In this document: piece by piece, positions 1 to 64,000 of the stretch | Position numbering within the stretch: position 1 is the stretch's first letter | Layout of the letters: every line of letters begins with the position of its first letter | Assembly (NCBI RefSeq): GCF_020618775.1 | Contig: NZ_JAESVB010000006.1 | Location: 186,001-250,000 of the forward strand | DNA length: 64,000 nucleotides | Direction: 5' to 3' | Source: Acidisoma silvae | GTDB taxonomy: Bacteria > Pseudomonadota > Alphaproteobacteria > Acetobacterales > Acetobacteraceae | Position numbers and translations under genes: made by a program | The notes under the pieces: generated by a model | Database searches by the model: none | The model's input: the letters and a program-made list of their open reading frames with translations, nothing else | Told to the model about the DNA's origin: nothing

Positions 1-2627
1 GGCCGCGCCGGCTCCATGTCGGGCTCGACCACCGCGAACAGCGCCTCGATCGAGTCATAGGTGAAGGGATCGGCCGGGGTCGGGCCGCGATAGCCGGCCG
101 GCGCCGGAGCCGACGGCGTTTCCGCCTGCCCAGCGGGGCGACGGTCGCGTCCACGACCACCACGGCGACCGCGACGGCTGCGCCGTGCCTCCCCATCCTC
201 GCCCGCCGACAGCGGCGGCGTCATGTCAGGGCTTGGCTCGGCCGGCGGCACGATTTCAGGCGCATCCTCACCCGGCGGCGGCAGTTCCGGCGCCTGGCCC
301 GGCTCATAGGGGCCCGGCGTAGGCACAGGGATCGGGAACGGCGGCACGGCGGGTTCCTGCGGCGCGGGACCGGGCTCGGGAGCGGTTGCGACCGCGTCAT
401 CCTCGCCGTCGAAATCCTCACCGTCATCGCCTTCGGCGTCAGCCTGACCGTTCTCGGCCTGAACGCCATTTTCCCCATTCTCGCGACGGCCACGGCGGCG
501 ACGGCGGCGACGGCGACGGCGTTCACCGCTATCATCGCCACGCGCTTCCTCGGTCACGGCAGAAACCGCCGTGCCGGCACCGGCCACAGCATCAGCGGCC
601 GGAGCATCGGCGACCAGCGCCGCGTTGCGCACGGCGCCGCGATCCTCGTCATCCGCATTATCGTCCCGCGCCGCATAATCCATGGCGATGGGCGAGGAGC
701 CGTTGGCGACCGGCGCTTCCGACGCCACATAGGGCCGCACCTTCTCGATCCGCACCTGCGGCGGCACCAGCTTATCGTCAGCCGCCAGCATAACCTGAAT
801 GCCATGCGTGCGCTCGATCGCCATCAGGCGGTCGCGCTTCTGGTTGAGGATATACATGGCGACCGTGCCGGCGACATGGACCAGAATCTCGGCCGAACGA
901 CGCCGCGCCGCCTCGTCCTCAATGGCGCGCAGCACATGAATGGCCGCGCTTTCGACGCTGCGGACGGTCCCGGTGCCCATGCAATGCGGGCAGGTGATGA
1001 AGGCGGTTTCGGCCAGCGACGGGCGCAGGCGCTGACGGCTCATCTCCAGCAGGCCGAAATGGCTGATGGACCCGACCTGGATGCGCGCACGGTCGTTCTT
1101 CAGCGCGTTTTTCAGACGCGCCTCGACCATGGCGTTATGCTTGCGGCTCTCCATGTCAATGAAATCGATGACGATGAGACCGGCAAGGTCACGCAGGCGC
1201 AGCTGGCGGGCGGCTTCGTCGGCGGCCTCCAGATTGGTGCGAAGCGCCGTTTCCTCGATATTACGCTCACGCGTCGACCGACCGGAATTGACGTCGATCG
1301 CGACCAGCGCCTCGGCCTGGTTGATGACCAGATAGCCGCCGGATTTGAGCTGAACCGTGGGGTTCATCATCGCGTCCAGCTGCATTTCCACCTGGTTCTT
1401 GTGGAAGAGCGAGGTGTCATGACCGCGCCACAGCTGCACCTTGGCGGCATGCTGCGGGGTCAACATGCGCATGAAGTCACGCGCGGCCTTCCAGCCGGCC
1501 TCGCCGTCGACCAGCACTTCCTCGATATCGCGGGTATAGCCGTCGCGGATGGCGCGTTTGATGAGGCTTGCTTCCTCATAGACCAGCGCCGGGGCAACCG
1601 ATTTCAGGGTCAGCTCGCGGATATCGTCCCACAGGCGCAACAGATATTCACAGTCGCGGCGGATTTCCGGCTTCGGCCGGTTGGCGCCGGCGGTGCGGAC
1701 GATCAGCCCCATGCCGGCCGGCATGTCCACTTCCTTGATAACTTCGCGCAGGCGCTTGCGGTCGGCGACCGACGTGATCTTGCGGGACACGCCACCGCCG
1801 CGCGGCGAGTTGGGCATCAGTACGCAATAGCGGCCGGCCAGCGACAGATAGGTGGTCAGTGCCGCGCCCTTGGTGCCGCGCTCTTCCTTGACCACCTGGA
1901 TCAGCAGGATCTGGCGGCGATGGATGACTTCCTGAATCTTGTAGTTGCGGACGAAACGCGGCGGGGACCGGCGTTCGCCGTTCTCTTCCGTCGAGTCATT
2001 GCCGCCGCCACCCAGCGTCTCAGGGCGTTCGAGTTCGGACTCACCCTCGCCGCTGCCGTCTTCGGCGCTGTCCTCGGACGAAAGCTCGGCCGGCGGGAGA
2101 ATCTCGCCTTCCAGCGCATCCTCGTCGGAGGCTGCATCGGCCGGGGGCAGATCGCCGATCACGATCTCACGCACCACGGACGCAGCCTGGGCGCGCGGCG
2201 CGGATTCGGATTCGTCCGGCTCGCTGTCACGGGCGGCGTCCAGAGCCGGCGCCTCAGCGGCGTCCGTCACCGGACGGCCGGTCGCGGCTGCCTCCTCGGC
2301 TGCCTCTTCGGCGTCTTCCGCCTCGGCTTCGGCGCGAGCGGCGGCGACTTCCGCCTCTAGCAGCCGCTGCCGGTCGGCGACGGGAATCTGGTAATAGTCG
2401 GGGTGGATTTCGCTGAAGGCCAGGAAGCCGTGGCGGTTGCCGCCATATTCGACAAAGGCCGCCTGCAGGCTCGGTTCAACCCGAATGACCTTGGCGAGGT
2501 AGATATTGCCTTTGACCTGCTTCTTGGTGGAGGTCTCGACGTCGAAATCTTCTAGACGGGTACCGTCAAGAACAACGACACGGGTTTCCTCCGGATGTGT
2601 CGCGTCGATAAGCATGCGCTTTGTCAT
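1..2627 (-). CDS. rne: Ribonuclease E (partial, C-terminus beyond window)
   Basis: Endoribonuclease of the RNase E/G family, scaffold of the RNA degradosome. The frame stays open from the ATG at 2627 to the window edge (about 875 codons). Visible in order: an N-terminal S1 region (IYLAKVIRVEPSLQAAFVEYG) interrupted at about residues 90-215 by a long Ala/Glu/Asp-rich insertion; resumed S1 sequence (HRRQILLIQVVKEERGTKGAAL); the catalytic DNase I-like region with IDVNSG and IVIDFIDMES, where the metal-binding aspartates lie; the Zn-link CPHCMGTG at about 546-549; then a disordered tail with an Arg block near 705 and Pro/Glu-rich segments, expected to bind RNA and degradosome partners. The S1 insertion is known from alphaproteobacterial RNase E. 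The C-terminal end is not visible. Confidence 0.96.
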   Translation of the reverse strand, partial: MTKRMLIDATHPEETRVVVLDGTRLEDFDVETSTKKQVKGNIYLAKVIRVEPSLQAAFVEYGGNRHGFLAFSEIHPDYYQIPVADRQRLLEAEVAAARAEAEAEDAEEAAEEAAATGRPVTDAAEAPALDAARDSEPDESESAPRAQAASVVREIVIGDLPPADAASDEDALEGEILPPAELSSEDSAEDGSGEGESELERPETLGGGGNDSTEENGERRSPPRFVRNYKIQEVIHRRQILLIQVVKEERGTKGAALTTYLSLAGRYCVLMPNSPRGGGVSRKITSVADRKRLREVIKEVDMPAGMGLIVRTAGANRPKPEIRRDCEYLLRLWDDIRELTLKSVAPALVYEEASLIKRAIRDGYTRDIEEVLVDGEAGWKAARDFMRMLTPQHAAKVQLWRGHDTSLFHKNQVEMQLDAMMNPTVQLKSGGYLVINQAEALVAIDVNSGRSTRERNIEETALRTNLEAADEAARQLRLRDLAGLIVIDFIDMESRKHNAMVEARLKNALKNDRARIQVGSISHFGLLEMSRQRLRPSLAETAFITCPHCMGTGTVRSVESAAIHVLRAIEDEAARRRSAEILVHVAGTVAMYILNQKRDRLMAIERTHGIQVMLAADDKLVPPQVRIEKVRPYVASEAPVANGSSPIAMDYAARDDNADDEDRGAVRNAALVADAPAADAVAGAGTAVSAVTEEARGDDSGERRRRRRRRRRGRRENGENGVQAENGQADAEGDDGEDFDGEDDAVATAPEPGPAPQEPAVPPFPIPVPTPGPYEPGQAPELPPPGEDAPEIVPPAEPSPDMTPPLSAGEDGEARRSRRGRRGGRGRDRRPAGQAETPSAPAPAGYRGPTPADPFTYDSIEALFAVVEPDMEPAR

Positions 2628-3182
2628 GGGGAACTTGGCTCCGGCGCGCGCCGCTTGGGCACGCGGCCGCCTTGGGGCGGCGGATTTGAAGTGGGGGACG
2701 TGACGGGCCTGCAATCGACATGAGGGATGACCGGGCTCTCGCCAGCGAAGCATGCGCTGTGGGGAGGAAAGCGGTCATGAAGGTCGAACAGATCCCAATC
2801 AAACTCAGGGGCTGCGACGGCTCTGGGCCACGCAGCCGGTAAAAACGGTCAGACATCCGCCGTCCGTCCCCTCCGCCCCCGTCGATGCTCCGGGCGGCAT
2901 CTGGCCGCGGCGGCTTTCGGGGAATGGTCGAGCAGACGACCAGACGAGTGGATTGCGGTGGAGCTTCAAAAAGGGGGCGCAAAGCGATGAGCCCAGCCTG
3001 CTTCGAATCTCGGCTTTAAAGATGGCCTAAAGACTGTGCACATGCAAGGGCGCGCCCCGCCCGGCGCAGGAAGAAGGCTAACGATTTAGTCATTTCACTA
3101 AATTCCGTTGCCTTTCAACGAGAAACGCTGTTATTCGCAGATCCGACATGAAGTTGAGACCCGCCGCTCCAAGGTTCCTTTC
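2628..3182. other. rne / amidase divergent intergenic region
   Basis: About 555 bases between the two divergent genes. It must hold both promoters and a long 5' untranslated leader for rne (RNase E leaders are often long and autoregulatory; that part is family knowledge). Short open frames here lack conserved character and overlap one another. The only clear symmetrical element is the AT-rich inverted repeat at 3084-3103. No tRNA or small RNA could be recognised by eye. Confidence 0.5.
3084..3103. promoter_or_regulatory. AT-rich inverted repeat upstream of amidase
   Basis: ATTTAGT and ACTAAAT are perfect 7-bp inverted arms separated by 6 bases, about 80 bases before the amidase start in otherwise GC-rich DNA. 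It could be an operator or a small hairpin in the leader. Function is not known. Confidence 0.25.
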
Positions 3183-4055
3183 GTGACCGATACACCCGAA
3201 GACGCCAATCCCCGCATGACGGAACGGAGGCTGCTGCTCAGCCTCGGTGTCGGCGCGACTGTCCTGATCCCAAGCTGGTTGCAACCCGCCATCGCCTGGG
3301 CTGCCGCCAAACATCAATTGCACAAATTGCATGAAGCGCCGAAGCCGCTTCTCAAGACCGCGCCATTGATCATGCTGGACCCTGGCCATGGCGGTAAGGA
3401 TCCCGGCGCCATCGGCGTCGCCGGCACCTATGAAAAGCATATCGCGCTGGCCTCCGCCCATGCGCTGAAGCTGCGGCTGGAAGCCACCGGTCGCTACCGC
3501 GTCGCCATGACCCGCGCGAGCGATCATTTCATTCCGCTGGAAGATCGCGTTTCCATCGCCCAGGACAAGGGCGCCGACCTTTTTGTCTCTATGCATGCCG
3601 ATTCGATCCCGGACCCGTCGGTGCGTGGCGCCAGCGTCTATACGCTGTCGAGCGACGCGTCCGACCGGCAGACGGCTGGCCTCGCACAGCGCGAAAACAG
3701 TTCCGACCGTTTCGCCGGTCCCAATTTCAAAGGCGTTTCCCCGGCCGTCGCGCGTATTCTGGCCAGCCTCGTCGGCCGTGAGACGCGGGTCGGCTCGGCC
3801 CAGTTGCAGCAGGATATGGTGCAAAACCTGGGCGACGAAATTAACCTTCTGCCCCGGCCGGCCCGCCACGCCGCCTTTGTTGTGCTGAAATCCGCCGAGA
3901 TCCCGAGCGTGCTGGTGGAAATGGGATTCATGTCCAATTACAAGGACGAAACCGCGCTTCGCCAGCAGGCCCATCGCGACCGCATTACGCTGGCCATGAA
4001 GAACGCGGTCGATGCCTGGTATGTCGCGCGCCAATCGGCACGTATGGCCGGCTAA
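3183..4055 (+). CDS. N-acetylmuramoyl-L-alanine amidase (Amidase_3, AmiC-like)
   Basis: Zinc amidase that cleaves the amide bond between N-acetylmuramate and L-alanine, used to split septal peptidoglycan. The family zinc and catalytic residues are in place: LDPGHGGKDPG (His), GTYEKHIAL (Glu), FVSMHADSI (His) and SVLVEMGFMSN (catalytic Glu). The N-terminus MTERRLLLSLG followed by a hydrophobic stretch and an Ala-rich cut region looks like a signal peptide with twin arginines, so Tat export as for E. coli AmiC is likely. The GTG at 3183 is preferred because AAGG lies 8 bases before it; the ATG at 3216 is an alternative. There is no N-terminal AMIN domain. It is followed by a PBP1A gene, consistent with a wall-remodelling pair. 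Confidence 0.9.
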   Translation: MTDTPEDANPRMTERRLLLSLGVGATVLIPSWLQPAIAWAAAKHQLHKLHEAPKPLLKTAPLIMLDPGHGGKDPGAIGVAGTYEKHIALASAHALKLRLEATGRYRVAMTRASDHFIPLEDRVSIAQDKGADLFVSMHADSIPDPSVRGASVYTLSSDASDRQTAGLAQRENSSDRFAGPNFKGVSPAVARILASLVGRETRVGSAQLQQDMVQNLGDEINLLPRPARHAAFVVLKSAEIPSVLVEMGFMSNYKDETALRQQAHRDRITLAMKNAVDAWYVARQSARMAG

Positions 4056-4150
4056 CAAATCTCTCACTAGCTAAAGCCGACGACGAGCCCTATTTCCGCC
4101 AGGATGCGCGGTCAGAAGGCGCGCGACAGGATAACTGAGGATAGCTGCCA

Positions 4151-6835
4151 ATGCCCGGGCCCCTGACAGCCGGCGACCGTATGGTGCGCCCGACCGGCAC
4201 GCGTGGCGGCGGCGGAAACGGCAATGGCGGCGATGGCCAGCCGCCGCGCGGACCGCAAGACGATCCGCCGCGCCCAGGTCGCGGCCAGAAACCCGCCAAA
4301 AAAGACAAGCGCCGTGCCGCCCGCCGGGGTGGCGCCGGCTTCGTCGCTGCGCGCGCCGTCACGGGCCTGTTCGGCCTTGCCGCCATCGCGGTCGTCGCCG
4401 GCGGTGTCGGCGGCTATGTGATGTTCCGCCACTATACCGCCGACCTGCCCAGCATCGACGGGCTGCGCAGCTACCAGCCGCCGGTCATGAGCCGCGTCTA
4501 TTCCAGCAATATGCAGCTGATCTCGGAACTGGCGACCGAGCGGCGCATCTATACGCCCTTCGAGGATATTCCGCCGCTGGTGGCCCAGGCCTTCATCTCG
4601 GCCGAGGATCAGAATTTCTGGCATGAGCCGGGCATCGACCCGCTGGCCATCGTCCGCGCCGGCATTACCGATATCGGCCAGCTCGGCTCGGGCCGCCGAC
4701 CGATCGGCGCGTCCACCATCACCCAGCAGGTGGCCAAGAACATCCTGTTGCAGAACAACATCAACTTCGCGCGCAAGATCCAGGAAGCCGTGCTCGCGGT
4801 CCGCATCGACCATGCGATGAGCAAGCAGCGCGTGCTGGAGATCTATCTCAACGAAATCTTTCTGGGTGAACAGGCCTATGGCGTGGCCGCCGCCGCCGCC
4901 GCCTATTTCGACAAGCCGCTGGACAAGCTGACCATCGCGCAGGACGCGATGCTGGGCTCGCTGCCCAAGGCACCGACCAATTACGACCCTTACCGCAATC
5001 CGCAAGCCGCCCTCGCCCGCCGCAATTGGGTGATCGACCGCATGGCGGATGACGGTGCCATCACCCGCGATCAGGCGACGCAGGCCAAGGCCGAACCGCT
5101 GCTGACGCGGGCCAGTCCGCGCCCCGCGACCGTGCCTGGCGCCGGCTATTTCGCCGATGCCGTGCGCCAGCAGCTTGTGCAGCTGTTTGGGCAGACGCGG
5201 GCGACCGACGGCGGTCTGGTGGTCTATACCAGCCTGGACCCCGCTTTGCAGGCGACAGCCGACGCCTCGCTCCGGCGCGGTCTGATCGAATACGACCGCA
5301 ACCATGACGGCTGGCGCGGCCCCGTCACCCATATCGACCTGTCAGCCGGCGACTGGCAGACGGCCCTGCGCAAGATCCAGGCACCGGCGGGTATCCTGCC
5401 CGAATGGCGCCTTGCGGTGGTGCAGAGCACGACAGCGACGACCGCAGCCGTCAGCTGGCTGACCCCCAGCACGCGGCGTGACCCGATCGGCCCGGCGCAG
5501 CAGGGCACGCTTTCGCTGTCCACGCTCCGTTGGGCCCGCAAGGCCGGCAATTTCGGCGCCCATCTGGGCCCGAGCCCCCGCCGCATGGCCGATGTGGTCC
5601 AGCCGGGCGACGTGGTCATGATCGAGCCTGATGCGAGCGGAAAAGGCGATGCCGTCACGCTGCGCCAGATCCCCCAGGTGCAAGGCGCGCTGGTGACCAT
5701 GGACCCGGTGACAGGGCGCGTGCTCGCCATGTCCGGCGGCTGGAGCTATGGGCTGAGCCAGTTCAACCGCGTCACGCAGGCCGAACGTCAGCCAGGCTCG
5801 AGCTTCAAGCCCCTCGTCTATCTGACCGCGATGGAACAGAATATTCCGCCCGACGCGACCGTTCTGGACGCCCCCTTCGTCATCAACATGCCGGACGGCA
5901 CGCAATATCGGCCAGGCAATTACGAGGCGAGTTTCCTCGGTCCCATCCCGCTGCATCAGGCCCTGGAAGAATCGATCAACCTCGCGACCCTGCATCTGAC
6001 GGCGCGGATCGGCCTGCCAGCCGTGGCCCAGACCGCGCAGGATTTCGGCGTCGTCGATAAGATGCCGCTGATCTATCCGGCTGTCCTCGGCGCGATCGAC
6101 ACGACCATGCTGCGACTGGCCGGAGCCTATGCCGGCTTCAGCCAGCTCGGGCGGCAGGTCACGCCTTCCTTCATCGACCGGGTGGAGGATGCGCAGGGCA
6201 ATGTCATCTACCGCGCGCCGGAAGTGACCTGCGGCAATTGCGCCAATCCAGACCCCGGCCAGCCGCCACACCTGGTCTATACGGCGAAACAGCTGTCCGA
6301 TCCGCAAAGCACATCCCAGCTGGTGACCATGATGCAGGGCGTGATGACGCGCGGCACCGGCCGCGTTGCCGATCAGGGTCTGCAAGCCTGGACCCCGGCC
6401 GGCAAGACCGGCACCACGGAAGACTTCCAGGATGCCTGGTTCACCGGCTTTACGCCCACACGCGTGACCTCGGTCTGGGTCGGTTTCGACAATCCGCAAT
6501 CGCTTGGCGATAACGAGCAGGGCGCGACCGTTGCCGGCCCGATCTGGAATCGCGTGATGACGGCGGCGCTGGCCGACCAGCCGAAAATGCCCTTCCCGGT
6601 GCCGCCAGGCATCGAGATGCGCAATACCGGCGGCATCATGGAGGCGTTCAAGACCGGCGAGGCCAGCGGCGGCGACGTCGATGTGCCAGGCACGACGGCA
6701 GCGCCGGGCGATACCGGCGCCCAGGCCGGCGGCGGGATCGGCGGCGACGGCAATGCCTCCACCCCCGGCACGCCAGGAACGCCGGGCTCCACCGCAGGCA
6801 ATAAGATCGACAACTCGGTGGGCGGGCTGTATTAG
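4151..6835 (+). CDS. mrcA: Penicillin-binding protein 1A
   Basis: Bifunctional class A PBP that polymerises glycan strands and cross-links peptides. The 894-residue protein starts with a Gly/Arg/Lys-rich cytoplasmic tail, then one membrane anchor (about 64-92). The glycosyltransferase (GT51) domain has the catalytic EDQNFW motif near 152 and ASTITQQVAKN. The transpeptidase has the SxxK motif in PGSSFKP (about 550), SIN in EESINLAT, and KTGTTE (about 751). The C-terminus is a low-complexity Gly/Thr/Pro tail. The length fits the family. It lies 95 bases after the amidase and 8 bases before prfB, so the three may be cotranscribed. Confidence 0.95.
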   Translation: MPGPLTAGDRMVRPTGTRGGGGNGNGGDGQPPRGPQDDPPRPGRGQKPAKKDKRRAARRGGAGFVAARAVTGLFGLAAIAVVAGGVGGYVMFRHYTADLPSIDGLRSYQPPVMSRVYSSNMQLISELATERRIYTPFEDIPPLVAQAFISAEDQNFWHEPGIDPLAIVRAGITDIGQLGSGRRPIGASTITQQVAKNILLQNNINFARKIQEAVLAVRIDHAMSKQRVLEIYLNEIFLGEQAYGVAAAAAAYFDKPLDKLTIAQDAMLGSLPKAPTNYDPYRNPQAALARRNWVIDRMADDGAITRDQATQAKAEPLLTRASPRPATVPGAGYFADAVRQQLVQLFGQTRATDGGLVVYTSLDPALQATADASLRRGLIEYDRNHDGWRGPVTHIDLSAGDWQTALRKIQAPAGILPEWRLAVVQSTTATTAAVSWLTPSTRRDPIGPAQQGTLSLSTLRWARKAGNFGAHLGPSPRRMADVVQPGDVVMIEPDASGKGDAVTLRQIPQVQGALVTMDPVTGRVLAMSGGWSYGLSQFNRVTQAERQPGSSFKPLVYLTAMEQNIPPDATVLDAPFVINMPDGTQYRPGNYEASFLGPIPLHQALEESINLATLHLTARIGLPAVAQTAQDFGVVDKMPLIYPAVLGAIDTTMLRLAGAYAGFSQLGRQVTPSFIDRVEDAQGNVIYRAPEVTCGNCANPDPGQPPHLVYTAKQLSDPQSTSQLVTMMQGVMTRGTGRVADQGLQAWTPAGKTGTTEDFQDAWFTGFTPTRVTSVWVGFDNPQSLGDNEQGATVAGPIWNRVMTAALADQPKMPFPVPPGIEMRNTGGIMEAFKTGEASGGDVDVPGTTAAPGDTGAQAGGGIGGDGNASTPGTPGTPGSTAGNKIDNSVGGLY

Positions 6836-6843
6836 CCGCCGCC

Positions 6844-7974
6844 ATGTCCGCCGAAACCGAAGCTCTAGCCGAACAAATCCGGCAATCCGTCACGCTGCTG
6901 CGCCGGCATCTTGATTGGGATGTCGCGACAATCCGCCTTGAGGAGCTCAATCAGCGCGCCGAGGATCCAGCGCTGTGGACCGACGCCACCGCGGCGCAGG
7001 CGCTGATGCGCGAGCGCACCCGGCTGGCGACTGGTATCGATGCTGTTCGCCGACTGGAGACCGAGGTCGAGGACACGCTCGGCCTGGTTGAAATGGCGGA
7101 AGCCGAGAGCGACACCGAAATGGTCCGCGACGCCCTGACGACCCTCAAGGGTCTGGCCGAGGAAGCCAAGCTGCGCGAGATCGAAAGCCTGCTGTCGGGC
7201 GAAGCTGACAGCAATAATGCCTTCGTCGAAATCAATGCCGGCGCCGGCGGCACCGAGGCCCAGGACTGGGCCGAGATGATGCAGCGCATGTATACGCGCT
7301 GGGCCGAAAAGCACGGCTACAAGATCGAGATCATGGAGACGTCGGAAGGCGAGCAGGCCGGCATCAAATCCGCGACCCTGCTGGTCAGCGGCCCCAGCGC
7401 CTATGGCTGGCTGAAGACGGAGGCCGGCGTGCATCGCCTGGTGCGCATCAGCCCCTTCGATTCGGCGGCGCGTCGCCAGACCAGCTTCGCGAGCGTCTAT
7501 GTCTATCCCGAGGTCGATGACACGATCGAAATCGAAATCAACCCGGCGGATCTCAAGGTCGATACCTTCCGCGCCTCGGGCGCCGGCGGCCAGCACGTCA
7601 ATAAGACCGAATCCGCCATCCGCATCACCCATGTGCCGTCCGGCATCATCGTCGCCTGCCAGACCGACCGCAGCCAGCATCGTAACCGTGCGACCGCCAT
7701 GGGCATGCTGAAGGCGCGTTTGTATGAGATGGAGCTGAAAAAGCAGGAGGACGCGGCGAACGAAGCTGCGGCCTCCAAGACCGATATCGGATGGGGCCAT
7801 CAGATCCGGTCCTATGTTCTGGCGCCCTATCAGCTGGTCAAAGACTTGCGCACGAATATAGAAACTGGCAATCCCGCCGCCGTTCTGGATGGTGACCTGG
7901 ACCCGTTCATGGCCGCGGCGCTCGCCTCCCGCGTCGGCGCGACCCGCAGCGAAGCGAGCGCCGCGGCGCGATAA
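6844..7974 (+). CDS. prfB: Peptide chain release factor 2
   Basis: RF2 recognises UAA and UGA stop codons and triggers release of the nascent chain. The stop-codon-reading SPF tripeptide is in VRISPFDSAA (about 202-204) and the catalytic GGQ is in ASGAGGQHVNKTES (about 247). The reading frame is continuous from the ATG through the region (LRRHLDWD) where E. coli prfB has its in-frame UGA, so the programmed +1 frameshift is absent here. The 376 residues match the uninterrupted version of the family. The gene follows mrcA by 8 bases. Confidence 0.97.
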   Translation: MSAETEALAEQIRQSVTLLRRHLDWDVATIRLEELNQRAEDPALWTDATAAQALMRERTRLATGIDAVRRLETEVEDTLGLVEMAEAESDTEMVRDALTTLKGLAEEAKLREIESLLSGEADSNNAFVEINAGAGGTEAQDWAEMMQRMYTRWAEKHGYKIEIMETSEGEQAGIKSATLLVSGPSAYGWLKTEAGVHRLVRISPFDSAARRQTSFASVYVYPEVDDTIEIEINPADLKVDTFRASGAGGQHVNKTESAIRITHVPSGIIVACQTDRSQHRNRATAMGMLKARLYEMELKKQEDAANEAAASKTDIGWGHQIRSYVLAPYQLVKDLRTNIETGNPAAVLDGDLDPFMAAALASRVGATRSEASAAAR

Positions 7975-8022
7975 CTGCCATAAGGACGGCCGTCACCGAT
8001 CGCGTGTGAAGGGCCGCCCGCC

Positions 8023-8901
8023 ATGACGCTGCAATCTCCCTGGATATCCCTGATAGCCCTCGCCCTGATGGTGCTGGCGGTGGCCGGCGGCGCGGCGACC
8101 CGGCACCGCTGGCCCGAGCATCACGCCAATCGCGAAACGATCGAGCTATTGCAGACGACGGTGATGCTACTGGCGACCTTCGCCGCCATCGTGCTCGGCC
8201 TGCTCATCAACTCCGCCAAATCCGATTTCGACGGCATCGAGAACGATACCCGCAGCTTCGCGTCCTCGCTCGTGCAGCTCGATTACGGGCTTGAAGAACT
8301 CGGGCCGACCGCCGCACCGATCCGCCAGGATCTGGCCCGCTATACGGCGGCGGCCATCGCGGAAGTGTGGCGCGAGGAGTCCCCGCCGCCGGGCGACTAT
8401 TACCCCCATCTGCTGCCGACCCATACGCCGGGCGTCGGTGCCAATACGCCGGTCCTGGGCCAGATGCTGGAACAGGTCAGCGGCGAGTTGGACGCCTTCA
8501 CGCCGCCGTCACCGAATCTTGCGCGACGGCAGTTATCGGTGCAGCGGCTGATGAACACGGCCATCGCGGAACGCTGGAAGATCGTCAGCGCGTCGATGGG
8601 AACGCTGTCGACGCCCTTCTTCGCGATGCTCGTCTTCTGGATGCTGGTGATTTACCTATGTTTCGGGTTCAGCGCGCCGCTGAACCATATCAATGCGATG
8701 GCCCTGTTTCTGAGTGCGCTGGCGCTGACCTCGGCGCTGTTCGTGATCATCGATCTCTACACGCCCTTCTCAGGACTCTTCGCCATCAGCAGCGATCCGA
8801 TGCGCAGCGCATTGGACGAGATGCTGCGCCAACCCGGCGGCGTGCCGCCTGCCCTGACGCCGCAGGCCTGCGCGCAATTCGCGCGGGCCTGCGGCAACTA
8901 G
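8023..8901 (+). CDS. Bestrophin-like DUF4239 membrane protein
   Basis: An integral membrane protein of 292 residues whose layout fits the DUF4239 family: a short N-terminal hydrophobic segment (about 7-27), a second segment with AIVLGLLINSAKSDF, a soluble helical loop of about 100 residues, then two C-terminal membrane segments (about 200-220 and 225-245). The motif VLGLLxxxAKxxFD after the second helix is typical of the family. Its molecular role is not established; distant relation to bestrophin channels has been proposed. It stands alone, 48 bases after prfB, and is followed by an 82-bp dispersed repeat. Confidence 0.7.
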   Translation: MTLQSPWISLIALALMVLAVAGGAATRHRWPEHHANRETIELLQTTVMLLATFAAIVLGLLINSAKSDFDGIENDTRSFASSLVQLDYGLEELGPTAAPIRQDLARYTAAAIAEVWREESPPPGDYYPHLLPTHTPGVGANTPVLGQMLEQVSGELDAFTPPSPNLARRQLSVQRLMNTAIAERWKIVSASMGTLSTPFFAMLVFWMLVIYLCFGFSAPLNHINAMALFLSALALTSALFVIIDLYTPFSGLFAISSDPMRSALDEMLRQPGGVPPALTPQACAQFARACGN

Positions 8902-8936
8902 GGTCTGTCAGGTTTTAGCTGAAGCGTTTTCCCAAC

Positions 8937-9018
8937 CGTCATGCCCGCGAAAGCGGGCATCTTCTGCACCCTGTCGTCGTGCCAAAGGGAGAGGATTCCC
9001 GCCTTCGCGGGAATGACG
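8937..9018. repeat. 82-bp REP/BIME-like dispersed repeat, copy A
   Basis: Two inverted hairpin modules: the left arm opens CGTCATGCCCGCGAAAGCGGG, and the right arm, read on the other strand, opens CGTCATTCCCGCGAAGGCGG. The spacer includes GTGCCAAAGGGAG. Read on the minus strand this copy lines up along its whole 82 bases with copy B at 55384-55465. It sits between convergent genes and could also act as a bidirectional terminator. Confidence 0.8.
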
Positions 9019-9067
9019 TCGTTTCCGTGAAACCCCAAGACATTCTGAAGCTGACGCCCTGGGCGTG

Positions 9068-9370
9068 TCAGCTGCCCTCGTGCTTGCCTTCGCCATGCGG
9101 CAGCAGATGTTTGTCCACCTCCATCCGCAGCTCGTCGATAGCCGCGAAGGACGCAGGGTCAATCGCTTCGATCGCTGTCAGAACGCTCTGGCAGGCGTCG
9201 CGCAGGGCATGCAGGAAGCCATGCCCCGTCTCATCGGCCGCGCCCGTCTCGCCCGACGACGGGGCAAGCGTCGCTTCCAGGTGATCGGCGGCTTCGTTAT
9301 GGCCTTGCGTGCGAAGTTGTTCCGCCAGCAGGCGGGCGCGGGTAGCAGGGGTTTGCTGGTCGTCGCTCAT
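9068..9370 (-). CDS. Small hypothetical protein (100 aa)
   Basis: The ATG at 9370 opens a 100-residue frame beginning MSDDQQTPATRARLLAEQLR. The protein is soluble, acidic and predicted mostly helical (RARLLAEQLRTQGHNEAADHLEATL; HALRDACQSVLTAIEAID; FAAIDELRMEVDKHLL), with no recognised domain and no signal or membrane segment. It is read in the same direction as the catalase gene upstream of it and ends before the 82-bp repeat. The helix pattern and composition suggest a real gene, but the family is not recognised. Confidence 0.55.
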   Translation of the reverse strand: MSDDQQTPATRARLLAEQLRTQGHNEAADHLEATLAPSSGETGAADETGHGFLHALRDACQSVLTAIEAIDPASFAAIDELRMEVDKHLLPHGEGKHEGS

Positions 9371-9434
9371 GGCCTCATCGTCCGATCTTTGAAGCCCTGG
9401 TTTGTCCCCTTGCCCGCGCCCGGTCAAGCGGCGG

Positions 9435-10928
9435 TCAATCGGCCGCTGCGGCCGTTGTCGGCGCGGATGACGGCGGCGTATGGGTGCGGCGGATCGCCTC
9501 TTCCACGCCCGCCGCCCAGGAGGGATCGGCCTGGCGGAAATGCTCCAGCTGCCGGTCGATGATCGGGCGCGGCACGCCCTGCATGGCGGCGGCGATATTG
9601 CTGAAGAAGCGCTGCTTCTGCGCCGCGTCGAACATCCGATAGAGATTGCCGGGCTGGGTATAGTCGTCATTGCCGTCGCGATGGTTATAGCGGTCGGCAT
9701 TGCCATCGATGCGCAGCGGCGGCTCCTTCGCGCGCGCGTCCTCCACCGGCCCGCCAAAGGAATTCGGCTCGTAATAGGCGTCCGTACCCTTCGGCGCGTC
9801 GAAGCGCATGGACCCGTCGGCGTGGTAGGTATGCACCGCCGTCTTCGGCTTGTTCACCGGCAGCGCCTCGTAATGCGTACCGACGCGATAGCGATGCGCG
9901 TCCGCATAGGAGAAGATGCGGCTTTGCAGCACCTTGTCCGGTGAGAAGCCGATGCCGCGCACGATATTGGACGGCGAGAAGGATGCCTGCTCAATCTCGG
10001 CGAAATAGTGATCGGGATTGCGGTTGAGTTCGAAGACGCCGACATCGATCAGCGGATAGTCGCCATGCGGCCAGACCTTGGTCAGGTCGAAGGGATTATA
10101 TGGTGTCTTGTCCGCATCGGCTTCGGGCATGATCTGCACCTTGAAGTCCCATTGCGGGAATTCGCCGCGCTCGATGGCGTCGTACAGGTCACGCTGCGAG
10201 CTTTCGCGGTCATTGGCGATGACCTGATTGGCTTCCTCGTTCGTCCAATGCCGATGGCCCTGGCGGGTCTTGAAGTGAAACTTCACCCAGTAGCGCTCGC
10301 CGGCATCGTTCCAGAAGCTGTAGGTGTGGCTGCCATAGCCGTTGATATGGCGATAGTCGGTCGGCAGGCCGCGATCGCTCATCAGGATCGCCACCTGATG
10401 CAGGCTTTCCGGGCTCAATGACCAGTAATCCCACATTGCGGTCGGCGAGCGCATATTGGTGCGCGGATGCCGCTTCTGGGTATGGATGAAGTCTGGGAAT
10501 TTCACCGGGTCGCGGATGAAGAAGACCGGCGTGTTATTGCCGACGACATCCCAGTTGCCGGCATCGGTGTAGAATTTCAGCGCATAGCCGCGCACGTCGC
10601 GCTCGGCATCCGCCGCACCCCGCTCACCGGCGACGGTCGAGAAGCGCAGCAGCATCTCGGTCTTCTTGCCGATCTCAGCAAAGATCGACGCATTGGTGTA
10701 TTTGGTGATGTCATGCGTCACCGTGAAGGTGCCGAAGGCACCGGACCCTTTTGCATGGACCACACGCTCGGGGATGCGCTCACGGTTCTGATGCGCCAGC
10801 TTTTCCAGCAGCAGATAATCTTGCAGCAGCAGCGGACCGCGCGGCCCAGCGGTCACGCTGTTCTGATTGTCGGGCACCGGCGTGCCGGCGGTACTGGTGA
10901 GGGTCGGGCGGGTCAGATGGTCGGCCAT
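9435..10928 (-). CDS. katA: Monofunctional haem catalase (small-subunit type)
   Basis: Decomposes hydrogen peroxide to water and oxygen in the cytoplasm. Landmarks of the family are intact: the distal His in [13 protein letters not shown] (His58), the distal Asn in [13 protein letters not shown] (about 131-132), and the proximal haem-ligand Tyr in [14 protein letters not shown] (about 340). The 497 residues and absence of a C-terminal flavodoxin-like domain place it with small-subunit catalases. The ATG at 10928 is chosen over an upstream frame opening because AGAGG lies 5 bases before it and [11 protein letters not shown] is a normal start for this family. An OxyR-type site lies about 90 bases upstream, consistent with peroxide induction. 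The symbol is by family only. Confidence 0.95.
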
Positions 10929-11014
10929 GGGAACCTCTTGGCGTGTTAGCTTGCGTGACAACCGGTCTACGCCCCCGGAGAGCGATCGGTAAAATTCATT
11001 CTTTCAACGAGTTC

Positions 11015-11031
11015 GATAGATAAAATCTATC
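11015..11031. promoter_or_regulatory. OxyR-type binding site upstream of catalase
   Basis: GATAGATAAAATCTATC is a perfect 7-3-7 palindrome and fits the published OxyR half-site ATAGntnnnanCTAT at every fixed position. It lies 87 bases upstream of the catalase ATG. A second full ATAG-N7-CTAT unit in phase is not evident on either side. No oxyR gene is in this window. Confidence 0.65.
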
Positions 11032-11154
11032 ATTGCGAGCCGACGGCCCACGCGGCGGCACGATCACGGGGGACCGCCTCTGTTCGTACAACAAATTGGG
11101 GGCATGTGATGCCCGGGGGCTTCCCACCTCGACGGCACACACCAAATGCGCTAC

Positions 11155-11174
11155 CGCTGACCGATCGGTCAGCG
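11155..11174. promoter_or_regulatory. Perfect 20-bp palindrome, TetR-style operator candidate
   Basis: CGCTGACCGATCGGTCAGCG is identical to its reverse complement over all 20 bases. TGACCGATCGGTCA cores are common among operators of TetR-family repressors of efflux pumps (family knowledge). It lies about 190 bases upstream of the EmrA-type start. The regulator itself is not encoded nearby. Confidence 0.55.
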
Positions 11175-11364
11175 ATAGGCTCTCCGACTGCCAAGCGGCT
11201 GAACCTTTGGCATCACCAGGATAAACGGCGGCTTATGGCGCATCCCAACGCAGTCGGCTTCGGCCTTCTTCCCATGCCGGCGAGCGATGGCCCGCCCATC
11301 CTGGGCCAATTTGAGACCCCATTCGGAGGCTCCGTCCTCTGCCAGCAGGGAGTGCAGAGTTAAC

Positions 11365-12663
11365 GTGAGCGGCAGTTCTGATCAGTCCGGCGCCCCCGCC
11401 GGCCATACCATCGTCAATAGCGGCGGCAGCCAGGTTATCCCGGCCAGCGGCTATGCCGGCAACACCACCGTCAATGCTGGCGGCACGCAGATCGTCTCCG
11501 GCGGTGGCCAGGCGGAGCAAAAACCCGAGCAGAAGCCCGAGGCGCAGAAACCCGCTGCCCCGCCGCCCAAGCGCCGCAAAATCCTGCCGCGCGTGATCTT
11601 CCTCCTGGTCATCATCGTCGTCGCCATCGCGGCCGTGTTTTACTGGTGGTCGAACCGTAACCTGATCGACACGGATGACGCTTTCACGGACGGCCGCGCC
11701 ATTACCATCGCGCCACGCGTCTCCGGACAGGTCGTCAAACTTTTCGTGAACGACAATGAGCTTCTGAAAAAAGGCCAGCCGATCATTCAGCTCGATCCGC
11801 GTGACTTCCAGGCGGCGGTCGACAAGGCCGAAGGCCAGTTGGAGCAGGATCAGGGCCAGTTGAACGCGGCGCAGATTGCCTATGACAAGGCAAAGGTGAC
11901 CTATCCGGCGGACCTGCTGCAAGCGCAGGGCAATCTGGAAGTGGCGCAAGCCAATCTGCTCAATGCGCAGCGCGATTACCGCCGCCAGCATGCCGTTTCG
12001 GCGGCGGCGACGACGCAACAGCAGGTCGATCAGGCGACAGCCGGTCTCGGCCAGGGCGAAGGCCAGCTCAAGCAGGCGCAGGGCCAGTTGCAGACGGCGC
12101 AGTTAGTACAGGAGAATATCGATACCGCCGCCGCCCAGGTGAAGCAGTTGCAGGGCCTTGTGCATAACGCCCAGGCGTCGCTGGATCAGGCCAAGCTCAA
12201 CCTCTCCTACACAACCGTCCGCGCGCCGCAGGACGGCTGGGTGACGCAGCGCAATGTCGAGGCCGGCTATTACCTGTCGGCCGGCCAGTCGATCATGAGC
12301 CTTGTCGTGCCTGAAGTCTGGATCACCGCCAATTTCAAGGAAACCCAGTTGGCGCGCATGCTGCCGGGACAGGCGGTCGATATCGTCGTCGATGCCTATC
12401 CGGGCCTGCATCTGACGGGCCATGTCGATAGCGTGCAGATGGGCTCGGGCAGTCGCTTCAGCGCATTCCCGGCTGAAAACGCGACCGGCAATTTCGTGAA
12501 GATCGTGCAGCGCGTGCCGGTAAAGATCATCATCGATCACGGGCTTAACCCGAAAATTCCGCTGCCTCTGGGCCTGTCGGTCGAACCCAGCGTCGATGTC
12601 ACGAAAACGGTGACTGACGGCAATGCGCCGGGCGTCGAAAACGAAGTTCCGCCCAATCAATGA
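11365..12663 (+). CDS. emrA: EmrA/HlyD-type efflux membrane-fusion protein with AIDA-like N-terminus
   Basis: Periplasmic adaptor that links the inner-membrane DHA2 pump to an outer-membrane channel. From the GTG at 11365: residues 1-50 hold two AIDA-like repeats (HTIVNSGGSQVIPASG, NTTVNAGGTQIVSGGG), then a Lys/Pro/Glu linker, a positively charged stretch (PPKRRKILPR), one membrane segment (about 75-95), the biotinyl-lipoyl-like segment (DAFTDGRAITIAPRVSGQVVKLFVNDNELLKKGQ), a long coiled coil, and the C-terminal barrel (NLSYTTVRAPQDGWVTQRNVEAG; WITANFKETQLARMLPGQ). GGGAG lies upstream of the GTG; an ATG at 11287 is an alternative start. The stop overlaps the start of the pump gene, showing translational coupling. 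The N-terminal repeats are unusual for this family. Confidence 0.88.
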   Translation: MSGSSDQSGAPAGHTIVNSGGSQVIPASGYAGNTTVNAGGTQIVSGGGQAEQKPEQKPEAQKPAAPPPKRRKILPRVIFLLVIIVVAIAAVFYWWSNRNLIDTDDAFTDGRAITIAPRVSGQVVKLFVNDNELLKKGQPIIQLDPRDFQAAVDKAEGQLEQDQGQLNAAQIAYDKAKVTYPADLLQAQGNLEVAQANLLNAQRDYRRQHAVSAAATTQQQVDQATAGLGQGEGQLKQAQGQLQTAQLVQENIDTAAAQVKQLQGLVHNAQASLDQAKLNLSYTTVRAPQDGWVTQRNVEAGYYLSAGQSIMSLVVPEVWITANFKETQLARMLPGQAVDIVVDAYPGLHLTGHVDSVQMGSGSRFSAFPAENATGNFVKIVQRVPVKIIIDHGLNPKIPLPLGLSVEPSVDVTKTVTDGNAPGVENEVPPNQ

Positions 12664-14258
12664 GCGGAACCGCCGCCCATCAGGCTGAGGACGCCGCCTG
12701 GCGTCCGAAGTCCAATCCTTGGCTGATCGCGGTCGTCGTGACGCTCGCGGCCTTCATGGAGATTCTCGACACCACCATCGTCAATGTGTCGCTGCCGCAT
12801 ATCGCGGGCTCGGTTTCGGCGAGTTATGACGACGCGACCTGGACGCTGACCTCCTATCTGGTGGCGAACGGCATCGTTCTGCCCATTTCAGGCTTCATCG
12901 GCCGGGTCATCGGCCGCAAACGCTATTTCCTGATCTGCATCGCCGGTTTCGTGGTCTGTTCCTTCCTGTGCGGCACGGCGACGTCGCTGGGCCAAATGGT
13001 GGTCTTCCGCCTGATGCAGGGCTTTTTCGGCGGCGGATTGCAGCCGAATCAGCAGGCGATCATTCTGGATACCTTCGAGCCCAAGAAGCGCGGCGCGGCC
13101 TTCGGCGTCGTTGCCATCGCCGTGATTTTCGCCCCGGCCATCGGCCCAACCCTGGGCGGCATCCTGACCGACAGCTATTCCTGGCGCTGGATCTTCTGGA
13201 TCAATATTCCCGTCGGCATGTTCGCCTTCTTCGCCGTCATGACCATGGTGGAAGACCCGCCATGGGTGAAGCGCGACAAGGCGCGGGTCGGCGATACCGA
13301 CTGGATCGGCCTGACGCTGATCGCCCTCGGTATCGGCTGTCTCCAGGTCATGATGGATCGCGGCGAGGACGAGGACTGGTTCAGTTCCGGCTTCATCGTG
13401 ATGATGGCGGCTTTCGCGGCCGTCGGCATCATCGGCGCCATCGTCTGGCTGACGACGACGGACAAGCCCATCGTGCGGCTCAGCGTCTTCAAGGATCGTA
13501 ATTTCGCGATCGGCACGGTGATGATCACCGGCGTCGGCGCTGTGCTGTATTCCGGTGCCGTTCTGGTGCCGCAGCTGGCCCAGCAGCAATTAGGCTATAC
13601 CGCGACCTGGGCAGGATTGATCCTGTCGCCGGGCGCGGTCGCCATCGTCGTGCTCATTCCGCTCGTCGGCAAGTTCCTGCTGCCCAATGTGCAGACGCGG
13701 CTGCTCATAGCTTTCGGATTCCTGCTGATCGGCCTGTCCTATTTCTATTCCAGCCTGATCGTGGTGCCGACCATCAACTTCGGGAATCTCGTTGTCGCGC
13801 GCATCTTCCAGGTGCTTGGCCTCGCCTTCCTGTTCGTGCCCGTCAGCACCATTTCCTATACAACCTTACCGCGATCCTTGAATAATGACGCCAGTTCGCT
13901 TTTCGTCATGCTGCGCAATATCGCGGGCTCTATCGGTATTTCGCTCGCGACGGCCGGCGTGACCGAACGCACTCAGACGCATATGGCCTATCTGCAACAT
14001 TATATGACGCCGCTTTGGGCGCCTTATGCCCAGCTTCAGCAGCAGTTACGCGGTGCGATGACCAGCCTCGGCTATGTCTCCGGCCAGATATCGCAGCTGC
14101 TGCCGGCACAGATCAATGAGATGTTCATCAAGCAGGCCTCGATGCTCGCCTATCGCGATCTCTTCGTCTATTGCGGCGTCGCAGCATTTTGCGTCATTCC
14201 GCTCGCTTTCCTGTTTTCGCCGAGCAAGGGCGGTGGCCGTGGCGGCGGCGGGCATTAA
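12660..14258 (+). CDS. emrB: EmrB/QacA-family (DHA2) drug efflux transporter
   Basis: A 14-helix major facilitator that exports hydrophobic drugs with proton exchange, working with the adjacent adaptor and an outer-membrane channel encoded elsewhere. The 532-residue protein shows the DHA2 motif MEILDTTIVNVSLPHI in helix 1, motif A-like GRVIGRKRYF between helices 2 and 3, and motif C-like GPTLGGILTDSYSWRWIFWINIPVG after helix 5. The C-terminus is Gly-rich. The ATG overlaps the emrA stop by four bases (ATGA). The substrate cannot be read from sequence. Symbol by family. Confidence 0.92.
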   Translation: MSGTAAHQAEDAAWRPKSNPWLIAVVVTLAAFMEILDTTIVNVSLPHIAGSVSASYDDATWTLTSYLVANGIVLPISGFIGRVIGRKRYFLICIAGFVVCSFLCGTATSLGQMVVFRLMQGFFGGGLQPNQQAIILDTFEPKKRGAAFGVVAIAVIFAPAIGPTLGGILTDSYSWRWIFWINIPVGMFAFFAVMTMVEDPPWVKRDKARVGDTDWIGLTLIALGIGCLQVMMDRGEDEDWFSSGFIVMMAAFAAVGIIGAIVWLTTTDKPIVRLSVFKDRNFAIGTVMITGVGAVLYSGAVLVPQLAQQQLGYTATWAGLILSPGAVAIVVLIPLVGKFLLPNVQTRLLIAFGFLLIGLSYFYSSLIVVPTINFGNLVVARIFQVLGLAFLFVPVSTISYTTLPRSLNNDASSLFVMLRNIAGSIGISLATAGVTERTQTHMAYLQHYMTPLWAPYAQLQQQLRGAMTSLGYVSGQISQLLPAQINEMFIKQASMLAYRDLFVYCGVAAFCVIPLAFLFSPSKGGGRGGGGH

Positions 14259-14282
14259 CCCGCCGCGACCAAAACGGGCGCG

Positions 14283-15023
14283 TCAGGCCAGGGTCACGTC
14301 CAACAGATCGGCGCGCGACTTGGCGAGCGGACGCGCCAGCGTATCGGCATAGGCGGCGCGGATCTGGGTAATGACGGGCCGCTTGAGATTGGCGAGATGG
14401 GTCGCCTTATCCGTCCAGCGCTCGATCTGCACGAGACCGTCCGGGTTTGATACGCTTTTGTAAAGGTCGAAGGAAACATTGCCCGGCGCCTGCCGGAAGG
14501 TCGGCAAAAGCGGCGTCACGCGCTCGATCAAGGTGTCGCGCATGCCGGGCTTGACCAGAATATTCACCAGCACAGTCGCGGTCGCACCGGCCTGGTCCGG
14601 CACCGCCCAGACGGCGCCCGTGCCGGCGGTGGCGGGTTGCAGAAATTCATGGCCGATCGGGCCGCTGAGATCGGTCTTGGCCGCCGCGTGCATGGCGAGC
14701 AGCGCCGGTCGCTTCATATGGACGGAATAGGCCGCCGCATCCTGCCACTGCTCCAAAACGATGAGCGTGTCGGGGCTGCCGATCTTCTGAAAGATATTGA
14801 AACCGATATTGCCCGGTGCCGACCGCGCATCGACGGCATTGGCCCGCAGGGCGGCCAGGAAATGCGTCATGGCCTGCGGCTTCACTTGCAGGGTCGCCAT
14901 GTTTTCGAAAATGCCGCCCTGCGACAGGGATTGCGCGAAGGCTTTTCCGCCGACAGCGGCGGCCGCTCCGGCCATGGCTGCGACTTGCAGCAGAGAACGT
15001 CGGGATAAAGCGAGGGAGGACAT
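14283..15023 (-). CDS. Tat-exported protein with two ABM (quinol monooxygenase-like) domains
   Basis: The ATG at 15023 has AGGA upstream and starts a clear Tat signal, SRRSLLQVAAMAGAAAAVGG, with a likely cut after KAFAQ. Two copies of an antibiotic-biosynthesis-monooxygenase (YgiN-like) domain follow: about 45-130 (ATLQVKPQAMTHFLAALRA, NIGFNIFQKIGSPDTLIVLEQW) and about 150-240 (VNILVKPGMRDTLIERVTP, NVSFDLYKSVSNPDGLVQIERW). Such ferredoxin-like domains often act on quinones without a cofactor, but many members have no known activity. Export and tandem duplication are less usual; single-domain members are mostly cytoplasmic dimers. Downstream of and convergent with emrB. Confidence 0.75.
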   Translation of the reverse strand: MSSLALSRRSLLQVAAMAGAAAAVGGKAFAQSLSQGGIFENMATLQVKPQAMTHFLAALRANAVDARSAPGNIGFNIFQKIGSPDTLIVLEQWQDAAAYSVHMKRPALLAMHAAAKTDLSGPIGHEFLQPATAGTGAVWAVPDQAGATATVLVNILVKPGMRDTLIERVTPLLPTFRQAPGNVSFDLYKSVSNPDGLVQIERWTDKATHLANLKRPVITQIRAAYADTLARPLAKSRADLLDVTLA

Positions 15024-15327
15024 GGCAATTCCTGTCAATGACGGGCGCCCGAGTGGCGGGCGCGCTGCCACCGTGATCGCCCCCGCAAACTTACCGACCG
15101 CAGGCCTCACCATTAACAAAGGTCAATCTTATCAAAACCATAAATCCCAGATCGGCCCTTTTTTCCACCCTTTGCCCGATGATGCAGTGTCCATCAGGTT
15201 GTTTGCGCAATAAGCCGGCGGCGGTTCTCGGCCACGGGACAAGTGACAGACAGCTGAGGGGTCGCAGATAAATCTGTGACGCTCCTCTTTCGAAGATCGC
15301 CCGCATGCTGTTTATGCTGGACCGGCA
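15024..15327. other. Intergenic region before AI-2E permease
   Basis: About 300 bases between divergent genes with no credible ORF. It contains a hairpin at 15261-15280, GTCGCAGA-TAAA-TCTGTGAC (8-bp arms with one G-T pair), which could be an operator or leader structure for the permease gene. Nothing else stands out. Confidence 0.4.
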
Positions 15328-16410
15328 ATGACCCAGACACCCGCCGCCATGCCGCCCCTTCACGATAGCAGCCGCCCGCAGCGCGTCGCCCTGGGCGCGC
15401 TCGCGCTGGGCCTGCTGCTGCTCGGCCTCTATACGCTGCGGGAGTTTCTGTCCGCCCTCGCCTGGGCAGCCATTTTCGCGATCGCGCTGTGGCCGCTCTA
15501 TGCCAAGCTAATCCGCCGCTTCGGCACCGGACGGCATAACATTCTGCTGCCGGCCGCCTTTACCTTCGCCGTGGCGCTGGTCTTCATCGCGCCTATCGGC
15601 CTGGTCGGCATCCAGCTGGCCCATCAGGCCGATAGCGCCACCGATTGGCTGCATGACGTACAGCAGAACGGCATTACCGAACCTGCCTTTATCCAGAAAC
15701 TGCCTTTCGGCCAGGACGAGGTCGATAGCTGGTGGCAGGAGAATCTGGGCGACCCGGGCGGCGCACGAAAACTGGTGCAACGCACGGCCGGCGGCCGCGT
15801 CGCCCATTTCAGCCGCACGCTGGGCGAAGCGCTGGTCCATCGGGTCACCGCCTTCGTCTTCACGCTGCTGACGCTGTTTTTCCTGTTCAAGAACGGCACA
15901 ACCTTAACCCGGCAGGCTCGGCGCGCGGCGATCAAGGCATTTGGCCCGGGCGGCGAGCGGATCGGCCAGCAGATCATCGCCTCCATCCACGGCACGGTGA
16001 ACGGTCTGGTGCTGGTGGGCCTGGGGGAAGGTCTGCTGCTCGGCGTCGTCTATGCCATTGCCGGCGTGCCGCAGGCGACAGTCTTCGGCCTGCTGACGGC
16101 CATCGCCGCCATGGTGCCTTTCGCCGCGCCGGTCATATTCCTGATCGTGGCCCTGCTGCTGCTGGCCCAGGGAGCGATCGTCTGGGCCGCCGTCGTCGTT
16201 GGCTGCGGCTTTCTGGTCACCTTCATCGCGGACCATTTCATCCGCCCGGTGCTGATCGGCGGCACCACCAAACTCCCCTTCCTTTGGGTGCTGCTGGGCA
16301 TTCTGGGCGGCGTTGAGGTCTGGGGACTAATCGGCCTGTTCTTCGGCCCCGCCATCATGGCGGCGCTGATCCTGCTGTGGCGGGAATGGGTGGGCGAAGG
16401 GCCGGTCTAA
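15328..16410 (+). CDS. AI-2E family transporter (PerM/TqsA-like)
   Basis: A 360-residue polytopic membrane protein of the AI-2E transporter family. Predicted helices include about 17-52 (two close segments), 70-90, 160-180, 215-275 and 300-345. The family signature region GEGLLLGVVYAIAGVPQATVFGLLTAIAAMVPFAAP and the C-terminal TKLPFLWVLLGILGGVEVWGLIGLFFGPAIMA are present. Members export autoinducer-2 or exchange sodium or protons, so the substrate is open. The gene stands alone and converges on the amidase gene with a 21-base gap. Confidence 0.85.
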   Translation: MTQTPAAMPPLHDSSRPQRVALGALALGLLLLGLYTLREFLSALAWAAIFAIALWPLYAKLIRRFGTGRHNILLPAAFTFAVALVFIAPIGLVGIQLAHQADSATDWLHDVQQNGITEPAFIQKLPFGQDEVDSWWQENLGDPGGARKLVQRTAGGRVAHFSRTLGEALVHRVTAFVFTLLTLFFLFKNGTTLTRQARRAAIKAFGPGGERIGQQIIASIHGTVNGLVLVGLGEGLLLGVVYAIAGVPQATVFGLLTAIAAMVPFAAPVIFLIVALLLLAQGAIVWAAVVVGCGFLVTFIADHFIRPVLIGGTTKLPFLWVLLGILGGVEVWGLIGLFFGPAIMAALILLWREWVGEGPV

Positions 16411-16431
16411 GCCCCTCGCCCAGCATCTTTA

Positions 16432-17835
16432 TCACCCCAGCGCGGGGTGGCGCTTGTGCCAATCGGTCGCCTGCTGAAAGGCTTCTGCCGCCTGCAGCAG
16501 CACGGGCTCGGCGCAATGGCCGGCCACGAACTGGAAGGCGACCGGCAGCCCGGCCTCGGTAAAGCCGCCCGGCAGCGTGATCGTCGGATGACCCGTCATG
16601 TCGAAGGGGCAGGTAAAGCCGAGCAGGCTGTTCATCAGCGACGCATCGGTGCCAAGCGACCCCATTTTGGCAAGCGTCGGCGCGGCGAAGCCCATGGCCG
16701 GAATCAGCAGCACATCCAGATCGGCCATCAGCGCATTCACCCGGCCGCGCAGATCCTCGCGGTTGAGCACGATGCGCTGATAGTCCAGACCCGAAATGCT
16801 GCGCCCGAGATCGATCAGACCGGACAGCGCCGGACCGTATTCGGCCTTGCGCGCCGGATAGGTGTCGCGATGGCAATAGGCCGTTTCCGCGCCGCAGAGC
16901 GGAAACCAATCCTGCACCGCCTGGGAGATATCGGGGAACACGACCTCGACCACCTCGGCGCCGAGGGATTTCATCACCGCCAGCGCGGCCTCGGCCACCG
17001 CCTTTGTCTTGGCATCGGCGGTTTCCGCGATCCAGGCGGCGGGATAGCCGATACGCAAGCCTTCAGCGCCGCCGTCCAGCGCCGCCATGTAATCCGGCAC
17101 CGGCGCCTGCAAGGCGGTTGGGTCATTGGCATCAGCCCCGGCGATGGCCGCCAGCATGGCCGCCGCATCGCGCGCGCTGCGCGTCATGGGCCCGACATGA
17201 TCGAGCGTCGCCGCCAGTTCGAAAACGCCGTAGCGGCTGACCCGGCCCCAGGTCGGCTTCAGGCCGGTCAGCCCATTGGCGGCGGAGGGAAAGCGGATCG
17301 ACCCGCCGGTATCGGACCCGAGCGAGCCGTAGCACAGCCCGGCGGCGGTGGCAGAGCCCGAGCCGCTGGAAGACGCGCCCGGCCAATAATCCGCATTCCA
17401 CGGGTTCTTGGGCGGCGTGATGGCGGGGTGATGATCGGCATAAGCGCTTTCCGTGAGCTGCAACTTGCCCAGAATAACGGCACCGGCCTCCTGTAGGCGC
17501 GTCACCACCGTCGCGTCCTCATCCGGCTTGAAATCGGCATAGATGGTCATGCCGGCGGCGGTCGGCACGCCTTTCATCCAGCACAAGTCCTTCACCGCGA
17601 TGGGCGCGCCATGCAGCGGCCCGCGAATTGTGCCGGCTGCGATCTCGGCATCCGCCCGCGCGGCCTGGGCCAGCGCAATTTCAGACGTAACAAGGGCAAA
17701 AGCGCCCAGCTTGCCGTCCAGCGCGGCGATCCGTTCCAGCATCGCTTCCGTCACCGCGACGGAGGTGATGTCGCCGGATTGGATACGTTTCGCGACGTCC
17801 GTCAGATCGAGATAGGCAAGATCACCCTGCGCCAT
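16432..17835 (-). CDS. Amidase signature family hydrolase
   Basis: Ser-cisSer-Lys amidohydrolase related to GatA and to aliphatic or aryl amidases. The triad is visible: Lys in PIAVKDLCWMKG (about 78), the cis-Ser in GASSSGSGSATAAG and the nucleophile in GSDTGGSIRFPSAANG (about 175). The 467 residues fit the family. No gatB or gatC is beside it, so it is probably not the tRNA amidotransferase subunit. It follows the FAD oxidoreductase gene by 66 bases on the same strand and could be the last gene of that operon; a role in processing an amide-containing substrate of the nearby transporter would be inference. The specific substrate is unknown. Confidence 0.85.
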   Translation of the reverse strand: MAQGDLAYLDLTDVAKRIQSGDITSVAVTEAMLERIAALDGKLGAFALVTSEIALAQAARADAEIAAGTIRGPLHGAPIAVKDLCWMKGVPTAAGMTIYADFKPDEDATVVTRLQEAGAVILGKLQLTESAYADHHPAITPPKNPWNADYWPGASSSGSGSATAAGLCYGSLGSDTGGSIRFPSAANGLTGLKPTWGRVSRYGVFELAATLDHVGPMTRSARDAAAMLAAIAGADANDPTALQAPVPDYMAALDGGAEGLRIGYPAAWIAETADAKTKAVAEAALAVMKSLGAEVVEVVFPDISQAVQDWFPLCGAETAYCHRDTYPARKAEYGPALSGLIDLGRSISGLDYQRIVLNREDLRGRVNALMADLDVLLIPAMGFAAPTLAKMGSLGTDASLMNSLLGFTCPFDMTGHPTITLPGGFTEAGLPVAFQFVAGHCAEPVLLQAAEAFQQATDWHKRHPALG

Positions 17836-17901
17836 TGTCCGCCTCTTTCCTGATTATTCCGATCCTGCCTTGCAGGAGCCGGGCCAAGCTTGACGTCTTT
17901 G

Positions 17902-19167
17902 CTAAAATCGATCCGGCCTGAAGGCCTTTGGGTCCGTCACAGGTTCGCGACCTGTCATCATCGCCGCCAGCATGCGGCCGGTTGTGGGACCAAGGGTGAG
18001 GCCCTGATGGCCATGGCCGAAGCCGAACCAAAGCCCCGTCTGGCGTGGCGCCGGCCCGATAATGGGCAGCATGTCGGGCGTGCAGGGCCGGGCGCCCACC
18101 CAGGCTTCTGGATCGATGCGCTGCCCCAGGCCGGGCATTAATTGATGAGCCAAAGGCTCGACCTTCGCCAATTGCACCGGCGTCGGCGGGGCATCCTTAT
18201 CCGCGAATTCCGCGCCGGTCGTCAGCCGGATGCCCTGGTTCATCGGCGCCAGCATATAGCCACCCGCGACATCGAAAACGGGATGATTGAGAACGGCATT
18301 GCCCTCGGGCCGGTAATGCATGTGATAGCCGCGCTTGACGAACAGCGGCGGGTCATAGCCCAGCGGCTTGGTGACGACGGGCGACCAGGCACCAAGGGCC
18401 ACCACCGCCTCGGCCGCGCTGATTTTTGTGCCTTCACCCGTCACAGACCAGCCGGCGCCGCCGCGGGTCAATGTGCGCGCATCGCCATAGGCAAAGCGAC
18501 CGCCGAGTTTTTCGAAAAGGGCCAGATAGGCGCGCGTCAGGGCCAGCGGATCCAGCACTGCCACCGGGTCGGTCCATTGCACGCCACCGGCTAGGCCCGC
18601 GCGCAGATGCGGCTCGGCCGCCGCCAGCGCCGCGCCATCCAGCGCACGGAAGCCGACGCCATAGTCGCGCTGCGATTCCTCGGCGATTTTCAGATTTTCG
18701 GCCAGAGACGCGGGGGTTTCGCAGCCCATGGTCCAGCCGCCGTCACGCAGCAGGCTTTCCGCACCGGCTTCCGCCACCAATGCGCGATGATCGTCGACGC
18801 AATGCGCGATCAACCGCGCATAGTCGCGGGCGATGGCGCGGTAGCGGGCCGGTTCGGAATGATACCAATAGAGCGCGAAGGGCCGCAGCAGGCGCGGCAG
18901 CATGCTCGCGTGATAATAGCCCTCGGTCTTGCGGTTCAGCGCATAGCCGAGCAATTCGCGCCAATCGCGCGGAAAGGCATGCGGAAAAACCGCTTCCCGC
19001 TGGATGAGGCCGGCATTGCCGAAGGACGTGCCCTCCCCCGCCGGCCGGCGGTCGAACAGGACGGTCTGGCGGCCCAGGCGTTGCAGATGCAGCGCGATGG
19101 AGACGCCGACGATGCCAGCGCCCAGCACAATGACATCCGCGTCCTTGTCCGTCGAACCCGCTGCCAT
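17902..19167 (-). CDS. FAD-dependent D-amino-acid dehydrogenase-like oxidoreductase
   Basis: A DAO/DadA-family flavoprotein of 421 residues. The Rossmann motif VIVLGAGIVGVSIALHLQRLG lies at about 11-33, followed by DRRPAGEGTSFGNAGLI, the DadA-type FAD contact region. The C-terminal FAD-binding part reads GARPCTPDMLPIIGPAP and GLWFGFGHGHQGLTLGPTTGRMLA, again DadA-like. Expected reaction: oxidation of a D-amino acid or related amine to the 2-oxo acid, passing electrons to the quinone pool. It is 54 bases after the kinase gene on the same strand. Context suggests it serves the catabolic locus, but the true substrate is not determinable. Confidence 0.82.
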   Translation of the reverse strand: MAAGSTDKDADVIVLGAGIVGVSIALHLQRLGRQTVLFDRRPAGEGTSFGNAGLIQREAVFPHAFPRDWRELLGYALNRKTEGYYHASMLPRLLRPFALYWYHSEPARYRAIARDYARLIAHCVDDHRALVAEAGAESLLRDGGWTMGCETPASLAENLKIAEESQRDYGVGFRALDGAALAAAEPHLRAGLAGGVQWTDPVAVLDPLALTRAYLALFEKLGGRFAYGDARTLTRGGAGWSVTGEGTKISAAEAVVALGAWSPVVTKPLGYDPPLFVKRGYHMHYRPEGNAVLNHPVFDVAGGYMLAPMNQGIRLTTGAEFADKDAPPTPVQLAKVEPLAHQLMPGLGQRIDPEAWVGARPCTPDMLPIIGPAPRQTGLWFGFGHGHQGLTLGPTTGRMLAAMMTGREPVTDPKAFRPDRF

Positions 19168-19221
19168 TGCCCAATGCCCCGCCTGATCAGCGTCAAGCGT
19201 GGCATGGGGCCGAGGCCAGGA

Positions 19222-20724
19222 TCAACCCTCGCCGTTCTCCGCGAACCAGGGGGCGAGCCGGGCATAAAGGTCGCGAAACTGCGTGTAGCCTTTGGCATAG
19301 ACTGCGGCATTGGCCGGATTGGGCGTGATGACCTCGCCATAGCTGACGAGGCGGCTGGCGCCGGACCAGTCCTCCGTCGCGCCCGCGCCGATGGCCGCGA
19401 CCCAGGCGGAACCCAGGCAGGAGCCAGGATGGCCGTCCAACCGCTGCACCGGCATCTGGATGATATCGGCCACGATCTGCATCCAGACCCGGCTGCGCGA
19501 CCCGCCGTCCGAGACCAGCAGGCGCCTCACCGGGTAACCGAGTTCGCGGAAAACCTCGAGGTGATGGAGGAAGGCATAGCCGACGCCTTCCAGTGCCGCG
19601 CGCCACAGATGCGCGACGGTATGGTTGAGGCTGAGGCCCGAAATGGTGCCGCGCGCCAGCGGATCCTGCACCGGGCTTTTCTCACCGAGCACATAGGGCA
19701 GCAGGAAAACGCCGTCGCTGCCGGGCGCGATCTCCGCCGCCAGACTGTCCAGATAGGCGTGCGGATTGTCCTGCCCCGCCACCGCACCGGAGGCGAAGCC
19801 CGCCACGATCCAGTTGAGCATGGAACCCGTCGCCGCCATGCAGCCATTGGGCATGAAACGGTCAGGGATAACGTGGCGATCCAGGAAGATGCGCCGGTCG
19901 GGAATGGCGCTATCCACCGCAATCAGCACATCACCCGCGCCGCCGAATTTTAGCAGCACGTCGCCGCTGTTAATGACCCCGGCCGCATAGGCCGAGGCGA
20001 CGTGATCGGCCGTGCCGGCCACTACGGGCAGGCCCATAGGCAGGCCGGTTTCCGCCGCGGCCTGGGCCGAGACATGGCCGATGACGGCCTGGCTTTCGGC
20101 AATGGGCGGCAGCATGCCGGGCGCGATACCGCCGAGTGCGACCAGATCATCCGCGATACGGCCATCCGCCAGATCGACGAAGCCGGCTTCCAGCGCCCAG
20201 TTATGTTCCAGGCGCTTTTCGCCGGTCAGTTTCCAGTTGATGAAGTCATAGGAGCCGAACAGCGTCGCGATCCGCGCGAAAGCCTCCGGCTCATGCTTTT
20301 CCAGCCAGCGCAGCTTGGTGGCGACGATCTGCTGCGTGACGCCATTGCCGGTGCGGCGCAGAAAGGATGCGTTGTCCACGCCCGCCATCAGCGCATCGAC
20401 TTCCGCCGTGGCGCGGCCATCGCTTTGCTGGATGCTGCGGCGGATAACCTCGCCTTTCGCATCCAGCATCACCATGGCCGGCACCATGCCCGCGACACCG
20501 ATGCCGACGAGCGACCCAGCCAGCGCCGGCTCTGCCGCCAGCAGATCGCCGATGATGGCGCAGGTATTGCGCCACCACTGATCCGGATCTTCCTCGGCCC
20601 AGCCGGCATGGAGCGAAACCAGCTCCACAGGGCGGGAGGTGACGGAGACGATCCGCCCCGGCAGATCGATCAGAATGCCGATCGTCGAGGTGGTACCGAT
20701 ATCGATGCCGATGACAGCAGGCAT
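19222..20724 (-). CDS. FGGY-family carbohydrate kinase
   Basis: ATP-dependent kinase of the xylulokinase/glycerol kinase superfamily, 500 residues. The N-terminal phosphate loop IGIDIGTTSTIGIL, the mid-protein GSYDFINWKLTGEK, the catalytic-base region VVAGTADHVASAYAAG and the C-terminal nucleotide-binding signature RLLVSDGGSRSRVWMQIVADI are all present. The substrate (a ketose, polyol or sugar acid) cannot be read from sequence. It is separated by 12 bases from the BtpA-family gene upstream, implying cotranscription with the DeoR-type regulator, and lies opposite an SDR dehydrogenase and an ABC importer. A pathway of import, dehydrogenation and phosphorylation is a reasonable inference. Confidence 0.9.
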   Translation of the reverse strand: MPAVIGIDIGTTSTIGILIDLPGRIVSVTSRPVELVSLHAGWAEEDPDQWWRNTCAIIGDLLAAEPALAGSLVGIGVAGMVPAMVMLDAKGEVIRRSIQQSDGRATAEVDALMAGVDNASFLRRTGNGVTQQIVATKLRWLEKHEPEAFARIATLFGSYDFINWKLTGEKRLEHNWALEAGFVDLADGRIADDLVALGGIAPGMLPPIAESQAVIGHVSAQAAAETGLPMGLPVVAGTADHVASAYAAGVINSGDVLLKFGGAGDVLIAVDSAIPDRRIFLDRHVIPDRFMPNGCMAATGSMLNWIVAGFASGAVAGQDNPHAYLDSLAAEIAPGSDGVFLLPYVLGEKSPVQDPLARGTISGLSLNHTVAHLWRAALEGVGYAFLHHLEVFRELGYPVRRLLVSDGGSRSRVWMQIVADIIQMPVQRLDGHPGSCLGSAWVAAIGAGATEDWSGASRLVSYGEVITPNPANAAVYAKGYTQFRDLYARLAPWFAENGEG

Positions 20725-20736
20725 GGCGTGTTTGCC

Positions 20737-21534
20737 TTAGCGGAGCGTTTCGACCTTGGCCATGAAGGCCTTGACGCGCGCCGGGTCGACCTCGTTCCAG
20801 GTATGGCCATCGCGCTTGAAATGCGTGCCGATGACGCAGCCGTCCGCCACGCTCAGCACATCATCGATATTGCCGAGATTGACGCCGGTATTGGCGAAAA
20901 CCGGAACATCGTTGATAGCGTCCGCCACGGCGCTGAGTTCGGACTGATCGGTCGCCTGCCCGGTGATGGGACCGGAGACGAGGATGGCATCGGCCAGCGC
21001 GGAGAAGACCGCGCTTTTGGCGCGCAGCGGCAGCGGGCGCGTGTCGAGCGAGGCCGCGAATTCGGCATTGATATTGAACAGCAGCTTGAGGTCGCGAACG
21101 TCCAGATTGCGGCGTGCCTTCAGCGCTTCGTCGCAGGCCGGAACCCAAAGGCCCATGTCGGACGCATAGACGCCGGTGAAGATTTCGCGCACGAATTTGG
21201 CACCCGTCGCGGCGGCCAGACCGACGCTCGCCACCGGATCCCACAGATAGTTGACGCCGAAGGGCACGCGGATCTTGTGCTTCAGGGTGGAGATAACCGC
21301 GCTCATGGCGGCCACCGAGCTTGTCGGCGCCTTCAAGGAGTAAGGGCGGTCATTTTCATTGCCGAACATCACGGCATCGACGCCGCCCGCTTGCAGATGT
21401 TCCAGATCGGCGGCCGCACCCTCGATCAGCTTCGCCATGCCGCCCTTTTCGTCATAGAGCGGCGTGCCGGGCAGAGCCCCGATATGAACCATGCCGATGA
21501 CGGCTTTCTTCTTGCCGTCAAAGAAATCGAACAT
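20737..21534 (-). CDS. BtpA/SgcQ family TIM-barrel protein
   Basis: A 265-residue protein of the BtpA family (Pfam BtpA; SgcQ in E. coli). Family landmarks are IGMVHIGALPGTPLY at the N-terminus, GVDAVMFGNENDRPY, VPFGVNYLWDPVASVGLAAATGAKFVREIFTGVYASDMG and the C-terminal phosphate-site-like VFANTGVNLGNIDDVLSVADGCVIGTHFK. BtpA was named for photosystem I biogenesis in cyanobacteria, but members next to sugar kinases and PTS or ABC genes are thought to be TIM-barrel enzymes acting on sugar phosphates. Its tight spacing to the FGGY kinase supports the latter here. The reaction is unknown. Confidence 0.88.
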   Translation of the reverse strand: MFDFFDGKKKAVIGMVHIGALPGTPLYDEKGGMAKLIEGAAADLEHLQAGGVDAVMFGNENDRPYSLKAPTSSVAAMSAVISTLKHKIRVPFGVNYLWDPVASVGLAAATGAKFVREIFTGVYASDMGLWVPACDEALKARRNLDVRDLKLLFNINAEFAASLDTRPLPLRAKSAVFSALADAILVSGPITGQATDQSELSAVADAINDVPVFANTGVNLGNIDDVLSVADGCVIGTHFKRDGHTWNEVDPARVKAFMAKVETLR

Positions 21535-21594
21535 GGGTTTTTCTCCTCAAATCTTATGGTGATGGCTGCGCCTGAGATGGCAGCCGCAACAATG

Positions 21595-22443
21595 CTACGC
21601 GGCCTCGGCTTCCGATGAGGCCACGATAATTTCAACGCCCGCCGCGCGTGCGGCAGCGTCGATATCCGGCGGCAGCGATGTATCCGTCACGATGCGATGG
21701 ATCTTGTCGAAGCCGCAGACACGCACGAAAGAGCGCTGGCCGAACTTGCTGCTATCGCAGAGCGCGGTGACGCTTCTGGTCTGCTGCATGAAGATGTTTT
21801 TGACCTCGGCATCATCATGCGAATAGTCATAGACGCCGCCTTCATCGATGCCGCAGATGCCCAGAAAGAACTGATCCAGCCAATGACTGGACAATTGTTG
21901 CTGGGTAATGCCGCCGCAGAGCGAGCCTTCGCGCGGACGCAGCCGGCCGCCCAGCATGATCACTTCGGGCAAAATCGGCTGCGGCATGGCCAGCACCGTC
22001 TGCAAACTATTGGTGACGATCTTGATATCGTCATGCCCGGCCAATTCCGCCGCCAGATAGGCAGCCGTCGATCCGGTATCGATGCCGATGGCCTGCCGCG
22101 CGTGAACAAGGCTGGCGGCGGCAGCGGCGATGCGCCGCTTCGGTTCGGCATTGATCTGCGCGCGCGCGGCATAGGACGGTTCTGTCTGAATGACGGCCGC
22201 CTGTATCGGCACCGCACCGCCATGGGACCGCTGCACGACCCCGTCCCGCTCCAGCGCTTCCAGATCGCGCCGGACCGTCATGTCGGAAATGCCGATTTCC
22301 CTTGCCACATCGGCGACCGAGACGAAGCCGCGTTCCGCGATCAGCCTTTGCAGCGCCGCGCGCCGCGCACCCGCAGGTGCCGCTGGCACCGCGAGGTCTG
22401 ATGCGTCAGGAGCCGGCTGCTCCAGGCTGGTTTTTCTCGTCAT
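21595..22443 (-). CDS. DeoR/GlpR-family transcriptional regulator
   Basis: Sugar-phosphate-responsive repressor. N-terminal HTH at about residues 25-80 (RLIAERGFVSVADVAREIGISDMTVRRDLEALERDGVVQRSHGG), then the DeoR C-terminal sensor domain with KRRIAAAAASLVHARQAIGIDTGSTAAYLAAEL, where IDTGST matches the usual phosphate-binding motif. An Ala/Pro-rich leader precedes the HTH. The ATG at 22443 is preferred to a TTG two codons upstream. It is divergent from the SDR/ABC operon, and the shared intergenic region holds tandem and inverted CAAAC/GTTTG motifs typical of DeoR-type operators, so autoregulation and control of both operons are likely. Confidence 0.92.
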   Translation of the reverse strand: MTRKTSLEQPAPDASDLAVPAAPAGARRAALQRLIAERGFVSVADVAREIGISDMTVRRDLEALERDGVVQRSHGGAVPIQAAVIQTEPSYAARAQINAEPKRRIAAAAASLVHARQAIGIDTGSTAAYLAAELAGHDDIKIVTNSLQTVLAMPQPILPEVIMLGGRLRPREGSLCGGITQQQLSSHWLDQFFLGICGIDEGGVYDYSHDDAEVKNIFMQQTRSVTALCDSSKFGQRSFVRVCGFDKIHRIVTDTSLPPDIDAAARAAGVEIIVASSEAEAA

Positions 22444-22480
22444 GCCCAAACTCTAGCCACCTGTTTGCACTCGCACAAGG

Positions 22481-22547
22481 CAAACAAACAAAATCCAACA
22501 AAATTTTGTTTGAAACTGTTTGACTGCCCTCACGGTGGTGTTATGGT
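22481..22547. promoter_or_regulatory. DeoR-type operator cluster with sigma-70 promoter
   Basis: CAAACAAAAT (22485-22494) and ATTTTGTTTG (22503-22512) form a perfect 10-bp inverted repeat with an 8-base spacer. Extra CAAAC (22481-22485) and CTGTTTG (22516-22522) units make tandem repeats of period about 4 and 10, as in GlpR/DeoR operators. A promoter for the SDR operon reads TTGACT (22520-22525), 16-base spacer, TATGGT (22542-22547); its -35 overlaps the last GTTTG unit, so binding would block it. Confidence 0.65.
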
Positions 22548-22582
22548 TTCGTCACATACCGGGCTTGAGGATGGCATAGACT

Positions 22583-23368
22583 ATGACAACGATCGTCAGT
22601 GACCTTGCGGGGAAAACCGCCCTAATCACCGGCGGCGCTACGGGAATCGGACGCGCCATCGCCACCAGCCTTGCCGCCCATGGCATGCGGATTGCTATTG
22701 CCGATATTGATCTGGCTGCGGCACAGTCTGCGGCTGAAACGATTGCGGCGAATGCCGTGGCGATTCAGATGGATGTGACGAAGCGGGAGAGTGTGGATGC
22801 GGGTTTCGAGGCAGCCGTCGCCGCTCTGGGCCAGATCGACCGCGTCGTCGCCAATGCCGGCGTCTCCAATATGAAACCTGCGCTGGACCTGACCGACGCC
22901 GATTGGAACTTCAACCTCGACGTGAACGCGCGCGGCGTTTTCTTGACCAATCAAGCGGCCTGCAAGCATTTTCTGGCCGCCGGCATCAAGGGGGCCATCT
23001 GCAACACCGCCTCCCTCGCCGCCAAGGTCGGCGCGCCGCTGCTCGCGCATTATTCGGCCAGCAAATTCGCGGTCGTCGGCTGGACCCAGGGACTGGCGCG
23101 CGAAATGGCCAAGCACGGCATTCGCGTCAATGCCGTCTGCCCCGGCTTTGTGCGCACCGGCATGCAGTCGCGCGAAATCGTCTGGGAAGCCGAATTGCGC
23201 GGCATGACCCCGCAAGCGGTTTTTGACGAATATGTATCACTGACGCCGCTCGGCCGCATCGAGGAGCCGGAAGACGTCGCCAAGGTCGTGACCTTCCTGC
23301 TGTCCGACGGCGCCGGCTTCATGACCGGCCAGGCCGTGAACGTCACCGGCGGCGTCTATATGACGTAA
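22583..23368 (+). CDS. SDR-family NAD(P)-dependent oxidoreductase
   Basis: Classical short-chain dehydrogenase of 261 residues. Cofactor motif TGGATGIGRAIA (about 16-27), NAG motif in VVANAGVSN, catalytic Ser in CNTASLAAKVG and YxxxK in HYSASKFAVVG. The C-terminal DGAGFMTGQAVNVTGGVYMT is the usual SDR substrate-loop end. By sequence it could be annotated as a FabG-like reductase, but its position as first gene of an ABC importer operon under a DeoR operator points to a sugar, polyol or sugar-acid dehydrogenase. Family certain; substrate unknown. Confidence 0.9.
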   Translation: MTTIVSDLAGKTALITGGATGIGRAIATSLAAHGMRIAIADIDLAAAQSAAETIAANAVAIQMDVTKRESVDAGFEAAVAALGQIDRVVANAGVSNMKPALDLTDADWNFNLDVNARGVFLTNQAACKHFLAAGIKGAICNTASLAAKVGAPLLAHYSASKFAVVGWTQGLAREMAKHGIRVNAVCPGFVRTGMQSREIVWEAELRGMTPQAVFDEYVSLTPLGRIEEPEDVAKVVTFLLSDGAGFMTGQAVNVTGGVYMT

Positions 23369-23442
23369 CACCCTTTTCCTAAACCGGCGGGCCTAGGCCT
23401 GCCCGGACCTTGTCTGCAACCTGTTGATCTCTGGAGAACATC

Positions 23443-25095
23443 ATGGCGACGCGACATTGGCTTCTGGCCCTTGCGGCCGGTATTGGACTGGGGACCGCGC
23501 TCAGCGCGCCGCCTCGCGCATTTGCGGCGGATGACGGCGGCACGCTGACCATCTCGGACGCGCAGTTTCTGTGGACCTGCGGTTTCAGCCCCTATAACTC
23601 GTCCTCGAACTTCCTCGCGGTCGGGCCAGTGTATGAGACGCTCGCCTTCGTCAATACCTTGCAGAGTGCCAAGGTGACGCCCTGGTTGGCCACCGATTAC
23701 ACATGGAGCGCCGACAACAAGGTTCTGACTTTCACGATCCGCAAGGGCGTGAAATGGACGGACGGCACGGACCTGACGCCTGCCGACGTCACCTTCACAT
23801 TCAACATGCTGAAGAAATTTCCGGCGCTCGATCTCAACACGATCTGGTCGCAGCTCAGCAGCGTGACGCAGAGCGGTGATGACAAGGTCGTCTTCACCTT
23901 CAAGAGCCCGGCCGTTCCCTATTTCTACTATGTCGCCGATCAGGTCGGCATTGTCCCCGAGCACATCTGGGGCAAGGTCAAGGACCCGACCACCTACCAG
24001 GACGCCAGTCCCGTCGGCACCGGCCCCTATACGATCAGCCGCTGTACGCCGCAGGATATCAGCTACACGCGCAATGCCAATTACTGGCAGCCCGGCCTGC
24101 CCAAGATCGCGCATATCGAATATCCGGCCTTCACCACCAACCCGCCGGCCAACCAGGCTTTGTCCACCGGACAGGCGCAGTGGGGCAGCCAGTTCATTCC
24201 GAATGTCAAAACGGAATATATGGCGAAGGACAAAGAGAATCACTACTGGTATCCGCCGACCGTCAATGTCGCGATGTTCATCAACCAGACCAATCCGATC
24301 CTGAAGGACGTCACCGTCCGCAAGGCGCTGGTCTATGCCTTGGACAAGAAGCGCATCGCCATGATCGGCGAATATGGCTATGAGCCCGCCGCCAATCAGG
24401 CCGGCATCGTGACGCCGACCTTCGAAAGCTGGCTGGACAAGAAGCAGCTGGCCGACGCCGGCTACAGCTACGACCCCAAGAAGGCGATCGCGCTGCTGGA
24501 ACAGGCCGGCTACAAGCGCGGGTCCGATGGCATGTTCACCACGGCTGACGGCAAGCCGCTTGAATTCACCATCATCAACCAGAGCGCCTATACTGATTGG
24601 GTGGCAGCCCTTCAGGTTGCGGCCAATCAGTTGAAACAAGTCGGCATCAAGCTGAACGTTTCCAACCTCGCCGGCACCGATTATTTCGCGAAGCTCGCCA
24701 ACGGCCAGTTCGATCTCGCCTATGCCTATGAGTCCGGCGGACCGACGCCCTATTACGAGTTCCGCCAGTGGCTGTATGGACCGGCATCGGCCGCCATCGG
24801 CCAGGCCGCGACCACCAACTGGGAGCGCTATTCCAACAAGGATACCGATGCGCTGATCGACAGCTACGCCAATTCGACCGATGCGGCGAAGCAGCACGAT
24901 ATCCTGGTTCAGTTGCAGAAGGTGATGCTGGATGACGTGCCGCTGATCCCCATCACCGAACAGGTCGATTGGGATCAGTATTCCACGAAGCAGTTCGTGG
25001 GCTGGCCGACCCCGGAAGATCCGTATGCACAGCCGATGGCGGGCTATACCTTCCCGGATTGGGCCGTTGTCATGCTGCATCTGCACGAAAAGTAA
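23443..25095 (+). CDS. ABC transporter substrate-binding protein, family 5
   Basis: Periplasmic solute-binding protein (SBP_bac_5) of 550 residues with a Sec signal (MATRHWLLALAAGIGLGTALS, cut near AFAADD). Family landmarks: LTFTIRKGVKWTDGTDLTPADVTFTFNML, ASPVGTGPYTI, NPILKDVTVRKALVYALDKKRIA, PKKAIALLEQAGYK. Family 5 binds di- and oligopeptides but also oligosaccharides, opines and nickel; because the neighbours are a sugar kinase, an SDR and a DeoR regulator, a carbohydrate-type ligand is more likely than a peptide. The ATG has GGAG 7 bases before it. First of five transporter genes. Confidence 0.92.
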   Translation: MATRHWLLALAAGIGLGTALSAPPRAFAADDGGTLTISDAQFLWTCGFSPYNSSSNFLAVGPVYETLAFVNTLQSAKVTPWLATDYTWSADNKVLTFTIRKGVKWTDGTDLTPADVTFTFNMLKKFPALDLNTIWSQLSSVTQSGDDKVVFTFKSPAVPYFYYVADQVGIVPEHIWGKVKDPTTYQDASPVGTGPYTISRCTPQDISYTRNANYWQPGLPKIAHIEYPAFTTNPPANQALSTGQAQWGSQFIPNVKTEYMAKDKENHYWYPPTVNVAMFINQTNPILKDVTVRKALVYALDKKRIAMIGEYGYEPAANQAGIVTPTFESWLDKKQLADAGYSYDPKKAIALLEQAGYKRGSDGMFTTADGKPLEFTIINQSAYTDWVAALQVAANQLKQVGIKLNVSNLAGTDYFAKLANGQFDLAYAYESGGPTPYYEFRQWLYGPASAAIGQAATTNWERYSNKDTDALIDSYANSTDAAKQHDILVQLQKVMLDDVPLIPITEQVDWDQYSTKQFVGWPTPEDPYAQPMAGYTFPDWAVVMLHLHEK

Positions 25096-25109
25096 GAGCC
25101 TGGCCTATC

Positions 25110-25136
25110 GCCGGTGCCGCCTTGCGCGGCACCGGC
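25110..25136 (+). promoter_or_regulatory. Intercistronic stem-loop after binding-protein gene
   Basis: GCCGGTGCCGC and GCGGCACCGGC are perfect 11-bp arms around a 5-base loop, 14 bases after the binding-protein stop and before the permease. There is no T-tract. Such hairpins after SBP genes usually protect the upstream mRNA from 3' decay or attenuate the downstream genes, giving more binding protein than permease. Confidence 0.6.
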
Positions 25137-25211
25137 CCCCTTCCGGCAGTGCCGCCGGACCAGCAGGTTGACCGGGCATCATCCTGCCCCGCTTCACGAG
25201 ACAAGATGTAG

Positions 25212-26195
25212 ATGCGCTATATTCTGCGACGGCTTGGCTTTTTCATCGTGACGCTCTGGGCGGCGATGACGGTCAATTTCTTTTTGCCGCGGCTGATGCC
25301 CGGCGACCCCGCCATGGCCATGATCGCGCGCTTTCACGGCCGTTTGAGCGGGCAATCGCTGCATGCCATGGAAGCCGCCTTTGGCGTCAATACCAATCAA
25401 AGCCTGATCGCGCAGTATTTCGCCTATCTCGGCGACAGCCTCACCGGCCAGTTCGGCCGGTCGCTGACCTTCTTCCCCGACACCGTCAGCCATGTCGTCT
25501 TCATGGCCTTGCCCTGGACGCTGGGCCTGGTCGGCGTCACCACCGTCATCGCCTTCATCCTCGGCACGCTGATCGGCATGATCGGCGCCTGGACGCGCGG
25601 CGGCTGGTTCGACAGCGTGCTGCCGCCGCTCTTCATCATCCTCTCGGCCTTCCCCTATTTCTGGATCGGCCTTGTCGCCATCCTCATCTTTTCGATTTCG
25701 CTCGGCTGGCTGCCGACCGGCTTCGGCTATACCAATGGCGAGGCCGTCACCTTCACCCTGCCCTTCATCTGGGATGTGGTTCGTCACGCCTTTCTGCCGG
25801 CAGGGACGATCGTCATCACCTCCATCGGCGGCTGGATCCTGACCATGCGCAACAATATGATCATGGTGCTGAACGAGGATTACGTGCGCATGGCTCGCGC
25901 CAAGGGCCTATCCGCCTCGCGGATCATGTTCGACTATGCCGGGCGCAACGCCATCCTGCCCAATCTCAGCGGTTTCGGCATGTCGCTCGGCTTCGTCGTC
26001 AGCGGCGCCATCCTGGTGGAATATGTCTTCTCCTATCCCGGCGTCGGCTACATGATGCTACAGGCGGTGCTGAACGAAGACTTTCCGCTCATGCAGACGC
26101 TGTTCCTGTTTATTACCCTCGCCGTGCTGATCGCCATTCTGGTGGTGGACGGGGTGACGGTATTGCTTGATCCGCGCACGCGGAGGTCGTCATGA
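25212..26195 (+). CDS. ABC transporter permease (DppB/OppB-like)
   Basis: Inner-membrane permease of the BPD_transp_1 family, 327 residues, about six helices. The N-terminus MRYILRRLGFFIVTLWAAMTVNFFLPRLMPGDPA is characteristic of OppB/DppB proteins. The EAA loop that contacts the ATPases reads NEDYVRMARAKGLSASRIMFDYAGRNAILP. The end overlaps the next permease start by four bases. The ATG at 25212 is kept although its Shine-Dalgarno is weak. Confidence 0.92.
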   Translation: MRYILRRLGFFIVTLWAAMTVNFFLPRLMPGDPAMAMIARFHGRLSGQSLHAMEAAFGVNTNQSLIAQYFAYLGDSLTGQFGRSLTFFPDTVSHVVFMALPWTLGLVGVTTVIAFILGTLIGMIGAWTRGGWFDSVLPPLFIILSAFPYFWIGLVAILIFSISLGWLPTGFGYTNGEAVTFTLPFIWDVVRHAFLPAGTIVITSIGGWILTMRNNMIMVLNEDYVRMARAKGLSASRIMFDYAGRNAILPNLSGFGMSLGFVVSGAILVEYVFSYPGVGYMMLQAVLNEDFPLMQTLFLFITLAVLIAILVVDGVTVLLDPRTRRSS

Positions 26196-27124
26196 GCGCC
26201 GTCCTGCCGGAACGCCCGGCCAAACGCCGCCCCGCGATTGTGCGCGGCCTCTCCACCCTCGGCCAAGCCATTCTGTCGAACCGCAAGGCCACGGTCGGCG
26301 CGGTTCTGCTGATCATCTGCATCGTCATGGCGGCCGTGCCGAACCTGATCGCGCCCGGTGATCCGAATGCGGAAAACTTCATGCCCGGTCAGGGGCCTTC
26401 CGCCGATAACTGGCTGGGCACCACCTCCTACGGGCAGGATATTTTCGCGCAATTCGTCTGGGGTGCCCGGGATTCGCTGATCATCGCCGTGGTCGCGGGC
26501 CTGCTGTCGACCGTGCTATCGGCCATCATTGGCGTCGCCGCCGGCTATCTGGGCGGCATGGCGGATGGGCTGCTGTCGATGATGACGGATGTTTTTCTGG
26601 TCATCCCCGCCTTTCCGCTCGTCATCGTGCTGGCCGCCTATTCCAAGTCCGGCGGCAATGGCATGATCATCGCCGTGCTGGTGCTGACCGGCTGGTCCTA
26701 CGGCGCGCGACAGTTGCGCGCGCAGGTTCTGTCCCTGCGGCATCGGGAATTCCTGACCGCCGCGCGCCTGCGGGGTGAGCGCAGCTGGCGCATCATCACC
26801 CATGAAATCCTGCCGAATATGATTTCGCTGCTCGTCGCCAATTTCCTTGGCGCGTCCGTCTACGCCATCCTGACCGCCGCCGGGCTGCAATTCATCGGCC
26901 TCGGCAATATCAATGCGAATAGCTGGGGCACGATGCTGTACTGGGCGCAGAATAACGAAGCCTTGCAGGCGGGCATTCCGCTTTGGGCGATCGTGCCCGG
27001 CCTCGGCATCGCAACTTTGGGCGGCGCCTTTGCTTTGCTCAACTATGCTTTCGACGAAATCAGCAATCCGGTGCTGAAACCTGCACGCCGCAAGAAGCGC
27101 AGCAAACGGGGAGCGCCGTCATGA
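26192..27124 (+). CDS. ABC transporter permease (DppC/OppC-like)
   Basis: Second permease subunit, 310 residues. An OppC_N-like first helix (LSNRKATVGAVLLIICIVMAAVPNLIAP) is followed by DNWLGTTSYGQDIFAQFVWGARDSLIIA, a strong DppC signature, and the EAA loop HREFLTAARLRGERSWRIITHEILPN. The C-terminus is basic (KPARRKKRSKRG). It overlaps the upstream permease by four bases and the downstream ATPase by four bases, so the three are translationally coupled. Confidence 0.92.
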   Translation: MSAVLPERPAKRRPAIVRGLSTLGQAILSNRKATVGAVLLIICIVMAAVPNLIAPGDPNAENFMPGQGPSADNWLGTTSYGQDIFAQFVWGARDSLIIAVVAGLLSTVLSAIIGVAAGYLGGMADGLLSMMTDVFLVIPAFPLVIVLAAYSKSGGNGMIIAVLVLTGWSYGARQLRAQVLSLRHREFLTAARLRGERSWRIITHEILPNMISLLVANFLGASVYAILTAAGLQFIGLGNINANSWGTMLYWAQNNEALQAGIPLWAIVPGLGIATLGGAFALLNYAFDEISNPVLKPARRKKRSKRGAPS

Positions 27125-28086
27125 GCGACACGATCCTCGACGTGCGTGACATCGTCGTTGAATATACGACGTCACGCGAACCGGCCCGCGCGGTCGATCA
27201 TGTCAGCTTCACGCTGGACCGTGGCGAGTTCCTGGGCATCGTCGGCGAATCCGGCTGCGGCAAATCCACCATGCTGTTCGCCATCGCGCAGTTGCTGACG
27301 CCCCCGGCGCAGCTTGTCTCGGGCGAGGTGATCTTCAAAGGCCGCAATATGGTGGGCCTGCGCGGCGGCGAATTGCGCAGCATCCGCTGGCGCGATTATT
27401 CGGTCGTCATGCAAAGTGCGATGAACGCGCTCAACCCGGTGAAGACGGTCGGCGCGCAGTTCGAGGACACGATGCGCGCCCATGGCCAGGGCAAGACCGC
27501 CGGCATCCGCGCCCGCTCACGCGAAGTCATGGCGCTCGTCGGCATCGACGCCATCCATCTCAAAAGCTATCCGCATCAATTGTCCGGCGGCATGCGCCAG
27601 CGTGTCATGATCGCCATGGCGCTGCTGCTCTCCCCCGATCTGGTGGTGATGGATGAGCCGACATCGGCGCTCGATGTCGTGGCCCAGCGGTCGCTGATGG
27701 TGCAGATCAAGGATTTGCAGAAGAAGCTCGGTTTCGCCGTCATCTTCGTCACCCACGACATGTCGCTGGTCGGGCATTTCTCGGACCGGCTGGCGGTGAT
27801 GTATGCTGGCAAGATCGTGGAGATCGGGCCGACGCGGCCGCTCTTCGCCGCTCCGCAGCACCCCTATACGCGCGGCCTGCTGGAAAGCTTTCCCTCCGTC
27901 TACGGACCTAAAGTGCAGTTGAAGGGCATTCCGGGATCGCCGCCGGACCTGACGGACCTGCCCAGCGGCTGCCGCTTTCGCCCCCGCTGCGGCCAGGTGA
28001 TGCCGCGCTGCGCCGAGATTGAGCCCGACCTTTACCCCAGCGGCGATACGCGCTCCCGCTGCCTCCTGTTCGAAGAAAGGGCGTGA
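27121..28086 (+). CDS. ABC transporter ATP-binding protein (DppD/OppD-like)
   Basis: Cytoplasmic ATPase of 321 residues. Walker A GESGCGKST (about 42-50), signature LSGGMRQRV, Walker B LVVMDEPTSALD, switch His in FVTHDMSLV. The C-terminal oligopeptide/dipeptide domain has PDLTDLPSGCRFRPRC with further cysteines (CGQVMPRCAEIEP), the pattern linked to an iron-sulfur cluster in some DppD proteins. ATG at 27121 lies in the TCATGA overlap with the permease; a longer upstream frame in the same phase only reads through the permease gene. Confidence 0.92.
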   Translation: MSDTILDVRDIVVEYTTSREPARAVDHVSFTLDRGEFLGIVGESGCGKSTMLFAIAQLLTPPAQLVSGEVIFKGRNMVGLRGGELRSIRWRDYSVVMQSAMNALNPVKTVGAQFEDTMRAHGQGKTAGIRARSREVMALVGIDAIHLKSYPHQLSGGMRQRVMIAMALLLSPDLVVMDEPTSALDVVAQRSLMVQIKDLQKKLGFAVIFVTHDMSLVGHFSDRLAVMYAGKIVEIGPTRPLFAAPQHPYTRGLLESFPSVYGPKVQLKGIPGSPPDLTDLPSGCRFRPRCGQVMPRCAEIEPDLYPSGDTRSRCLLFEERA

Positions 28087-29093
28087 AGGTCATGGATAGG
28101 AATGATCACGCACCGCTGCTGCAAACGGTTGGACTGACCCGGCATTTTCGCATCGGCGGCCTGTTCAGCAGCGCCAAGCTGCATGCGGTCGATGACCTCA
28201 GCCTCACCATCCGGCCGCGCGAAATCGTCGCCGTTGTGGGCGAAAGCGGTAGCGGCAAAAGCACCATCGCCCGCCTGCTGGCCAAGGTTTACGAGCCGAC
28301 GGACGGCGATATCCTGTTCCGTGGGCGGTCCCTGCATGAGGTGAAGTCCCGGCGCGACCTGCTTGCCTATCGCGGCGAAGTGCCGATGGTGCTGCAAGAC
28401 CCCTTCGCCTCCCTCAACCCGGTCCATACCATCGGCTATACGCTGGACCGTGGCCTGGCCTTGCATCAGCCGAAGCTGACGGCGGCCGAGCGCGAAGTTG
28501 AAGCCATCCGCGCCTTAGAAGCGGTGGGCCTGTCCCCCGCGCGGCAGGTTCTGGCCAAATATCCGCATGAAATGAGCGGCGGGCAGCGCCAGCGCATCGG
28601 CTTTGCCCAGGCTCTGTCTTACAAGCCGAAGCTGGTTCTGGCCGATGAGCCGGTTTCGATGCTGGACGTCTCCATCCGCATCGGCGTCCTCAACCTCATG
28701 GCGAAGCTCTGCGCGGAGGAAGGCATTTCCTTCCTCTACATCACGCATGACATCGCCAGCGCCCGCTATGTCGCGCATCGCATCGTCGTCATGTATGCCG
28801 GCCGCGTGGCCGAGACCGGACCGGCGGAACAGGTGCTGCATCACCCGGTCCATCCCTATACGCGCCTGCTGCTGTCGGCGGTGCCGGACCCGAAGGCGCC
28901 GATCACCATCACCGCCGCCGATACCGGGGAGCCGCCGCGCGTGGTCAACCCCGGCCCCGGCTGCCGTTTCCGCCAGCGCTGCCCGCTGGCGATCGACATC
29001 TGCGCCCGCGTGACGCCGGACCTGGCGGACACCGTGCCGGGCCATGCGGCCGCGTGCCATGTGACGGCGCCGCAGGCGGGGCTGGCGGCTTAG
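28083..29093 (+). CDS. ABC transporter ATP-binding protein (DppF/OppF-like)
   Basis: Second ATPase, completing a five-component importer. Walker A GESGSGKSTIA, signature MSGGQRQRIG, Walker B LVLADEPVSMLD, switch YITHDIASA, and a C-terminal oligopeptide domain with GCRFRQRCPLAIDICARVTPD. The D-loop reads SMLD, where many relatives have SALD. Start is either the GTG at 28083, overlapping the previous stop (GTGA), or the ATG at 28092. Last gene of the operon that starts with the SDR gene. Confidence 0.92.
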   Translation: MKVMDRNDHAPLLQTVGLTRHFRIGGLFSSAKLHAVDDLSLTIRPREIVAVVGESGSGKSTIARLLAKVYEPTDGDILFRGRSLHEVKSRRDLLAYRGEVPMVLQDPFASLNPVHTIGYTLDRGLALHQPKLTAAEREVEAIRALEAVGLSPARQVLAKYPHEMSGGQRQRIGFAQALSYKPKLVLADEPVSMLDVSIRIGVLNLMAKLCAEEGISFLYITHDIASARYVAHRIVVMYAGRVAETGPAEQVLHHPVHPYTRLLLSAVPDPKAPITITAADTGEPPRVVNPGPGCRFRQRCPLAIDICARVTPDLADTVPGHAAACHVTAPQAGLAA

Positions 29094-29136
29094 GAAGGGC
29101 ATTCCGGCCGGAATGAGGGTAAGCGGTCATTTGACA

Positions 29137-29157
29137 TTTTGGGCCTCAACCCCAAAA
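29137..29157 (+). terminator. Possible terminator hairpin after ABC importer operon
   Basis: TTTTGGG and CCCAAAA are perfect 7-bp arms with a 7-base loop, 43 bases after the last importer gene and upstream of the ABC-F leader. The stem is flanked by A/T bases but no proper T-tract follows, so terminator function is tentative. Confidence 0.4.
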
Positions 29158-29239
29158 GCCCATCCACGATATCAGGTATTGTGAATCCAGCCAGTGTTTG
29201 CTTAGGTTAATGGTGTCATTTCGAACAGGAGGGGGAGCG

Positions 29240-29311
29240 GTGCTACAACATTGCTTCCATAGCCGAACCCGTGGACCTGTTTTTGCCCCGCACTTGATTT
29301 CGCGGGGCTGA
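29240..29311 (+). CDS. Putative regulatory leader peptide upstream of ABC-F gene (23 aa)
   Basis: A GTG codon 7 bases after a perfect AGGAGG (29227-29232) opens 23 codons starting VLQHCFHSRT and ending at TGA 29309-29311. This is the strongest ribosome-binding site in the region, stronger than that of the ABC-F gene itself. The 3' half of the leader lies in a 7-bp GC stem (GCCCCGC 29285-29291 with GCGGGGC 29302-29308). A tentative promoter upstream is TTGTGA (29179-29184), 18 bases, TAGGTT (29203-29208). ABC-F resistance genes are often controlled by drug-stalled leader peptides, which is the proposed role. Not shown to be translated. Confidence 0.55.
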   Translation: MLQHCFHSRTRGPVFAPHLISRG

Positions 29312-29327
29312 TCGAGGAACGCATCGT

Positions 29328-29385
29328 CGTCTCATCGTCAGCCTTTTCGGCATGATTTTTCGTGCCATTCTGATGTGATGAGACG
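29328..29385 (+). promoter_or_regulatory. RBS-sequestering stem-loop before ABC-F start
   Basis: CGTCTCATC (29328-29336) pairs perfectly with GATGAGACG (29377-29385), nine bases, ending three bases before the ATG at 29389; further pairing (GTCAG with CTGAT) continues after a 2-base bulge. An inner hairpin GGCATGA-TTTT-TCGTGCC (29349-29366) fills the loop. The GATGAG that would serve as Shine-Dalgarno for the ABC-F gene is inside the 3' arm, so the folded form should block translation. Confidence 0.55.
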
Positions 29386-29388
29386 TAC

Positions 29389-30903
29389 ATGTCCCTGATC
29401 GCAATAAAAGACCTTTCGCTCACTCGTAACGCATCCCTTTTCGTCGGACTCAGCTTTTCCATCGCCAGGGGCGACCGTCTTGGCCTAGTTGCGGCAAACG
29501 GACGCGGCAAATCCTCGCTCCTTCGCATCATGGCCGGAGAAGATGAGGCCACGACAGGAACGGTTACCGGCTCGCGGGGGCTTGCCGTCGCCTTCGCACC
29601 GCAGAACCCGCCCCAACACCTCCTGCCCTTAAGTTTTTATGATGCCGTCCGCGATGCTCTCGCCACTGACGACGCTGAAGCGGAGAGCTGGCGGATCGAC
29701 ATCCTGCTCGACGATCTTGCGGTTGACGAAAACATAAGACGACGCGCCGTTCGTAACCTGTCCGGGGGCTGGCAGCGCACCATGCTTCTCGCAAGAGCGG
29801 CCGTGGTGGAGCCTGATCTGCTCTTGCTGGACGAGCCAACGAACCATCTCGACATCGGCCGCATCGGCATATTGGAACGGTTTCTCGCGGCATTGCCTCG
29901 CGACTGCGCCATGGTCGCGGCAAGTCATGACCGTGCCTTTCTCGATGACGTGACGAATCGCACCCTGTTCCTGCGCCCTGAGGAAAGCACGGATTTCGCC
30001 CTGCCTTATTCCAATGCCCTTCAGGCGCTGGAAGAATACGACGCAGCCCGCGACCGACAATTCGAGAATGACATGCGGAAAGTCAGGGCATTGCGGCAGC
30101 AGGCGGCGAAGCTCAAAAACATCGGCATCAATTCCGGCTCCGACCTGCTGGTCGTGAAAACCAAGCAGCTTTCCGAGCGAGCCGACAAGCTGGAGGAACG
30201 GTCGCGCCCCGGGCATCAAGAGCGCTCAGCCGGAACGATCAAGCTGAGCAATAGCGGCACTCATGCCAAGGCGCTGGTGACAATCGACGATGCGACGATC
30301 ACGACGCCAGACGGGCGACTGTTATTCCGTACAGGGCGGTTATGGATCGAGAAAGGAGATCGTGTGGCTTTGCTTGGCGCCAATGGTGCGGGCAAGACGC
30401 AACTGGTCAAAAGATTGCAGGCAGCCTTTGTAACGCAAGATCCGAATATCCGAGGAGCGGCGAGCCTCAGAATCGGCTATTCCGATCAAGCGCTGTCTCA
30501 ACTCGATGCGTTTTCGACACCTTGGATGGCAGTCAAGCAGTCAAGCGGCCTGACCGACCCACAAGCACGGTCCCAACTCGCCGGGGCTGGGATCAGCATT
30601 GATGCCCAGACTGCGCCCGTCACTCGTCTATCGGGCGGGCAAAAAGCGCGGCTTGCGATGCTGATCCTGCGGCTGGTGCAGCCGAATTTCTACCTTCTGG
30701 ACGAGCCAACCAATCACCTCGATATCGAAGGCCAGGACTTGCTAGAAGGCGAGTTAGTCGAACAAGGCGCTGCCTGCCTTTTAATCAGCCACGACCGCGC
30801 CTTCGTTCGCGCCGTGGCAACACGGGTCTGGGCAATTTCAGATCGAAAACTCGTCGAAGTCGATGACCCTGACTTGATTTTTGATCTGTTGATGACCGGC
30901 TAA
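29389..30903 (+). CDS. ABC-F family ATPase (ribosomal protection or translation factor type)
   Basis: Two ABC domains on one chain with no membrane segment, 504 residues. Domain 1: Walker A AANGRGKSS, signature NLSGGWQRTMLL, Walker B LLLLDEPTNHLDIG. The interdomain linker, about residues 195-300, is charged and helical (DNMRKVRALRQQAAKLKN-like region) and would reach the ribosomal P site. Domain 2: Walker A GANGAGKTQ, signature RLSGGQKARLAM, Walker B FYLLDEPTNHLDIE. The length is close to short ABC-F proteins; composition is less GC-rich than neighbours, hinting at transfer. The leader ORF and masked RBS favour an inducible antibiotic-resistance role over a housekeeping EttA/Uup role, but this is inference. 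Confidence 0.85.
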   Translation: MSLIAIKDLSLTRNASLFVGLSFSIARGDRLGLVAANGRGKSSLLRIMAGEDEATTGTVTGSRGLAVAFAPQNPPQHLLPLSFYDAVRDALATDDAEAESWRIDILLDDLAVDENIRRRAVRNLSGGWQRTMLLARAAVVEPDLLLLDEPTNHLDIGRIGILERFLAALPRDCAMVAASHDRAFLDDVTNRTLFLRPEESTDFALPYSNALQALEEYDAARDRQFENDMRKVRALRQQAAKLKNIGINSGSDLLVVKTKQLSERADKLEERSRPGHQERSAGTIKLSNSGTHAKALVTIDDATITTPDGRLLFRTGRLWIEKGDRVALLGANGAGKTQLVKRLQAAFVTQDPNIRGAASLRIGYSDQALSQLDAFSTPWMAVKQSSGLTDPQARSQLAGAGISIDAQTAPVTRLSGGQKARLAMLILRLVQPNFYLLDEPTNHLDIEGQDLLEGELVEQGAACLLISHDRAFVRAVATRVWAISDRKLVEVDDPDLIFDLLMTG

Positions 30904-31046
30904 TCCAACAATGGACGTGAAGGTGGCAAGTGTCGGGACGCGCTACCCCGACACCCACCCGAAACATTTTGGTTCGATACAGATTTCCGCTGACTGGCCA
31001 GCCTGGGCCGGGTAAAAGCAGTTCCGCCATAGACACGAGAACCGCC

Positions 31047-31640
31047 ATGTCTCTCCGCCAAAAGCTTCTTGCTGCATCCGGCGCGCTGATGCTCGCCTTC
31101 GGCAGCGTCACACTGCCCCCCGCCCATGCCGCCGCACCGCCGCCGCTCGTCGTCGGCAAAAGCGTGACCATTGTCGGCGTCGTGGAATCGGTCGACCCGG
31201 CCACGCGGCAGATCCTGCTCAGCGGGCCGGACGGCCAGTTGAAGACCGTGACGGCCACCCCGGACATGCGCAATTTCGCTCAGATCCGCGCCGGTGACCG
31301 GCTCTACCTGACCTTCAGCAAGGTGATCGCCGTGGCCTTGGTACAGCACGGCCAGCCTCTGGCGCAGCCGGCCGGGTTGGTCGCCGCGCATCGGGCCGCC
31401 CTCGGCCATATGCCGGGCAGCACCGGCCTGGCCGCCATCCGTGAGGAGGTCCGGGTCGAAGCCATCGACCGCCGCCAGAATCTCGTCACGGTCACCGACG
31501 CCGCCGGCCTGACGCAGACGGTGGAAGTGCATAACCCGGCTTTGGCGCATTTCGCGGACAAGCTGAAGAAGGGCGACACGGTGCAGATCGACGTCATTCA
31601 AAGCGTGTCGATCAAACTGCGGCCCGATCCGGCCGGCTGA
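31047..31640 (+). CDS. Exported protein with duplicated beta-rich domain, unknown function
   Basis: The ATG at 31047 begins a signal peptide (MSLRQKLLAASGALMLAFGS, cut near AHAAAP). The mature part contains two related segments: IVGVVESVDPATRQILLSG...VTATPDMRNFAQIRAGDRLYLTFSKVIAVAL and VRVEAIDRRQNLVTVTD...VEVHNPALAHFADKLKKGDTVQIDVIQSVSIKL. Both run V-E-x-[IV]-D, a beta hairpin, a short helix with (N)F/HFA, then [AK]GD and a final strand, so an internal duplication of an OB- or beta-barrel-like unit is likely. No enzyme motif is seen. The upstream frame extension to 30930 lacks coding character. Confidence 0.65.
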   Translation: MSLRQKLLAASGALMLAFGSVTLPPAHAAAPPPLVVGKSVTIVGVVESVDPATRQILLSGPDGQLKTVTATPDMRNFAQIRAGDRLYLTFSKVIAVALVQHGQPLAQPAGLVAAHRAALGHMPGSTGLAAIREEVRVEAIDRRQNLVTVTDAAGLTQTVEVHNPALAHFADKLKKGDTVQIDVIQSVSIKLRPDPAG

Positions 31641-31684
31641 GCGCCGACGCCGCACGTTTCTGTCGAAGACCAGAAGCAAAACCC

Positions 31685-31711
31685 GGCAGTGGGGTCAGGC
31701 ACCCCACTGCC
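31685..31711. terminator. Strong 11-bp hairpin after exported protein gene
   Basis: GGCAGTGGGGT and ACCCCACTGCC are perfect arms around the loop CAGGC, 44 bases after the stop codon. No T-tract follows, so it may act as an mRNA-stabilising or Rho-assisted terminator structure rather than a classical terminator. Confidence 0.5.
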
Positions 31712-31773
31712 ACGTGATTGACGCGCTCACCGCCCCGCCATAAACGCAGGCGGCACGCTTCAAAGATTGACCG

Positions 31774-32955
31774 ATGCCTGAGCCTTCAAAAGCATTCGCG
31801 AACACAGACGCGCCATCGGCGTCGATCTATCAAAATCAATGTCTGCGGCTCCTGGCTTTTTCTTACGTCACCAGCGCCCTGTTTCTGATCTATTACGTCG
31901 TGATCGCGCAGGCATTTCCGCAGCCGCTTCATGCGGTCTGCGCCTGGGACTGCGACTGGTATATGGGCATCGCGAAAGCGGGCTATAGCAGCAGTCCCTT
32001 AGGCACAATTCCTGTGGGACAGCAGGAAAATTGGGCCTTTTTTCCTGCCTTTCCGGAACTCACGCGGCTTATCCATCTGGCAACAGGTGCAGGCTATACG
32101 GCCGCGGCGCTGGCCCTCAACAATGTCCTGTTTCCGGCAATGCTGGCGATTACGGGCCTCTATGGCAGCAAATTCCACCGCATCAATCCGCATCTTACCA
32201 TTCTTGTCGCCGCCAGCCTGCCGACCAGCCTGTACTACCACGTGCCATATTCGGAGACCTGCTACGGCATCCTGCTGATGCTTGTGCTGCTGCTGCGCCG
32301 CTCCGGCCGGCTGTATGCCGCATCGCTATGCGCGGCCCTGTTCACGGCAAGCCGGCCAACGGCCGCGCCGATCCTCGCGATCATCGGCCTTTATCAATGG
32401 GAGGCGGAGATCGCCCATGACCGGTCACGCTCTGCCGTCATCAAGTCAACGTGCGATCTCATCCTTTTCGGCGCGATCGGTGCGATAGGCCTGATGCTTT
32501 TCATGCTCTATCTGCATTTCAAAACCGGCGACGCTTTGGCATTCGCGCATGTTCAAAGCGCCTGGCACCGGACATGGCGCAATCCGCTGTACAATATCAT
32601 CGGCGGCATGCTGGTGCCTGACCTGACGGTGCAGGCTTTTCTGCCCGGTCATCTGCCAAGCCTGCGCTATATGGCGATCACCACCCTGCTTGGTATCGCG
32701 CTCAGTCTTTATGGCTTCTGCGCCAATCTTCGCCGTGAGGCCGCCATTTTGCTGGTCACGATCGCGATTGCGACCGGTTCGGCATTGTTTGCAATGCCAC
32801 GGCTGATTTTTGCCAGTCCGGTCGCGGCACTGCTCATCGCATCCTGTCTGGAGCGCCTGCCGGCGGAATACCGGACGTCCCTGCTTTGCCTCAGCGCCAT
32901 GATCCAGGCCGCCGCTGTCATGCTGTGGTATCAGCAGGCGAATTTCCTGATGTGA
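31774..32955 (+). CDS. PIG-V-like (GT-C fold) membrane glycosyltransferase candidate
   Basis: A 393-residue polytopic membrane protein with about nine helices. After helix 1 it has CAWDCDWYMGIAKAGY and then ENWAFFPAFPELTRLI. These fit the WDxxWYxxIAxxGY and FFPxYP pattern of the PIG-V family, the eukaryotic GPI mannosyltransferase II, whose bacterial relatives use polyprenyl-phosphate sugars; the acidic residues of the first luminal loop are the expected catalytic ones. It also has SLPTSLYYHVPYSET. It is monocistronic and flanked by hairpins. Donor and acceptor are unknown. Confidence 0.6.
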   Translation: MPEPSKAFANTDAPSASIYQNQCLRLLAFSYVTSALFLIYYVVIAQAFPQPLHAVCAWDCDWYMGIAKAGYSSSPLGTIPVGQQENWAFFPAFPELTRLIHLATGAGYTAAALALNNVLFPAMLAITGLYGSKFHRINPHLTILVAASLPTSLYYHVPYSETCYGILLMLVLLLRRSGRLYAASLCAALFTASRPTAAPILAIIGLYQWEAEIAHDRSRSAVIKSTCDLILFGAIGAIGLMLFMLYLHFKTGDALAFAHVQSAWHRTWRNPLYNIIGGMLVPDLTVQAFLPGHLPSLRYMAITTLLGIALSLYGFCANLRREAAILLVTIAIATGSALFAMPRLIFASPVAALLIASCLERLPAEYRTSLLCLSAMIQAAAVMLWYQQANFLM

Positions 32956-32980
32956 GCCTTCCCGGCAGCGGGCGCCTCAC
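32952..32980. terminator. Shared hairpin between convergent genes
   Basis: GTGAG...CTCAC outer arms and CCCG...CGGG inner arms form a broken stem that spans the stop codons of the PIG-V-like gene and of eutC. It could terminate transcription from both sides. No T-tract. Confidence 0.35.
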
Positions 32981-33747
32981 CCGGTCAGCAATTGCCCTTG
33001 CGCCGATGCCGCCAGCAGCACGCGGTCGCTGTCGTCTTTGAGGGATACGCCGCTGATGCCGCGTGTCATGGCCTGATCGGTCAACCACAGGATCCGGCGG
33101 GCTGCTTCCGCCAGCACCATGCCCTCGGGCCGGATATTGGAGATGCAGTTGCGGTCGGCATCCGTGCGGCCCAGCCTGGGTGCGACCGTGATATAGGCGC
33201 CGAGACTGTCGGGGGAGGACAGGCCCGGCCGCTCCCCGATCAGCACCAGAACCAGCCGCGCGCCGAGCAGCGCGCCGACCTCATCGCCCAGCGCCACGCG
33301 CCCGCGCGGCGCGATGCAAATGGGCCCGACCGTCAGGCCCGCTTGCCGAAAGCCCGGCACCAGCAGCGCCAGCAGATTGGCCGCATGGCTGGCCGTGGCA
33401 AAAGCGGACAAGCCACCCGCGACCAGAACCGCAATCTCCTCGCCCTGCTCGCGCGCCTGCAAGGCCGTGACGGAAGCATCGCTCAACCGCCGGCCGAAAT
33501 CCGGCCGCGTCAGGTAGGTCTGCTGGTCGGGCGCCCGGCTTTCCACCCGCAGCACCGGCAGGCCAAGCGGGCTGAGAGACGCCGCCAATGCCGCAAGGTC
33601 CAGTTCGGTATGCACGGCGTCCCGCGCCAGCGCATGGGCGGCGCGAAAGGCCAGATGGTCCGGTGTCGCGATGCCCGGCCCGCTGCGGCCGAGGCCGATG
33701 CGGGCGGCCGTGAATTTCCGCAAAGTCTCAAAACGGTCGATGGACAT
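32977..33747 (-). CDS. eutC: Ethanolamine ammonia-lyase small subunit
   Basis: Light chain of the adenosylcobalamin-dependent lyase that converts ethanolamine to acetaldehyde and ammonia. The 256-residue sequence has [35 protein letters not shown] near the N-terminus and [44 protein letters not shown], both strong EutC signatures that contact cobalamin. It starts two bases after the eutB stop. Neither eutA (reactivase) nor microcompartment shell genes are in the window. Confidence 0.95.
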   Translation of the reverse strand: [256 protein letters not shown]

Positions 33748-33749
33748 GA

Positions 33750-35129
33750 TCAGGCCGCCGTCAGCAGGGTCTGGAAGCGTTCCGGCATATCCAGCGGCCG
33801 CACGCGCCCGGCCGCATCCGTCAGGCCGACGCGATCCAGCCAGGACGCGAATTCCGGCGCGGGCTTCAGCCCCAGCATCTGCCGCAAAGCCAGCACGTCA
33901 TGGAAGGAGGTGCTCTGATAGCCCAGCATCACATCATCCGCACCGGGAATGCCCATGATGAAGGTAAGGCCGGCAGCGGAAAGCGAAGTCATCAGCAAAT
34001 CCATGTCGTCCTGATCGGCCTCGGCATGGTTGGTATAGCAAACATCGCAGCCCATCGGCACGCCGAGCAGCTTGGCGCAGAAATGATCCTCGAGCCCGGC
34101 GCGAATGATTTCCTTGCCGTTATAAAGATATTCCGGACCGATGAAGCCGACAACGGTATTGACCAGAAGCGGCGAGAAGCGGCGTGCCACCGCATAGGCC
34201 CGCGCCTCGATCGTCTGCTGGTCGCAGCCGTGATGGGCGTCGGCCGACAAGGCACTGCCCTGCCCGGTTTCGAAATACATGACATTGTCGCCGACCGTGC
34301 CGCGCTTGAGCGCCAGCGCCGCCTCGTGCGCTTCTTGCAGCGTGGCTAGGCTGAAGCCGAAGCTGGTATTGGTCGCTTCCGTCCCGGCGATGGACTGGAA
34401 GACGAGATCGACGGGCGTGCCGCCGGCCATGAGGTCTATCGCCGTCGTCACATGCGTCAGCACGCAGCTTTGCGTCGGCACTTCCAGCCGCTGGCGCAGA
34501 TCGTCCAGCATGGACAGCAGGTCATGCACGCGCTGCGGACTATCGGAGGCCGGGTTGATGCCGATGACCGCGTCGCCGCAGCCCAGCAGCAGGCCGTCGA
34601 CGATGCTGGCCAGGATGCCCTTGGGGTCATCGGTCGGGTGATTGGGCTGGAGGCGGGAGGCGAGCCGACCCGGCAGGCCGATGGTATCGCGGAAGGCCGT
34701 CGTGACATGGCATTTGGCGGCGATGAGGATGAGATCCTGCGCGCGGCAGATTTTGGAGACCGCCGCCGCCATTTCCGGCGTCAGCCCCGGCGCGATGGCG
34801 GCCAGGACGGCGCTATCGGCCTCGTCCGACAGCAGCCAGTCCCGCAGGCCGCCCACGGTCAGATGCGCGATACGGGCGAATGCCGACAGGTCATGCGTAT
34901 CGACGATGAGCCGCGTCACCTCGTCCGTCTCATAGGGAACGATGGCCTCGGACAGGAAGGTTTTGAGCGGCAGATCGGCCAGCGCCATCTGGGCGGCCAC
35001 ACGCTCCGCCATGGTGGTGGCCGCGACGCCAGCCAGCACGTCGCCCGACCGGTGCGGCGTGGCGCGGGCCAGCAGCGTCTTGAGGTCAGGAAACGAAAAG
35101 CGGGTACCGCCTATGGAATGAGCATACAT
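33750..35129 (-). CDS. eutB: Ethanolamine ammonia-lyase large subunit
   Basis: Catalytic heavy chain of ethanolamine ammonia-lyase, TIM-barrel, 459 residues. Family blocks: GDVLAGVAATTMAERVAAQMALADLPL, GDAVIGINPASDSPQRVHDLL, LTHVTTAIDLMAGGTPVDLVFQSIAGTEATNTSFG, and MYFETGQGSALSADAHHGCDQQTIEARAYAVAR. The C-terminal part has GCDVCYTNHAEADQDDMDLLMTSL. Start ATG has GAGGAG 8 bases upstream. With eutC only, this resembles the minimal eutBC loci that use ethanolamine as nitrogen source. No cobalamin-riboswitch-like leader was seen upstream. Confidence 0.96.
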   Translation of the reverse strand: MYAHSIGGTRFSFPDLKTLLARATPHRSGDVLAGVAATTMAERVAAQMALADLPLKTFLSEAIVPYETDEVTRLIVDTHDLSAFARIAHLTVGGLRDWLLSDEADSAVLAAIAPGLTPEMAAAVSKICRAQDLILIAAKCHVTTAFRDTIGLPGRLASRLQPNHPTDDPKGILASIVDGLLLGCGDAVIGINPASDSPQRVHDLLSMLDDLRQRLEVPTQSCVLTHVTTAIDLMAGGTPVDLVFQSIAGTEATNTSFGFSLATLQEAHEAALALKRGTVGDNVMYFETGQGSALSADAHHGCDQQTIEARAYAVARRFSPLLVNTVVGFIGPEYLYNGKEIIRAGLEDHFCAKLLGVPMGCDVCYTNHAEADQDDMDLLMTSLSAAGLTFIMGIPGADDVMLGYQSTSFHDVLALRQMLGLKPAPEFASWLDRVGLTDAAGRVRPLDMPERFQTLLTAA

Positions 35130-35269
35130 GCGGACAACTCCTCACCTCGGGCCAGCCCCGCCGGACTGTAACAGTCTCACGCCGAAGCTTAAGCATAAAT
35201 CGGACCGCTGAAAGCGCGTGTTGCAAAACTCAGGCGCGGCGGGCGTTACCGCGCGCCGCGGACCGTGCT

Positions 35270-36541
35270 ATGCGAGTCTCGTTCCTCTCTCGAAGGCCTG
35301 CGTCGGACAGAATGGTCAGCCTGCGGCGTACGCCGAAACTCTCTTCCGCCGGGGATTCGCCGCGCGCGGTCCGGGCGCGCCTGGACCGGATACCGATGGT
35401 GCCACGCCGCAGGCGGGAGCGGCCGCGCAATGTGCTGACCTGGTCGGCCGGCCTCTCCCTGGCGCTGCATGTGACCGCGCTGGCGCTGATGATCATCACC
35501 TTCCCGAACAAGACGCCGCCGGAGCCGCCGCCGACCAATGCGGTGGATGTGGTCTTTCAGCCGGGCGAGAAGACGAGTTCGGCGCCCCCGCGCCATGCCG
35601 CGCCGGAACCCACGCGCCCGGCTGCCCCCAAGGGACAGCGTAGCCCCCGGCCCGAACACACCGTTCAGGCCTCGCCGCCGCCCGCACCAGCGCCACAGCC
35701 CGAGCCACCCAAACCGGTGCCACCTGCACCGCAACCGCCGCCGCCTCAGCCGGTTCCGGCTCTCAAACCTGTGCCGCCGACACCGCGGCCAGCGCCCGCA
35801 CTGCCCAAACCGCCCGCGCCGCAACCGGCCGCGCCAAAGCCGCCGCCGGCGCTGCCCAAGATCAACCTGCCACCGCCACCGCCCCCCGCGCCGGCAGAGC
35901 CGAAAACGCCGACGCCTGTCCCGGCGCCCGTGCCGCTGCCTTCGGTGCTGACCGACAATCAGCCAGCAGAAGTGAATCTTTCACTGCCGCCGATGCCCGA
36001 ATTGCAGCCGATGAACCTGCCGCCGCCACCGCCCATGCCACCACCGCCGCCGGCCCGCCCGGCACAGCAGCGGACGGCGCAGGCACGCCGATCCGGTCAC
36101 GGCCGCAGCTCGACCTTCAGCCAAGGCGTGATAATGAACGGCATGTCCTTCAACGGCGGCGGCGGCAATGGCGGCCAGACGCAGGGCATGAACCTGAACC
36201 TGCCGTCCTCGATGCAGGCCAATTCCGGCAGCGACCTGGCCGTGAAGGGCGACCCCGGCACCAATTGGCTGTCCGAGCTTGAGCAATGGGTGAACCAGCG
36301 CGCGACCTATCCCGAAATGGCCGGGGAAATGGGGCAGCAGGGCGATGTGACCGTGCGCTTCACCGTCGACCGCGCCGGTCACGTCATCAAGCTCGAGATG
36401 GTAACGCCAACCGGCTTCGCCTTGCTCGACCAGGAATGGCTCGGGCTGTTCCGCAATGCCGATCTGCCACCGCTAACCCCGGATGCGAAATCCAACACGG
36501 TGACGGTGACGGCCACGATGCATTACCAGATCCTGCATTGA
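35270..36541 (+). CDS. TonB-family energy-transducer protein
   Basis: Inner-membrane-anchored protein that transmits proton-motive force to outer-membrane receptors. Order: a basic N-terminus; one membrane segment (NVLTWSAGLSLALHVTALALMIITF, about 61-85) with the TonB-type SxxxH in SLALH; a long Pro/Ala/Lys-rich linker (about 90-235) of PxP repeats; a Gly/Asn-rich region; and a C-terminal TonB-like domain (LEQWVNQRATYPEMAGEMGQQGDVTVRFTVDRAGHVIKLEM). The start is uncertain: ATGs at 35312 and 35396 are also possible. No exbB or exbD is adjacent. It could be a TonB paralogue or a TolA-like protein. Confidence 0.8.
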   Translation: MRVSFLSRRPASDRMVSLRRTPKLSSAGDSPRAVRARLDRIPMVPRRRRERPRNVLTWSAGLSLALHVTALALMIITFPNKTPPEPPPTNAVDVVFQPGEKTSSAPPRHAAPEPTRPAAPKGQRSPRPEHTVQASPPPAPAPQPEPPKPVPPAPQPPPPQPVPALKPVPPTPRPAPALPKPPAPQPAAPKPPPALPKINLPPPPPPAPAEPKTPTPVPAPVPLPSVLTDNQPAEVNLSLPPMPELQPMNLPPPPPMPPPPPARPAQQRTAQARRSGHGRSSTFSQGVIMNGMSFNGGGGNGGQTQGMNLNLPSSMQANSGSDLAVKGDPGTNWLSELEQWVNQRATYPEMAGEMGQQGDVTVRFTVDRAGHVIKLEMVTPTGFALLDQEWLGLFRNADLPPLTPDAKSNTVTVTATMHYQILH

Positions 36542-36617
36542 GGCCGGTCTGACGCCGCTCTTGCTCCGCTGCGGAAACAACCGGCAGAGTAGCCGCCTTC
36601 GAACGGAGCAAGGCGAA

Positions 36618-37643
36618 ATGCGGTTTCACACCCGGCTGGCAGTCGCGGCCCTCAGCGCATTGGTTCTTTGCACAAGCGCCGCGCAGGCCGCCACGCCGAT
36701 CCCCGTCAAGGTGATGATCGTCTCTCTTTTCGGTCCCGAAGGGGGCGTCTGGCAGAAAAACCTGCCGCTGACCGAGAGCATTCCGGTGCCGGGCCTCAGC
36801 CCCGACTATCCCGCGATCCATTGCAGCACGAGCGGCATCTGCCTGCTGACGACGGGGATGGGAGAGGTCAATGCCGCCGCCTCCGTCTCTGCCCTGGTCT
36901 ATTCCCGGCAATTCGATTTGCGGAAAACCTATTGGCTGGTCGCCGGCATTGCCGGAATCAATCCCCGCTACGGCACGCTGGGCTCCGCCGCCTGGGCGCA
37001 CTATCTTGTTTCCTGGGGCCTGCAATGGGAGCTGGACTCCCGCGAAGCCCCGAAATCCTGGCCGACGGGCTATACGGGCATCAATACCACCGGGCCGGAC
37101 CAAAAGCCGCCGCTGGACTACAAGACTGAGGTTTTTACACTCAACGCGGCTTTGCTCGACCGCGCCTATGCGCTGTCCAAGACCGTGCAGCTGGCCGATG
37201 CCCCCGAGGCGCAGAAGGCCCGGCGCCCTTACCCCGGCCCAGGCGGCCAGCCGCCGACCGTCCTGCAATGCGACACCCTATCCGGCGATACCTGGTGGAG
37301 CGGCACGCTTTTGGGTGAGCGCGCGGAGGCCTGGACCAAGCTGCTGACGGACGGCAAGGGCAAGTACTGCACCACTCAGCAGGAGGATAACGCAACCTAC
37401 GACGTGCTGGAGCGCGCGACATCGGCAGGACTGGCCGATGACAGCCGCATTGCCGTGCTGCGCACGGGGTCCGATTTCGACCGCCCGCCGCCGGGCGGCA
37501 ATGATGCCGATAATCTGCTGAACTACCAGCAACAGGGTGCCTTTATGATTGCGCTCGAAAACCTTTATCGCAGCGGCAATCCTCTGGTGCAGGCTATCGT
37601 CACGCATTGGCCTGCGTGGGAAAACGGCGTGCCGCAAAACTGA
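36618..37643 (+). CDS. Purine nucleoside permease-like (NUP family) exported protein
   Basis: 341 residues from the ATG at 36618 (AAGG 4 bases before), with a signal peptide (MRFHTRLAVAALSALVLCTS, cut near AQAAT). The mature protein matches the NUP family (PF06516) by VKVMIVSLFGPEGGVWQKNLPLTESIPVPGLSPDYP, GICLLTTGMGEVNAAASVSALVYS and YWLVAGIAGINPRYGTLGSAAWAHYLVSW. Despite the name from a yeast permease, the sequence has no membrane helices and resembles a nucleoside phosphorylase fold, so it is more likely a periplasmic nucleoside-binding or -cleaving protein. It stands alone. Confidence 0.8.
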   Translation: MRFHTRLAVAALSALVLCTSAAQAATPIPVKVMIVSLFGPEGGVWQKNLPLTESIPVPGLSPDYPAIHCSTSGICLLTTGMGEVNAAASVSALVYSRQFDLRKTYWLVAGIAGINPRYGTLGSAAWAHYLVSWGLQWELDSREAPKSWPTGYTGINTTGPDQKPPLDYKTEVFTLNAALLDRAYALSKTVQLADAPEAQKARRPYPGPGGQPPTVLQCDTLSGDTWWSGTLLGERAEAWTKLLTDGKGKYCTTQQEDNATYDVLERATSAGLADDSRIAVLRTGSDFDRPPPGGNDADNLLNYQQQGAFMIALENLYRSGNPLVQAIVTHWPAWENGVPQN

Positions 37644-37660
37644 CCCCGGCTTGATGAACC

Positions 37661-37741
37661 GGAAACAGTCAATTCCGCGTCTGCTTTGCTTGGCAGAATG
37701 GAAATGCCACCGAAGTCGAGATCGTCGACTATCATGGATAG
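37661..37741 (+). pseudogene. Truncated higB toxin (C-terminal remnant only)
   Basis: In one frame the 27 codons read NSQFRVCFAWQNGN then ATEVEIVDYHG and stop at TAG 37739-37741. The QFRVCF-W and VEIVDYH blocks are the invariant C-terminus of HigB/RelE-type mRNA interferases. An in-frame TGA lies just upstream and the preceding DNA belongs to the NUP-family gene, so about three quarters of the toxin is missing. The remnant ends 12 bases before the intact higA, the normal higBA spacing. Confidence 0.7.
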
Positions 37742-37753
37742 AGGACATCACTG

Positions 37754-38071
37754 GTGATCAAGCGTGAAGACCTCCATGGTCTTGATCTTAACGACATCGC
37801 ATCCGGCGCGCCGCTTCCGCCGCTAACCCCGGGAGACGTGCTGCTGGAGGAGTTTATGCGTCCCACCGGATTGTCCGCCCGCATGCTGGCCGCCGAGCTG
37901 GGCATCCCCGGAAACCGCATTTCGGCGATCCTCAACGGATCGCGCCGGATCACGGCCGAGACAGCCTTATTGCTCGCGCAGCGCTTCGGCACGTCCGCCG
38001 AACTATGGATGAATTTGCAATCGGCCCATGATCTGGCTGAAGCCCGTGCGAAAATGGCGATTGCTGCCTGA
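37754..38071 (+). CDS. higA: HigA-family antitoxin (orphan)
   Basis: A 105-residue XRE-type HTH protein starting at GTG 37754, with GAGG 9 bases upstream. PLTPGDVLLEEFMRPTGLSARMLAAELGIPGNRISAILNGSRRITAETALLLAQRFGTSAELWMNLQSAHDL is the canonical HigA body. Such antitoxins bind and repress their own promoter and neutralise HigB. Here the toxin gene in front is reduced to its last codons, so the protein has no local partner. It may protect against a HigB encoded elsewhere or have become a plain regulator. Confidence 0.9.
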   Translation: MIKREDLHGLDLNDIASGAPLPPLTPGDVLLEEFMRPTGLSARMLAAELGIPGNRISAILNGSRRITAETALLLAQRFGTSAELWMNLQSAHDLAEARAKMAIAA

Positions 38072-38087
38072 CCGGACAGGCAGACCG

Positions 38088-38408
38088 CTACCCCGCGCTG
38101 AGGATGCGCAATCCCGCGATGCCGGCGACGATCAGCCCCATGCAGCAGAGCCGCGCCACGCCAGCCGGTTCACCGAAGAGCAGGATTCCCAGAATGGCCG
38201 TGCCGACCGTGCCGATGCCGGTCCAGACGCCATAGGCCAGACCGACGGGGAGTGTTTTTAACGACAGGCTGAGGAGTGACATGCTGGCGATGACGAGCAC
38301 AACCGTCAGGACGCTCGGCACCAGTTTAGTGAAACCCTCTGAATATTTCATGGCAATCGCCCAGGCGATTTCCAGGCATCCGGCAACGACGAGAAACAGC
38401 CAGTTCAT
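38088..38408 (-). CDS. sugE: SugE/Gdx-type small multidrug resistance exporter
   Basis: A four-helix SMR protein of 106 residues. The membrane-embedded Glu13 lies in CLEIAWAIAMKYSEGFTKLVPS, and LKTLPVGLAYGVWTGIGTVGTAILGILLFGEP is the SugE/Gdx signature rather than the EmrE one. Proteins of this subtype export guanidinium ions and some quaternary ammonium compounds. No guanidine riboswitch was recognised in the short leader. It is divergent from an HxlR regulator, which probably controls it. Confidence 0.9.
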   Translation of the reverse strand: MNWLFLVVAGCLEIAWAIAMKYSEGFTKLVPSVLTVVLVIASMSLLSLSLKTLPVGLAYGVWTGIGTVGTAILGILLFGEPAGVARLCCMGLIVAGIAGLRILSAG

Positions 38409-38481
38409 AACATTTCACTCCCGCAAAGCGAGCCCGGCCTGAGACGCGCTGGTTCTTTTTGAGCGGCAGAACCATTTAGAC

Positions 38482-38508
38482 AAGTACGCACCTCAAAGTA
38501 CCTATAGG
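38482..38508. promoter_or_regulatory. Direct repeats in sugE/hxlR intergenic region
   Basis: AAGTAC occurs at 38482-38487 and again at 38496-38501, followed by TATAGG (38503-38508), a possible -10 element close to the hxlR ATG. GTAC-containing repeats are plausible HxlR operators, but the assignment rests on position alone. Confidence 0.3.
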
Positions 38509-38517
38509 CGGATTGCC

Positions 38518-38913
38518 ATGCCCATCGAGCCTGCCGCCTCACTTCGCCCCGCCAGCGTTTTCGACGCGGCTTGCCCGGCCCGCGATGCGCTGGAATTGAT
38601 CGCCTCGAAATGGGCTATCCTGGTGCTGACGGCGCTTGAGGATGGTACCGCGCGCAATGGCGCGCTGCTGCGCAAGATCGGCGGCCTGTCGCAAAAAATG
38701 CTGACCCAGACGCTGAAAGATCTGGAATGCAATGGGCTTGTGACCCGCTGCGACCATGACGCCAATCCACCGCATGTCGATTATTCGCTGACCGAACTCG
38801 GCCTATCCCTCACCCGGATGCTGGTGCTGCTCGATCATTGGGCGGAGGAGAATTTTCCGGCACTGGCAGCCGCTCGCGCGCTCTATGCAGAGCGGGTGGC
38901 GCGCAACGACTGA
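38518..38913 (+). CDS. HxlR-family transcriptional regulator
   Basis: A 131-residue winged-helix protein. The N-terminal Cys in DAACPARDALELIASKWAILVLTALEDG is the conserved redox- or electrophile-sensing position of many HxlR/DUF24 proteins. The HTH reads GALLRKIGGLSQKMLTQTLKDLECNGLVTR and the wing PPHVDYSLTELG. Divergent from sugE with 109 bases between them, so it most likely regulates that exporter and itself. Confidence 0.9.
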   Translation: MPIEPAASLRPASVFDAACPARDALELIASKWAILVLTALEDGTARNGALLRKIGGLSQKMLTQTLKDLECNGLVTRCDHDANPPHVDYSLTELGLSLTRMLVLLDHWAEENFPALAAARALYAERVARND

Positions 38914-38931
38914 GAAACGGGATAGCTGCCG

Positions 38932-39405
38932 TCAGCCTTTGGCGACGGCCGGCTGAACGCTGATCGTGGCGGTGGGCGCGCCATAGACGTCGCGGGCGCG
39001 CTTGAGGAAGGCATAGACCATGCGGCGCACGGCTTCCGCGAAGACGGTGCCGATGGCCATTTGCAGGACTCGGCTGCGGAATTCGAAATCGACAAAGAAA
39101 TCGATCAGGCAGCCCTGCGGGTCGGGCTTGAAGATCCAGCGGTTGTTCAAATACTTGAACGGCCCGTTTTCGTAATGGACCATGATGGTATGCGAGGGGT
39201 CGAGCGTCACCCGGCTGGTGAAGCTTTCGCGGAAGGGACCGAAGCCGATCGTCAGATCCGCGACCAGCTGCGTTTCGGTGCGGCTGCGAATGCGCGCGCC
39301 CACGCACCAGGGCAGGAATTGCGGATATTTGCCGACATCCGCCACAAGATCGAACATCTGCTGCGGCGTGTAGGGAACGCGTTTTTGCTCGGCGTAGCGG
39401 GGCAT
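38932..39405 (-). CDS. RatA/COQ10-type SRPBCC lipid-binding protein
   Basis: A 157-residue START-like protein. PYTPQQMFDLVADVGKYPQFLPWC at the N-terminus and GPFRESFTSRVTLDP, plus FVDFEFRSRVLQMAIGTVFAEAVRRMVYAF at the C-terminus, are hallmarks of the COQ10/RatA family, which binds ubiquinone or its precursors and supports respiration. E. coli RatA was described as a ribosome-association toxin, but in alphaproteobacteria a coenzyme Q chaperone role is more widely assumed. Its ATG shares one base with the lipA stop, so the two are translationally coupled. Confidence 0.88.
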   Translation of the reverse strand: MPRYAEQKRVPYTPQQMFDLVADVGKYPQFLPWCVGARIRSRTETQLVADLTIGFGPFRESFTSRVTLDPSHTIMVHYENGPFKYLNNRWIFKPDPQGCLIDFFVDFEFRSRVLQMAIGTVFAEAVRRMVYAFLKRARDVYGAPTATISVQPAVAKG

Positions 39406-40367
39406 CAGTCTGCCGCAACCTTCTTGGCCAGCTGCGCCGCACGGGCGGCGGCAAGCTGCGCGAAATCCGCATCCGCGTGATAGGAACTGCGGGTCAGCGG
39501 CGTGGCGGAGACCATCAGGAACCCTTTGGCCCGCGCCAGCGACGCATAATCGGCGAATTCATCCGGCGTCACGAAGGACGCGACGGAGGCGTGTTTCGGC
39601 GTCGGCTGCAAATATTGGCCGAGGGTGATGAAATCGACATCGGCGATGCGCAGATCGTCCATCACCTGCCCGACCTCGGGCCTGGCCTCACCCAATCCCA
39701 CCATCATGCCGGATTTGGTGAAGATCGACGGATTGAGCATCTTCACATGGTCCAGCAGGCGCAGCGACTGGTAGTAGCGCGCGCCGGGACGGATGGTGGG
39801 ATAGAGCCGGGGCACCGTCTCCAGATTGTGGTTAAAGACGTCGGGTGCCGCTTCGGCCATGATCTCAACCGATCCCGGCTTGCGCAGAAAGTCCGGCGTC
39901 AGCACTTCGATCGTCGTCTCAGGCGCGGCGCGGCGGATGGCACCGATCACGGCCGCGAAGTGTCTGGCCCCGCCATCGGCGAGGTCATCCCGGTCCACCG
40001 ATGTGATCACGACATGGCGCAGGCCGAGCTTGGCGACGGCATCGGCCACACGGTTCGGCTCATCGGCGTCCAGCGCGTCCGGCATGCCGGTGCGAACATT
40101 GCAGAAGGCGCAGGCGCGCGTGCAGGTATCGCCCATGATCATCATGGTGGCGTGTTTCTGCGACCAGCATTCGCCGATATTCGGACAGGCCGCTTCCTCG
40201 CAGACCGTGACCAGCTTGTGGTCGCGCATCAAGGCCCGTGTCTCATGATAGACCGGATGCTGCGGCGCACGGACCTTGATCCAGTCGGGCTTGCTGCGCG
40301 CGACCGGATTGTCGGGCCGATGGGCCTTTTCAGGATGACGATGGTCGATGACGAGCCGCGTGGCCAT
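39405..40367 (-). CDS. lipA: Lipoyl synthase
   Basis: Radical-SAM enzyme that inserts two sulfurs into protein-bound octanoyl groups. 320 residues with both cluster motifs: the auxiliary-cluster [13 protein letters not shown] (CX4CX5C) and the radical-SAM [10 protein letters not shown] (CX3CX2C). [10 protein letters not shown] near the C-terminus is the RSSYxA block that ligates the auxiliary cluster through Ser. The product modifies the lipoyl domains of PdhB and PdhC encoded upstream in the same direction, so enzyme and cofactor synthesis are linked. Confidence 0.97.
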
Positions 40368-40429
40368 GGATCCTATCCTCGCCGAGAGCCGCCTTTGGGC
40401 GCAACGCCCAAGGGAACAGCTCTGACGGC

Positions 40430-41827
40430 CTAGAAGTGTATGGCCCGGCCGTAAGCGTCAAGCACTGCCTCATGCATGCTTTCGCTGACGGTCGGATGCG
40501 GGAAGACCGTCTCCATCAGCTCGGCCTCGGTCGTCTCCAACGTGCGGCCGATGACATAGCCCTGGATCATTTCCGTGACTTCGGCACCGACCATATGCGC
40601 GCCCAGCAGCTCGCCGGTCTTGGCGTCGAAGACGGTCTTCACCATGCCTTCGGGCTCGCCCATGGCAATGGCCTTGCCGTTGCCGATGAAGGGGAAACGG
40701 CCGACCTTGACCTCATGGCCGGCGGCCTTTGCTTTCGCTTCCGTGAGACCGACGGAGGCGACCTGCGGACGGCAATAGGTGCAGCCCGGAATATTGCCGG
40801 CATTGAGCGGATGCGGATGCTTGCCGGCGATCAGCTCGGCGACGATGACACCCTCATGGCTCGCCTTATGCGCAAGCCAGGGCGGCCCGGCGACATCCCC
40901 GATGGCATAGAGCCCGTCCACGCCGGTGCGGCCGAAACCGTCCACCACGATATGCGTGCGATCCACCTTTACGCCGGCCTCTTCCAGACCAAGGTTTTCG
41001 ACATTGCCGACGATGCCGACCGCCGAGATGACGCGATCGACCGTAATGTCCTGCGGCTTGCCGGCGACCTCGATAGTGACGGTGACATTATCCGCCCCCT
41101 TCTTCACGCCCTTCACGGCAATCCCGGTCTGGATGACCATGCCCTGCTTTTCCAGGGACTTGCGGGCGAAGGCGCTGATTTCCTCGTCCTCCACCGGCAG
41201 GATGCGGTCCATGACTTCGACCACCGTCACCTTCGCCCCCATATTGAGGTAGAAGCTGGCGAATTCGATGCCGATGGCGCCCGAGCCGATCACCAGCAGG
41301 GATTTCGGCATCATGGTCGGCACCATGGCGTGCTTGTAGTTCCAGATCAGCTTGCCGTCCGCCTCGATGCCCGGCAGTTCGCGGGCGCGGGCGCCGGTGG
41401 CAAGGATGATATGCGGCGCCTTGACGGTCGCGACCACCTTGCCGTCCTTCTCCACCGTCAGCGTGTTCTTGCCGGCCAGCTTGGCCGCGCCGTCGATGAC
41501 GGTGACCTTATTCTTCTTAAGCAGAAAACCGACGCCGGTGGCGAGCTGCTTGGCGACGCCGCGTGAGCGCTTCACCACCTTGTCGAGGTCGAATTTAATG
41601 TTGTCGGCCGAAAAGCCGAATTCATCGAGATGGGCCAGCATGTGGGACACCTCGGCGCTGCGCAGCAGGGCCTTGGTCGGGATACAGCCCCAGTTGAGGC
41701 AGATGCCGCCCAGATGCTCGCGCTCCACAACGGCTGTCTTCAGGCCAAGCTGGGCCGCGCGAATGGCGGCGACATAGCCGCCGGGGCCACCGCCGACGAC
41801 CACGACATCAAAGCTTTGCTCGGCCAT
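40430..41827 (-). CDS. lpdA: Dihydrolipoamide dehydrogenase (E3)
   Basis: FAD/NAD flavoprotein that reoxidises dihydrolipoamide. The FAD motif [21 protein letters not shown], the redox disulfide in [13 protein letters not shown], the NAD motif [17 protein letters not shown] and the C-terminal His-Glu active site in [17 protein letters not shown] are intact. The ATG at 41827 with GAGAGGAAA upstream is chosen; a longer frame to 41878 would overlap the GNAT gene. [14 protein letters not shown] carries a CxxC pair in the otherwise conserved interface loop, as seen in several alphaproteobacterial E3 proteins. Member of the pdh operon. Confidence 0.96.
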
Positions 41828-41864
41828 GACTATTTCCTCTCTATCGAAACGGCGATCGGCGCCG

Positions 41865-42347
41865 TCAGCTTTCGGCAAGCGCCGTCAAGGACGGCCCGGT
41901 CAGGCGCTGGCGGGTCCAGCCATCAAGCGGAAAGGCTCCGATCGAGCGATAGAAGCCGATCGCGTTGCTGTTCCAGTTCAGGACATCCCAATCCATGCGG
42001 GCGCAGCCCTGGGAAATGGCGCGCTGAGCCAGGAAACGGAAGATCTTGCGGCCGATGCCAGCCCCGCGATGCGCGGGATCGACATAGATATCCTCCACGT
42101 AAAGCCCGTGCCGGCCGCGAAAAGTGCTGAAATTATAGAACCAGAGCGAGAAGCCGGCGGGCTTGCCGCCCAGTTCCGCGATCAGCGCTTCGGCGCGCGC
42201 CGGCGTGCCGAACAGGGAATCGTGGAAATCCGCTTCCGTCGCCTGGACCTCGTCTTCCAGATGCTCGAAGGCAGCCAGAGCCTTCACGAAGCCGAGGATG
42301 GTTGGCACATCCTCGGGCGTCGCGAGGCGAAGCGTCACGCCCGTCAT
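41865..42347 (-). CDS. GNAT N-acetyltransferase (SSAT-like)
   Basis: A 160-residue acetyl-CoA-dependent acetyltransferase. LYVEDIYVDPAHRGAGIGRKIFRFLA contains the acetyl-CoA loop RGAGIG, and CARMDWDVLNWNSNAIGFYRSIGA is typical of the spermidine/spermine or diamine acetyltransferase group. It sits between pdhC and lpd inside the pdh operon, with 25 bases to pdhC. Whether it acts on polyamines, lysine side chains or another amine is not known. Confidence 0.85.
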   Translation of the reverse strand: MTGVTLRLATPEDVPTILGFVKALAAFEHLEDEVQATEADFHDSLFGTPARAEALIAELGGKPAGFSLWFYNFSTFRGRHGLYVEDIYVDPAHRGAGIGRKIFRFLAQRAISQGCARMDWDVLNWNSNAIGFYRSIGAFPLDGWTRQRLTGPSLTALAES

Positions 42348-42372
42348 GGTCAGTTCCCCGCAGCCCGTCCGG

Positions 42373-43656
42373 TCACAGCATCAGGTTGAGCGGTTCCTGG
42401 ATGATGGCCTTGAAAGCCTGCAACCATTCCGCGCCGAGCGCACCGTCTACCACACGGTGATCGACGGAAAGCGTCGCTGACATGACAGTTGCGATGGCCA
42501 GTTCGCCGTTCTTGACCACGGCGCGCGGTTCACCGGCCCCGACCGCCAGAATGGCGGCCTGCGGCGGATTGATGATGGCCTGGAAGTCCTTCACCCCGAA
42601 CATGCCGAGATTGGAGATGGAGAAGCCGCCGCCCTGGAATTCCTCCGGCTTCAGCTTGCCGGCCCGCGCCCGCAGGCCCAGGTCCTTCATCTCATTGCTG
42701 ATCGTCGCCAGGCCCTTCTGGTCGGCCTTACGGATGATGGGCGTGATCAACCCATCCGGGATGGCGACCGCGATGGAGATATCAACGTCGTCATAGAAGG
42801 CGACGCCCTCATCGGTGAAGCTGGCATTGACCTTGGGCACGCGGCGCAGCGCCAGCGCCGCCGCCTTGATGACCATGTCATTGACGGAGAGCTTGAAGGA
42901 CGAACCGCCGTCCTTGGAGGAGCGCGCATTGAGCTCTCCACGCAACTTCAGCAGCGCGTCGAGTTCCACATCCATCGTCAGATAGAAATGCGGAACGGTC
43001 TGCTTGCTCTCGGTCAGGCGCTTGGCGATGACCCGGCGCATGGTGGTATGCGGCACCAGCGTATGCGGCGCGGCGATGGGGGCTGCCTTCGGTGCGGGCG
43101 CGACGGGCTTCGGTGCCCCGGTAACGGCAGCCGGAGCCGGCGCGGCGGCAGCGGCCGGCGCGGCCTTGGCCCCCTCGACATCGACGCGGACGATGCGGCC
43201 GTTGGGGCCGGAACCCTTGACGGCGGAAAGGTCGATCCCCTTCTCCCCGGCAATGCGCTTGGCCAGCGGAGAGGCGAAAATCCGCGAACCCTTGTCATGG
43301 CCGTTCAAGGCCGGCACGGCACTCGGCGTCGCGGCGGCTTTCGGCGCTTCAGCGGCAGCCGGGGTTGCGGCGGCAGGGGCCGGCGCGGGCGCAGCGCCGC
43401 TCGGCACGGCCTCGCCTTCCTGCACCAGGATGGCGATCGGCGCATTGACCTTCACGGCTTCCGTGCCGTCGGCGACCAGGATTTTGCCCAGGATGCCTTC
43501 GTCCACGGCTTCCACTTCCATGGTCGCCTTGTCGGTCTCGATCTCGGCGATGACATCGCCGGCCTTCACTGCCTCGCCTTCCTTCTTGAGCCAGCGGGCG
43601 AGCGTACCCTCCGTCATGGTGGGGGACAGCGCCGGCATGAGGATATTGATGGCCAT
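42373..43656 (-). CDS. pdhC: Pyruvate dehydrogenase E2, dihydrolipoamide acetyltransferase
   Basis: Core of the pyruvate dehydrogenase complex. One lipoyl domain (about 1-80, lipoyl-Lys in [11 protein letters not shown]), a Pro/Ala-rich linker, the peripheral subunit-binding domain ([35 protein letters not shown]), a second linker, and the catalytic domain ending in [18 protein letters not shown], where DHRxxDG gives the catalytic His and Asp. 427 residues. It follows pdhB by 14 bases. Its lipoyl region is very similar at DNA level to that of pdhB. Confidence 0.96.
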
Positions 43657-43670
43657 GGGCTTGCGCTCCC

Positions 43671-45029
43671 TCAGACGATCTTGCGAACGGCGTCGACGAC
43701 CCAGGCCGGCTGCGGCAGCGCCAGCTTTTCAAGATTGGCGGCATAAGGCAGCGGCACATCCAGCCCATGCACGCGAACCGGGGGGGCGTCCAGGTAATCG
43801 AAGCAGTTTTCCATGATCTGCATGGCAACTTCGGCGCCGATGCCGGCGAAGGGCCAGCCCTCTTCCACCGTTACCAGGCGGCTGGTCTTCTTGACGCTTT
43901 CCACGATGGTCGCGGTATCGAGCGGACGCAGGCTGCGCAGGTTGATGACCTCGGCGCTGATGCCCTGCTCGGCCAGCGCTTCGGCGGCCTGCATGGCAAC
44001 GCCGACCATGATGCTGAAGGCGACGATGGTGACGTGCTCGCCGCGCCGTTCGACCTTGGCCTTGCCGATGGGGAGAATGAAGTCCTCATCCGTGGGGCAG
44101 TCGAAGGTCTGGCCGTAGAGGATTTCGTTTTCCAGCACGATGACCGGGTTGGGGTCACGGATGGCGGCGCGCAGCAGGCCCTTGGCGTCCGCCGCCGACC
44201 AGGGGGAGACAACCTTCAGACCGGGGCAATGCGCGTACCAGGACGCATAGCACTGGCTGTGCTGGGCCGCGACGCGGGACGCCGCGCCATTGGGGCCACG
44301 GAAGGTGATGGGCGCGCCCATCTGGCCGCCGGACATATACAGCGTCTTGGCGGCGGAGTTGATGATCTGGTCTATCGCCTGCATGGCGAAGTTGAAGGTC
44401 ATGAATTCCACGATCGGCTTCAGCCCGCTCATGGCCGCGCCCACGGCCATGCCGGTGAAACCATGTTCGGTGATCGGCGTGTCGATGACGCGGCGAGGAC
44501 CGAATTCGTCCAGCAGGCCCTGGCTGATCTTATAGGCGCCCTGATACTGGGCGACTTCCTCACCCATCAGAAACACGTCGCCGTCACGGCGCATCTCGGC
44601 CGCCATGGCGTCACGCAGCGCTTCGCGGACGGTGATGGGCTTGGTGGCGCCCCAGTCCTTCTCCGGCGCGGCGGCCGCGACCGTGGGGGCCAAGCTCGGG
44701 GCGGAATTGGCGACGGGTGCCGGGGCTTCCGCCACCGGCGCAGGAGCTGCTGCCGGTGCGGCAGCGGCCGACGCGGCAGCGGCCGCGCCATTGCCGCCGA
44801 TTTCGGCGATCGGCGTGTTCACGGCCACGCCCTCGGTGCCTTCGGCGACGAGGATGGAGGAGAGCTTGCCCTCATCCACCGCTTCCACTTCCATCGTCGC
44901 CTTGTCGGTCTCGATTTCGGCGATGACATCGCCGGCCTTGATCTCATCGCCGACATTCTTGAGCCAGCGCGCGAGCTTGCCCTCTGTCATGGTGGGGGAC
45001 AGAGCGGGCATCAAAATCTGGGTCGCCAT
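43671..45029 (-). CDS. pdhB: Pyruvate dehydrogenase E1 beta subunit with lipoyl domain
   Basis: Beta half of the thiamine-diphosphate-dependent E1. Unusually for most bacteria but known in alphaproteobacteria, the E1 body is preceded by a complete lipoyl domain (about 1-80, [11 protein letters not shown]) and an Ala/Pro linker. The E1-beta part starts near [38 protein letters not shown] and includes [31 protein letters not shown]. The extra lipoyl domain lets E1 itself carry a swinging arm. 452 residues; five bases after pdhA. Confidence 0.96.
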
Positions 45030-45034
45030 AAGGA

Positions 45035-46045
45035 TCAGGCCTCCACCAGGATATCGGTCCAGAGTTCTTTGGGATCGGGTTCGGGGCTGGTCTGCGCGAA
45101 ATCCGCCGCATCCTGAACCACGGCCTTCACCGCATCGTCGATCTTCTTGATCTCGGCCTCGTCCACGCCTTGTGCGGTCAGCAGGTGATGCACGGCCTCG
45201 ATGCAGTCGCGCTCGCTGCGCATCTTCTGCACTTCCTCACGCGTGCGGTATTTCGCCGGATCGGACATGGAATGGCCGCGATAGCGGTAGGTCTTCATTT
45301 CGAGCAGGAAGGGGCCGTTGCCGGCGCGGCAATGGGCAATGGCCTGTTCCGCCGCTTCCTTGACGGCGACGACATCCATGCCGTCCACCTGCAGCCCGGG
45401 AATGCCCCAAGGGCTGCCGTTTTTGGAGAGGTCTTTCGACGCTGAGGCGCGCTCGACGCTGGTGCCCATGCCGTAGCGGTTATTCTCGATGACGAAGACG
45501 ACCGGCAGTTTCAGCAGGGCGGCGAGATTGAAGCTCTCGAACACCTGGCCCTGGTTGGACGCGCCTTCGCCGAAATAGGTGACGGACACATTGTCATTGC
45601 CGCGATACCAGTTGGCGAAGCCGAGGCCGGCGCCGATGGAGACCTGGGCGCCGACGATGCCGTGGCCGCCGTAGAAGCCGCGGGCCTTGCTGAACATATG
45701 CATGGACCCGCCCTTGCCGCGGGAATAGCCGGTCTCACGGCCGGTCAGCTCGGCCATGACGCCGCGCGCTTCCATGCCGGTGGCCAGCATATGGCCGTGG
45801 TCGCGATAGCTGGTGATGACCTGATCACCCTCCTTCAGCGCCGCCTGCAGGCCCACGACCACCGCCTCCTGGCCGATATAGAGATGGCAGAAGCCGCCGA
45901 TGAGCCCCATGCCGTAAAGCTGCCCCGCCTTCTCCTCAAACCGCCGGATCAGCAGCATGTCGTGATAGAAGCGGAGGAGGTCGTCCTTGCCCATTGATAC
46001 CTCGGGGGTTTTGGTCCGTTTGCGGGGTGCCGCTGCCTGGGCCAT
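45035..46045 (-). CDS. pdhA: Pyruvate dehydrogenase E1 alpha subunit
   Basis: Alpha subunit of E1, binding thiamine diphosphate. 336 residues from the ATG at 46045 (GGGAGAAG about 7 bases upstream); a longer frame to 46126 has no family similarity. [40 protein letters not shown] is the GDG-type cofactor motif, here GEGA, and [15 protein letters not shown] is the phosphorylation-loop region of the family. First gene of pdhA-pdhB-pdhC-GNAT-lpd-lipA-ratA. Confidence 0.96.
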
Positions 46046-46414
46046 GCTCTTCTCCCTGTCGCCGGTTCTAGGCCCGTCGTCGAAAACTCTGGTCCGACAC
46101 CTAGCCATTCCTGTCCGCCGCCACAAGTCGATGGCGAAAAAGCCTTATGTTGCAATGCAATATAAGACGTTAACTGATTTGTGGTTAAGTCCCTGATCGG
46201 CCTGTCCGGCGCCGGGCGGAGCTCGACACGGCATTACCCATCTGCCCCTTATTTCGACCGGTTGTTGCCGGAATCCGCGCCTTGCCTTCTCAACTCTTGC
46301 GGAAACGGGCTCTCGGCCCGCTGAAACAGTGAGGATTACGGCGCGGTGTAAAATTTTGTTGCAATTTCATTCCAAATTTTGTTAGTTAATCTAACATTTT
46401 GTGGCTGATATGCC
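46046..46414. other. pdhA / toxin-island divergent intergenic region
   Basis: 369 bases. The pdhA side holds a near-perfect 23-bp palindrome (46144-46166). The far side (46335-46405) is strikingly AT-rich, with AAATTTTGTT repeated at about 46351 and 46374 and a GTTAG-TTAAT-CTAAC hairpin, likely the promoter of the putative toxin gene. No gene was recognised. Confidence 0.6.
46144..46166. promoter_or_regulatory. Near-perfect palindrome upstream of pdh operon
   Basis: CTTAT at the left and ATAAG at the right enclose TTGCAATGCAA; 11-base arms around a central A with only one mismatched pair. It lies about 100 bases upstream of the pdhA ATG and falls between weak minus-strand elements TTAACG and CATAAG that could be -35 and -10. 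It fits an operator for a dimeric repressor. It does not match the E. coli PdhR site. Confidence 0.5.
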
Positions 46415-47554
46415 ATGCCAGAGACCGATCCGCCACCCTTCACGCATCTGCGCCTGCTCTTCTGCTTCGTGCCGAAGGGCGCAAGCCTGCCAGCCGATTG
46501 GGCCGCCGCCCATCCCGGTTCGATGAAATTTCCGGCGTCCTTGCGCATGCGTCCGGGCAGCGCTCTGCCGCCTGCATTGCTGCCGATCTCTCCGGGCGAC
46601 GATTGGCTGCCTCCGGACGAGACGGCCACCTCAGTGGCTCATGCCGACGCGCAGCAGTTCCAGCCGCATGACGCCCGATCGGTGGTACCGCGCATCGCCA
46701 GACCGCCCCGACAGCCGCCGCGCCTGCCAGCGCACCGGACGCCGATGCCTGGCACCTATACCGATCCCAAGACGCTGCTGGCGGCCTTCGGCGGCACGAC
46801 CGCGCGCGCTGAAGGCCGGGCCGTGCTGATCCGCTCGGCGCAGGTGATGTTGGATGAACTGGCAAGCCAGGAAGCCGCACGAGCGGCGGCTGTGGCCCTG
46901 GACAGTCTCGCGGAACTCGCCCCGCCACTTGCCGCTGGCGCGATCCTGCTGCGACCGGAGCCGGCCGGCGCGGGCGAGGAACAGGCGCTGCGCCACGCGT
47001 TGGTGGAACTCCGCGCGAAAGGCCAACGGTCTTTCGATATGCCGCCACCCAGTCCGCCTTTACCCGGTCTGGTGCCGCCGGACCAACCAAGACGCAAACC
47101 CGGCGAAAGCGGCTTCACGCCATCGCCACCCGCAAAACGGAATCCAGGCTACACTCCTGCCCTGCCACCGGTCCTCGTTCGCCCTGGCCGCCCCACGACC
47201 GAGAACAAGCCGATCATTCTCGACAGCAGGAAGGACGAACCAAGCTATAATGGCGAAACAGAGCTTTCTAGGATTTTAGTCCCAGGCGGAAAAAGAGTTG
47301 GATGGGTAGAAGGCTCGAATAAAAACGTGAGAACCGTCACACCTGACCAGTTCGAGAAAATTAAGCAGGAACTTCTCCAAGACGCTCGCGAACTTCAGAC
47401 AGATGAAAGCTACGATGGCGATATATATGAGTTGTCTGATGGTGAGATTTTCGGCATCCGCATGAGCGTTCAGCACGGAATAACCATCGATATTCACTAT
47501 TCAAAAACAACACGCATTAACCGAAACTTTAAAGTTCATCAAAATGCCCCCTGA
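46415..47554 (+). CDS. Putative polymorphic toxin with C-terminal toxin tip
   Basis: 379 residues without signal peptide or membrane segment. Residues 1-265 are Pro/Ala/Arg-rich and GC-rich, including a helical stretch (RAVLIRSAQVMLDELASQEAARAAAVALDSL) and a PPxP linker. From about residue 270 the DNA becomes AT-rich and the protein changes to a compact domain: GGKRVGWVEGSNKNVRTVTPDQFEKIKQELLQDA, SYDGDIYELSDGEIFGIRMS, HGITIDIHY and a final NFKVHQ. This order (RTVTP-x-F, Y-x-G, G-IR-S, TIDI, KVHQ) recalls a tip domain at the C-terminus of many bacterial polymorphic toxins, remembered without a search. The next gene overlaps by 11 bases, as expected for immunity. How it would be secreted is unknown. 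Confidence 0.6.
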   Translation: MPETDPPPFTHLRLLFCFVPKGASLPADWAAAHPGSMKFPASLRMRPGSALPPALLPISPGDDWLPPDETATSVAHADAQQFQPHDARSVVPRIARPPRQPPRLPAHRTPMPGTYTDPKTLLAAFGGTTARAEGRAVLIRSAQVMLDELASQEAARAAAVALDSLAELAPPLAAGAILLRPEPAGAGEEQALRHALVELRAKGQRSFDMPPPSPPLPGLVPPDQPRRKPGESGFTPSPPAKRNPGYTPALPPVLVRPGRPTTENKPIILDSRKDEPSYNGETELSRILVPGGKRVGWVEGSNKNVRTVTPDQFEKIKQELLQDARELQTDESYDGDIYELSDGEIFGIRMSVQHGITIDIHYSKTTRINRNFKVHQNAP

Positions 47555-47912
47555 GCCGATGCATCGATTGGACGATGTCACGCTGACCGAATGGATCAAC
47601 CTTGTTCCGGGGGAATTGCCGATCGACGCCGTAGGACTGTGGCAGATCATCCCTACCCTGCAACATGACTTTGGGCTTGAGGGCGAAAAACTGACCGAAG
47701 CCGTGAAACGTACCATAATCACGTTGATCCAGCATGGTGCAAAGCCGGTTCGCGGCGGCCGAGGCACCGGGCGTGACTGGATCGAACAACCTCATTACGG
47801 ATCAACCCCTGAAGAGATAGCCCGTAAAATCATCATTGAATGGAGCGGCTGGAGCTTCGCCGAACCTGCTCTCGGCGGCCTGTGGTTTGCTCTGCCGGAA
47901 CTGTTTGGCTGA
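47544..47912 (+). CDS. Putative immunity protein
   Basis: A 122-residue soluble protein starting inside the end of the upstream gene (ATG 47544; ATG 47559 is possible). It reads LTEWINLVPGELPIDAVGLWQIIP, FGLEGEKLTEAVKRTIITLIQHGAKPVRGG, YGSTPEEIARKIIIEW and ends GGLWFALPELFG. The domain seems conserved in character and the overlap and order (tip domain then small acidic protein) are typical of toxin-immunity pairs. No enzyme motif is visible. The function is inferred from position and remembered resemblance, not from a search. Confidence 0.55.
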   Translation: MPPEPMHRLDDVTLTEWINLVPGELPIDAVGLWQIIPTLQHDFGLEGEKLTEAVKRTIITLIQHGAKPVRGGRGTGRDWIEQPHYGSTPEEIARKIIIEWSGWSFAEPALGGLWFALPELFG

Positions 47913-48100
47913 ACACATGTCCCTAAGCATAGCGTCGCTTCATCCGATAATTCTAATCGATCAAATCTTGAACTATAATCAGCGGCGGTGAGGATGCAAA
48001 CGCGCTTCAACTTTCCCTTTCCGCTGAAGCGAAGAAACGCATAGCGGTTATTCTCAGCGAATTCAGAAGCCGCTTTCACAAGGAGGGGATACCCGCGCTC

Positions 48101-48304
48101 ATGTGGCTCGACTCATCTTTGAACAAGGGCGCGATTGAGTCACAGCCTGCCATCGGCTTGTACGACGAGAAAGATGATATCGCTCCTGGCGATTTACTGA
48201 TTGTGGACGGAATTGAGATAGCCATCGCCGTTGCGGATGATGATTTCATGCGCTTTCGCGGAAAGAATTTAGACTATGAAAGCGGACGCTTCGTACTGAG
48301 GTAA
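48101..48304 (+). CDS. Hypothetical protein, possibly 5'-truncated
   Basis: From the ATG at 48101 the frame encodes 67 residues (MWLDSSLNKGAIESQPAIGL, IAPGDLLIVDGIEIAIAVADDDF, LDYESGRFVLR). The same frame stays open and protein-like upstream to 47972 (ALQLSLSAEAKKRIAVILSE, FRSRFHKEGIPAL), yet that stretch contains no ATG, GTG or TTG. An AAGGAGG lies 14 bases before the ATG, which is far for a working site. Either translation begins at a rare codon upstream or the gene lost its 5' end. It may be a further immunity-like gene of the island. Family not recognised. Confidence 0.4.
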   Translation: MWLDSSLNKGAIESQPAIGLYDEKDDIAPGDLLIVDGIEIAIAVADDDFMRFRGKNLDYESGRFVLR

Positions 48305-48341
48305 ATATTTCACCTATTGCTTACCTTTGAAAAAAATCACC

Positions 48342-48599
48342 ATGGCAAATGTCTCATACAACGCCGCAAGTATGGCGTCCCGGCACAATCGCCGTGCCGT
48401 AGAAGAGAGCGAATTTTGCGGATGCTTCTATTGCTGCAAACTATTTGCACCGCACAAAATCATTGCTTGGACAGACGATGGCGCGACGGCCCTTTGTCCG
48501 TATTGCAGCGTCGATGCCGTTCTACCAACGAGAACCGTTGCCGTGACGGTGGAACTGCTCGCTGATCTGAAGAAGACGGCTTTCGGTTCCGGTCTTTAG
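48342..48599 (+). CDS. Small protein with paired Cys motifs (zinc-binding candidate)
   Basis: 85 residues from the ATG at 48342; a TTG at 48327 is a possible earlier start. The protein has CGCFYCCKLFAPHKIIAWTDDGATALCPYCSVDAVLP: two CxxC-type knuckles about 24 residues apart, separated by an F-P-x-I-x-x-W-x-D-x-G pattern. This layout occurs in small cytoplasmic proteins of unknown role that I recall from loci with polymorphic toxins and their immunity genes. It closes the accessory island and is followed by a REP-like hairpin. Confidence 0.6.
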   Translation: MANVSYNAASMASRHNRRAVEESEFCGCFYCCKLFAPHKIIAWTDDGATALCPYCSVDAVLPTRTVAVTVELLADLKKTAFGSGL

Positions 48600-48631
48600 T
48601 TTCGCGAACTTGTTTGGAATAGCCTCGTCCC

Positions 48632-48659
48632 CGTCATCCCCGCGCATGCGGGGATGACG
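48632..48659. repeat. REP-like single hairpin (related to 82-bp repeat)
   Basis: 28 bases, CGTCATCCCCGC at the left mirrored by GCGGGGATGACG at the right, nearly fully palindromic. It shares the CGTCAT-CCCGC arm with the 82-bp copies but lacks the second module. It lies between the convergent CxxC-protein and methyltransferase genes. Confidence 0.7.
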
Positions 48660-48685
48660 TTGCTGCGACAAAAACCCGACGGACG

Positions 48686-49459
48686 CTAGAACCCGCGCAC
48701 GACCTCGAAGGTCGCGACGTCGATCATGAAGCTGCCGTCGGCTTCGATGGCGAAATGCCGGCGCACGGGCTCCGCCATCGCGCCCTGCAAGGCGCGGATG
48801 GCGTTCGCCATCACCTCCGGCGTGCGCATCCGGGCGATCCAGGTCGTGAAATCCATGCGCAGGCGGTGCCGGCGCGTGGCCTGCACCATGAAGCCGCTAT
48901 CGGCCAAAGTGGCTTCCCATTCGCCAGCGCTGTAGTCCCGCACATGCGAGGTATCGCGCAGCACTTCCACCGATTGCAGATAGGTATCCAGCGCAGGCGC
49001 GCCGGGTGACACGACATCGATAAAGACGCCGCGACCGCCGGGACGCATGACGCGATGCGCCTCCTGCAGGCCGGCACGCCAGCCTGTCCAGTGATGCGCG
49101 CTGAAGCGCGAGACGACCCAGTCAAAACTGCCGTCCTCGAAGGGCAGCGCTTCGGCCTCACCCTGCTCGGTCAGCAGATTGTCCAAGCCGCGCTCGCCCG
49201 CCGCATGCGCCACGACGGACAGCATTTCCGGTGACAGGTCATAGGCCACGACCTCGCGCACGAAGGGCGCCGCCGCGAAGGACATATGCCCGCCGCCGCA
49301 GCCCATATCCAGCACGCGGCTGCCGGCCCCGTCTTCCACCAGCATGGCCGAGAAATGCGCCAGATCCTCGCCCTGCGCATGAACCGCACTGGTCAGATAT
49401 TCGGCGGCGCGCGGCCCGAACTGATTTTCGACCGTTTCCGCCTGGCTGATGCCGTTCAT
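48686..49459 (-). CDS. Class I SAM-dependent methyltransferase
   Basis: A 257-residue Methyltransf_11-type enzyme. Motif [18 protein letters not shown], motif II region [38 protein letters not shown] (motif IV) and [16 protein letters not shown] are clear. The overall pattern is close to UbiE/YcgJ-like enzymes, but the substrate is unknown. The ATG overlaps the leuA stop by four bases, so it is coupled to leuA. Confidence 0.88.
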
Positions 49460-51150
49460 TTCGCCACTCCCATATCGCTGTCGGCGTTATTGGCGGCGCT
49501 CAGCACCGCGCGCATGGACGCCTCGCCGCTATCGACGTCGATACCGACGCCGAAGACGGATTTGCCATCCGGCAGCACGCATTCGACATAGGCCGCCGCC
49601 TGCGTGCCGGACCCGGTGCCGATGGCATGTTCGTCGTAATTGACGATATCCAGATGCATACCGAAATTGGTGTTCAGCGCATCGACGAAGCTGGACAGCG
49701 GACCATTGCCCTGGCCGGTGATGCTGCGCGTCTGCCCGTCGACCTCGACGCGGCCGGTAAAGGTGCGCGGCGCGCCGGACTTATCAACACCCGAGACGCT
49801 GTAATCGACCAGCGAGAAGCGCCCCGACCCGTCCAGACCATAGGTGTGACGGAAGGCTTCCACGATGACCGCCGTCGTCGTCTCGCGCTTCGTGCGGTCG
49901 GCAATTTCCTGCACGACGCGGCTGAAGGCGATCTGAAACCGGCGCGGCAGGCGCAGGCCCTGATCCTGCTCCAGCACCCAGGCGACGCCGCCCTTGCCGG
50001 ACTGGCTGTTGACGCGAATGACGGCCTCGTACGAGCAGCCGATATCCGCCGGATCGATGGGCAGATAAGGCACTTCCCAGATGGCATCGTTCTGCTTCTT
50101 GCGGGCGGCGAAACCCTTCTTGATCGCATCCTGATGCGATCCCGAGAAAGCGGTGAAGACCAGTTCGCCCGCATAGGGATGACGCGGATGGACCGCGATC
50201 TGGTTGCAATGCTCCACCGTGCTGACGACCTTCCGCATGTCCGAAAAATCCAGCTCCGGATCGACGCCCTGGGTGTACATATTCATCGCCATGGTGACGA
50301 TATCGACATTGCCGGTACGCTCGCCATTGCCGAACAGGCAGCCCTCAACACGATCGGCGCCCGCCATCAGGCCCAGTTCGGCCGCCGCGATGCCGGTGCC
50401 GCGATCATTATGCGGATGCAGAGAGATGATGGCGCAATCGCGCCGGGTCATAGTCCGGCAGAACCATTCGATCTGATCGGCATGAACGTTCGGCGTCGCC
50501 ACTTCCACCGTCGCCGGCAGGTTGAGGATGATCGGGCGTTCCGGCGTCGGCTGCCAGACATCCATCACCGCTTCGCAGATTTCCAGCGCGAATTCCGGCT
50601 CGGTGAAGGAAAACGTCTCGGGCGAATACTGATAGGTCCAGATCGTTTCCGGGTGCTGTTCCGTGAGTTCCTTGATCAGCTTCGTGCCGGATACCGCCAG
50701 CGCGATGGTGCCGGCCTTGTCCTGATTGAAGACCAGGCGGCGGAAGACTTCGGACGTCGCGTTATACAGATGCACGATGGCGCGATGCGCGCCGGCCAGG
50801 CTTTCGATCGTCGGGCGGATCAGCTCTTCCCGGCTTTGCGTCAGAACCTGGATGGCGACGTCTTCCGGGATCAAATTGCCGTCGATCAGGCTGCGGACGA
50901 AATCGTAATCGGTCTGGGAGGCGGAAGGGAAACCGACTTCGATTTCCTTGAAGCCGGTCTTGATCAGCAGGTCGAAGAAGCGGCGCTTGCGCTCCCCGTC
51001 CATGGGGTCGATCAGCGACTGATTGCCGTCGCGCAGGTCAACCGCGCACCAGCGCGGCGCGTGGGTGATGCGCTTGCTGGGCCATTGCCGGTCCGGCAGG
51101 TCGACGGTCGCGAAGGGGCGGTATTTGGAAGCCGGATTGGTGATCATCAT
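49456..51150 (-). CDS. leuA: 2-isopropylmalate synthase (long LeuA type)
   Basis: First committed step of leucine synthesis: acetyl-CoA plus 2-oxoisovalerate to 2-isopropylmalate. The 564-residue protein is of the long type ([58 protein letters not shown]). The HMGL-like barrel has the metal-site HxH in [12 protein letters not shown] and [16 protein letters not shown]; the C-terminal regulatory domain (about 430-564) should bind leucine for feedback inhibition. The Leu-rich leader peptide 240 bases upstream suggests attenuation. Start ATG at 51150 or the adjacent ATG. Confidence 0.95.
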
Positions 51151-51349
51151 GGCAGTCTCTAGTCCTCTAGTCCTTCAGGGCAGCGTCAGGCGGATCAGGA
51201 CGGCGTCATACGGTCGCGGGCTGGCCGTTCAGCGCACGCGACCGCATCGAAGTCGCGGCAGCGCACGCCTGGGCATCCAAGCGGTGTGGCGATGAGGGCA
51301 GAGACGAGACATGGGTCGGATACTTCCGGCAACGACGATCGGTGAGGCA

Positions 51350-51366
51350 GCGCGGATTGTCCGCGC
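51350..51366 (-). promoter_or_regulatory. leuA leader hairpin
   Basis: On the transcribed strand GCGCGGA-CAA-TCCGCGC is a perfect 7-bp stem with a 3-base loop, 23 bases after the leader-peptide stop. A weaker CCTCT-GAA-AGAGG stem overlaps the leader stop. The two could take part in an attenuation switch; no clear T-run follows. Confidence 0.4.
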
Positions 51367-51388
51367 GCGGCAGAACAAACGGCCTCTT

Positions 51389-51457
51389 TCAGAGGACCGC
51401 GGTGGTAAGTCGCCGAAGGAGCGCAAGCGCGCTCGTGGGGATGTTCTGCATCGTCAT
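51389..51457 (-). CDS. Putative leuA leader peptide (22 aa)
   Basis: ATG at 51457 (or the in-frame ATG two codons later) opens MTMQNIPT followed by SALALLRRLTTAVL and TGA. Five of the last 12 residues are leucine, as expected for a peptide that senses charged tRNA-Leu in ribosome-mediated attenuation; leucine leaders before leuA are known in other proteobacteria. It lies 238 bases upstream of leuA on the same strand and is followed by a GC-rich hairpin. The Shine-Dalgarno is weak. Confidence 0.6.
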   Translation of the reverse strand: MTMQNIPTSALALLRRLTTAVL

Positions 51458-51542
51458 AACGACGAGACCGTGCCTTCGCGGCAAGGTTCACGCAACCAAA
51501 GGTCGCGCAGGTGTCCTATGCGCGCAGGTTTATTCCGCGACT

Positions 51543-53216
51543 TTATTCCGCGGCCTCGCGCCGGGCCGGCAGGCTGGCGGCAACCCGCGACAGCGCCTCC
51601 TCCGCCAGATCCAGTTCCTCGATCAGAATCTGGACCGCCTCGTCATTGATGGCATGGTGCTGGCGGAGCCTGCGCATCTCGGCCCGCTCGGCGCGAACAC
51701 CCCGCAGGCGCAGCGCCATTTCCGCACGTTTGTCTTCCCGCGCCTGTTCCTGGCCGTCATTGCCGTCATCACGACCATCCAGTCGCAGACGGTAATCGGC
51801 CAGCACCCGGCTGCCCGCCTCCTCATAGGCGTTGCGCCGCGTGCCTTCGCGGCGCTTGAGCCCATCTTCCACGCGTTCTTCCAGCTCGCGCATGGCGCTT
51901 TCCGCCATCTGCTGCCGGGCCGCCGCGAGTTCAGCCTCGAAAGGGTCTTCGTCCTGCTGGCCGAGACGGCGCAGCAGCAGCGGCACGCAGACCACCGCGA
52001 TCAGCAGGGACAGCACGATGACCCCGGCGGCGACGCTGATCAGCAGGGAACGGGCGGGAAATTGCGATCCGTCGGGCAAGAACAGCGGCAAAGACAGGAT
52101 ACCCGCCAGCGTCACGGCGCCGCGCACGCCCGCGACGGAGGCCAGAGCCAAAGCCCCGAAACTGGCAATGCGCCTTTGGCCACGCCGCCTGACCCGGTGC
52201 ACGCCCGTGCGCAGCAGCGAGGTCATCAACACCCAGGCGAAGCGCAGCAGGATCAGAACGCCCGTCACGAAGACGATCAGCAGCGGCAAGGCCCAGGGCG
52301 AATAGCCGGCATGGACGGCCCGCTGGATGCCGCCGCCCAGAATGCTGGGCAATTGCAGGCCCAGCAGCAGGAAGATGAGGCCGTTAAAGGCGAATTCGAG
52401 AATACGCCACAGAGAGAAGACATGCCGGCGGGTGGCGCCATGGCTGCCGCCGAACGGGTCCAGCAGATTGAGCACGAGGCCCGCGGTCACAGCCGCCAGA
52501 ATGCCGGAAAGCCCCAGTTCCTCGGCCGCCAGATAGGCGGCGAAGGGCAACAGCATCACCAGCACGACATAGATCGAGGCCTCGCCCGCGTGATGGGACA
52601 GGACACGCTTGTCGAGCTGGAAAAACGCCCAGCCGAGAATGGCACCGATCAGAATACCGCCCAGCGCCACGGCCAGGAATTCGAGACTCGCGACGCCCAA
52701 CGAAAAATGCACGCCGGCCACCGTCGCGACCGCGAAATTGAAGGACACCAGACCGGAGGCGTCATTCAGCAGCGCCTCGCCTTGCAGCACATGCATGAAG
52801 CGGCGCGGCAATGCGCGGCCGTTCAGAATGCCGCTGAGCGCCACCGCGTCCGTCGGCGACAGCACGGCCGCCAGCGCCAGCGCGGCGGCCAACGGCACGA
52901 AGGGCAGCAGCCAATGAACGAAACTGCCGACGCCGAAGGTCGTGAAGATCACCAGCCCGACGGAGAGCATGAAGACCGGGACGCCGGCCTCGGTCAGCTC
53001 GCGCTTCGGGATGCGATAGGCGTCGGAAAACAGCAGCGGCGGAATGAAGAGCAGCAGAAACAACGCAGGGTCGAAGGCGACGTGGAACCCCAGCAGATCG
53101 CAGACCGCGCCCACCGCGATCTGCAACAAAGGCAGCGGCACGCGCACGACCGTCACGGCCAGATTGGTCAGCGCCGTGATGAACAGCAGCAGTAGAATGA
53201 CGGTCGTCAGATGCAT
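51543..53216 (-). CDS. CPA1-family Na+/H+ antiporter (NhaP/YjcE-like)
   Basis: Membrane antiporter of 557 residues with about 12-13 helices. VVLSPTDAVALSGILNG and GEALLNDASGLVSFNFAVA contain the TD and ND ion-binding residues of CPA1 exchangers. The cytoplasmic C-terminus (from about 400) is charged and helical, with RRRxxR and Glu/Arg repeats. The ATG at 53216 has AAGG 7 bases upstream; an upstream TTG at 53240 is less likely. Role: pH and sodium homeostasis. Not in an operon; 326 bases separate its stop from the leuA start side on the minus strand. Confidence 0.9.
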   Translation of the reverse strand: MHLTTVILLLLFITALTNLAVTVVRVPLPLLQIAVGAVCDLLGFHVAFDPALFLLLFIPPLLFSDAYRIPKRELTEAGVPVFMLSVGLVIFTTFGVGSFVHWLLPFVPLAAALALAAVLSPTDAVALSGILNGRALPRRFMHVLQGEALLNDASGLVSFNFAVATVAGVHFSLGVASLEFLAVALGGILIGAILGWAFFQLDKRVLSHHAGEASIYVVLVMLLPFAAYLAAEELGLSGILAAVTAGLVLNLLDPFGGSHGATRRHVFSLWRILEFAFNGLIFLLLGLQLPSILGGGIQRAVHAGYSPWALPLLIVFVTGVLILLRFAWVLMTSLLRTGVHRVRRRGQRRIASFGALALASVAGVRGAVTLAGILSLPLFLPDGSQFPARSLLISVAAGVIVLSLLIAVVCVPLLLRRLGQQDEDPFEAELAAARQQMAESAMRELEERVEDGLKRREGTRRNAYEEAGSRVLADYRLRLDGRDDGNDGQEQAREDKRAEMALRLRGVRAERAEMRRLRQHHAINDEAVQILIEELDLAEEALSRVAASLPARREAAE

Positions 53217-53250
53217 CGCGGCGCCTTTGCTGGAAGCCAAGTCTTAGGGA

Positions 53251-53332
53251 TGTCATCCCCGCCTTTATGGCGGGAATCTACCCATCGGGGCGCCGCTACG
53301 GGTAGATGCGCGGCATAAAGCCGCGCATGACG
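53251..53332. repeat. 82-bp REP/BIME-like dispersed repeat, copy C (divergent)
   Basis: Exactly 82 bases from TGTCATCCCCGC to CGCGCATGACG, with two hairpin modules (CCCGCCTTTATGGCGGG and CGCGGCATAAAGCCGCG) and inverted ATCTACCC/GGGTAGAT inner arms. Same length and design as copies A and B but with different loop sequence, so probably a subfamily. Between the antiporter and MTA phosphorylase genes. Confidence 0.7.
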
Positions 53333-53354
53333 AGGCTGAGTTGGAGCAGAAAAC

Positions 53355-54254
53355 TCAGGCGGCTTTCAGAACGCGGCCGGCGACGACATCAAGCTTGGCG
53401 ACCACTTCCGGGTCGCGCGCGGCCGGTGCCGTGATCAGGCTGTATTCCAGGGCACGATCGCAACCCGCCGAGCAGAGGCCACGGTTCTGACCGACGACGG
53501 GCAGCACGGCCTTGACCAAAGCGCGGGCATTGTCGGCATTGCCGAACAGAACCTTCACCACCTGATCGACAGTGACGGCGTCATGGCCTTCATGCCAGCA
53601 GTCATAATCCGTCACCATGGCAACCGTCGCGTAGCAAAGCTCGGCCTCACGGGCGAGCTTTGCCTCGGGCATGTTCGTCATGCCGATCACCGAACAGCCC
53701 CAGGAGCGATAGAGCACGCTTTCGGCATAGGTCGAGAATTGCGGGCCTTCCATCGTCAGATAGGTGCCGCCGCGCGTCACCGGCAGGCCGAGGCCGCGTG
53801 CCGCCCCTTCCAGCGCATCGCCGAGGCGCGAGCAGACGGGGTGGGCCACCGAGACATGGGCGACGCAGCCGGTGCCGAAGAAGCTTTTCTCGCGCGCGAA
53901 GGTGCGGTCGATGAACTGGTCGATGACCACGAAATGGCCCGGCGGCAGTTCTTCCTTCAGGCTGCCGACGGCCGAGAGCGACAGCACGTCGGTGCAGCCG
54001 ACGCGCTTCAGCGCATCGATATTGGCGCGATAGTTCAGGCCGGAGGGCGAGATCTTATGACCGCGACCGTGACGTGGCAGGAAAACGCAGCGCAGGCCAT
54101 GCAGGCGACCGAACAGCAGATCGTCGGACGGCGCGCCCCAGGGGGTTTCAACCGTCCGCCATTCCTTCTCTTCCAGTCCGTCGATGTCATAGAGGCCGGA
54201 GCCGCCGATAATGCCGATGAGAGGTTCCACAGTTCCGGTCGCGTCTTCAGCCAT
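53355..54254 (-). CDS. mtnP: S-methyl-5'-thioadenosine phosphorylase
   Basis: Cleaves methylthioadenosine to adenine and methylthioribose-1-phosphate in methionine salvage. The 299-residue protein shows IGIIGGSGLYDIDGLE, FLPRHGRGHKISPSGLNYRANIDALKRVGCTDVLSLSAVGSL, VIDQFIDRTFAREKSFF, TMEGPQFSTYAES and MVTDYDCWHEGHDAVTVD, all close to the human MTAP pattern. The ATG at 54254 with AAGGAGAG is chosen; a longer frame to 54353 has no similarity. Several extra cysteines are present near the C-terminus (GLCSAGCD). Confidence 0.94.
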   Translation of the reverse strand: MAEDATGTVEPLIGIIGGSGLYDIDGLEEKEWRTVETPWGAPSDDLLFGRLHGLRCVFLPRHGRGHKISPSGLNYRANIDALKRVGCTDVLSLSAVGSLKEELPPGHFVVIDQFIDRTFAREKSFFGTGCVAHVSVAHPVCSRLGDALEGAARGLGLPVTRGGTYLTMEGPQFSTYAESVLYRSWGCSVIGMTNMPEAKLAREAELCYATVAMVTDYDCWHEGHDAVTVDQVVKVLFGNADNARALVKAVLPVVGQNRGLCSAGCDRALEYSLITAPAARDPEVVAKLDVVAGRVLKAA

Positions 54255-54448
54255 GAGGCTCTCCTTCGGTGAGAGGTGCGGGTCAGGTCGGGATGTGCAG
54301 GGCATCAACAACAGCCGGGCGCATGAGGCAAGGTGCGGCTTGATATAGAGCAATGCCTGAGGGGGAGATTCACGCGCAAGACATGTGTATGAACCTGCGG
54401 CAGCGGCGAGGTTTCCTCTGCCTGCCGCATCGCTGAAGGATCGGCCTT

Positions 54449-55357
54449 ATGTCTGACACCATCACCCCCGCCGCCGACCCGGCGCTTGCCCATACCGCCC
54501 TGCGCGGCGAAGCCACAGCTTGGTTCGAAAGCCTGCGCGACCGTATCTGCGCGGCCTTCGAGGCCATCGAAGACGCGCAGACCGGCCCGCTGGCGGATCG
54601 CGCCCCCGGCCGTTTCGAGCGTACCGCGTGGCAACGCGATACGACGGAAGGTGGTGAAGGCGGCGGCGGCGTCATGAGCGTGATGCGCGGCCGGGTCTTC
54701 GAGAAGGTCGGCGTCAATGTCTCAACCGTCTCAGGCGAATTCAGCCCGGAATTCCGCAAATCCATTCCCGGTGCGGCGGAAGACCCGCGCTTCTGGGCCT
54801 CCGGCGTCAGCCTGGTCGCGCATATGCACAGCCCGCTGGTGCCGGCCGTGCATATGAATACGCGCATGATCATCACCAGCCATGGCTGGTTCGCGGGCGG
54901 CGCCGACCTGACGCCGATGCGGCTGGAAGCGCCGGAAGCGATGGAGGACGCGGCGGACTTTCACGCCGCCTTCAAGGCCGCCTGCGACAAGCACGGCGAT
55001 GATTTTTATCCGCGCTTCAAGCAGTGGTGCGACGAGTATTTCTATCTGCCGCATCGCGGCGAGCCGCGTGGCGCCGGTGGCATTTTCTATGACCAGCACA
55101 AAACCGGCGACGTCACGGCCGATTTCGCCTTCACCCGCGATGTCGGGCTGGCCTTCCTGGACGTCTATCCGCGCATCGTCCGCCGCCGGATGTTCACGCC
55201 CTGGACCGAGGCCGAACGCGAACACCAGCTGATCCGCCGTGGCCGCTATGTCGAGTTCAACCTGCTTTATGATCGCGGCACGCTGTTCGGCCTCAAGACG
55301 GGCGGCAAGACCGAAGCTATTCTGATGAGCATGCCGCCCGAAGTGCGCTGGCCCTGA
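54449..55357 (+). CDS. hemF: Oxygen-dependent coproporphyrinogen III oxidase
   Basis: Converts coproporphyrinogen III to protoporphyrinogen IX using oxygen in haem synthesis. The 302-residue sequence has [73 protein letters not shown] and [34 protein letters not shown], all canonical. Presence of hemF indicates aerobic growth. Transcribed alone; divergent from mtnP. Confidence 0.97.
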
Positions 55358-55383
55358 GGCGCTTCAGGCTTTCACTAAAGCCA

Positions 55384-55465
55384 CGTCATTCCCGCGAAGG
55401 CGCGAATCTTCGTCCTTTGGCACTGCGACGAGACTGAGAAGATGCCCGCTTACGTTGGCATGACG
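55384..55465. repeat. 82-bp REP/BIME-like dispersed repeat, copy B
   Basis: Opens CGTCATTCCCGCGAAGGCG and closes GATGCCCGCTTACGTTGGCA then TGACG. It includes CCTTTGGCAC, and aligns over the full 82 bases with the reverse complement of copy A. Between convergent hemF and ilvE. Confidence 0.8.
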
Positions 55466-55475
55466 GCTGGTGCGC

Positions 55476-56570
55476 TCAAAAAACCTTCTGCACCCAGCCA
55501 TGCGGGTCGGGGGCCTGGCCCAGCTGGATATCCACCAATGCGGCGCGCAGCTTCGTCGTTACCGGGCCGCCGACCTCGGGATTGCCGATCGTGAAGCTGC
55601 CCGCTGGGCTGGCCACCCGGCCGATGGGGGCGACCACGGCGGCCGTGCCGCAGGCAAAGACTTCGCGCAGCTTGCCGCTGGCGGCGTCGGCCTTCCACTG
55701 GTCGATGGAATAGCGTTCCTCACGCACCGTCAGGCCTTCAGCGCGGGCCAGGGTGATGAGGCTGTCGCGTGTAATGCCCGGCAGGATGGTGCCTTCCAGC
55801 GGCGGGGTAGCCAGCGACCCGTCTTCGAAGACGAAGAAGACGTTCATGCCGCCCAGTTCCTCGACCCAGCGGCGTTCCTTCGCGTCCAGGAACAGCGTCT
55901 GGTCGCAGCCGTTGCGGATGGCTTCCGCCTGAGCCCGCAGGCTGGCGGCGTAGTTGCCGCCGCATTTGGCCGCGCCCGTGCCGCCGGTGGCCGCACGCGT
56001 GTCGTTCTGGGAAATCCAGACTGAAACGGGGCCGCCCGCGCCCTTGAAATAGGAGCCGACCGGCGAGGCGATGACCATGTACAAGTATTCGGCGGAGGGT
56101 TTCACGCCCAGGAAGATCTCGCTGGCGATCATGAAGGGGCGCAGATAGAGGCTGCCACCGGGCTGGCTGGGCACCCAGTCGCGGTCGACCTCGACCAGCT
56201 TCTTCACCGATTGCAGGAACAGATGCTCGGGCAGTTGCGGCATGGACATGCGATCCGCCGAAGCATTGAAGCGCCGCGCATTGGCATCCGGCCGGAACAG
56301 AACCGAGCCGTTGTCGACGCGATAGGCCTTCATGCCCTCGAAAATCTCCTGCGCGTAGTGCAGGACGGCGCTGGCGGGATCGACCTGCAAGGGCGCACGC
56401 GCCTCAATCCGGGCGGAGTGCCAGCCCTTGCCTTCCGTATATTGAATGACGGCCATATGATCGGTAAAGACGCGACCGAAGCCTGGATTGGCCAGAAGGG
56501 CATCCCGCTGGACCGCCGGCATCGGCGCCGGGTTCGGTTTGTGGTCAAACTGTACGCTGTTGCCGCTCAT
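55476..56570 (-). CDS. ilvE: Branched-chain amino acid aminotransferase
   Basis: PLP-dependent class IV aminotransferase for the last step of Leu/Ile/Val synthesis. 364 residues from ATG 56570; an upstream frame to 56627 is not family-like. HYAQEIFEGMKAYRVDNGSVLFRPDANARRFNASADRM, the PLP-Lys in GGTGAAKCGGNYAAS, EELGGMNVFFVF and ILPGITRDSLITLA are standard for the longer (BCAT2-like) bacterial form. Acts after LeuA pathway products. Confidence 0.95.
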   Translation of the reverse strand: MSGNSVQFDHKPNPAPMPAVQRDALLANPGFGRVFTDHMAVIQYTEGKGWHSARIEARAPLQVDPASAVLHYAQEIFEGMKAYRVDNGSVLFRPDANARRFNASADRMSMPQLPEHLFLQSVKKLVEVDRDWVPSQPGGSLYLRPFMIASEIFLGVKPSAEYLYMVIASPVGSYFKGAGGPVSVWISQNDTRAATGGTGAAKCGGNYAASLRAQAEAIRNGCDQTLFLDAKERRWVEELGGMNVFFVFEDGSLATPPLEGTILPGITRDSLITLARAEGLTVREERYSIDQWKADAASGKLREVFACGTAAVVAPIGRVASPAGSFTIGNPEVGGPVTTKLRAALVDIQLGQAPDPHGWVQKVF

Positions 56571-56819
56571 TGCGTCGCTTCCATCAAATCCATCATCGTC
56601 GTGTCGTAGAATGTCACCTGCGCGCAACTTTCGCCTCTAGCGGGACCGCAGACAAGCTATGCGCCGATGCGGAGACGCGGCCGGCAGTCAGGCTGCCGCC
56701 GCGCGCGGCAGTGTGATCGCCAAGTGATTGACAGGCCGCCATAAAAAGCGCCCAAACTAGCTACCAAGAAGAACCGGCTCCGCCTGCCCTCATTACTCCC
56801 GCAAGAAGGAGTTACGGCG

Positions 56820-57275
56820 ATGCTCGAATTAGGTGCTGACAGAATCAAGGACGGCGCTCTGCTCGCTGCCCGCATCCTGCTGATGCTGCTCTTCGTGCTA
56901 TTCGGCTGGGACAAATTGACCCAGTTCGGCGATACGATCGGCTTCATGTCCCAGACGGGCGTCCCGGATGCGCCGCTCGCGGCGGTCTTCGCCGTGGTCA
57001 TGGAGTTCTTCATTGGCCTCGCCTTGGTGGCCGGTGTCATGACACGGCTGACGGCTCTGTTGATGGCCGCCTATACGCTAGCGACGGCGATCGTCGGTCA
57101 TCCCTTCTGGTCCATGACCGGCAGCGCCGCCGCCGATGCCGAGCTGAATTTCTTCAAGAACATATCGATCATTGGCGGGCTTCTGGCGATCTACGTCACC
57201 GGCGGCGGACGTTATTCCGTGGATGCCACGATCAAGCTGGAAAACCACCATGTGCCGAAAATAAGCGGAACGTAA
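56820..57275 (+). CDS. DoxX-family membrane protein
   Basis: A 151-residue, four-helix protein. LLAARILLMLLFVLFGWDKLTQFGDTIGFMSQTGVP and EFFIGLALVAGVMTRLTALLMAAYTLATAIVGHPFW are the DoxX signatures; the C-terminal FFKNISIIGGLLAIYVTGGGRYSVD is also typical. The ATG has AAGGAG 8 bases upstream. DoxX proteins were named from an archaeal thiosulfate:quinone oxidoreductase and are linked to redox stress in some bacteria; the role here is unknown. Confidence 0.88.
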   Translation: MLELGADRIKDGALLAARILLMLLFVLFGWDKLTQFGDTIGFMSQTGVPDAPLAAVFAVVMEFFIGLALVAGVMTRLTALLMAAYTLATAIVGHPFWSMTGSAAADAELNFFKNISIIGGLLAIYVTGGGRYSVDATIKLENHHVPKISGT

Positions 57276-57409
57276 CGCCACTGCCGCGACGATATCGCAT
57301 GTAGTCCGAAAGGCGCATGGGTCGCGTCAGTCAATTAGGGCGTGTGACCCGGCCCTGCCGCCTAAGCTATTGGCTTCCCCAAGTTGCGCGATAGCAATCT
57401 GGGGGCTAC

Positions 57410-58588
57410 CTGACAGTTACATCGGACTTCACGACCAAGCGGCGACCGTCGCTCGGGCAGCGTCTTGCTGAGACCAAAGGCCGCCCGTCCGGCTTCGACT
57501 ATCTGCGGATCGGTCTCGCGCTTGCCGTTGTCATTACGCATGGCGCCATCACCACGGGCGGCCAGGCTGCGGATTCTCACCTCTGGGTAACGCCGCTGCG
57601 CCCGGTTTTGCGCGCGGTGCTGCCCATGTTCTTCGCGCTGAGCGGCTTCCTGGTCGCCGGAAGCCTGGAACGGTGCCGGACGCTGATTTCCTTCCTGGGC
57701 CTGCGGGTTATCCGGATCTATCCGGCGCTGATCATCGAAGTGCTGCTGTCGGCCTTCATCATCGGCCTCAGCATCACCACGCTTCCCGCCAAGGCCTATC
57801 TGACGGACCCCGAATTCCACCGCTATCTGCTGAACGTCACCGGCGATATTCATTATCTTCTGCCCGGTGTCTTCGCGGACAATCCCTTCCCGAACACCGT
57901 CAATTCGCAGCTATGGACCGTCCCTTACGAACTCGGCTGCTATATCACCATTTCCGCGCTGGCGCTGATCGGCGTCGTCAGGCGGCCCTGGCTGGCGCCG
58001 CTCGCCGCCCTGGGCATCTGCGTCCTTCATCTGGGCTATCGGGTGATCGAGCACCACGGACAGTCCCTGTATATGCTGGGCGGAATTCCCGGCACGCTGC
58101 TGATCGTCAGCTTCCTGGTGGGGATTTCGCTTTATCTCTATCGCGAACAGATGAGCTGGGACGGCCGGCTGTTTGGCGGCTCGGTGATCCTGGCCGCGCT
58201 GTTGCTGACCTATCTCCCCGGCGGCGAATATCCGGCCGTCTTCCTGCTCGGCTATGTCACCGTATGGCTGGGCCTGACGGACTACCGACGCCTCGCCATT
58301 ATCCGGAGCGCCGACCTCTCCTACGGGGTCTATCTCTATGGCTTCGTGATTCAGCAGCTCTTCGCGTTTCTGTTCCCCGAATTCCGCTATTGGTGGGCCA
58401 GCGTCCTTGTCTGCATTCCCTGTTCGCTGCTCTTCGCGGCGGCATCCTGGAACCTGATCGAAAAGCCCGCCCTGAAGCTGCGCCGGCCGCTCATGAAACT
58501 GGAAGCCTTCCTGTTTCCGGCATCCGGGCAGCGGTTCTGGCAGAAGGGCGTGCCGCTGACAGACGGCGCGGCGAAGCGGGATATCTAG
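57410..58588 (+). CDS. Acyltransferase 3 family protein, start codon unclear
   Basis: OafA/YrhL-like membrane O-acyltransferase with about ten helices. The conserved N-terminal block FDYLRIGLALAVVITHGAI (the catalytic-His region, codons from 57494) precedes the first ordinary start codon, TTG at 57608, which lies inside the second helix region (LRAVLPMFFALSGFLVAG). Between the in-frame TAG at 57392 and that TTG there is no ATG, GTG or TTG. A CTG at 57410, five bases after a GGGGG run, is the best candidate and is used here. Alternatively the gene has lost its start. The rest of the frame is intact to a basic C-terminus. The acyl acceptor is unknown. Confidence 0.65.
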   Translation: MTVTSDFTTKRRPSLGQRLAETKGRPSGFDYLRIGLALAVVITHGAITTGGQAADSHLWVTPLRPVLRAVLPMFFALSGFLVAGSLERCRTLISFLGLRVIRIYPALIIEVLLSAFIIGLSITTLPAKAYLTDPEFHRYLLNVTGDIHYLLPGVFADNPFPNTVNSQLWTVPYELGCYITISALALIGVVRRPWLAPLAALGICVLHLGYRVIEHHGQSLYMLGGIPGTLLIVSFLVGISLYLYREQMSWDGRLFGGSVILAALLLTYLPGGEYPAVFLLGYVTVWLGLTDYRRLAIIRSADLSYGVYLYGFVIQQLFAFLFPEFRYWWASVLVCIPCSLLFAAASWNLIEKPALKLRRPLMKLEAFLFPASGQRFWQKGVPLTDGAAKRDI

Positions 58589-58591
58589 CGC

Positions 58592-58927
58592 TTACAGAAT
58601 TTTCCCCTCGAAGGGCGGCAGGAAATCCGGTCCTTCGAATTCGATGACCCAGAGATCGGGATCGAATTTCACCTGGCGGTCGACATAGGCATCGGCCTTC
58701 TCCTGATCGACCGGCTCGGCTCCCGTCGCGCGCAGCCAGGCGAGCGCGCCGCCATCCGTTCGTGTCTGCGACAGCACGACCAGCCGGTTTTCCCGGTCGC
58801 GCAGCACCACGAGGATGCCGCCAGCATCGGCATCGCCCCGGCGCAGGACCATGCCCGGGCGTCCGTCCTTATCGCCCAGGCGGAGTGCCACCTGCACCCA
58901 GATCTGGGCTTTTACGCGTGCTTCCAT
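58592..58927 (-). CDS. DUF1491 family protein
   Basis: A 111-residue soluble protein typical of alphaproteobacteria. EARVKAQIWVQVALRLGDKDGRPGMVLRRGDADAGGILVVL, TRTDGGALAWLRATGAEPVDQEKADAYVDRQVKFDPDLWVIEFE are the DUF1491 blocks. Function is unknown. The ATG at 58927 with AAGGA upstream is chosen over one ten codons earlier. It converges on the acyltransferase gene with three bases between stops. Confidence 0.85.
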   Translation of the reverse strand: MEARVKAQIWVQVALRLGDKDGRPGMVLRRGDADAGGILVVLRDRENRLVVLSQTRTDGGALAWLRATGAEPVDQEKADAYVDRQVKFDPDLWVIEFEGPDFLPPFEGKIL

Positions 58928-58999
58928 AAAACCGTCCTTTGCCCACTCGACTCGCAACGCTCTGCCTGCCAGATGAGGCCAGAGACGAGGAGGCCCTCA

Positions 59000-59209
59000 A
59001 TGGACCGAAAGATGACCGAATCCCAGCGCGCTTATGAAGCGAAGCGCGCGGCGAAGAATGGCATGAGCCTGGATAAATGGCTGGTCAGCAAGGAGCAGGA
59101 GAAGAAGGCTGCCACCGCCGCCAAGCTGCCGCCCGCGCCGCCGAAGCCGCCGGGCTTCTTCTCCCGCCTGCTGGACCGCGCGCACAAGCCGATCAAAACC
59201 AAAACCTGA
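59000..59209 (+). CDS. Small basic protein, alphaproteobacterial unknown
   Basis: 69 residues from ATG 59000 with a strong GAGGAGG site. It begins MDRKMTESQRAYEAKRAAKN, then GMSLDKWLVSKEQEKKAA and a Pro/Lys tail. The SQRAYExxRAAKxGMSLDKWL pattern recurs in short proteins of this class that I have seen annotated as hypothetical. Highly charged helix, probably nucleic-acid- or ribosome-associated, which is speculation. Divergent from DUF1491. Confidence 0.7.
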   Translation: MDRKMTESQRAYEAKRAAKNGMSLDKWLVSKEQEKKAATAAKLPPAPPKPPGFFSRLLDRAHKPIKTKT

Positions 59210-59288
59210 TAGTGGTGGGCCGCCTACAGCGGCCGTCACCTGGCCTTTCATCGGTCATGTCGCACTGCAACAGGCCAGAGGACCATTT

Positions 59289-59306
59289 TTGACAATACGG
59301 TTACAG
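59289..59306 (-). promoter_or_regulatory. Possible Pho box upstream of Na/Pi cotransporter
   Basis: On the minus strand CTGTAAC-CGTA-TTGTCAA: two 7-base half-sites spaced 11 bases apart, each matching five of seven positions of the PhoB half-site CTGTCAT. It lies 87 bases before the cotransporter start. The TTGACA read on the plus strand could also serve as a -35. Confidence 0.35.
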
Positions 59307-59392
59307 TCCTAAGGGGCCATCTTAGTCGATCACCCACACAGCATTGAGGCTCTCACGCCGCTGCCTGCGCTTGATCGACCGAGGAGATCGCT

Positions 59393-61054
59393 TTGGACCT
59401 ACCGCTCACCCTGCTTCAGCTCGCCGGCTATGTCGCCCTGCTGCTCTGGGGCGTTCATATGGTCCAGACAGGTGTGCAGAGAGCCTTCGGTGCCAAGCTG
59501 CGCGGTTTCCTGGGACAAGCGCTCCGCAACCGGTTTAAAGCCTTTCTGGCGGGCATCGGCGTCACCGCCATCCTGCAAAGCAGTACCGCCACGGGGCTGA
59601 TGGTGACCGGTTTCGCCGCCGGCGGGCTGGTCGATCTGGTCCCGGCCCTTGCCGTCATGCTGGGCGCCAATGTCGGCACCACGCTGATTGTGCAGCTGCT
59701 GTCTTTCAACGTCACCGACGTGGCACCCGCGCTGATCCTGATCGGCGTGCTGATGTTCCGCCGCGCGACGGCCGCCACGCGGGATTTCGGCCGCGTCTTC
59801 ATCGGCCTCGGTCTTGTTCTGATGGCGCTGAGCCAGTTCGTCGGGCTCGTGACGCCCTACGAAGATGTGCCGAACCTGAAGGTATTTCTGGGTGCGGTCG
59901 CCAATCAGCCGCTGGTCGATGTCATTCTGGCGGCCGGCCTCACCTGGGCCGCCCATTCCTCGGTCGCGGTCGTGCTGCTGATCATGTCCTTCGCCGGCAA
60001 TAACGTGGTGCCGCCGGATGCCGCTTTCGCGCTGGTGCTGGGCGCCAATCTGGGCACCGCCATCAACCCGGTGCTGGAAGGCTCGACCGGCGCGGACCCG
60101 GCGGCGCGGCGTCTGCCCATCGGCAATCTCATCAACCGGGCCATCGGCACGCTGATCGCGCTGTCGATCCTCCCCTGGCTGGGCACGCTGCTGGTGCAGA
60201 TCGAGCCCGATGCCGCACGCTCGGTCGCCGATTTCCATACCGCCTTCAACATTATTCTCGCCGCCGCCTTCTTCCCTTTCCTGAAAACCTATGCGGCCTT
60301 GCTGCGAAAGCTGCTGCCGGCGCGCGTCGACCCCGCCGATCCCAGCCGGCCGCAATATCTGAACGCGGGCGCGACCGAAGCGCCGGTCATCGCCATCGGC
60401 GCCGCCGCCCGCGAGGCTCTGCGGCTGGCGGATGTGCTGGAGACGATGCTGCTGGGCCTGCGCGACGCTTTCGGTCGCGGCGACCGCCGCGAAATTGCCG
60501 AGACCAAGCGCCTGGACGACGTGCTGGACCGTCTGAACACGGCGATCAAATCCTATCTGACCGGTCTCGACACCGACGCGCTGACGACCGCCGATCATCA
60601 GCGGGTGACGGAAATCCTGTCCTTCGCGACCCATATGGAACAGGCCGGCGATATCGTGGAGCGCGACCTGCTGGGCGTCGCCCAGAAGAAGCTGCGGCGC
60701 GGCCTGGCCTTTTCGAAGGACGGCGAGGCTGAGCTGATCGCCATCATCGATCGGCTGACCGCCAATCTGCGCGCGGCCGGATCGCTGTTCATGACCGGGG
60801 ACGAGCGCGCCGCCCGATTGCTGGCGGAGGAGAAGGAAAACTTCCGGCAGATGGAGGCACAGGCCACGGCCACGCATTTCGCACGGCTGCGGGCCGGGCG
60901 CGTGGACAGCGCCGAGACGAGTTCGCTGCATCTGGATGCGCTGCGCGACCTCAAGCGCATCAATGCCCATCTGGTCGCGGCTGCCGCCTATCCGGTGCTG
61001 GAAACCGGGGGCAATCTGCTCGCCAGCCGCTTGCGATCAGCCGAGCACGACTAG
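59393..61054 (+). CDS. Na/Pi cotransporter family protein with PhoU-like domain
   Basis: 553 residues. Two inverted Na_Pi_cotrans repeats: GVTAILQSSTATGLMVTGFAAGGLV and a second with GLTWAAHSSVAVVLLIMSFAGN, the QSS and HSS motifs marking the ion/phosphate site. GANVGTTL and GANLGTAINP are the paired re-entrant loops. The C-terminus (about 330-545) is a helical PhoU-like domain (LRLADVLETMLLGLRDAF; THMEQAGDIVERDLL). Start is TTG at 59393 with GAGGAG 6-7 bases upstream, which fits the N-terminal helix. Imports phosphate with sodium or acts in phosphate export. Confidence 0.9.
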   Translation: MDLPLTLLQLAGYVALLLWGVHMVQTGVQRAFGAKLRGFLGQALRNRFKAFLAGIGVTAILQSSTATGLMVTGFAAGGLVDLVPALAVMLGANVGTTLIVQLLSFNVTDVAPALILIGVLMFRRATAATRDFGRVFIGLGLVLMALSQFVGLVTPYEDVPNLKVFLGAVANQPLVDVILAAGLTWAAHSSVAVVLLIMSFAGNNVVPPDAAFALVLGANLGTAINPVLEGSTGADPAARRLPIGNLINRAIGTLIALSILPWLGTLLVQIEPDAARSVADFHTAFNIILAAAFFPFLKTYAALLRKLLPARVDPADPSRPQYLNAGATEAPVIAIGAAAREALRLADVLETMLLGLRDAFGRGDRREIAETKRLDDVLDRLNTAIKSYLTGLDTDALTTADHQRVTEILSFATHMEQAGDIVERDLLGVAQKKLRRGLAFSKDGEAELIAIIDRLTANLRAAGSLFMTGDERAARLLAEEKENFRQMEAQATATHFARLRAGRVDSAETSSLHLDALRDLKRINAHLVAAAAYPVLETGGNLLASRLRSAEHD

Positions 61055-61060
61055 GCTGCT

Positions 61061-61738
61061 TTAGTCGGCGTCGCTCATCGAGAGATCGAAGATCGCGACA
61101 TTCAGCAGGCATTCCAGCACTTCGGGCTCCTGCGCGCCGGCAATGGCGTGCCGGCGGCCGAGGATGAAGCAGGGCGCACCATTGATGCCGAGACGATGGG
61201 CGCGAAGATTGTCGGCATGGACCAGGTCCGTCGCGACATCGCCGGCCAGGAAGGTTCTTGTCTCCGCCATCGGCAGGCCGGCGGCTTCGCCGATGCGCAG
61301 CAGCACGTCATAGGCGCCGATATCCTGGCCTTCGCAGAAATAGGCTTTGAAGATCGCGCTCGCGACGACCTCGGCGCGGTCGAAACCGGCCGCGAAATGG
61401 ACCAGGCGATGCGCATCGACGCTGCTGGGCGTGGTGCGGATGAGGTCGAAGCGGAAGGCGATGTCCTCGCTGCGGCCGAGATCGGTAATCGTCGCGAAAA
61501 GGCGCCTTGCCCGGTCCTCCGCGCCGAATTTGCGCTGGATATAGGCACTGCGGGTCATGCCTGCGCGGGGCATATCCGGATTGAGCAGGAAGGGCCGCCA
61601 TTCGACGGCCATATCGATATCGGGCCGGCGGCGCATCATGCGCAGCAGCCGGCGCGTGCCGATGTAACACCAGGGGCAGACGAGATCATAGATGATCTCG
61701 ACCACGACCGGTGCTGGGGAAAAGGCGAGCATATTCAT
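61061..61738 (-). CDS. DsbA-family oxidoreductase (FrnE-like)
   Basis: A cytoplasmic thioredoxin-fold protein of 225 residues. VEIIYDLVCPWCYIGTRRL holds the CPWC redox motif at about residue 20; a helical insert follows and the C-terminus has NLRAHRLGINGAPCFILGRRHAIAGAQEPEVLE with the cis-Pro-type loop GINGAPCF. This matches 2-hydroxychromene isomerase/FrnE-like members, thought to act as disulfide isomerases under stress. Start ATG 61738. It converges on the cotransporter gene. Confidence 0.87.
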   Translation of the reverse strand: MNMLAFSPAPVVVEIIYDLVCPWCYIGTRRLLRMMRRRPDIDMAVEWRPFLLNPDMPRAGMTRSAYIQRKFGAEDRARRLFATITDLGRSEDIAFRFDLIRTTPSSVDAHRLVHFAAGFDRAEVVASAIFKAYFCEGQDIGAYDVLLRIGEAAGLPMAETRTFLAGDVATDLVHADNLRAHRLGINGAPCFILGRRHAIAGAQEPEVLECLLNVAIFDLSMSDAD

Positions 61739-61857
61739 GAGCGATCTGCCTGGCCGCGCCCGCCTGTTCCTGACCGCACCGGGCGCAAAACGATTCACCT
61801 AGCACAATCGCGCGGCGGCCGCAGCCTACCGCCGCCCAAGTCCGGCAGTATTAATTC

Positions 61858-62781
61858 TCAGAGGGCGGTGTAGTCCGACACCATCGGATCAAGCCGGAAT
61901 TCGTTCACAAAAAAATCGATCACGGCCCTGACACGCGGCGCCAGATGTCGCCGCGACGGATAGACCGCATGGATCGGCACGCGTGGGGGCTGCCAGTCCT
62001 GCAGAATGGCGACGACACGCCCCTGCGCGATATCCTCGTCGAACATCCAGGTCGGCAGGCGGCTGATGCCGAGCCCGGCCCTGATGCCGTCGCAAATGCC
62101 TTCGACGCTGTCGCAGCGGAAGCGGCCATGGACTTCGACGATCGTCGATCCGCCGGGACCGTCGAACTCCCACTGACTGGCCGAGGCACGACCGAGGCCG
62201 CCCGTATAAACCAGGCAGGAATGCTGGGCGAGGTCCGCAGGCGTTTGCGGTTCGCCATGCTTTTCAAGATAGGCGGTGGAGACGATCATGCCGCGCGCGG
62301 TGGACCCCAGATGCCGGGCCACCAGAGAGGAATCGGCGATCTGCCCCGCGCGAACGGCGACGTCGATATTCTCGGCAACGAGGTCCTGCACCTGTTCCGA
62401 CATGCTGATTTCGACTTCCAGATCCGGATAACGCTGCATCAGCCGTGGCAGGCGCGGTATGATATGCTTGCGCGACATTGCGGTGGACGAGGCGATGCGC
62501 ACCGTGCCCGAGGGCGAGGCGCGGCGCTTACCGAGGATTTCCTCGGTCTCGTCCACGGTATCCAGAACCCGGCGCGCATGGGCCAGCAGATCCTGCCCGT
62601 CCTGGGTGAAGGTGAGACTGCGCGTGGTACGTTGGATAAGGCGAACGTCGAAATGCGCCTCAAGGGCGGCGATCTGGCGGGATATGGCAGGTTGGGTTGA
62701 GCCGACTTCGCGCGCTACCGCGGAGAAGGAACCCGTCTCTGCCACCCGCACGAAACATCTGAAAGCCGCTAATAAATCCAT
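61858..62781 (-). CDS. LysR-family transcriptional regulator
   Basis: 307 residues. N-terminal HTH (FRCFVRVAETGSFSAVAREVGSTQPAISRQIAALEAHFDVRLIQRTTRSLTFTQDG) and a LysR substrate-binding domain (GTVRIASSTAMSRKHIIPRLPRLMQRYPDLEVEISMSEQ). The variety is the PecT/DsdC-free CrgA-like group with DLLAAFRCFV start. Not OxyR: the redox cysteines are absent. Divergent from a peroxiredoxin gene, which it may control through the shared 137-base-plus intergenic region. Confidence 0.92.
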   Translation of the reverse strand: MDLLAAFRCFVRVAETGSFSAVAREVGSTQPAISRQIAALEAHFDVRLIQRTTRSLTFTQDGQDLLAHARRVLDTVDETEEILGKRRASPSGTVRIASSTAMSRKHIIPRLPRLMQRYPDLEVEISMSEQVQDLVAENIDVAVRAGQIADSSLVARHLGSTARGMIVSTAYLEKHGEPQTPADLAQHSCLVYTGGLGRASASQWEFDGPGGSTIVEVHGRFRCDSVEGICDGIRAGLGISRLPTWMFDEDIAQGRVVAILQDWQPPRVPIHAVYPSRRHLAPRVRAVIDFFVNEFRLDPMVSDYTAL

Positions 62782-62829
62782 AACCCATACTCGATAGCAT
62801 GAATGATATCAAAACGTCAGGTATTTAAC

Positions 62830-62858
62830 TTAAGGGAGATATGAACGATCTCTCTTAA
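62830..62858. promoter_or_regulatory. Inverted repeat between lysR and peroxiredoxin genes
   Basis: TTAAGGGAGAT and ATCTCTCTTAA are 11-base inverted arms with one mismatch and a 7-base spacer. Position between divergent genes suggests a regulator site, though a leader hairpin of the peroxiredoxin transcript is also possible. Confidence 0.45.
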
Positions 62859-62945
62859 AGATGACAAATCTTTAGTCTTAGCCGTGGACAATTCGACGCC
62901 AGCCCTGCGATAAACGCATTGGATAAAGAGCTTCCGGGTGCCGCC

Positions 62946-63617
62946 ATGAAATCTTTGAACGCCCAGCTAGTCGCCTTCAAAACCTCCGTTTTCGAACGAG
63001 CGGATAAGGAAACCGCTTGTGCATTGCGTGGGCTGGAGACCGAATACCGGGCTGAGGCGGCAATGGCGAAGCCATTGACGATTGGCGAGCGCGCCCCGGA
63101 CTTCACCTTGGACGGTGCGGATGGGAAACGTCACCAACTTGCAAACTATGCCGCCCAGGGGCCTGTTTTTGTTCTGTTTTTTAAGGGGGGCTGGTGCCCG
63201 TACAGCACCTTGACATTGCGCGCCTGGGAAGACATCGCGCCGGAGGTGCGCCGCGCTGGCGGGTCTATCCTCGCGATCTCGCCGCAGAAGGTCAGCCGCG
63301 CGGCCCTGGTCCAGGAGAATAACGGCGTCAGCTTCCCGATCCTGTCGGATAGCTGCAACAAGGTGGGCGATGCCTTCGGTGTCGTCAGCAATGTGAAGCA
63401 GCTCACCCGCGAGATCCTGACCAAGCTTGGCTGCGACCTGACGGACGAGAACTGCTCCGGCGACATGCGACTGCCGCGCGCCGCCGAATTCCTGATCGGC
63501 AGCGACGGCGTCATCCGCTTCGCCCATGTCTCGCCCGTGCATTTCGAGCGGACCGAGCCGCGTGACGGCCTGGCGGCGCTGCGCACGCTGAACGCCGAGA
63601 CCATGGCGCCGGCCTAA
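62946..63617 (+). CDS. AhpC/TSA-family peroxiredoxin-like protein
   Basis: A 223-residue thioredoxin-fold protein. GERAPDFTLDGADGKRHQLANYAAQGPVFVLFFKGGWCPYSTLTLRAWEDI holds the peroxidatic Cys, in GGWCPYS where relatives have GGWCPYC, so the second Cys of a CxxC is replaced by Ser. FPILSDSCNKVGDAFGV follows the fold; more cysteines are at KLGCDLTDENCSGD and may resolve the sulfenic acid. Start ATG 62946 (MKSLNAQLVAFK) is preferred to a TTG at 62919. Divergent from the LysR gene. Confidence 0.85.
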   Translation: MKSLNAQLVAFKTSVFERADKETACALRGLETEYRAEAAMAKPLTIGERAPDFTLDGADGKRHQLANYAAQGPVFVLFFKGGWCPYSTLTLRAWEDIAPEVRRAGGSILAISPQKVSRAALVQENNGVSFPILSDSCNKVGDAFGVVSNVKQLTREILTKLGCDLTDENCSGDMRLPRAAEFLIGSDGVIRFAHVSPVHFERTEPRDGLAALRTLNAETMAPA

Positions 63618-63627
63618 AACCGGCGCC
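63605..63627. terminator. Hairpin overlapping peroxiredoxin stop codon
   Basis: GGCGCCGG and CCGGCGCC are perfect 8-bp arms around CCTAAAA; the stop codon TAA lies in the loop. It sits between convergent genes and could work in both directions. No long T-tract. Confidence 0.5.
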
Positions 63628-63635
63628 GTCGGCCT

Positions 63636-64000
63636 TTACGCAAAGACGATGCGCGGGAAATAAAAGCTCATCAGCCAGTTGGGCTTATCGACGATGGCGC
63701 TGATGCGCAGATCCCCCGCGACGGAGCACAGCATATAGGCGTCCATCGCCGACAGGCCGTGCTGCGCGCCCAGCAGGTCGATCATCCGGGACAGCGCATC
63801 CTTCGCCCCCTGCATCAGGTCTGGCCCGATGCCCGTGGTCACCTCATAGCCCGCGCCATCCAGATGCCGCGTGACCGGCCCGGGCGTCGTGAAACGGGGC
63901 GTTTCCAGCTTGGTTTGCTTGATCAGGTCCAGCGTCAGCGTCAGGTTCATCGGGCTTTCAATGGCCGTGCCGCAGACCTCACCGTCCCCCTGAGCCGCAT
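63636..64000 (-). CDS. Acetamidase/formamidase family protein (C-terminal part)
   Basis: The frame enters from the window edge and ends at TAA 63636-63638, giving about 121 codons of the C-terminus. The first visible residues GDGEVCGTAIESPMNLTLTL are the metal-site block of the FmdA/AmdA family, followed by GAGYEVTTGIGPDLMQGAKDALSRMIDLL and LSAMDAYMLCSVAGDLRISAIVDKPNWLMSFYFP. The enzyme hydrolyses formamide, acetamide or related amides. The N-terminus lies outside the window; an internal ATG at 63950 is not the real start. Confidence 0.92.
   Translation of the reverse strand, partial: AAQGDGEVCGTAIESPMNLTLTLDLIKQTKLETPRFTTPGPVTRHLDGAGYEVTTGIGPDLMQGAKDALSRMIDLLGAQHGLSAMDAYMLCSVAGDLRISAIVDKPNWLMSFYFPRIVFA

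Follow-up and report, generated by a model that had tools for sequence, protein, structure and literature searches.

Background

In the erm and cat attenuators a ribosome stalled on the leader opens helix 1:2, and the 2:3 helix that then forms displaces the 3:4 helix masking the ribosome binding site (RBS). Biosynthetic attenuators classically combine a leader peptide with alternative stems. Among the ABC-F genes of Gram-positive bacteria, PMC10201436 describes cplR, vmlR, vmlR2 and lsaA as ARE-ABCF genes controlled by an upstream open reading frame (uORF), and msrD is described likewise. An arrest peptide, ApdP, is described for Alphaproteobacteria, and some proteobacterial ABC-F groups have been named candidate resistance factors by Murina et al. 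(PMC6723617). The locus considered here lies in a window of 64,000 nucleotides, the whole stretch of DNA analyzed, from the alphaproteobacterium Acidisoma silvae, and carries a putative leader peptide directly upstream of an ABC-F gene. The original prediction, made from this window, knew of no drug-sensing ABC-F leader described for this lineage, and no leader of an alphaproteobacterial ABC-F gene appears among the matches listed in a mainly open-access literature, most of them judged by title and opening lines of the abstract. We describe the leader and its RNA arms, compare them across homologous loci, and weigh the mechanisms that could account for them.

The leader and its RNA arms in the window

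All features in this section are on the plus strand unless stated. A Shine-Dalgarno (SD) sequence AGGAGG at 29227..29232 is placed 7 bases 5' of a GTG at 29240, both at the positions originally given, and the leader ORF of 23 codons plus TGA (29240..29311), which reads VLQHCFHSRTRGPVFAPHLISRG up to its stop, is confirmed to the base. Its codons for the conserved R-T-R-G-P-V, as delimited by residue and codon counts over 89 distinct leaders, occupy 29264..29281. The GC stem seen in the last third of the leader is GCCCCGC/GCGGGGC (29285-29291/29302-29308), immediately 5' of the stop; we call its first strand arm 1 (29285..29291), assigned by covariation with arm 2. Comparative pairing assigns the other arms. 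Arm 2 (29302..29312) consists of GCGGGGC plus TGAT and can pair with arm 1 or arm 3. Arm 3 (29328..29343) contains CGTCTCATC, used in 3:4, and GTCAGCC, used in 2:3 and in the inner part of 3:4. Within 3:4 an apical hairpin with compensatory changes lies at 29349..29366, and arm 4 (29370..29385; CTGAT..GATGAGACG) contains the weak SD of the ABC-F gene. The perfect 9-bp stem CGTCTCATC/GATGAGACG (29328-29336/29377-29385) indeed ends 3 bases 5' of the ABC-F ATG at 29389, and the SD-like TGAGA (29379-29383) lies inside it. What the original prediction did not contain is the alternative 2:3 helix, in which GGCTGAT (29306-29312), running across the stop codon, is complementary to GTCAGCC (29337-29343).

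The computed fold of the leader region has a z-score of -3.9 for 29210-29410 and -4.4 for 29312-29400, and in neither case did any of 200 shuffles fold as well. Shuffled sequences reached the length of the 9-bp stem in 5 of 300 cases and that of the 7-bp leader hairpin in 11 of 300, and the 2:3 match in the window alone is not significant (153 of 2000). Because these single features are only moderately unlikely in shuffles, the case rests on comparison across loci. No Rfam family matched the window at gathering scores, and 10 further loci gave only a tRNA. On the minus strand an antisense ORF of 116 aa (window 29202-29552) overlaps the leader; it is probably a by-product of the GC-rich sequence.

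Upstream of the leader, an alignment of 17 loci shows TTG.. and TA...T consensus columns, which are not uniform; in the window they correspond to a promoter-like pair TTGTGA/TAGGTT (29179-29184/29203-29208, spacer 18). A scan with the plain sigma-70 consensus gave no site. A transcription start downstream of 29311, which the original prediction had named as speaking against it, is made unlikely by the aligned promoter-like columns that precede the leader, although these vary between loci and the sigma-70 scan was negative; the predicted start lies near 29215.

The ABC-F gene and its setting

The gene downstream encodes an ABC-F ATPase of 504 aa (29389..30903, plus strand) with two ABC_tran stretches. 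Its best NCBIfam model is ribo_prot_ABC_F (NF000355, "ribosomal protection-like ABC-F"), with 293 bits against a cut-off of 380; Uup scores 219 bits and the named ARE families 111-192 bits (cut-offs of at least 680), and the protein passes no curated ribosomal-protection model of NCBIfam. NF000355 matches 43 of 43 members of the ABC-F family at E 0.001, a count by E threshold only and not by the 380-bit cut-off. The gene has a GC content of 0.585 compared with 0.635 for the window, and a GC3 of 0.653 compared with 0.821 for the upstream neighbor and 0.697 for a downstream gene; in the tree it groups with genes of Kaistia and Taklimakanibacter (99/91). The low GC and this grouping together suggest horizontal acquisition. 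Directly upstream, at window 23443-29093, the ORFs read as a dipeptide/oligopeptide-type ABC transporter operon with a substrate-binding protein, two permeases and two ATPases, the last ATPase being the one checked with Pfam.

Conservation of the leader peptide

The comparison set consists of the window and 80 loci from genomes of named species, whose ABC-F homologues show 57-80% identity and which are, as far as placed, all from Alphaproteobacteria. The conserved leader sought at homologous loci is present in 75 of the 81, window included, and directly 5' of the ABC-F gene; that of L080 was found by the covariance model as well. The six without a leader are L033, L034, L035, L043, L055 and L038, the last at a contig edge with only 11 upstream bases. 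Four loci (L019, L048, L063, L066) keep the stem and the frame although their Gly-Pro is altered, and for that reason they are included among the leaders. With further loci added, 105 leaders were read in frame, giving 89 distinct sequences with the consensus H-x-R-[TQ]-R-G-P-V-x-A, and the conservation spans more than eight named families.

Among these 89, Gly is found in 87, Pro in 86 and Val in 69, the Arg at -5 in 60 and the Arg at -7 in 67. The entropy of the Gly codon is 0.09/0.09/1.52 by base and that of the Pro codon 0.24/0/1.30, and the codon after Val, the last before stem 1:2, is free to vary. Since the Gly and Pro codons are thus nearly invariant at their first two bases and free at the third, and the codon after Val is free as well, it is the peptide that is selected, up to Val. 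Of the 80 leaders checked, 70 begin in frame at a codon backed by an SD match of at least 4 nt. Six Bosea-type leaders (L009, L010, L014, L016, L017, L018) have neither a GTG nor an SD-backed start and keep the frame; they show an in-frame ATG approximately 7 nt 3' of a -10-like TATGAT or TATGCT (at about 2810-2830 of the locus), which suggests a leaderless uORF.

Pairing and covariation of the arms

Stem 1:2 and helix 2:3 were examined in an alignment of 47 leaders, and the off state in 26 close loci. The covarying stems sought in homologous loci are seen for 1:2 and for 3:4 with its apex. Pairing in stem 1:2, which begins one codon past Val, extends to 91.8% of cells, and 42 cells show double changes, with at most 54.0% and 12 in slid controls, although the variety of its pair types is no greater than in shuffles (158 of 500). 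Its sequence varies from GCCCCGC/GCGGGGC to GCCCTGCAAA/TTTGCAGGGC, and the encoded residues change from APR..SRG to ALQ..LQG. Ten leaders have early stops at varied places inside the stem, which itself stays intact (L022, L026, L040, L053, L057, L061, L069, L074, L076, L129), and in L127, L128 and L130 the ORF extends beyond it. As judged from these sequences, stem 1:2 is selected as RNA, apart from the peptide.

The end of arm 2 together with the stop codon, GGGCTGACC, is complementary to GGTCnGCCC or GTCAGCC located 9-39 nt 3', and this arm 3 pattern is present in 69 of the 75 leaders parsed; a pattern search did not find it in L013, L030, L056, L064, L076 and L089. Across the 47 leaders helix 2:3 has 89.6% paired cells compared with at most 57.2% in slid controls. 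Its 8 double-change cells do not exceed those of the controls (8 at -3 and at +3), and its 2 pairs with double changes do not stand out from shuffles (366 of 500). Conserved complementarity, not covariation, therefore supports 2:3.

In the 26 close loci, within which stem 1:2 is invariant, the off-state helices with the apex have 91.6% paired cells and 22 double-change cells (slid controls at most 47.8% and 5). Arm 3 and arm 4 were compared in 69 loci, 66 of them distinct; L013 was assigned by visual inspection, L063 was excluded, and the tblastn start differs from the ATG in L001, L058, L059 and L077. At least 7 Watson-Crick pairs in 3:4 are found in 25 of the 66 distinct loci compared with 5.5% of shuffles, and at least 6 in 41 of 66 compared with 18.9%; the sequence of arm 4 tracks that of arm 3 across subfamilies. 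Mutually exclusive hairpins, one of which masks the SD and the start, thus emerge from the comparison of loci, whereas the equilibrium fold of the window alone shows no switch.

Linkage to ABC-F genes, distribution and probable loss

A covariance model of the leader core was built from 47 leaders, including that of the window. Its matches fell in 11 of 385 genomes of the class, 11 of 11 preceding an ABC-F gene; in 24 of 398 genomes drawn phylum-wide, all 24 in Alphaproteobacteria and all 16 examined of these preceding an ABC-F gene; and in 8 of 120 genomes of the family draw at E 0.05, again 8 of 8 preceding an ABC-F gene. These draws overlap and each contains the genome of the window. Filtering was stricter, at the cost of weak matches, whenever a search spanned more than 40 genomes. 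The genome of the window itself has one clear match, and two weaker ones (E 2.4 and E 8.5) without an ABC-F gene.

The distribution of the ABC-F gene is patchy: at E 1e-120 it is present in 9 of the 289 genomes searched in the class; among these 9 the leader is found in 7, a weak match in one (L094, 22.7 bits) and none in one (L090). Within the genus, 2 of 5 genomes carry the ABC-F gene, and the second copy, at 50% identity, has a leader of the other stem type. The gene is also carried on 12 plasmid records, and the leader is present in all four that were fetched, of which two are typed as conjugative, namely L132 (Ketogulonicigenium pYP1) and L133 (Sinorhizobium meliloti pSymA).

The tree was built from 73 of 97 rows, after removal of 23 near-duplicates and L038, and was rooted at the midpoint. 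Homologues lacking both leader and stem, which the original prediction had regarded as contrary evidence, do exist in six tree rows (L033, L034, L035, L043, L055 and L090, with L033 and L090 identical), but they fall in one clade (100/100) among leader-bearing rows. Because the six form a single clade, one loss is the best reading, provided that the root lies outside them. The leader-less Kiloniella-type loci L033, L043, L055 and L090 have, upstream of position 3001 and behind a -10-like sequence, an ATG with three further codons and a TAA (MLAQ, MIAV or MLSE before the stop), which is possibly a replacement minimal uORF like those of Gram-positive bacteria; the same arrangement was not seen in L034 and L035.

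A probable translational attenuator and its alternatives

A layout of leader peptide, stems and 1:2, 2:3 and 3:4 pairings is strongly supported by the comparison across loci, and with it the leader peptide, RBS-masking stem and ribosome-dependent switch of the original prediction. We consider it probable that this layout acts as a translational attenuator, in which a ribosome stalled on the leader turns the ABC-F gene on. The leader would be translated constitutively. In the off state the ribosome would read to the stop, upon which 1:2 re-pairs or the terminating ribosome covers arm 2, and arm 3 would pair with arm 4 such that the SD and start of the ABC-F gene are masked. In the on state the ribosome would stall at R-x-R-G-P-V, and our best guess, by analogy with RAPP-like peptides, is that the P site then holds the Pro codon (29276-29278) and the A site Val. 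The front edge of a stalled ribosome lies about +15/16 from the first base of the P site, and with Pro in this site the message would be covered to approximately 29291, which is the end of arm 1. The freed arm 2 may then pair with arm 3 once this is transcribed, presumably by a kinetic choice, and arm 4 with the ABC-F start would stay open; the ABC-F protein made would in turn protect or rescue ribosomes. As the inducer we would favor, with little more than even confidence, a drug acting at the peptidyl transferase center or the tunnel. Macrolide stalling of the +X+ type at R-T-R or R-Q-R was considered and rejected, since with x in the P site the ribosome would leave arm 1 unreached, and 29 of the 89 leaders have another residue at the second Arg.

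Folding of 28 of the 81 loci bears on the order of these events. When arm 1 is covered and arm 4 is not yet made, the probability of 2:3 is 0.83-1.00 in all 28 loci; when arm 1 is free, as in the unstalled intermediate, it is 0.00-0.87, so that 2:3 forms in part. On the full-length RNA, covering arm 1 leaves 2:3 with an equilibrium probability of at most 0.10 in 22 of the 28 loci, including the window, and of more than 0.5 only in L022, L028, L029, L045, L060 and L078; in every state tried the SD of the window is 0.17 unpaired in equilibrium folding. The original idea that a stall changes the downstream fold and exposes the start is therefore consistent with a 2:3 helix formed kinetically before arm 4 is made, but not with equilibrium folding, which leaves the start of the window masked. 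Because the start stays closed at equilibrium even with arm 1 covered, switching would have to be kinetic, and the switch would need the timing of transcription and translation, on which classical attenuators depend as well.

The stall could have a cause other than a drug. RGPV may be an arrest sequence similar to RAPP or SecM that is relieved by the ABC-F protein itself or by a related ABC-F, such that low ABC-F activity leads to stalling and to more ABC-F, and a drug acts only through ribosome occupancy or titration of ABC-F. RGP makes up all but the last residue of RGPP, whose arrest was the most stable in the RAPP-like group, and ABC-F proteins are cited among translation-enhancing factors (both PMC12992588); in RAPP-like peptides it is the third residue that occupies the P site during the stall (PMC10987492), and here that codon would put the ribosome over arm 1. 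We nevertheless regard such self-sensing as unlikely: the fourth residue is Val in 69, Gly in 2 and Pro in none of the 89 leaders, 29 of 89 have another residue in place of the Arg before Gly, and a Pro in the A site, central to the published RAPP mechanism (PMC10951233), is Val here. Moreover, RAPP-like motifs are reported to cause no stalling in most of the E. coli and B. subtilis proteins that contain them (PMC10987492). It is plausible by analogy that a weakened RGP-type core arrests only ribosomes already disturbed, be it by a drug or by a shortage of ABC-F. Its broader form, a class-wide sensor in which RGPV stalls only when the peptidyl transferase center is disturbed or ABC-F runs short, and in which ribosome damage and not one particular drug sets the level of ABC-F, seems rather doubtful.

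The same arms could also be read as a device acting on transcription, by intrinsic or Rho-dependent attenuation, and premature termination is typical of Gram-positive ABC-F leaders (PMC10201436), while Rho has been proposed for a Sinorhizobium uORF (PMC12218461). A sequence scan of 29095-29400 found no terminator-like hairpin with a U-run, and stem 3:4 ends 3 bases 5' of the start codon; we consider this reading improbable. An attenuator sensing an amino acid through its charged tRNA would account for the pairing of leader peptide and alternative stems, the classical biosynthetic design, but the motif has no run of one residue, its codons vary synonymously, and an ABC-F gene lies downstream in every model match examined, all of which makes this very improbable. 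That a chance ORF met chance hairpins draws on the moderate rarity of the single window features in the shuffles above, and is in effect refuted: the leader is conserved in more than eight named families, its RNA covaries, and it is linked to ABC-F.

Comparison with known systems

With these alternatives weighed, the probable translational attenuator can be set beside described ones. From the erm and cat leaders it differs in peptide, gene and lineage, and it would share with them the design of a stall with 1:2, 2:3 and 3:4 pairings. The RAPP/RGPP peptides (the RQH family, ApdP and SecM) have in common with it an Arg-Gly-Pro core near the expected stall and an arrest peptide 5' of the regulated gene. 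They differ in that the fourth residue here is Val instead of Pro or Gly, the downstream gene is an ABC-F and the arrest is putative; the RGPV of the window falls outside the RAPP-like core (R/Q/H)-(A/G/D)-(P/G/S)-(P/G). The DUF1127 uORF of S. meliloti is likewise alphaproteobacterial and responds to a translation inhibitor, but it precedes another gene, a Rho mechanism is proposed for it, and its second half is dispensable (PMC12218461).

The Gram-positive ARE-ABCF uORFs are likewise short, with alternative hairpins and a masked SD directly 5' of the ABC-F gene, and have consensuses of 3-4 codons (MRI, MIN, MK[LQ], MAGN), typically with a terminator (PMC10201436). In contrast, the leader here is longer, a terminator was not found, a conserved R-x-R-G-P-V is present, and matches so far come only from Alphaproteobacteria. 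The longer conserved motif suggests that the arrest would be sequence-specific. If the attenuator reading is true, leader-peptide control of ABC-F factors extends from Gram-positives to a large Gram-negative class, plasmid copies included; the leader offers a compact conserved peptide motif, and its inducer would indicate the natural compound or stress that ABC-F counters in these bacteria. Leader control of ABC-F genes is already known, and what sets this one apart, besides a terminator not being found, is the lineage and the long, conserved RGPV arrest-like peptide.
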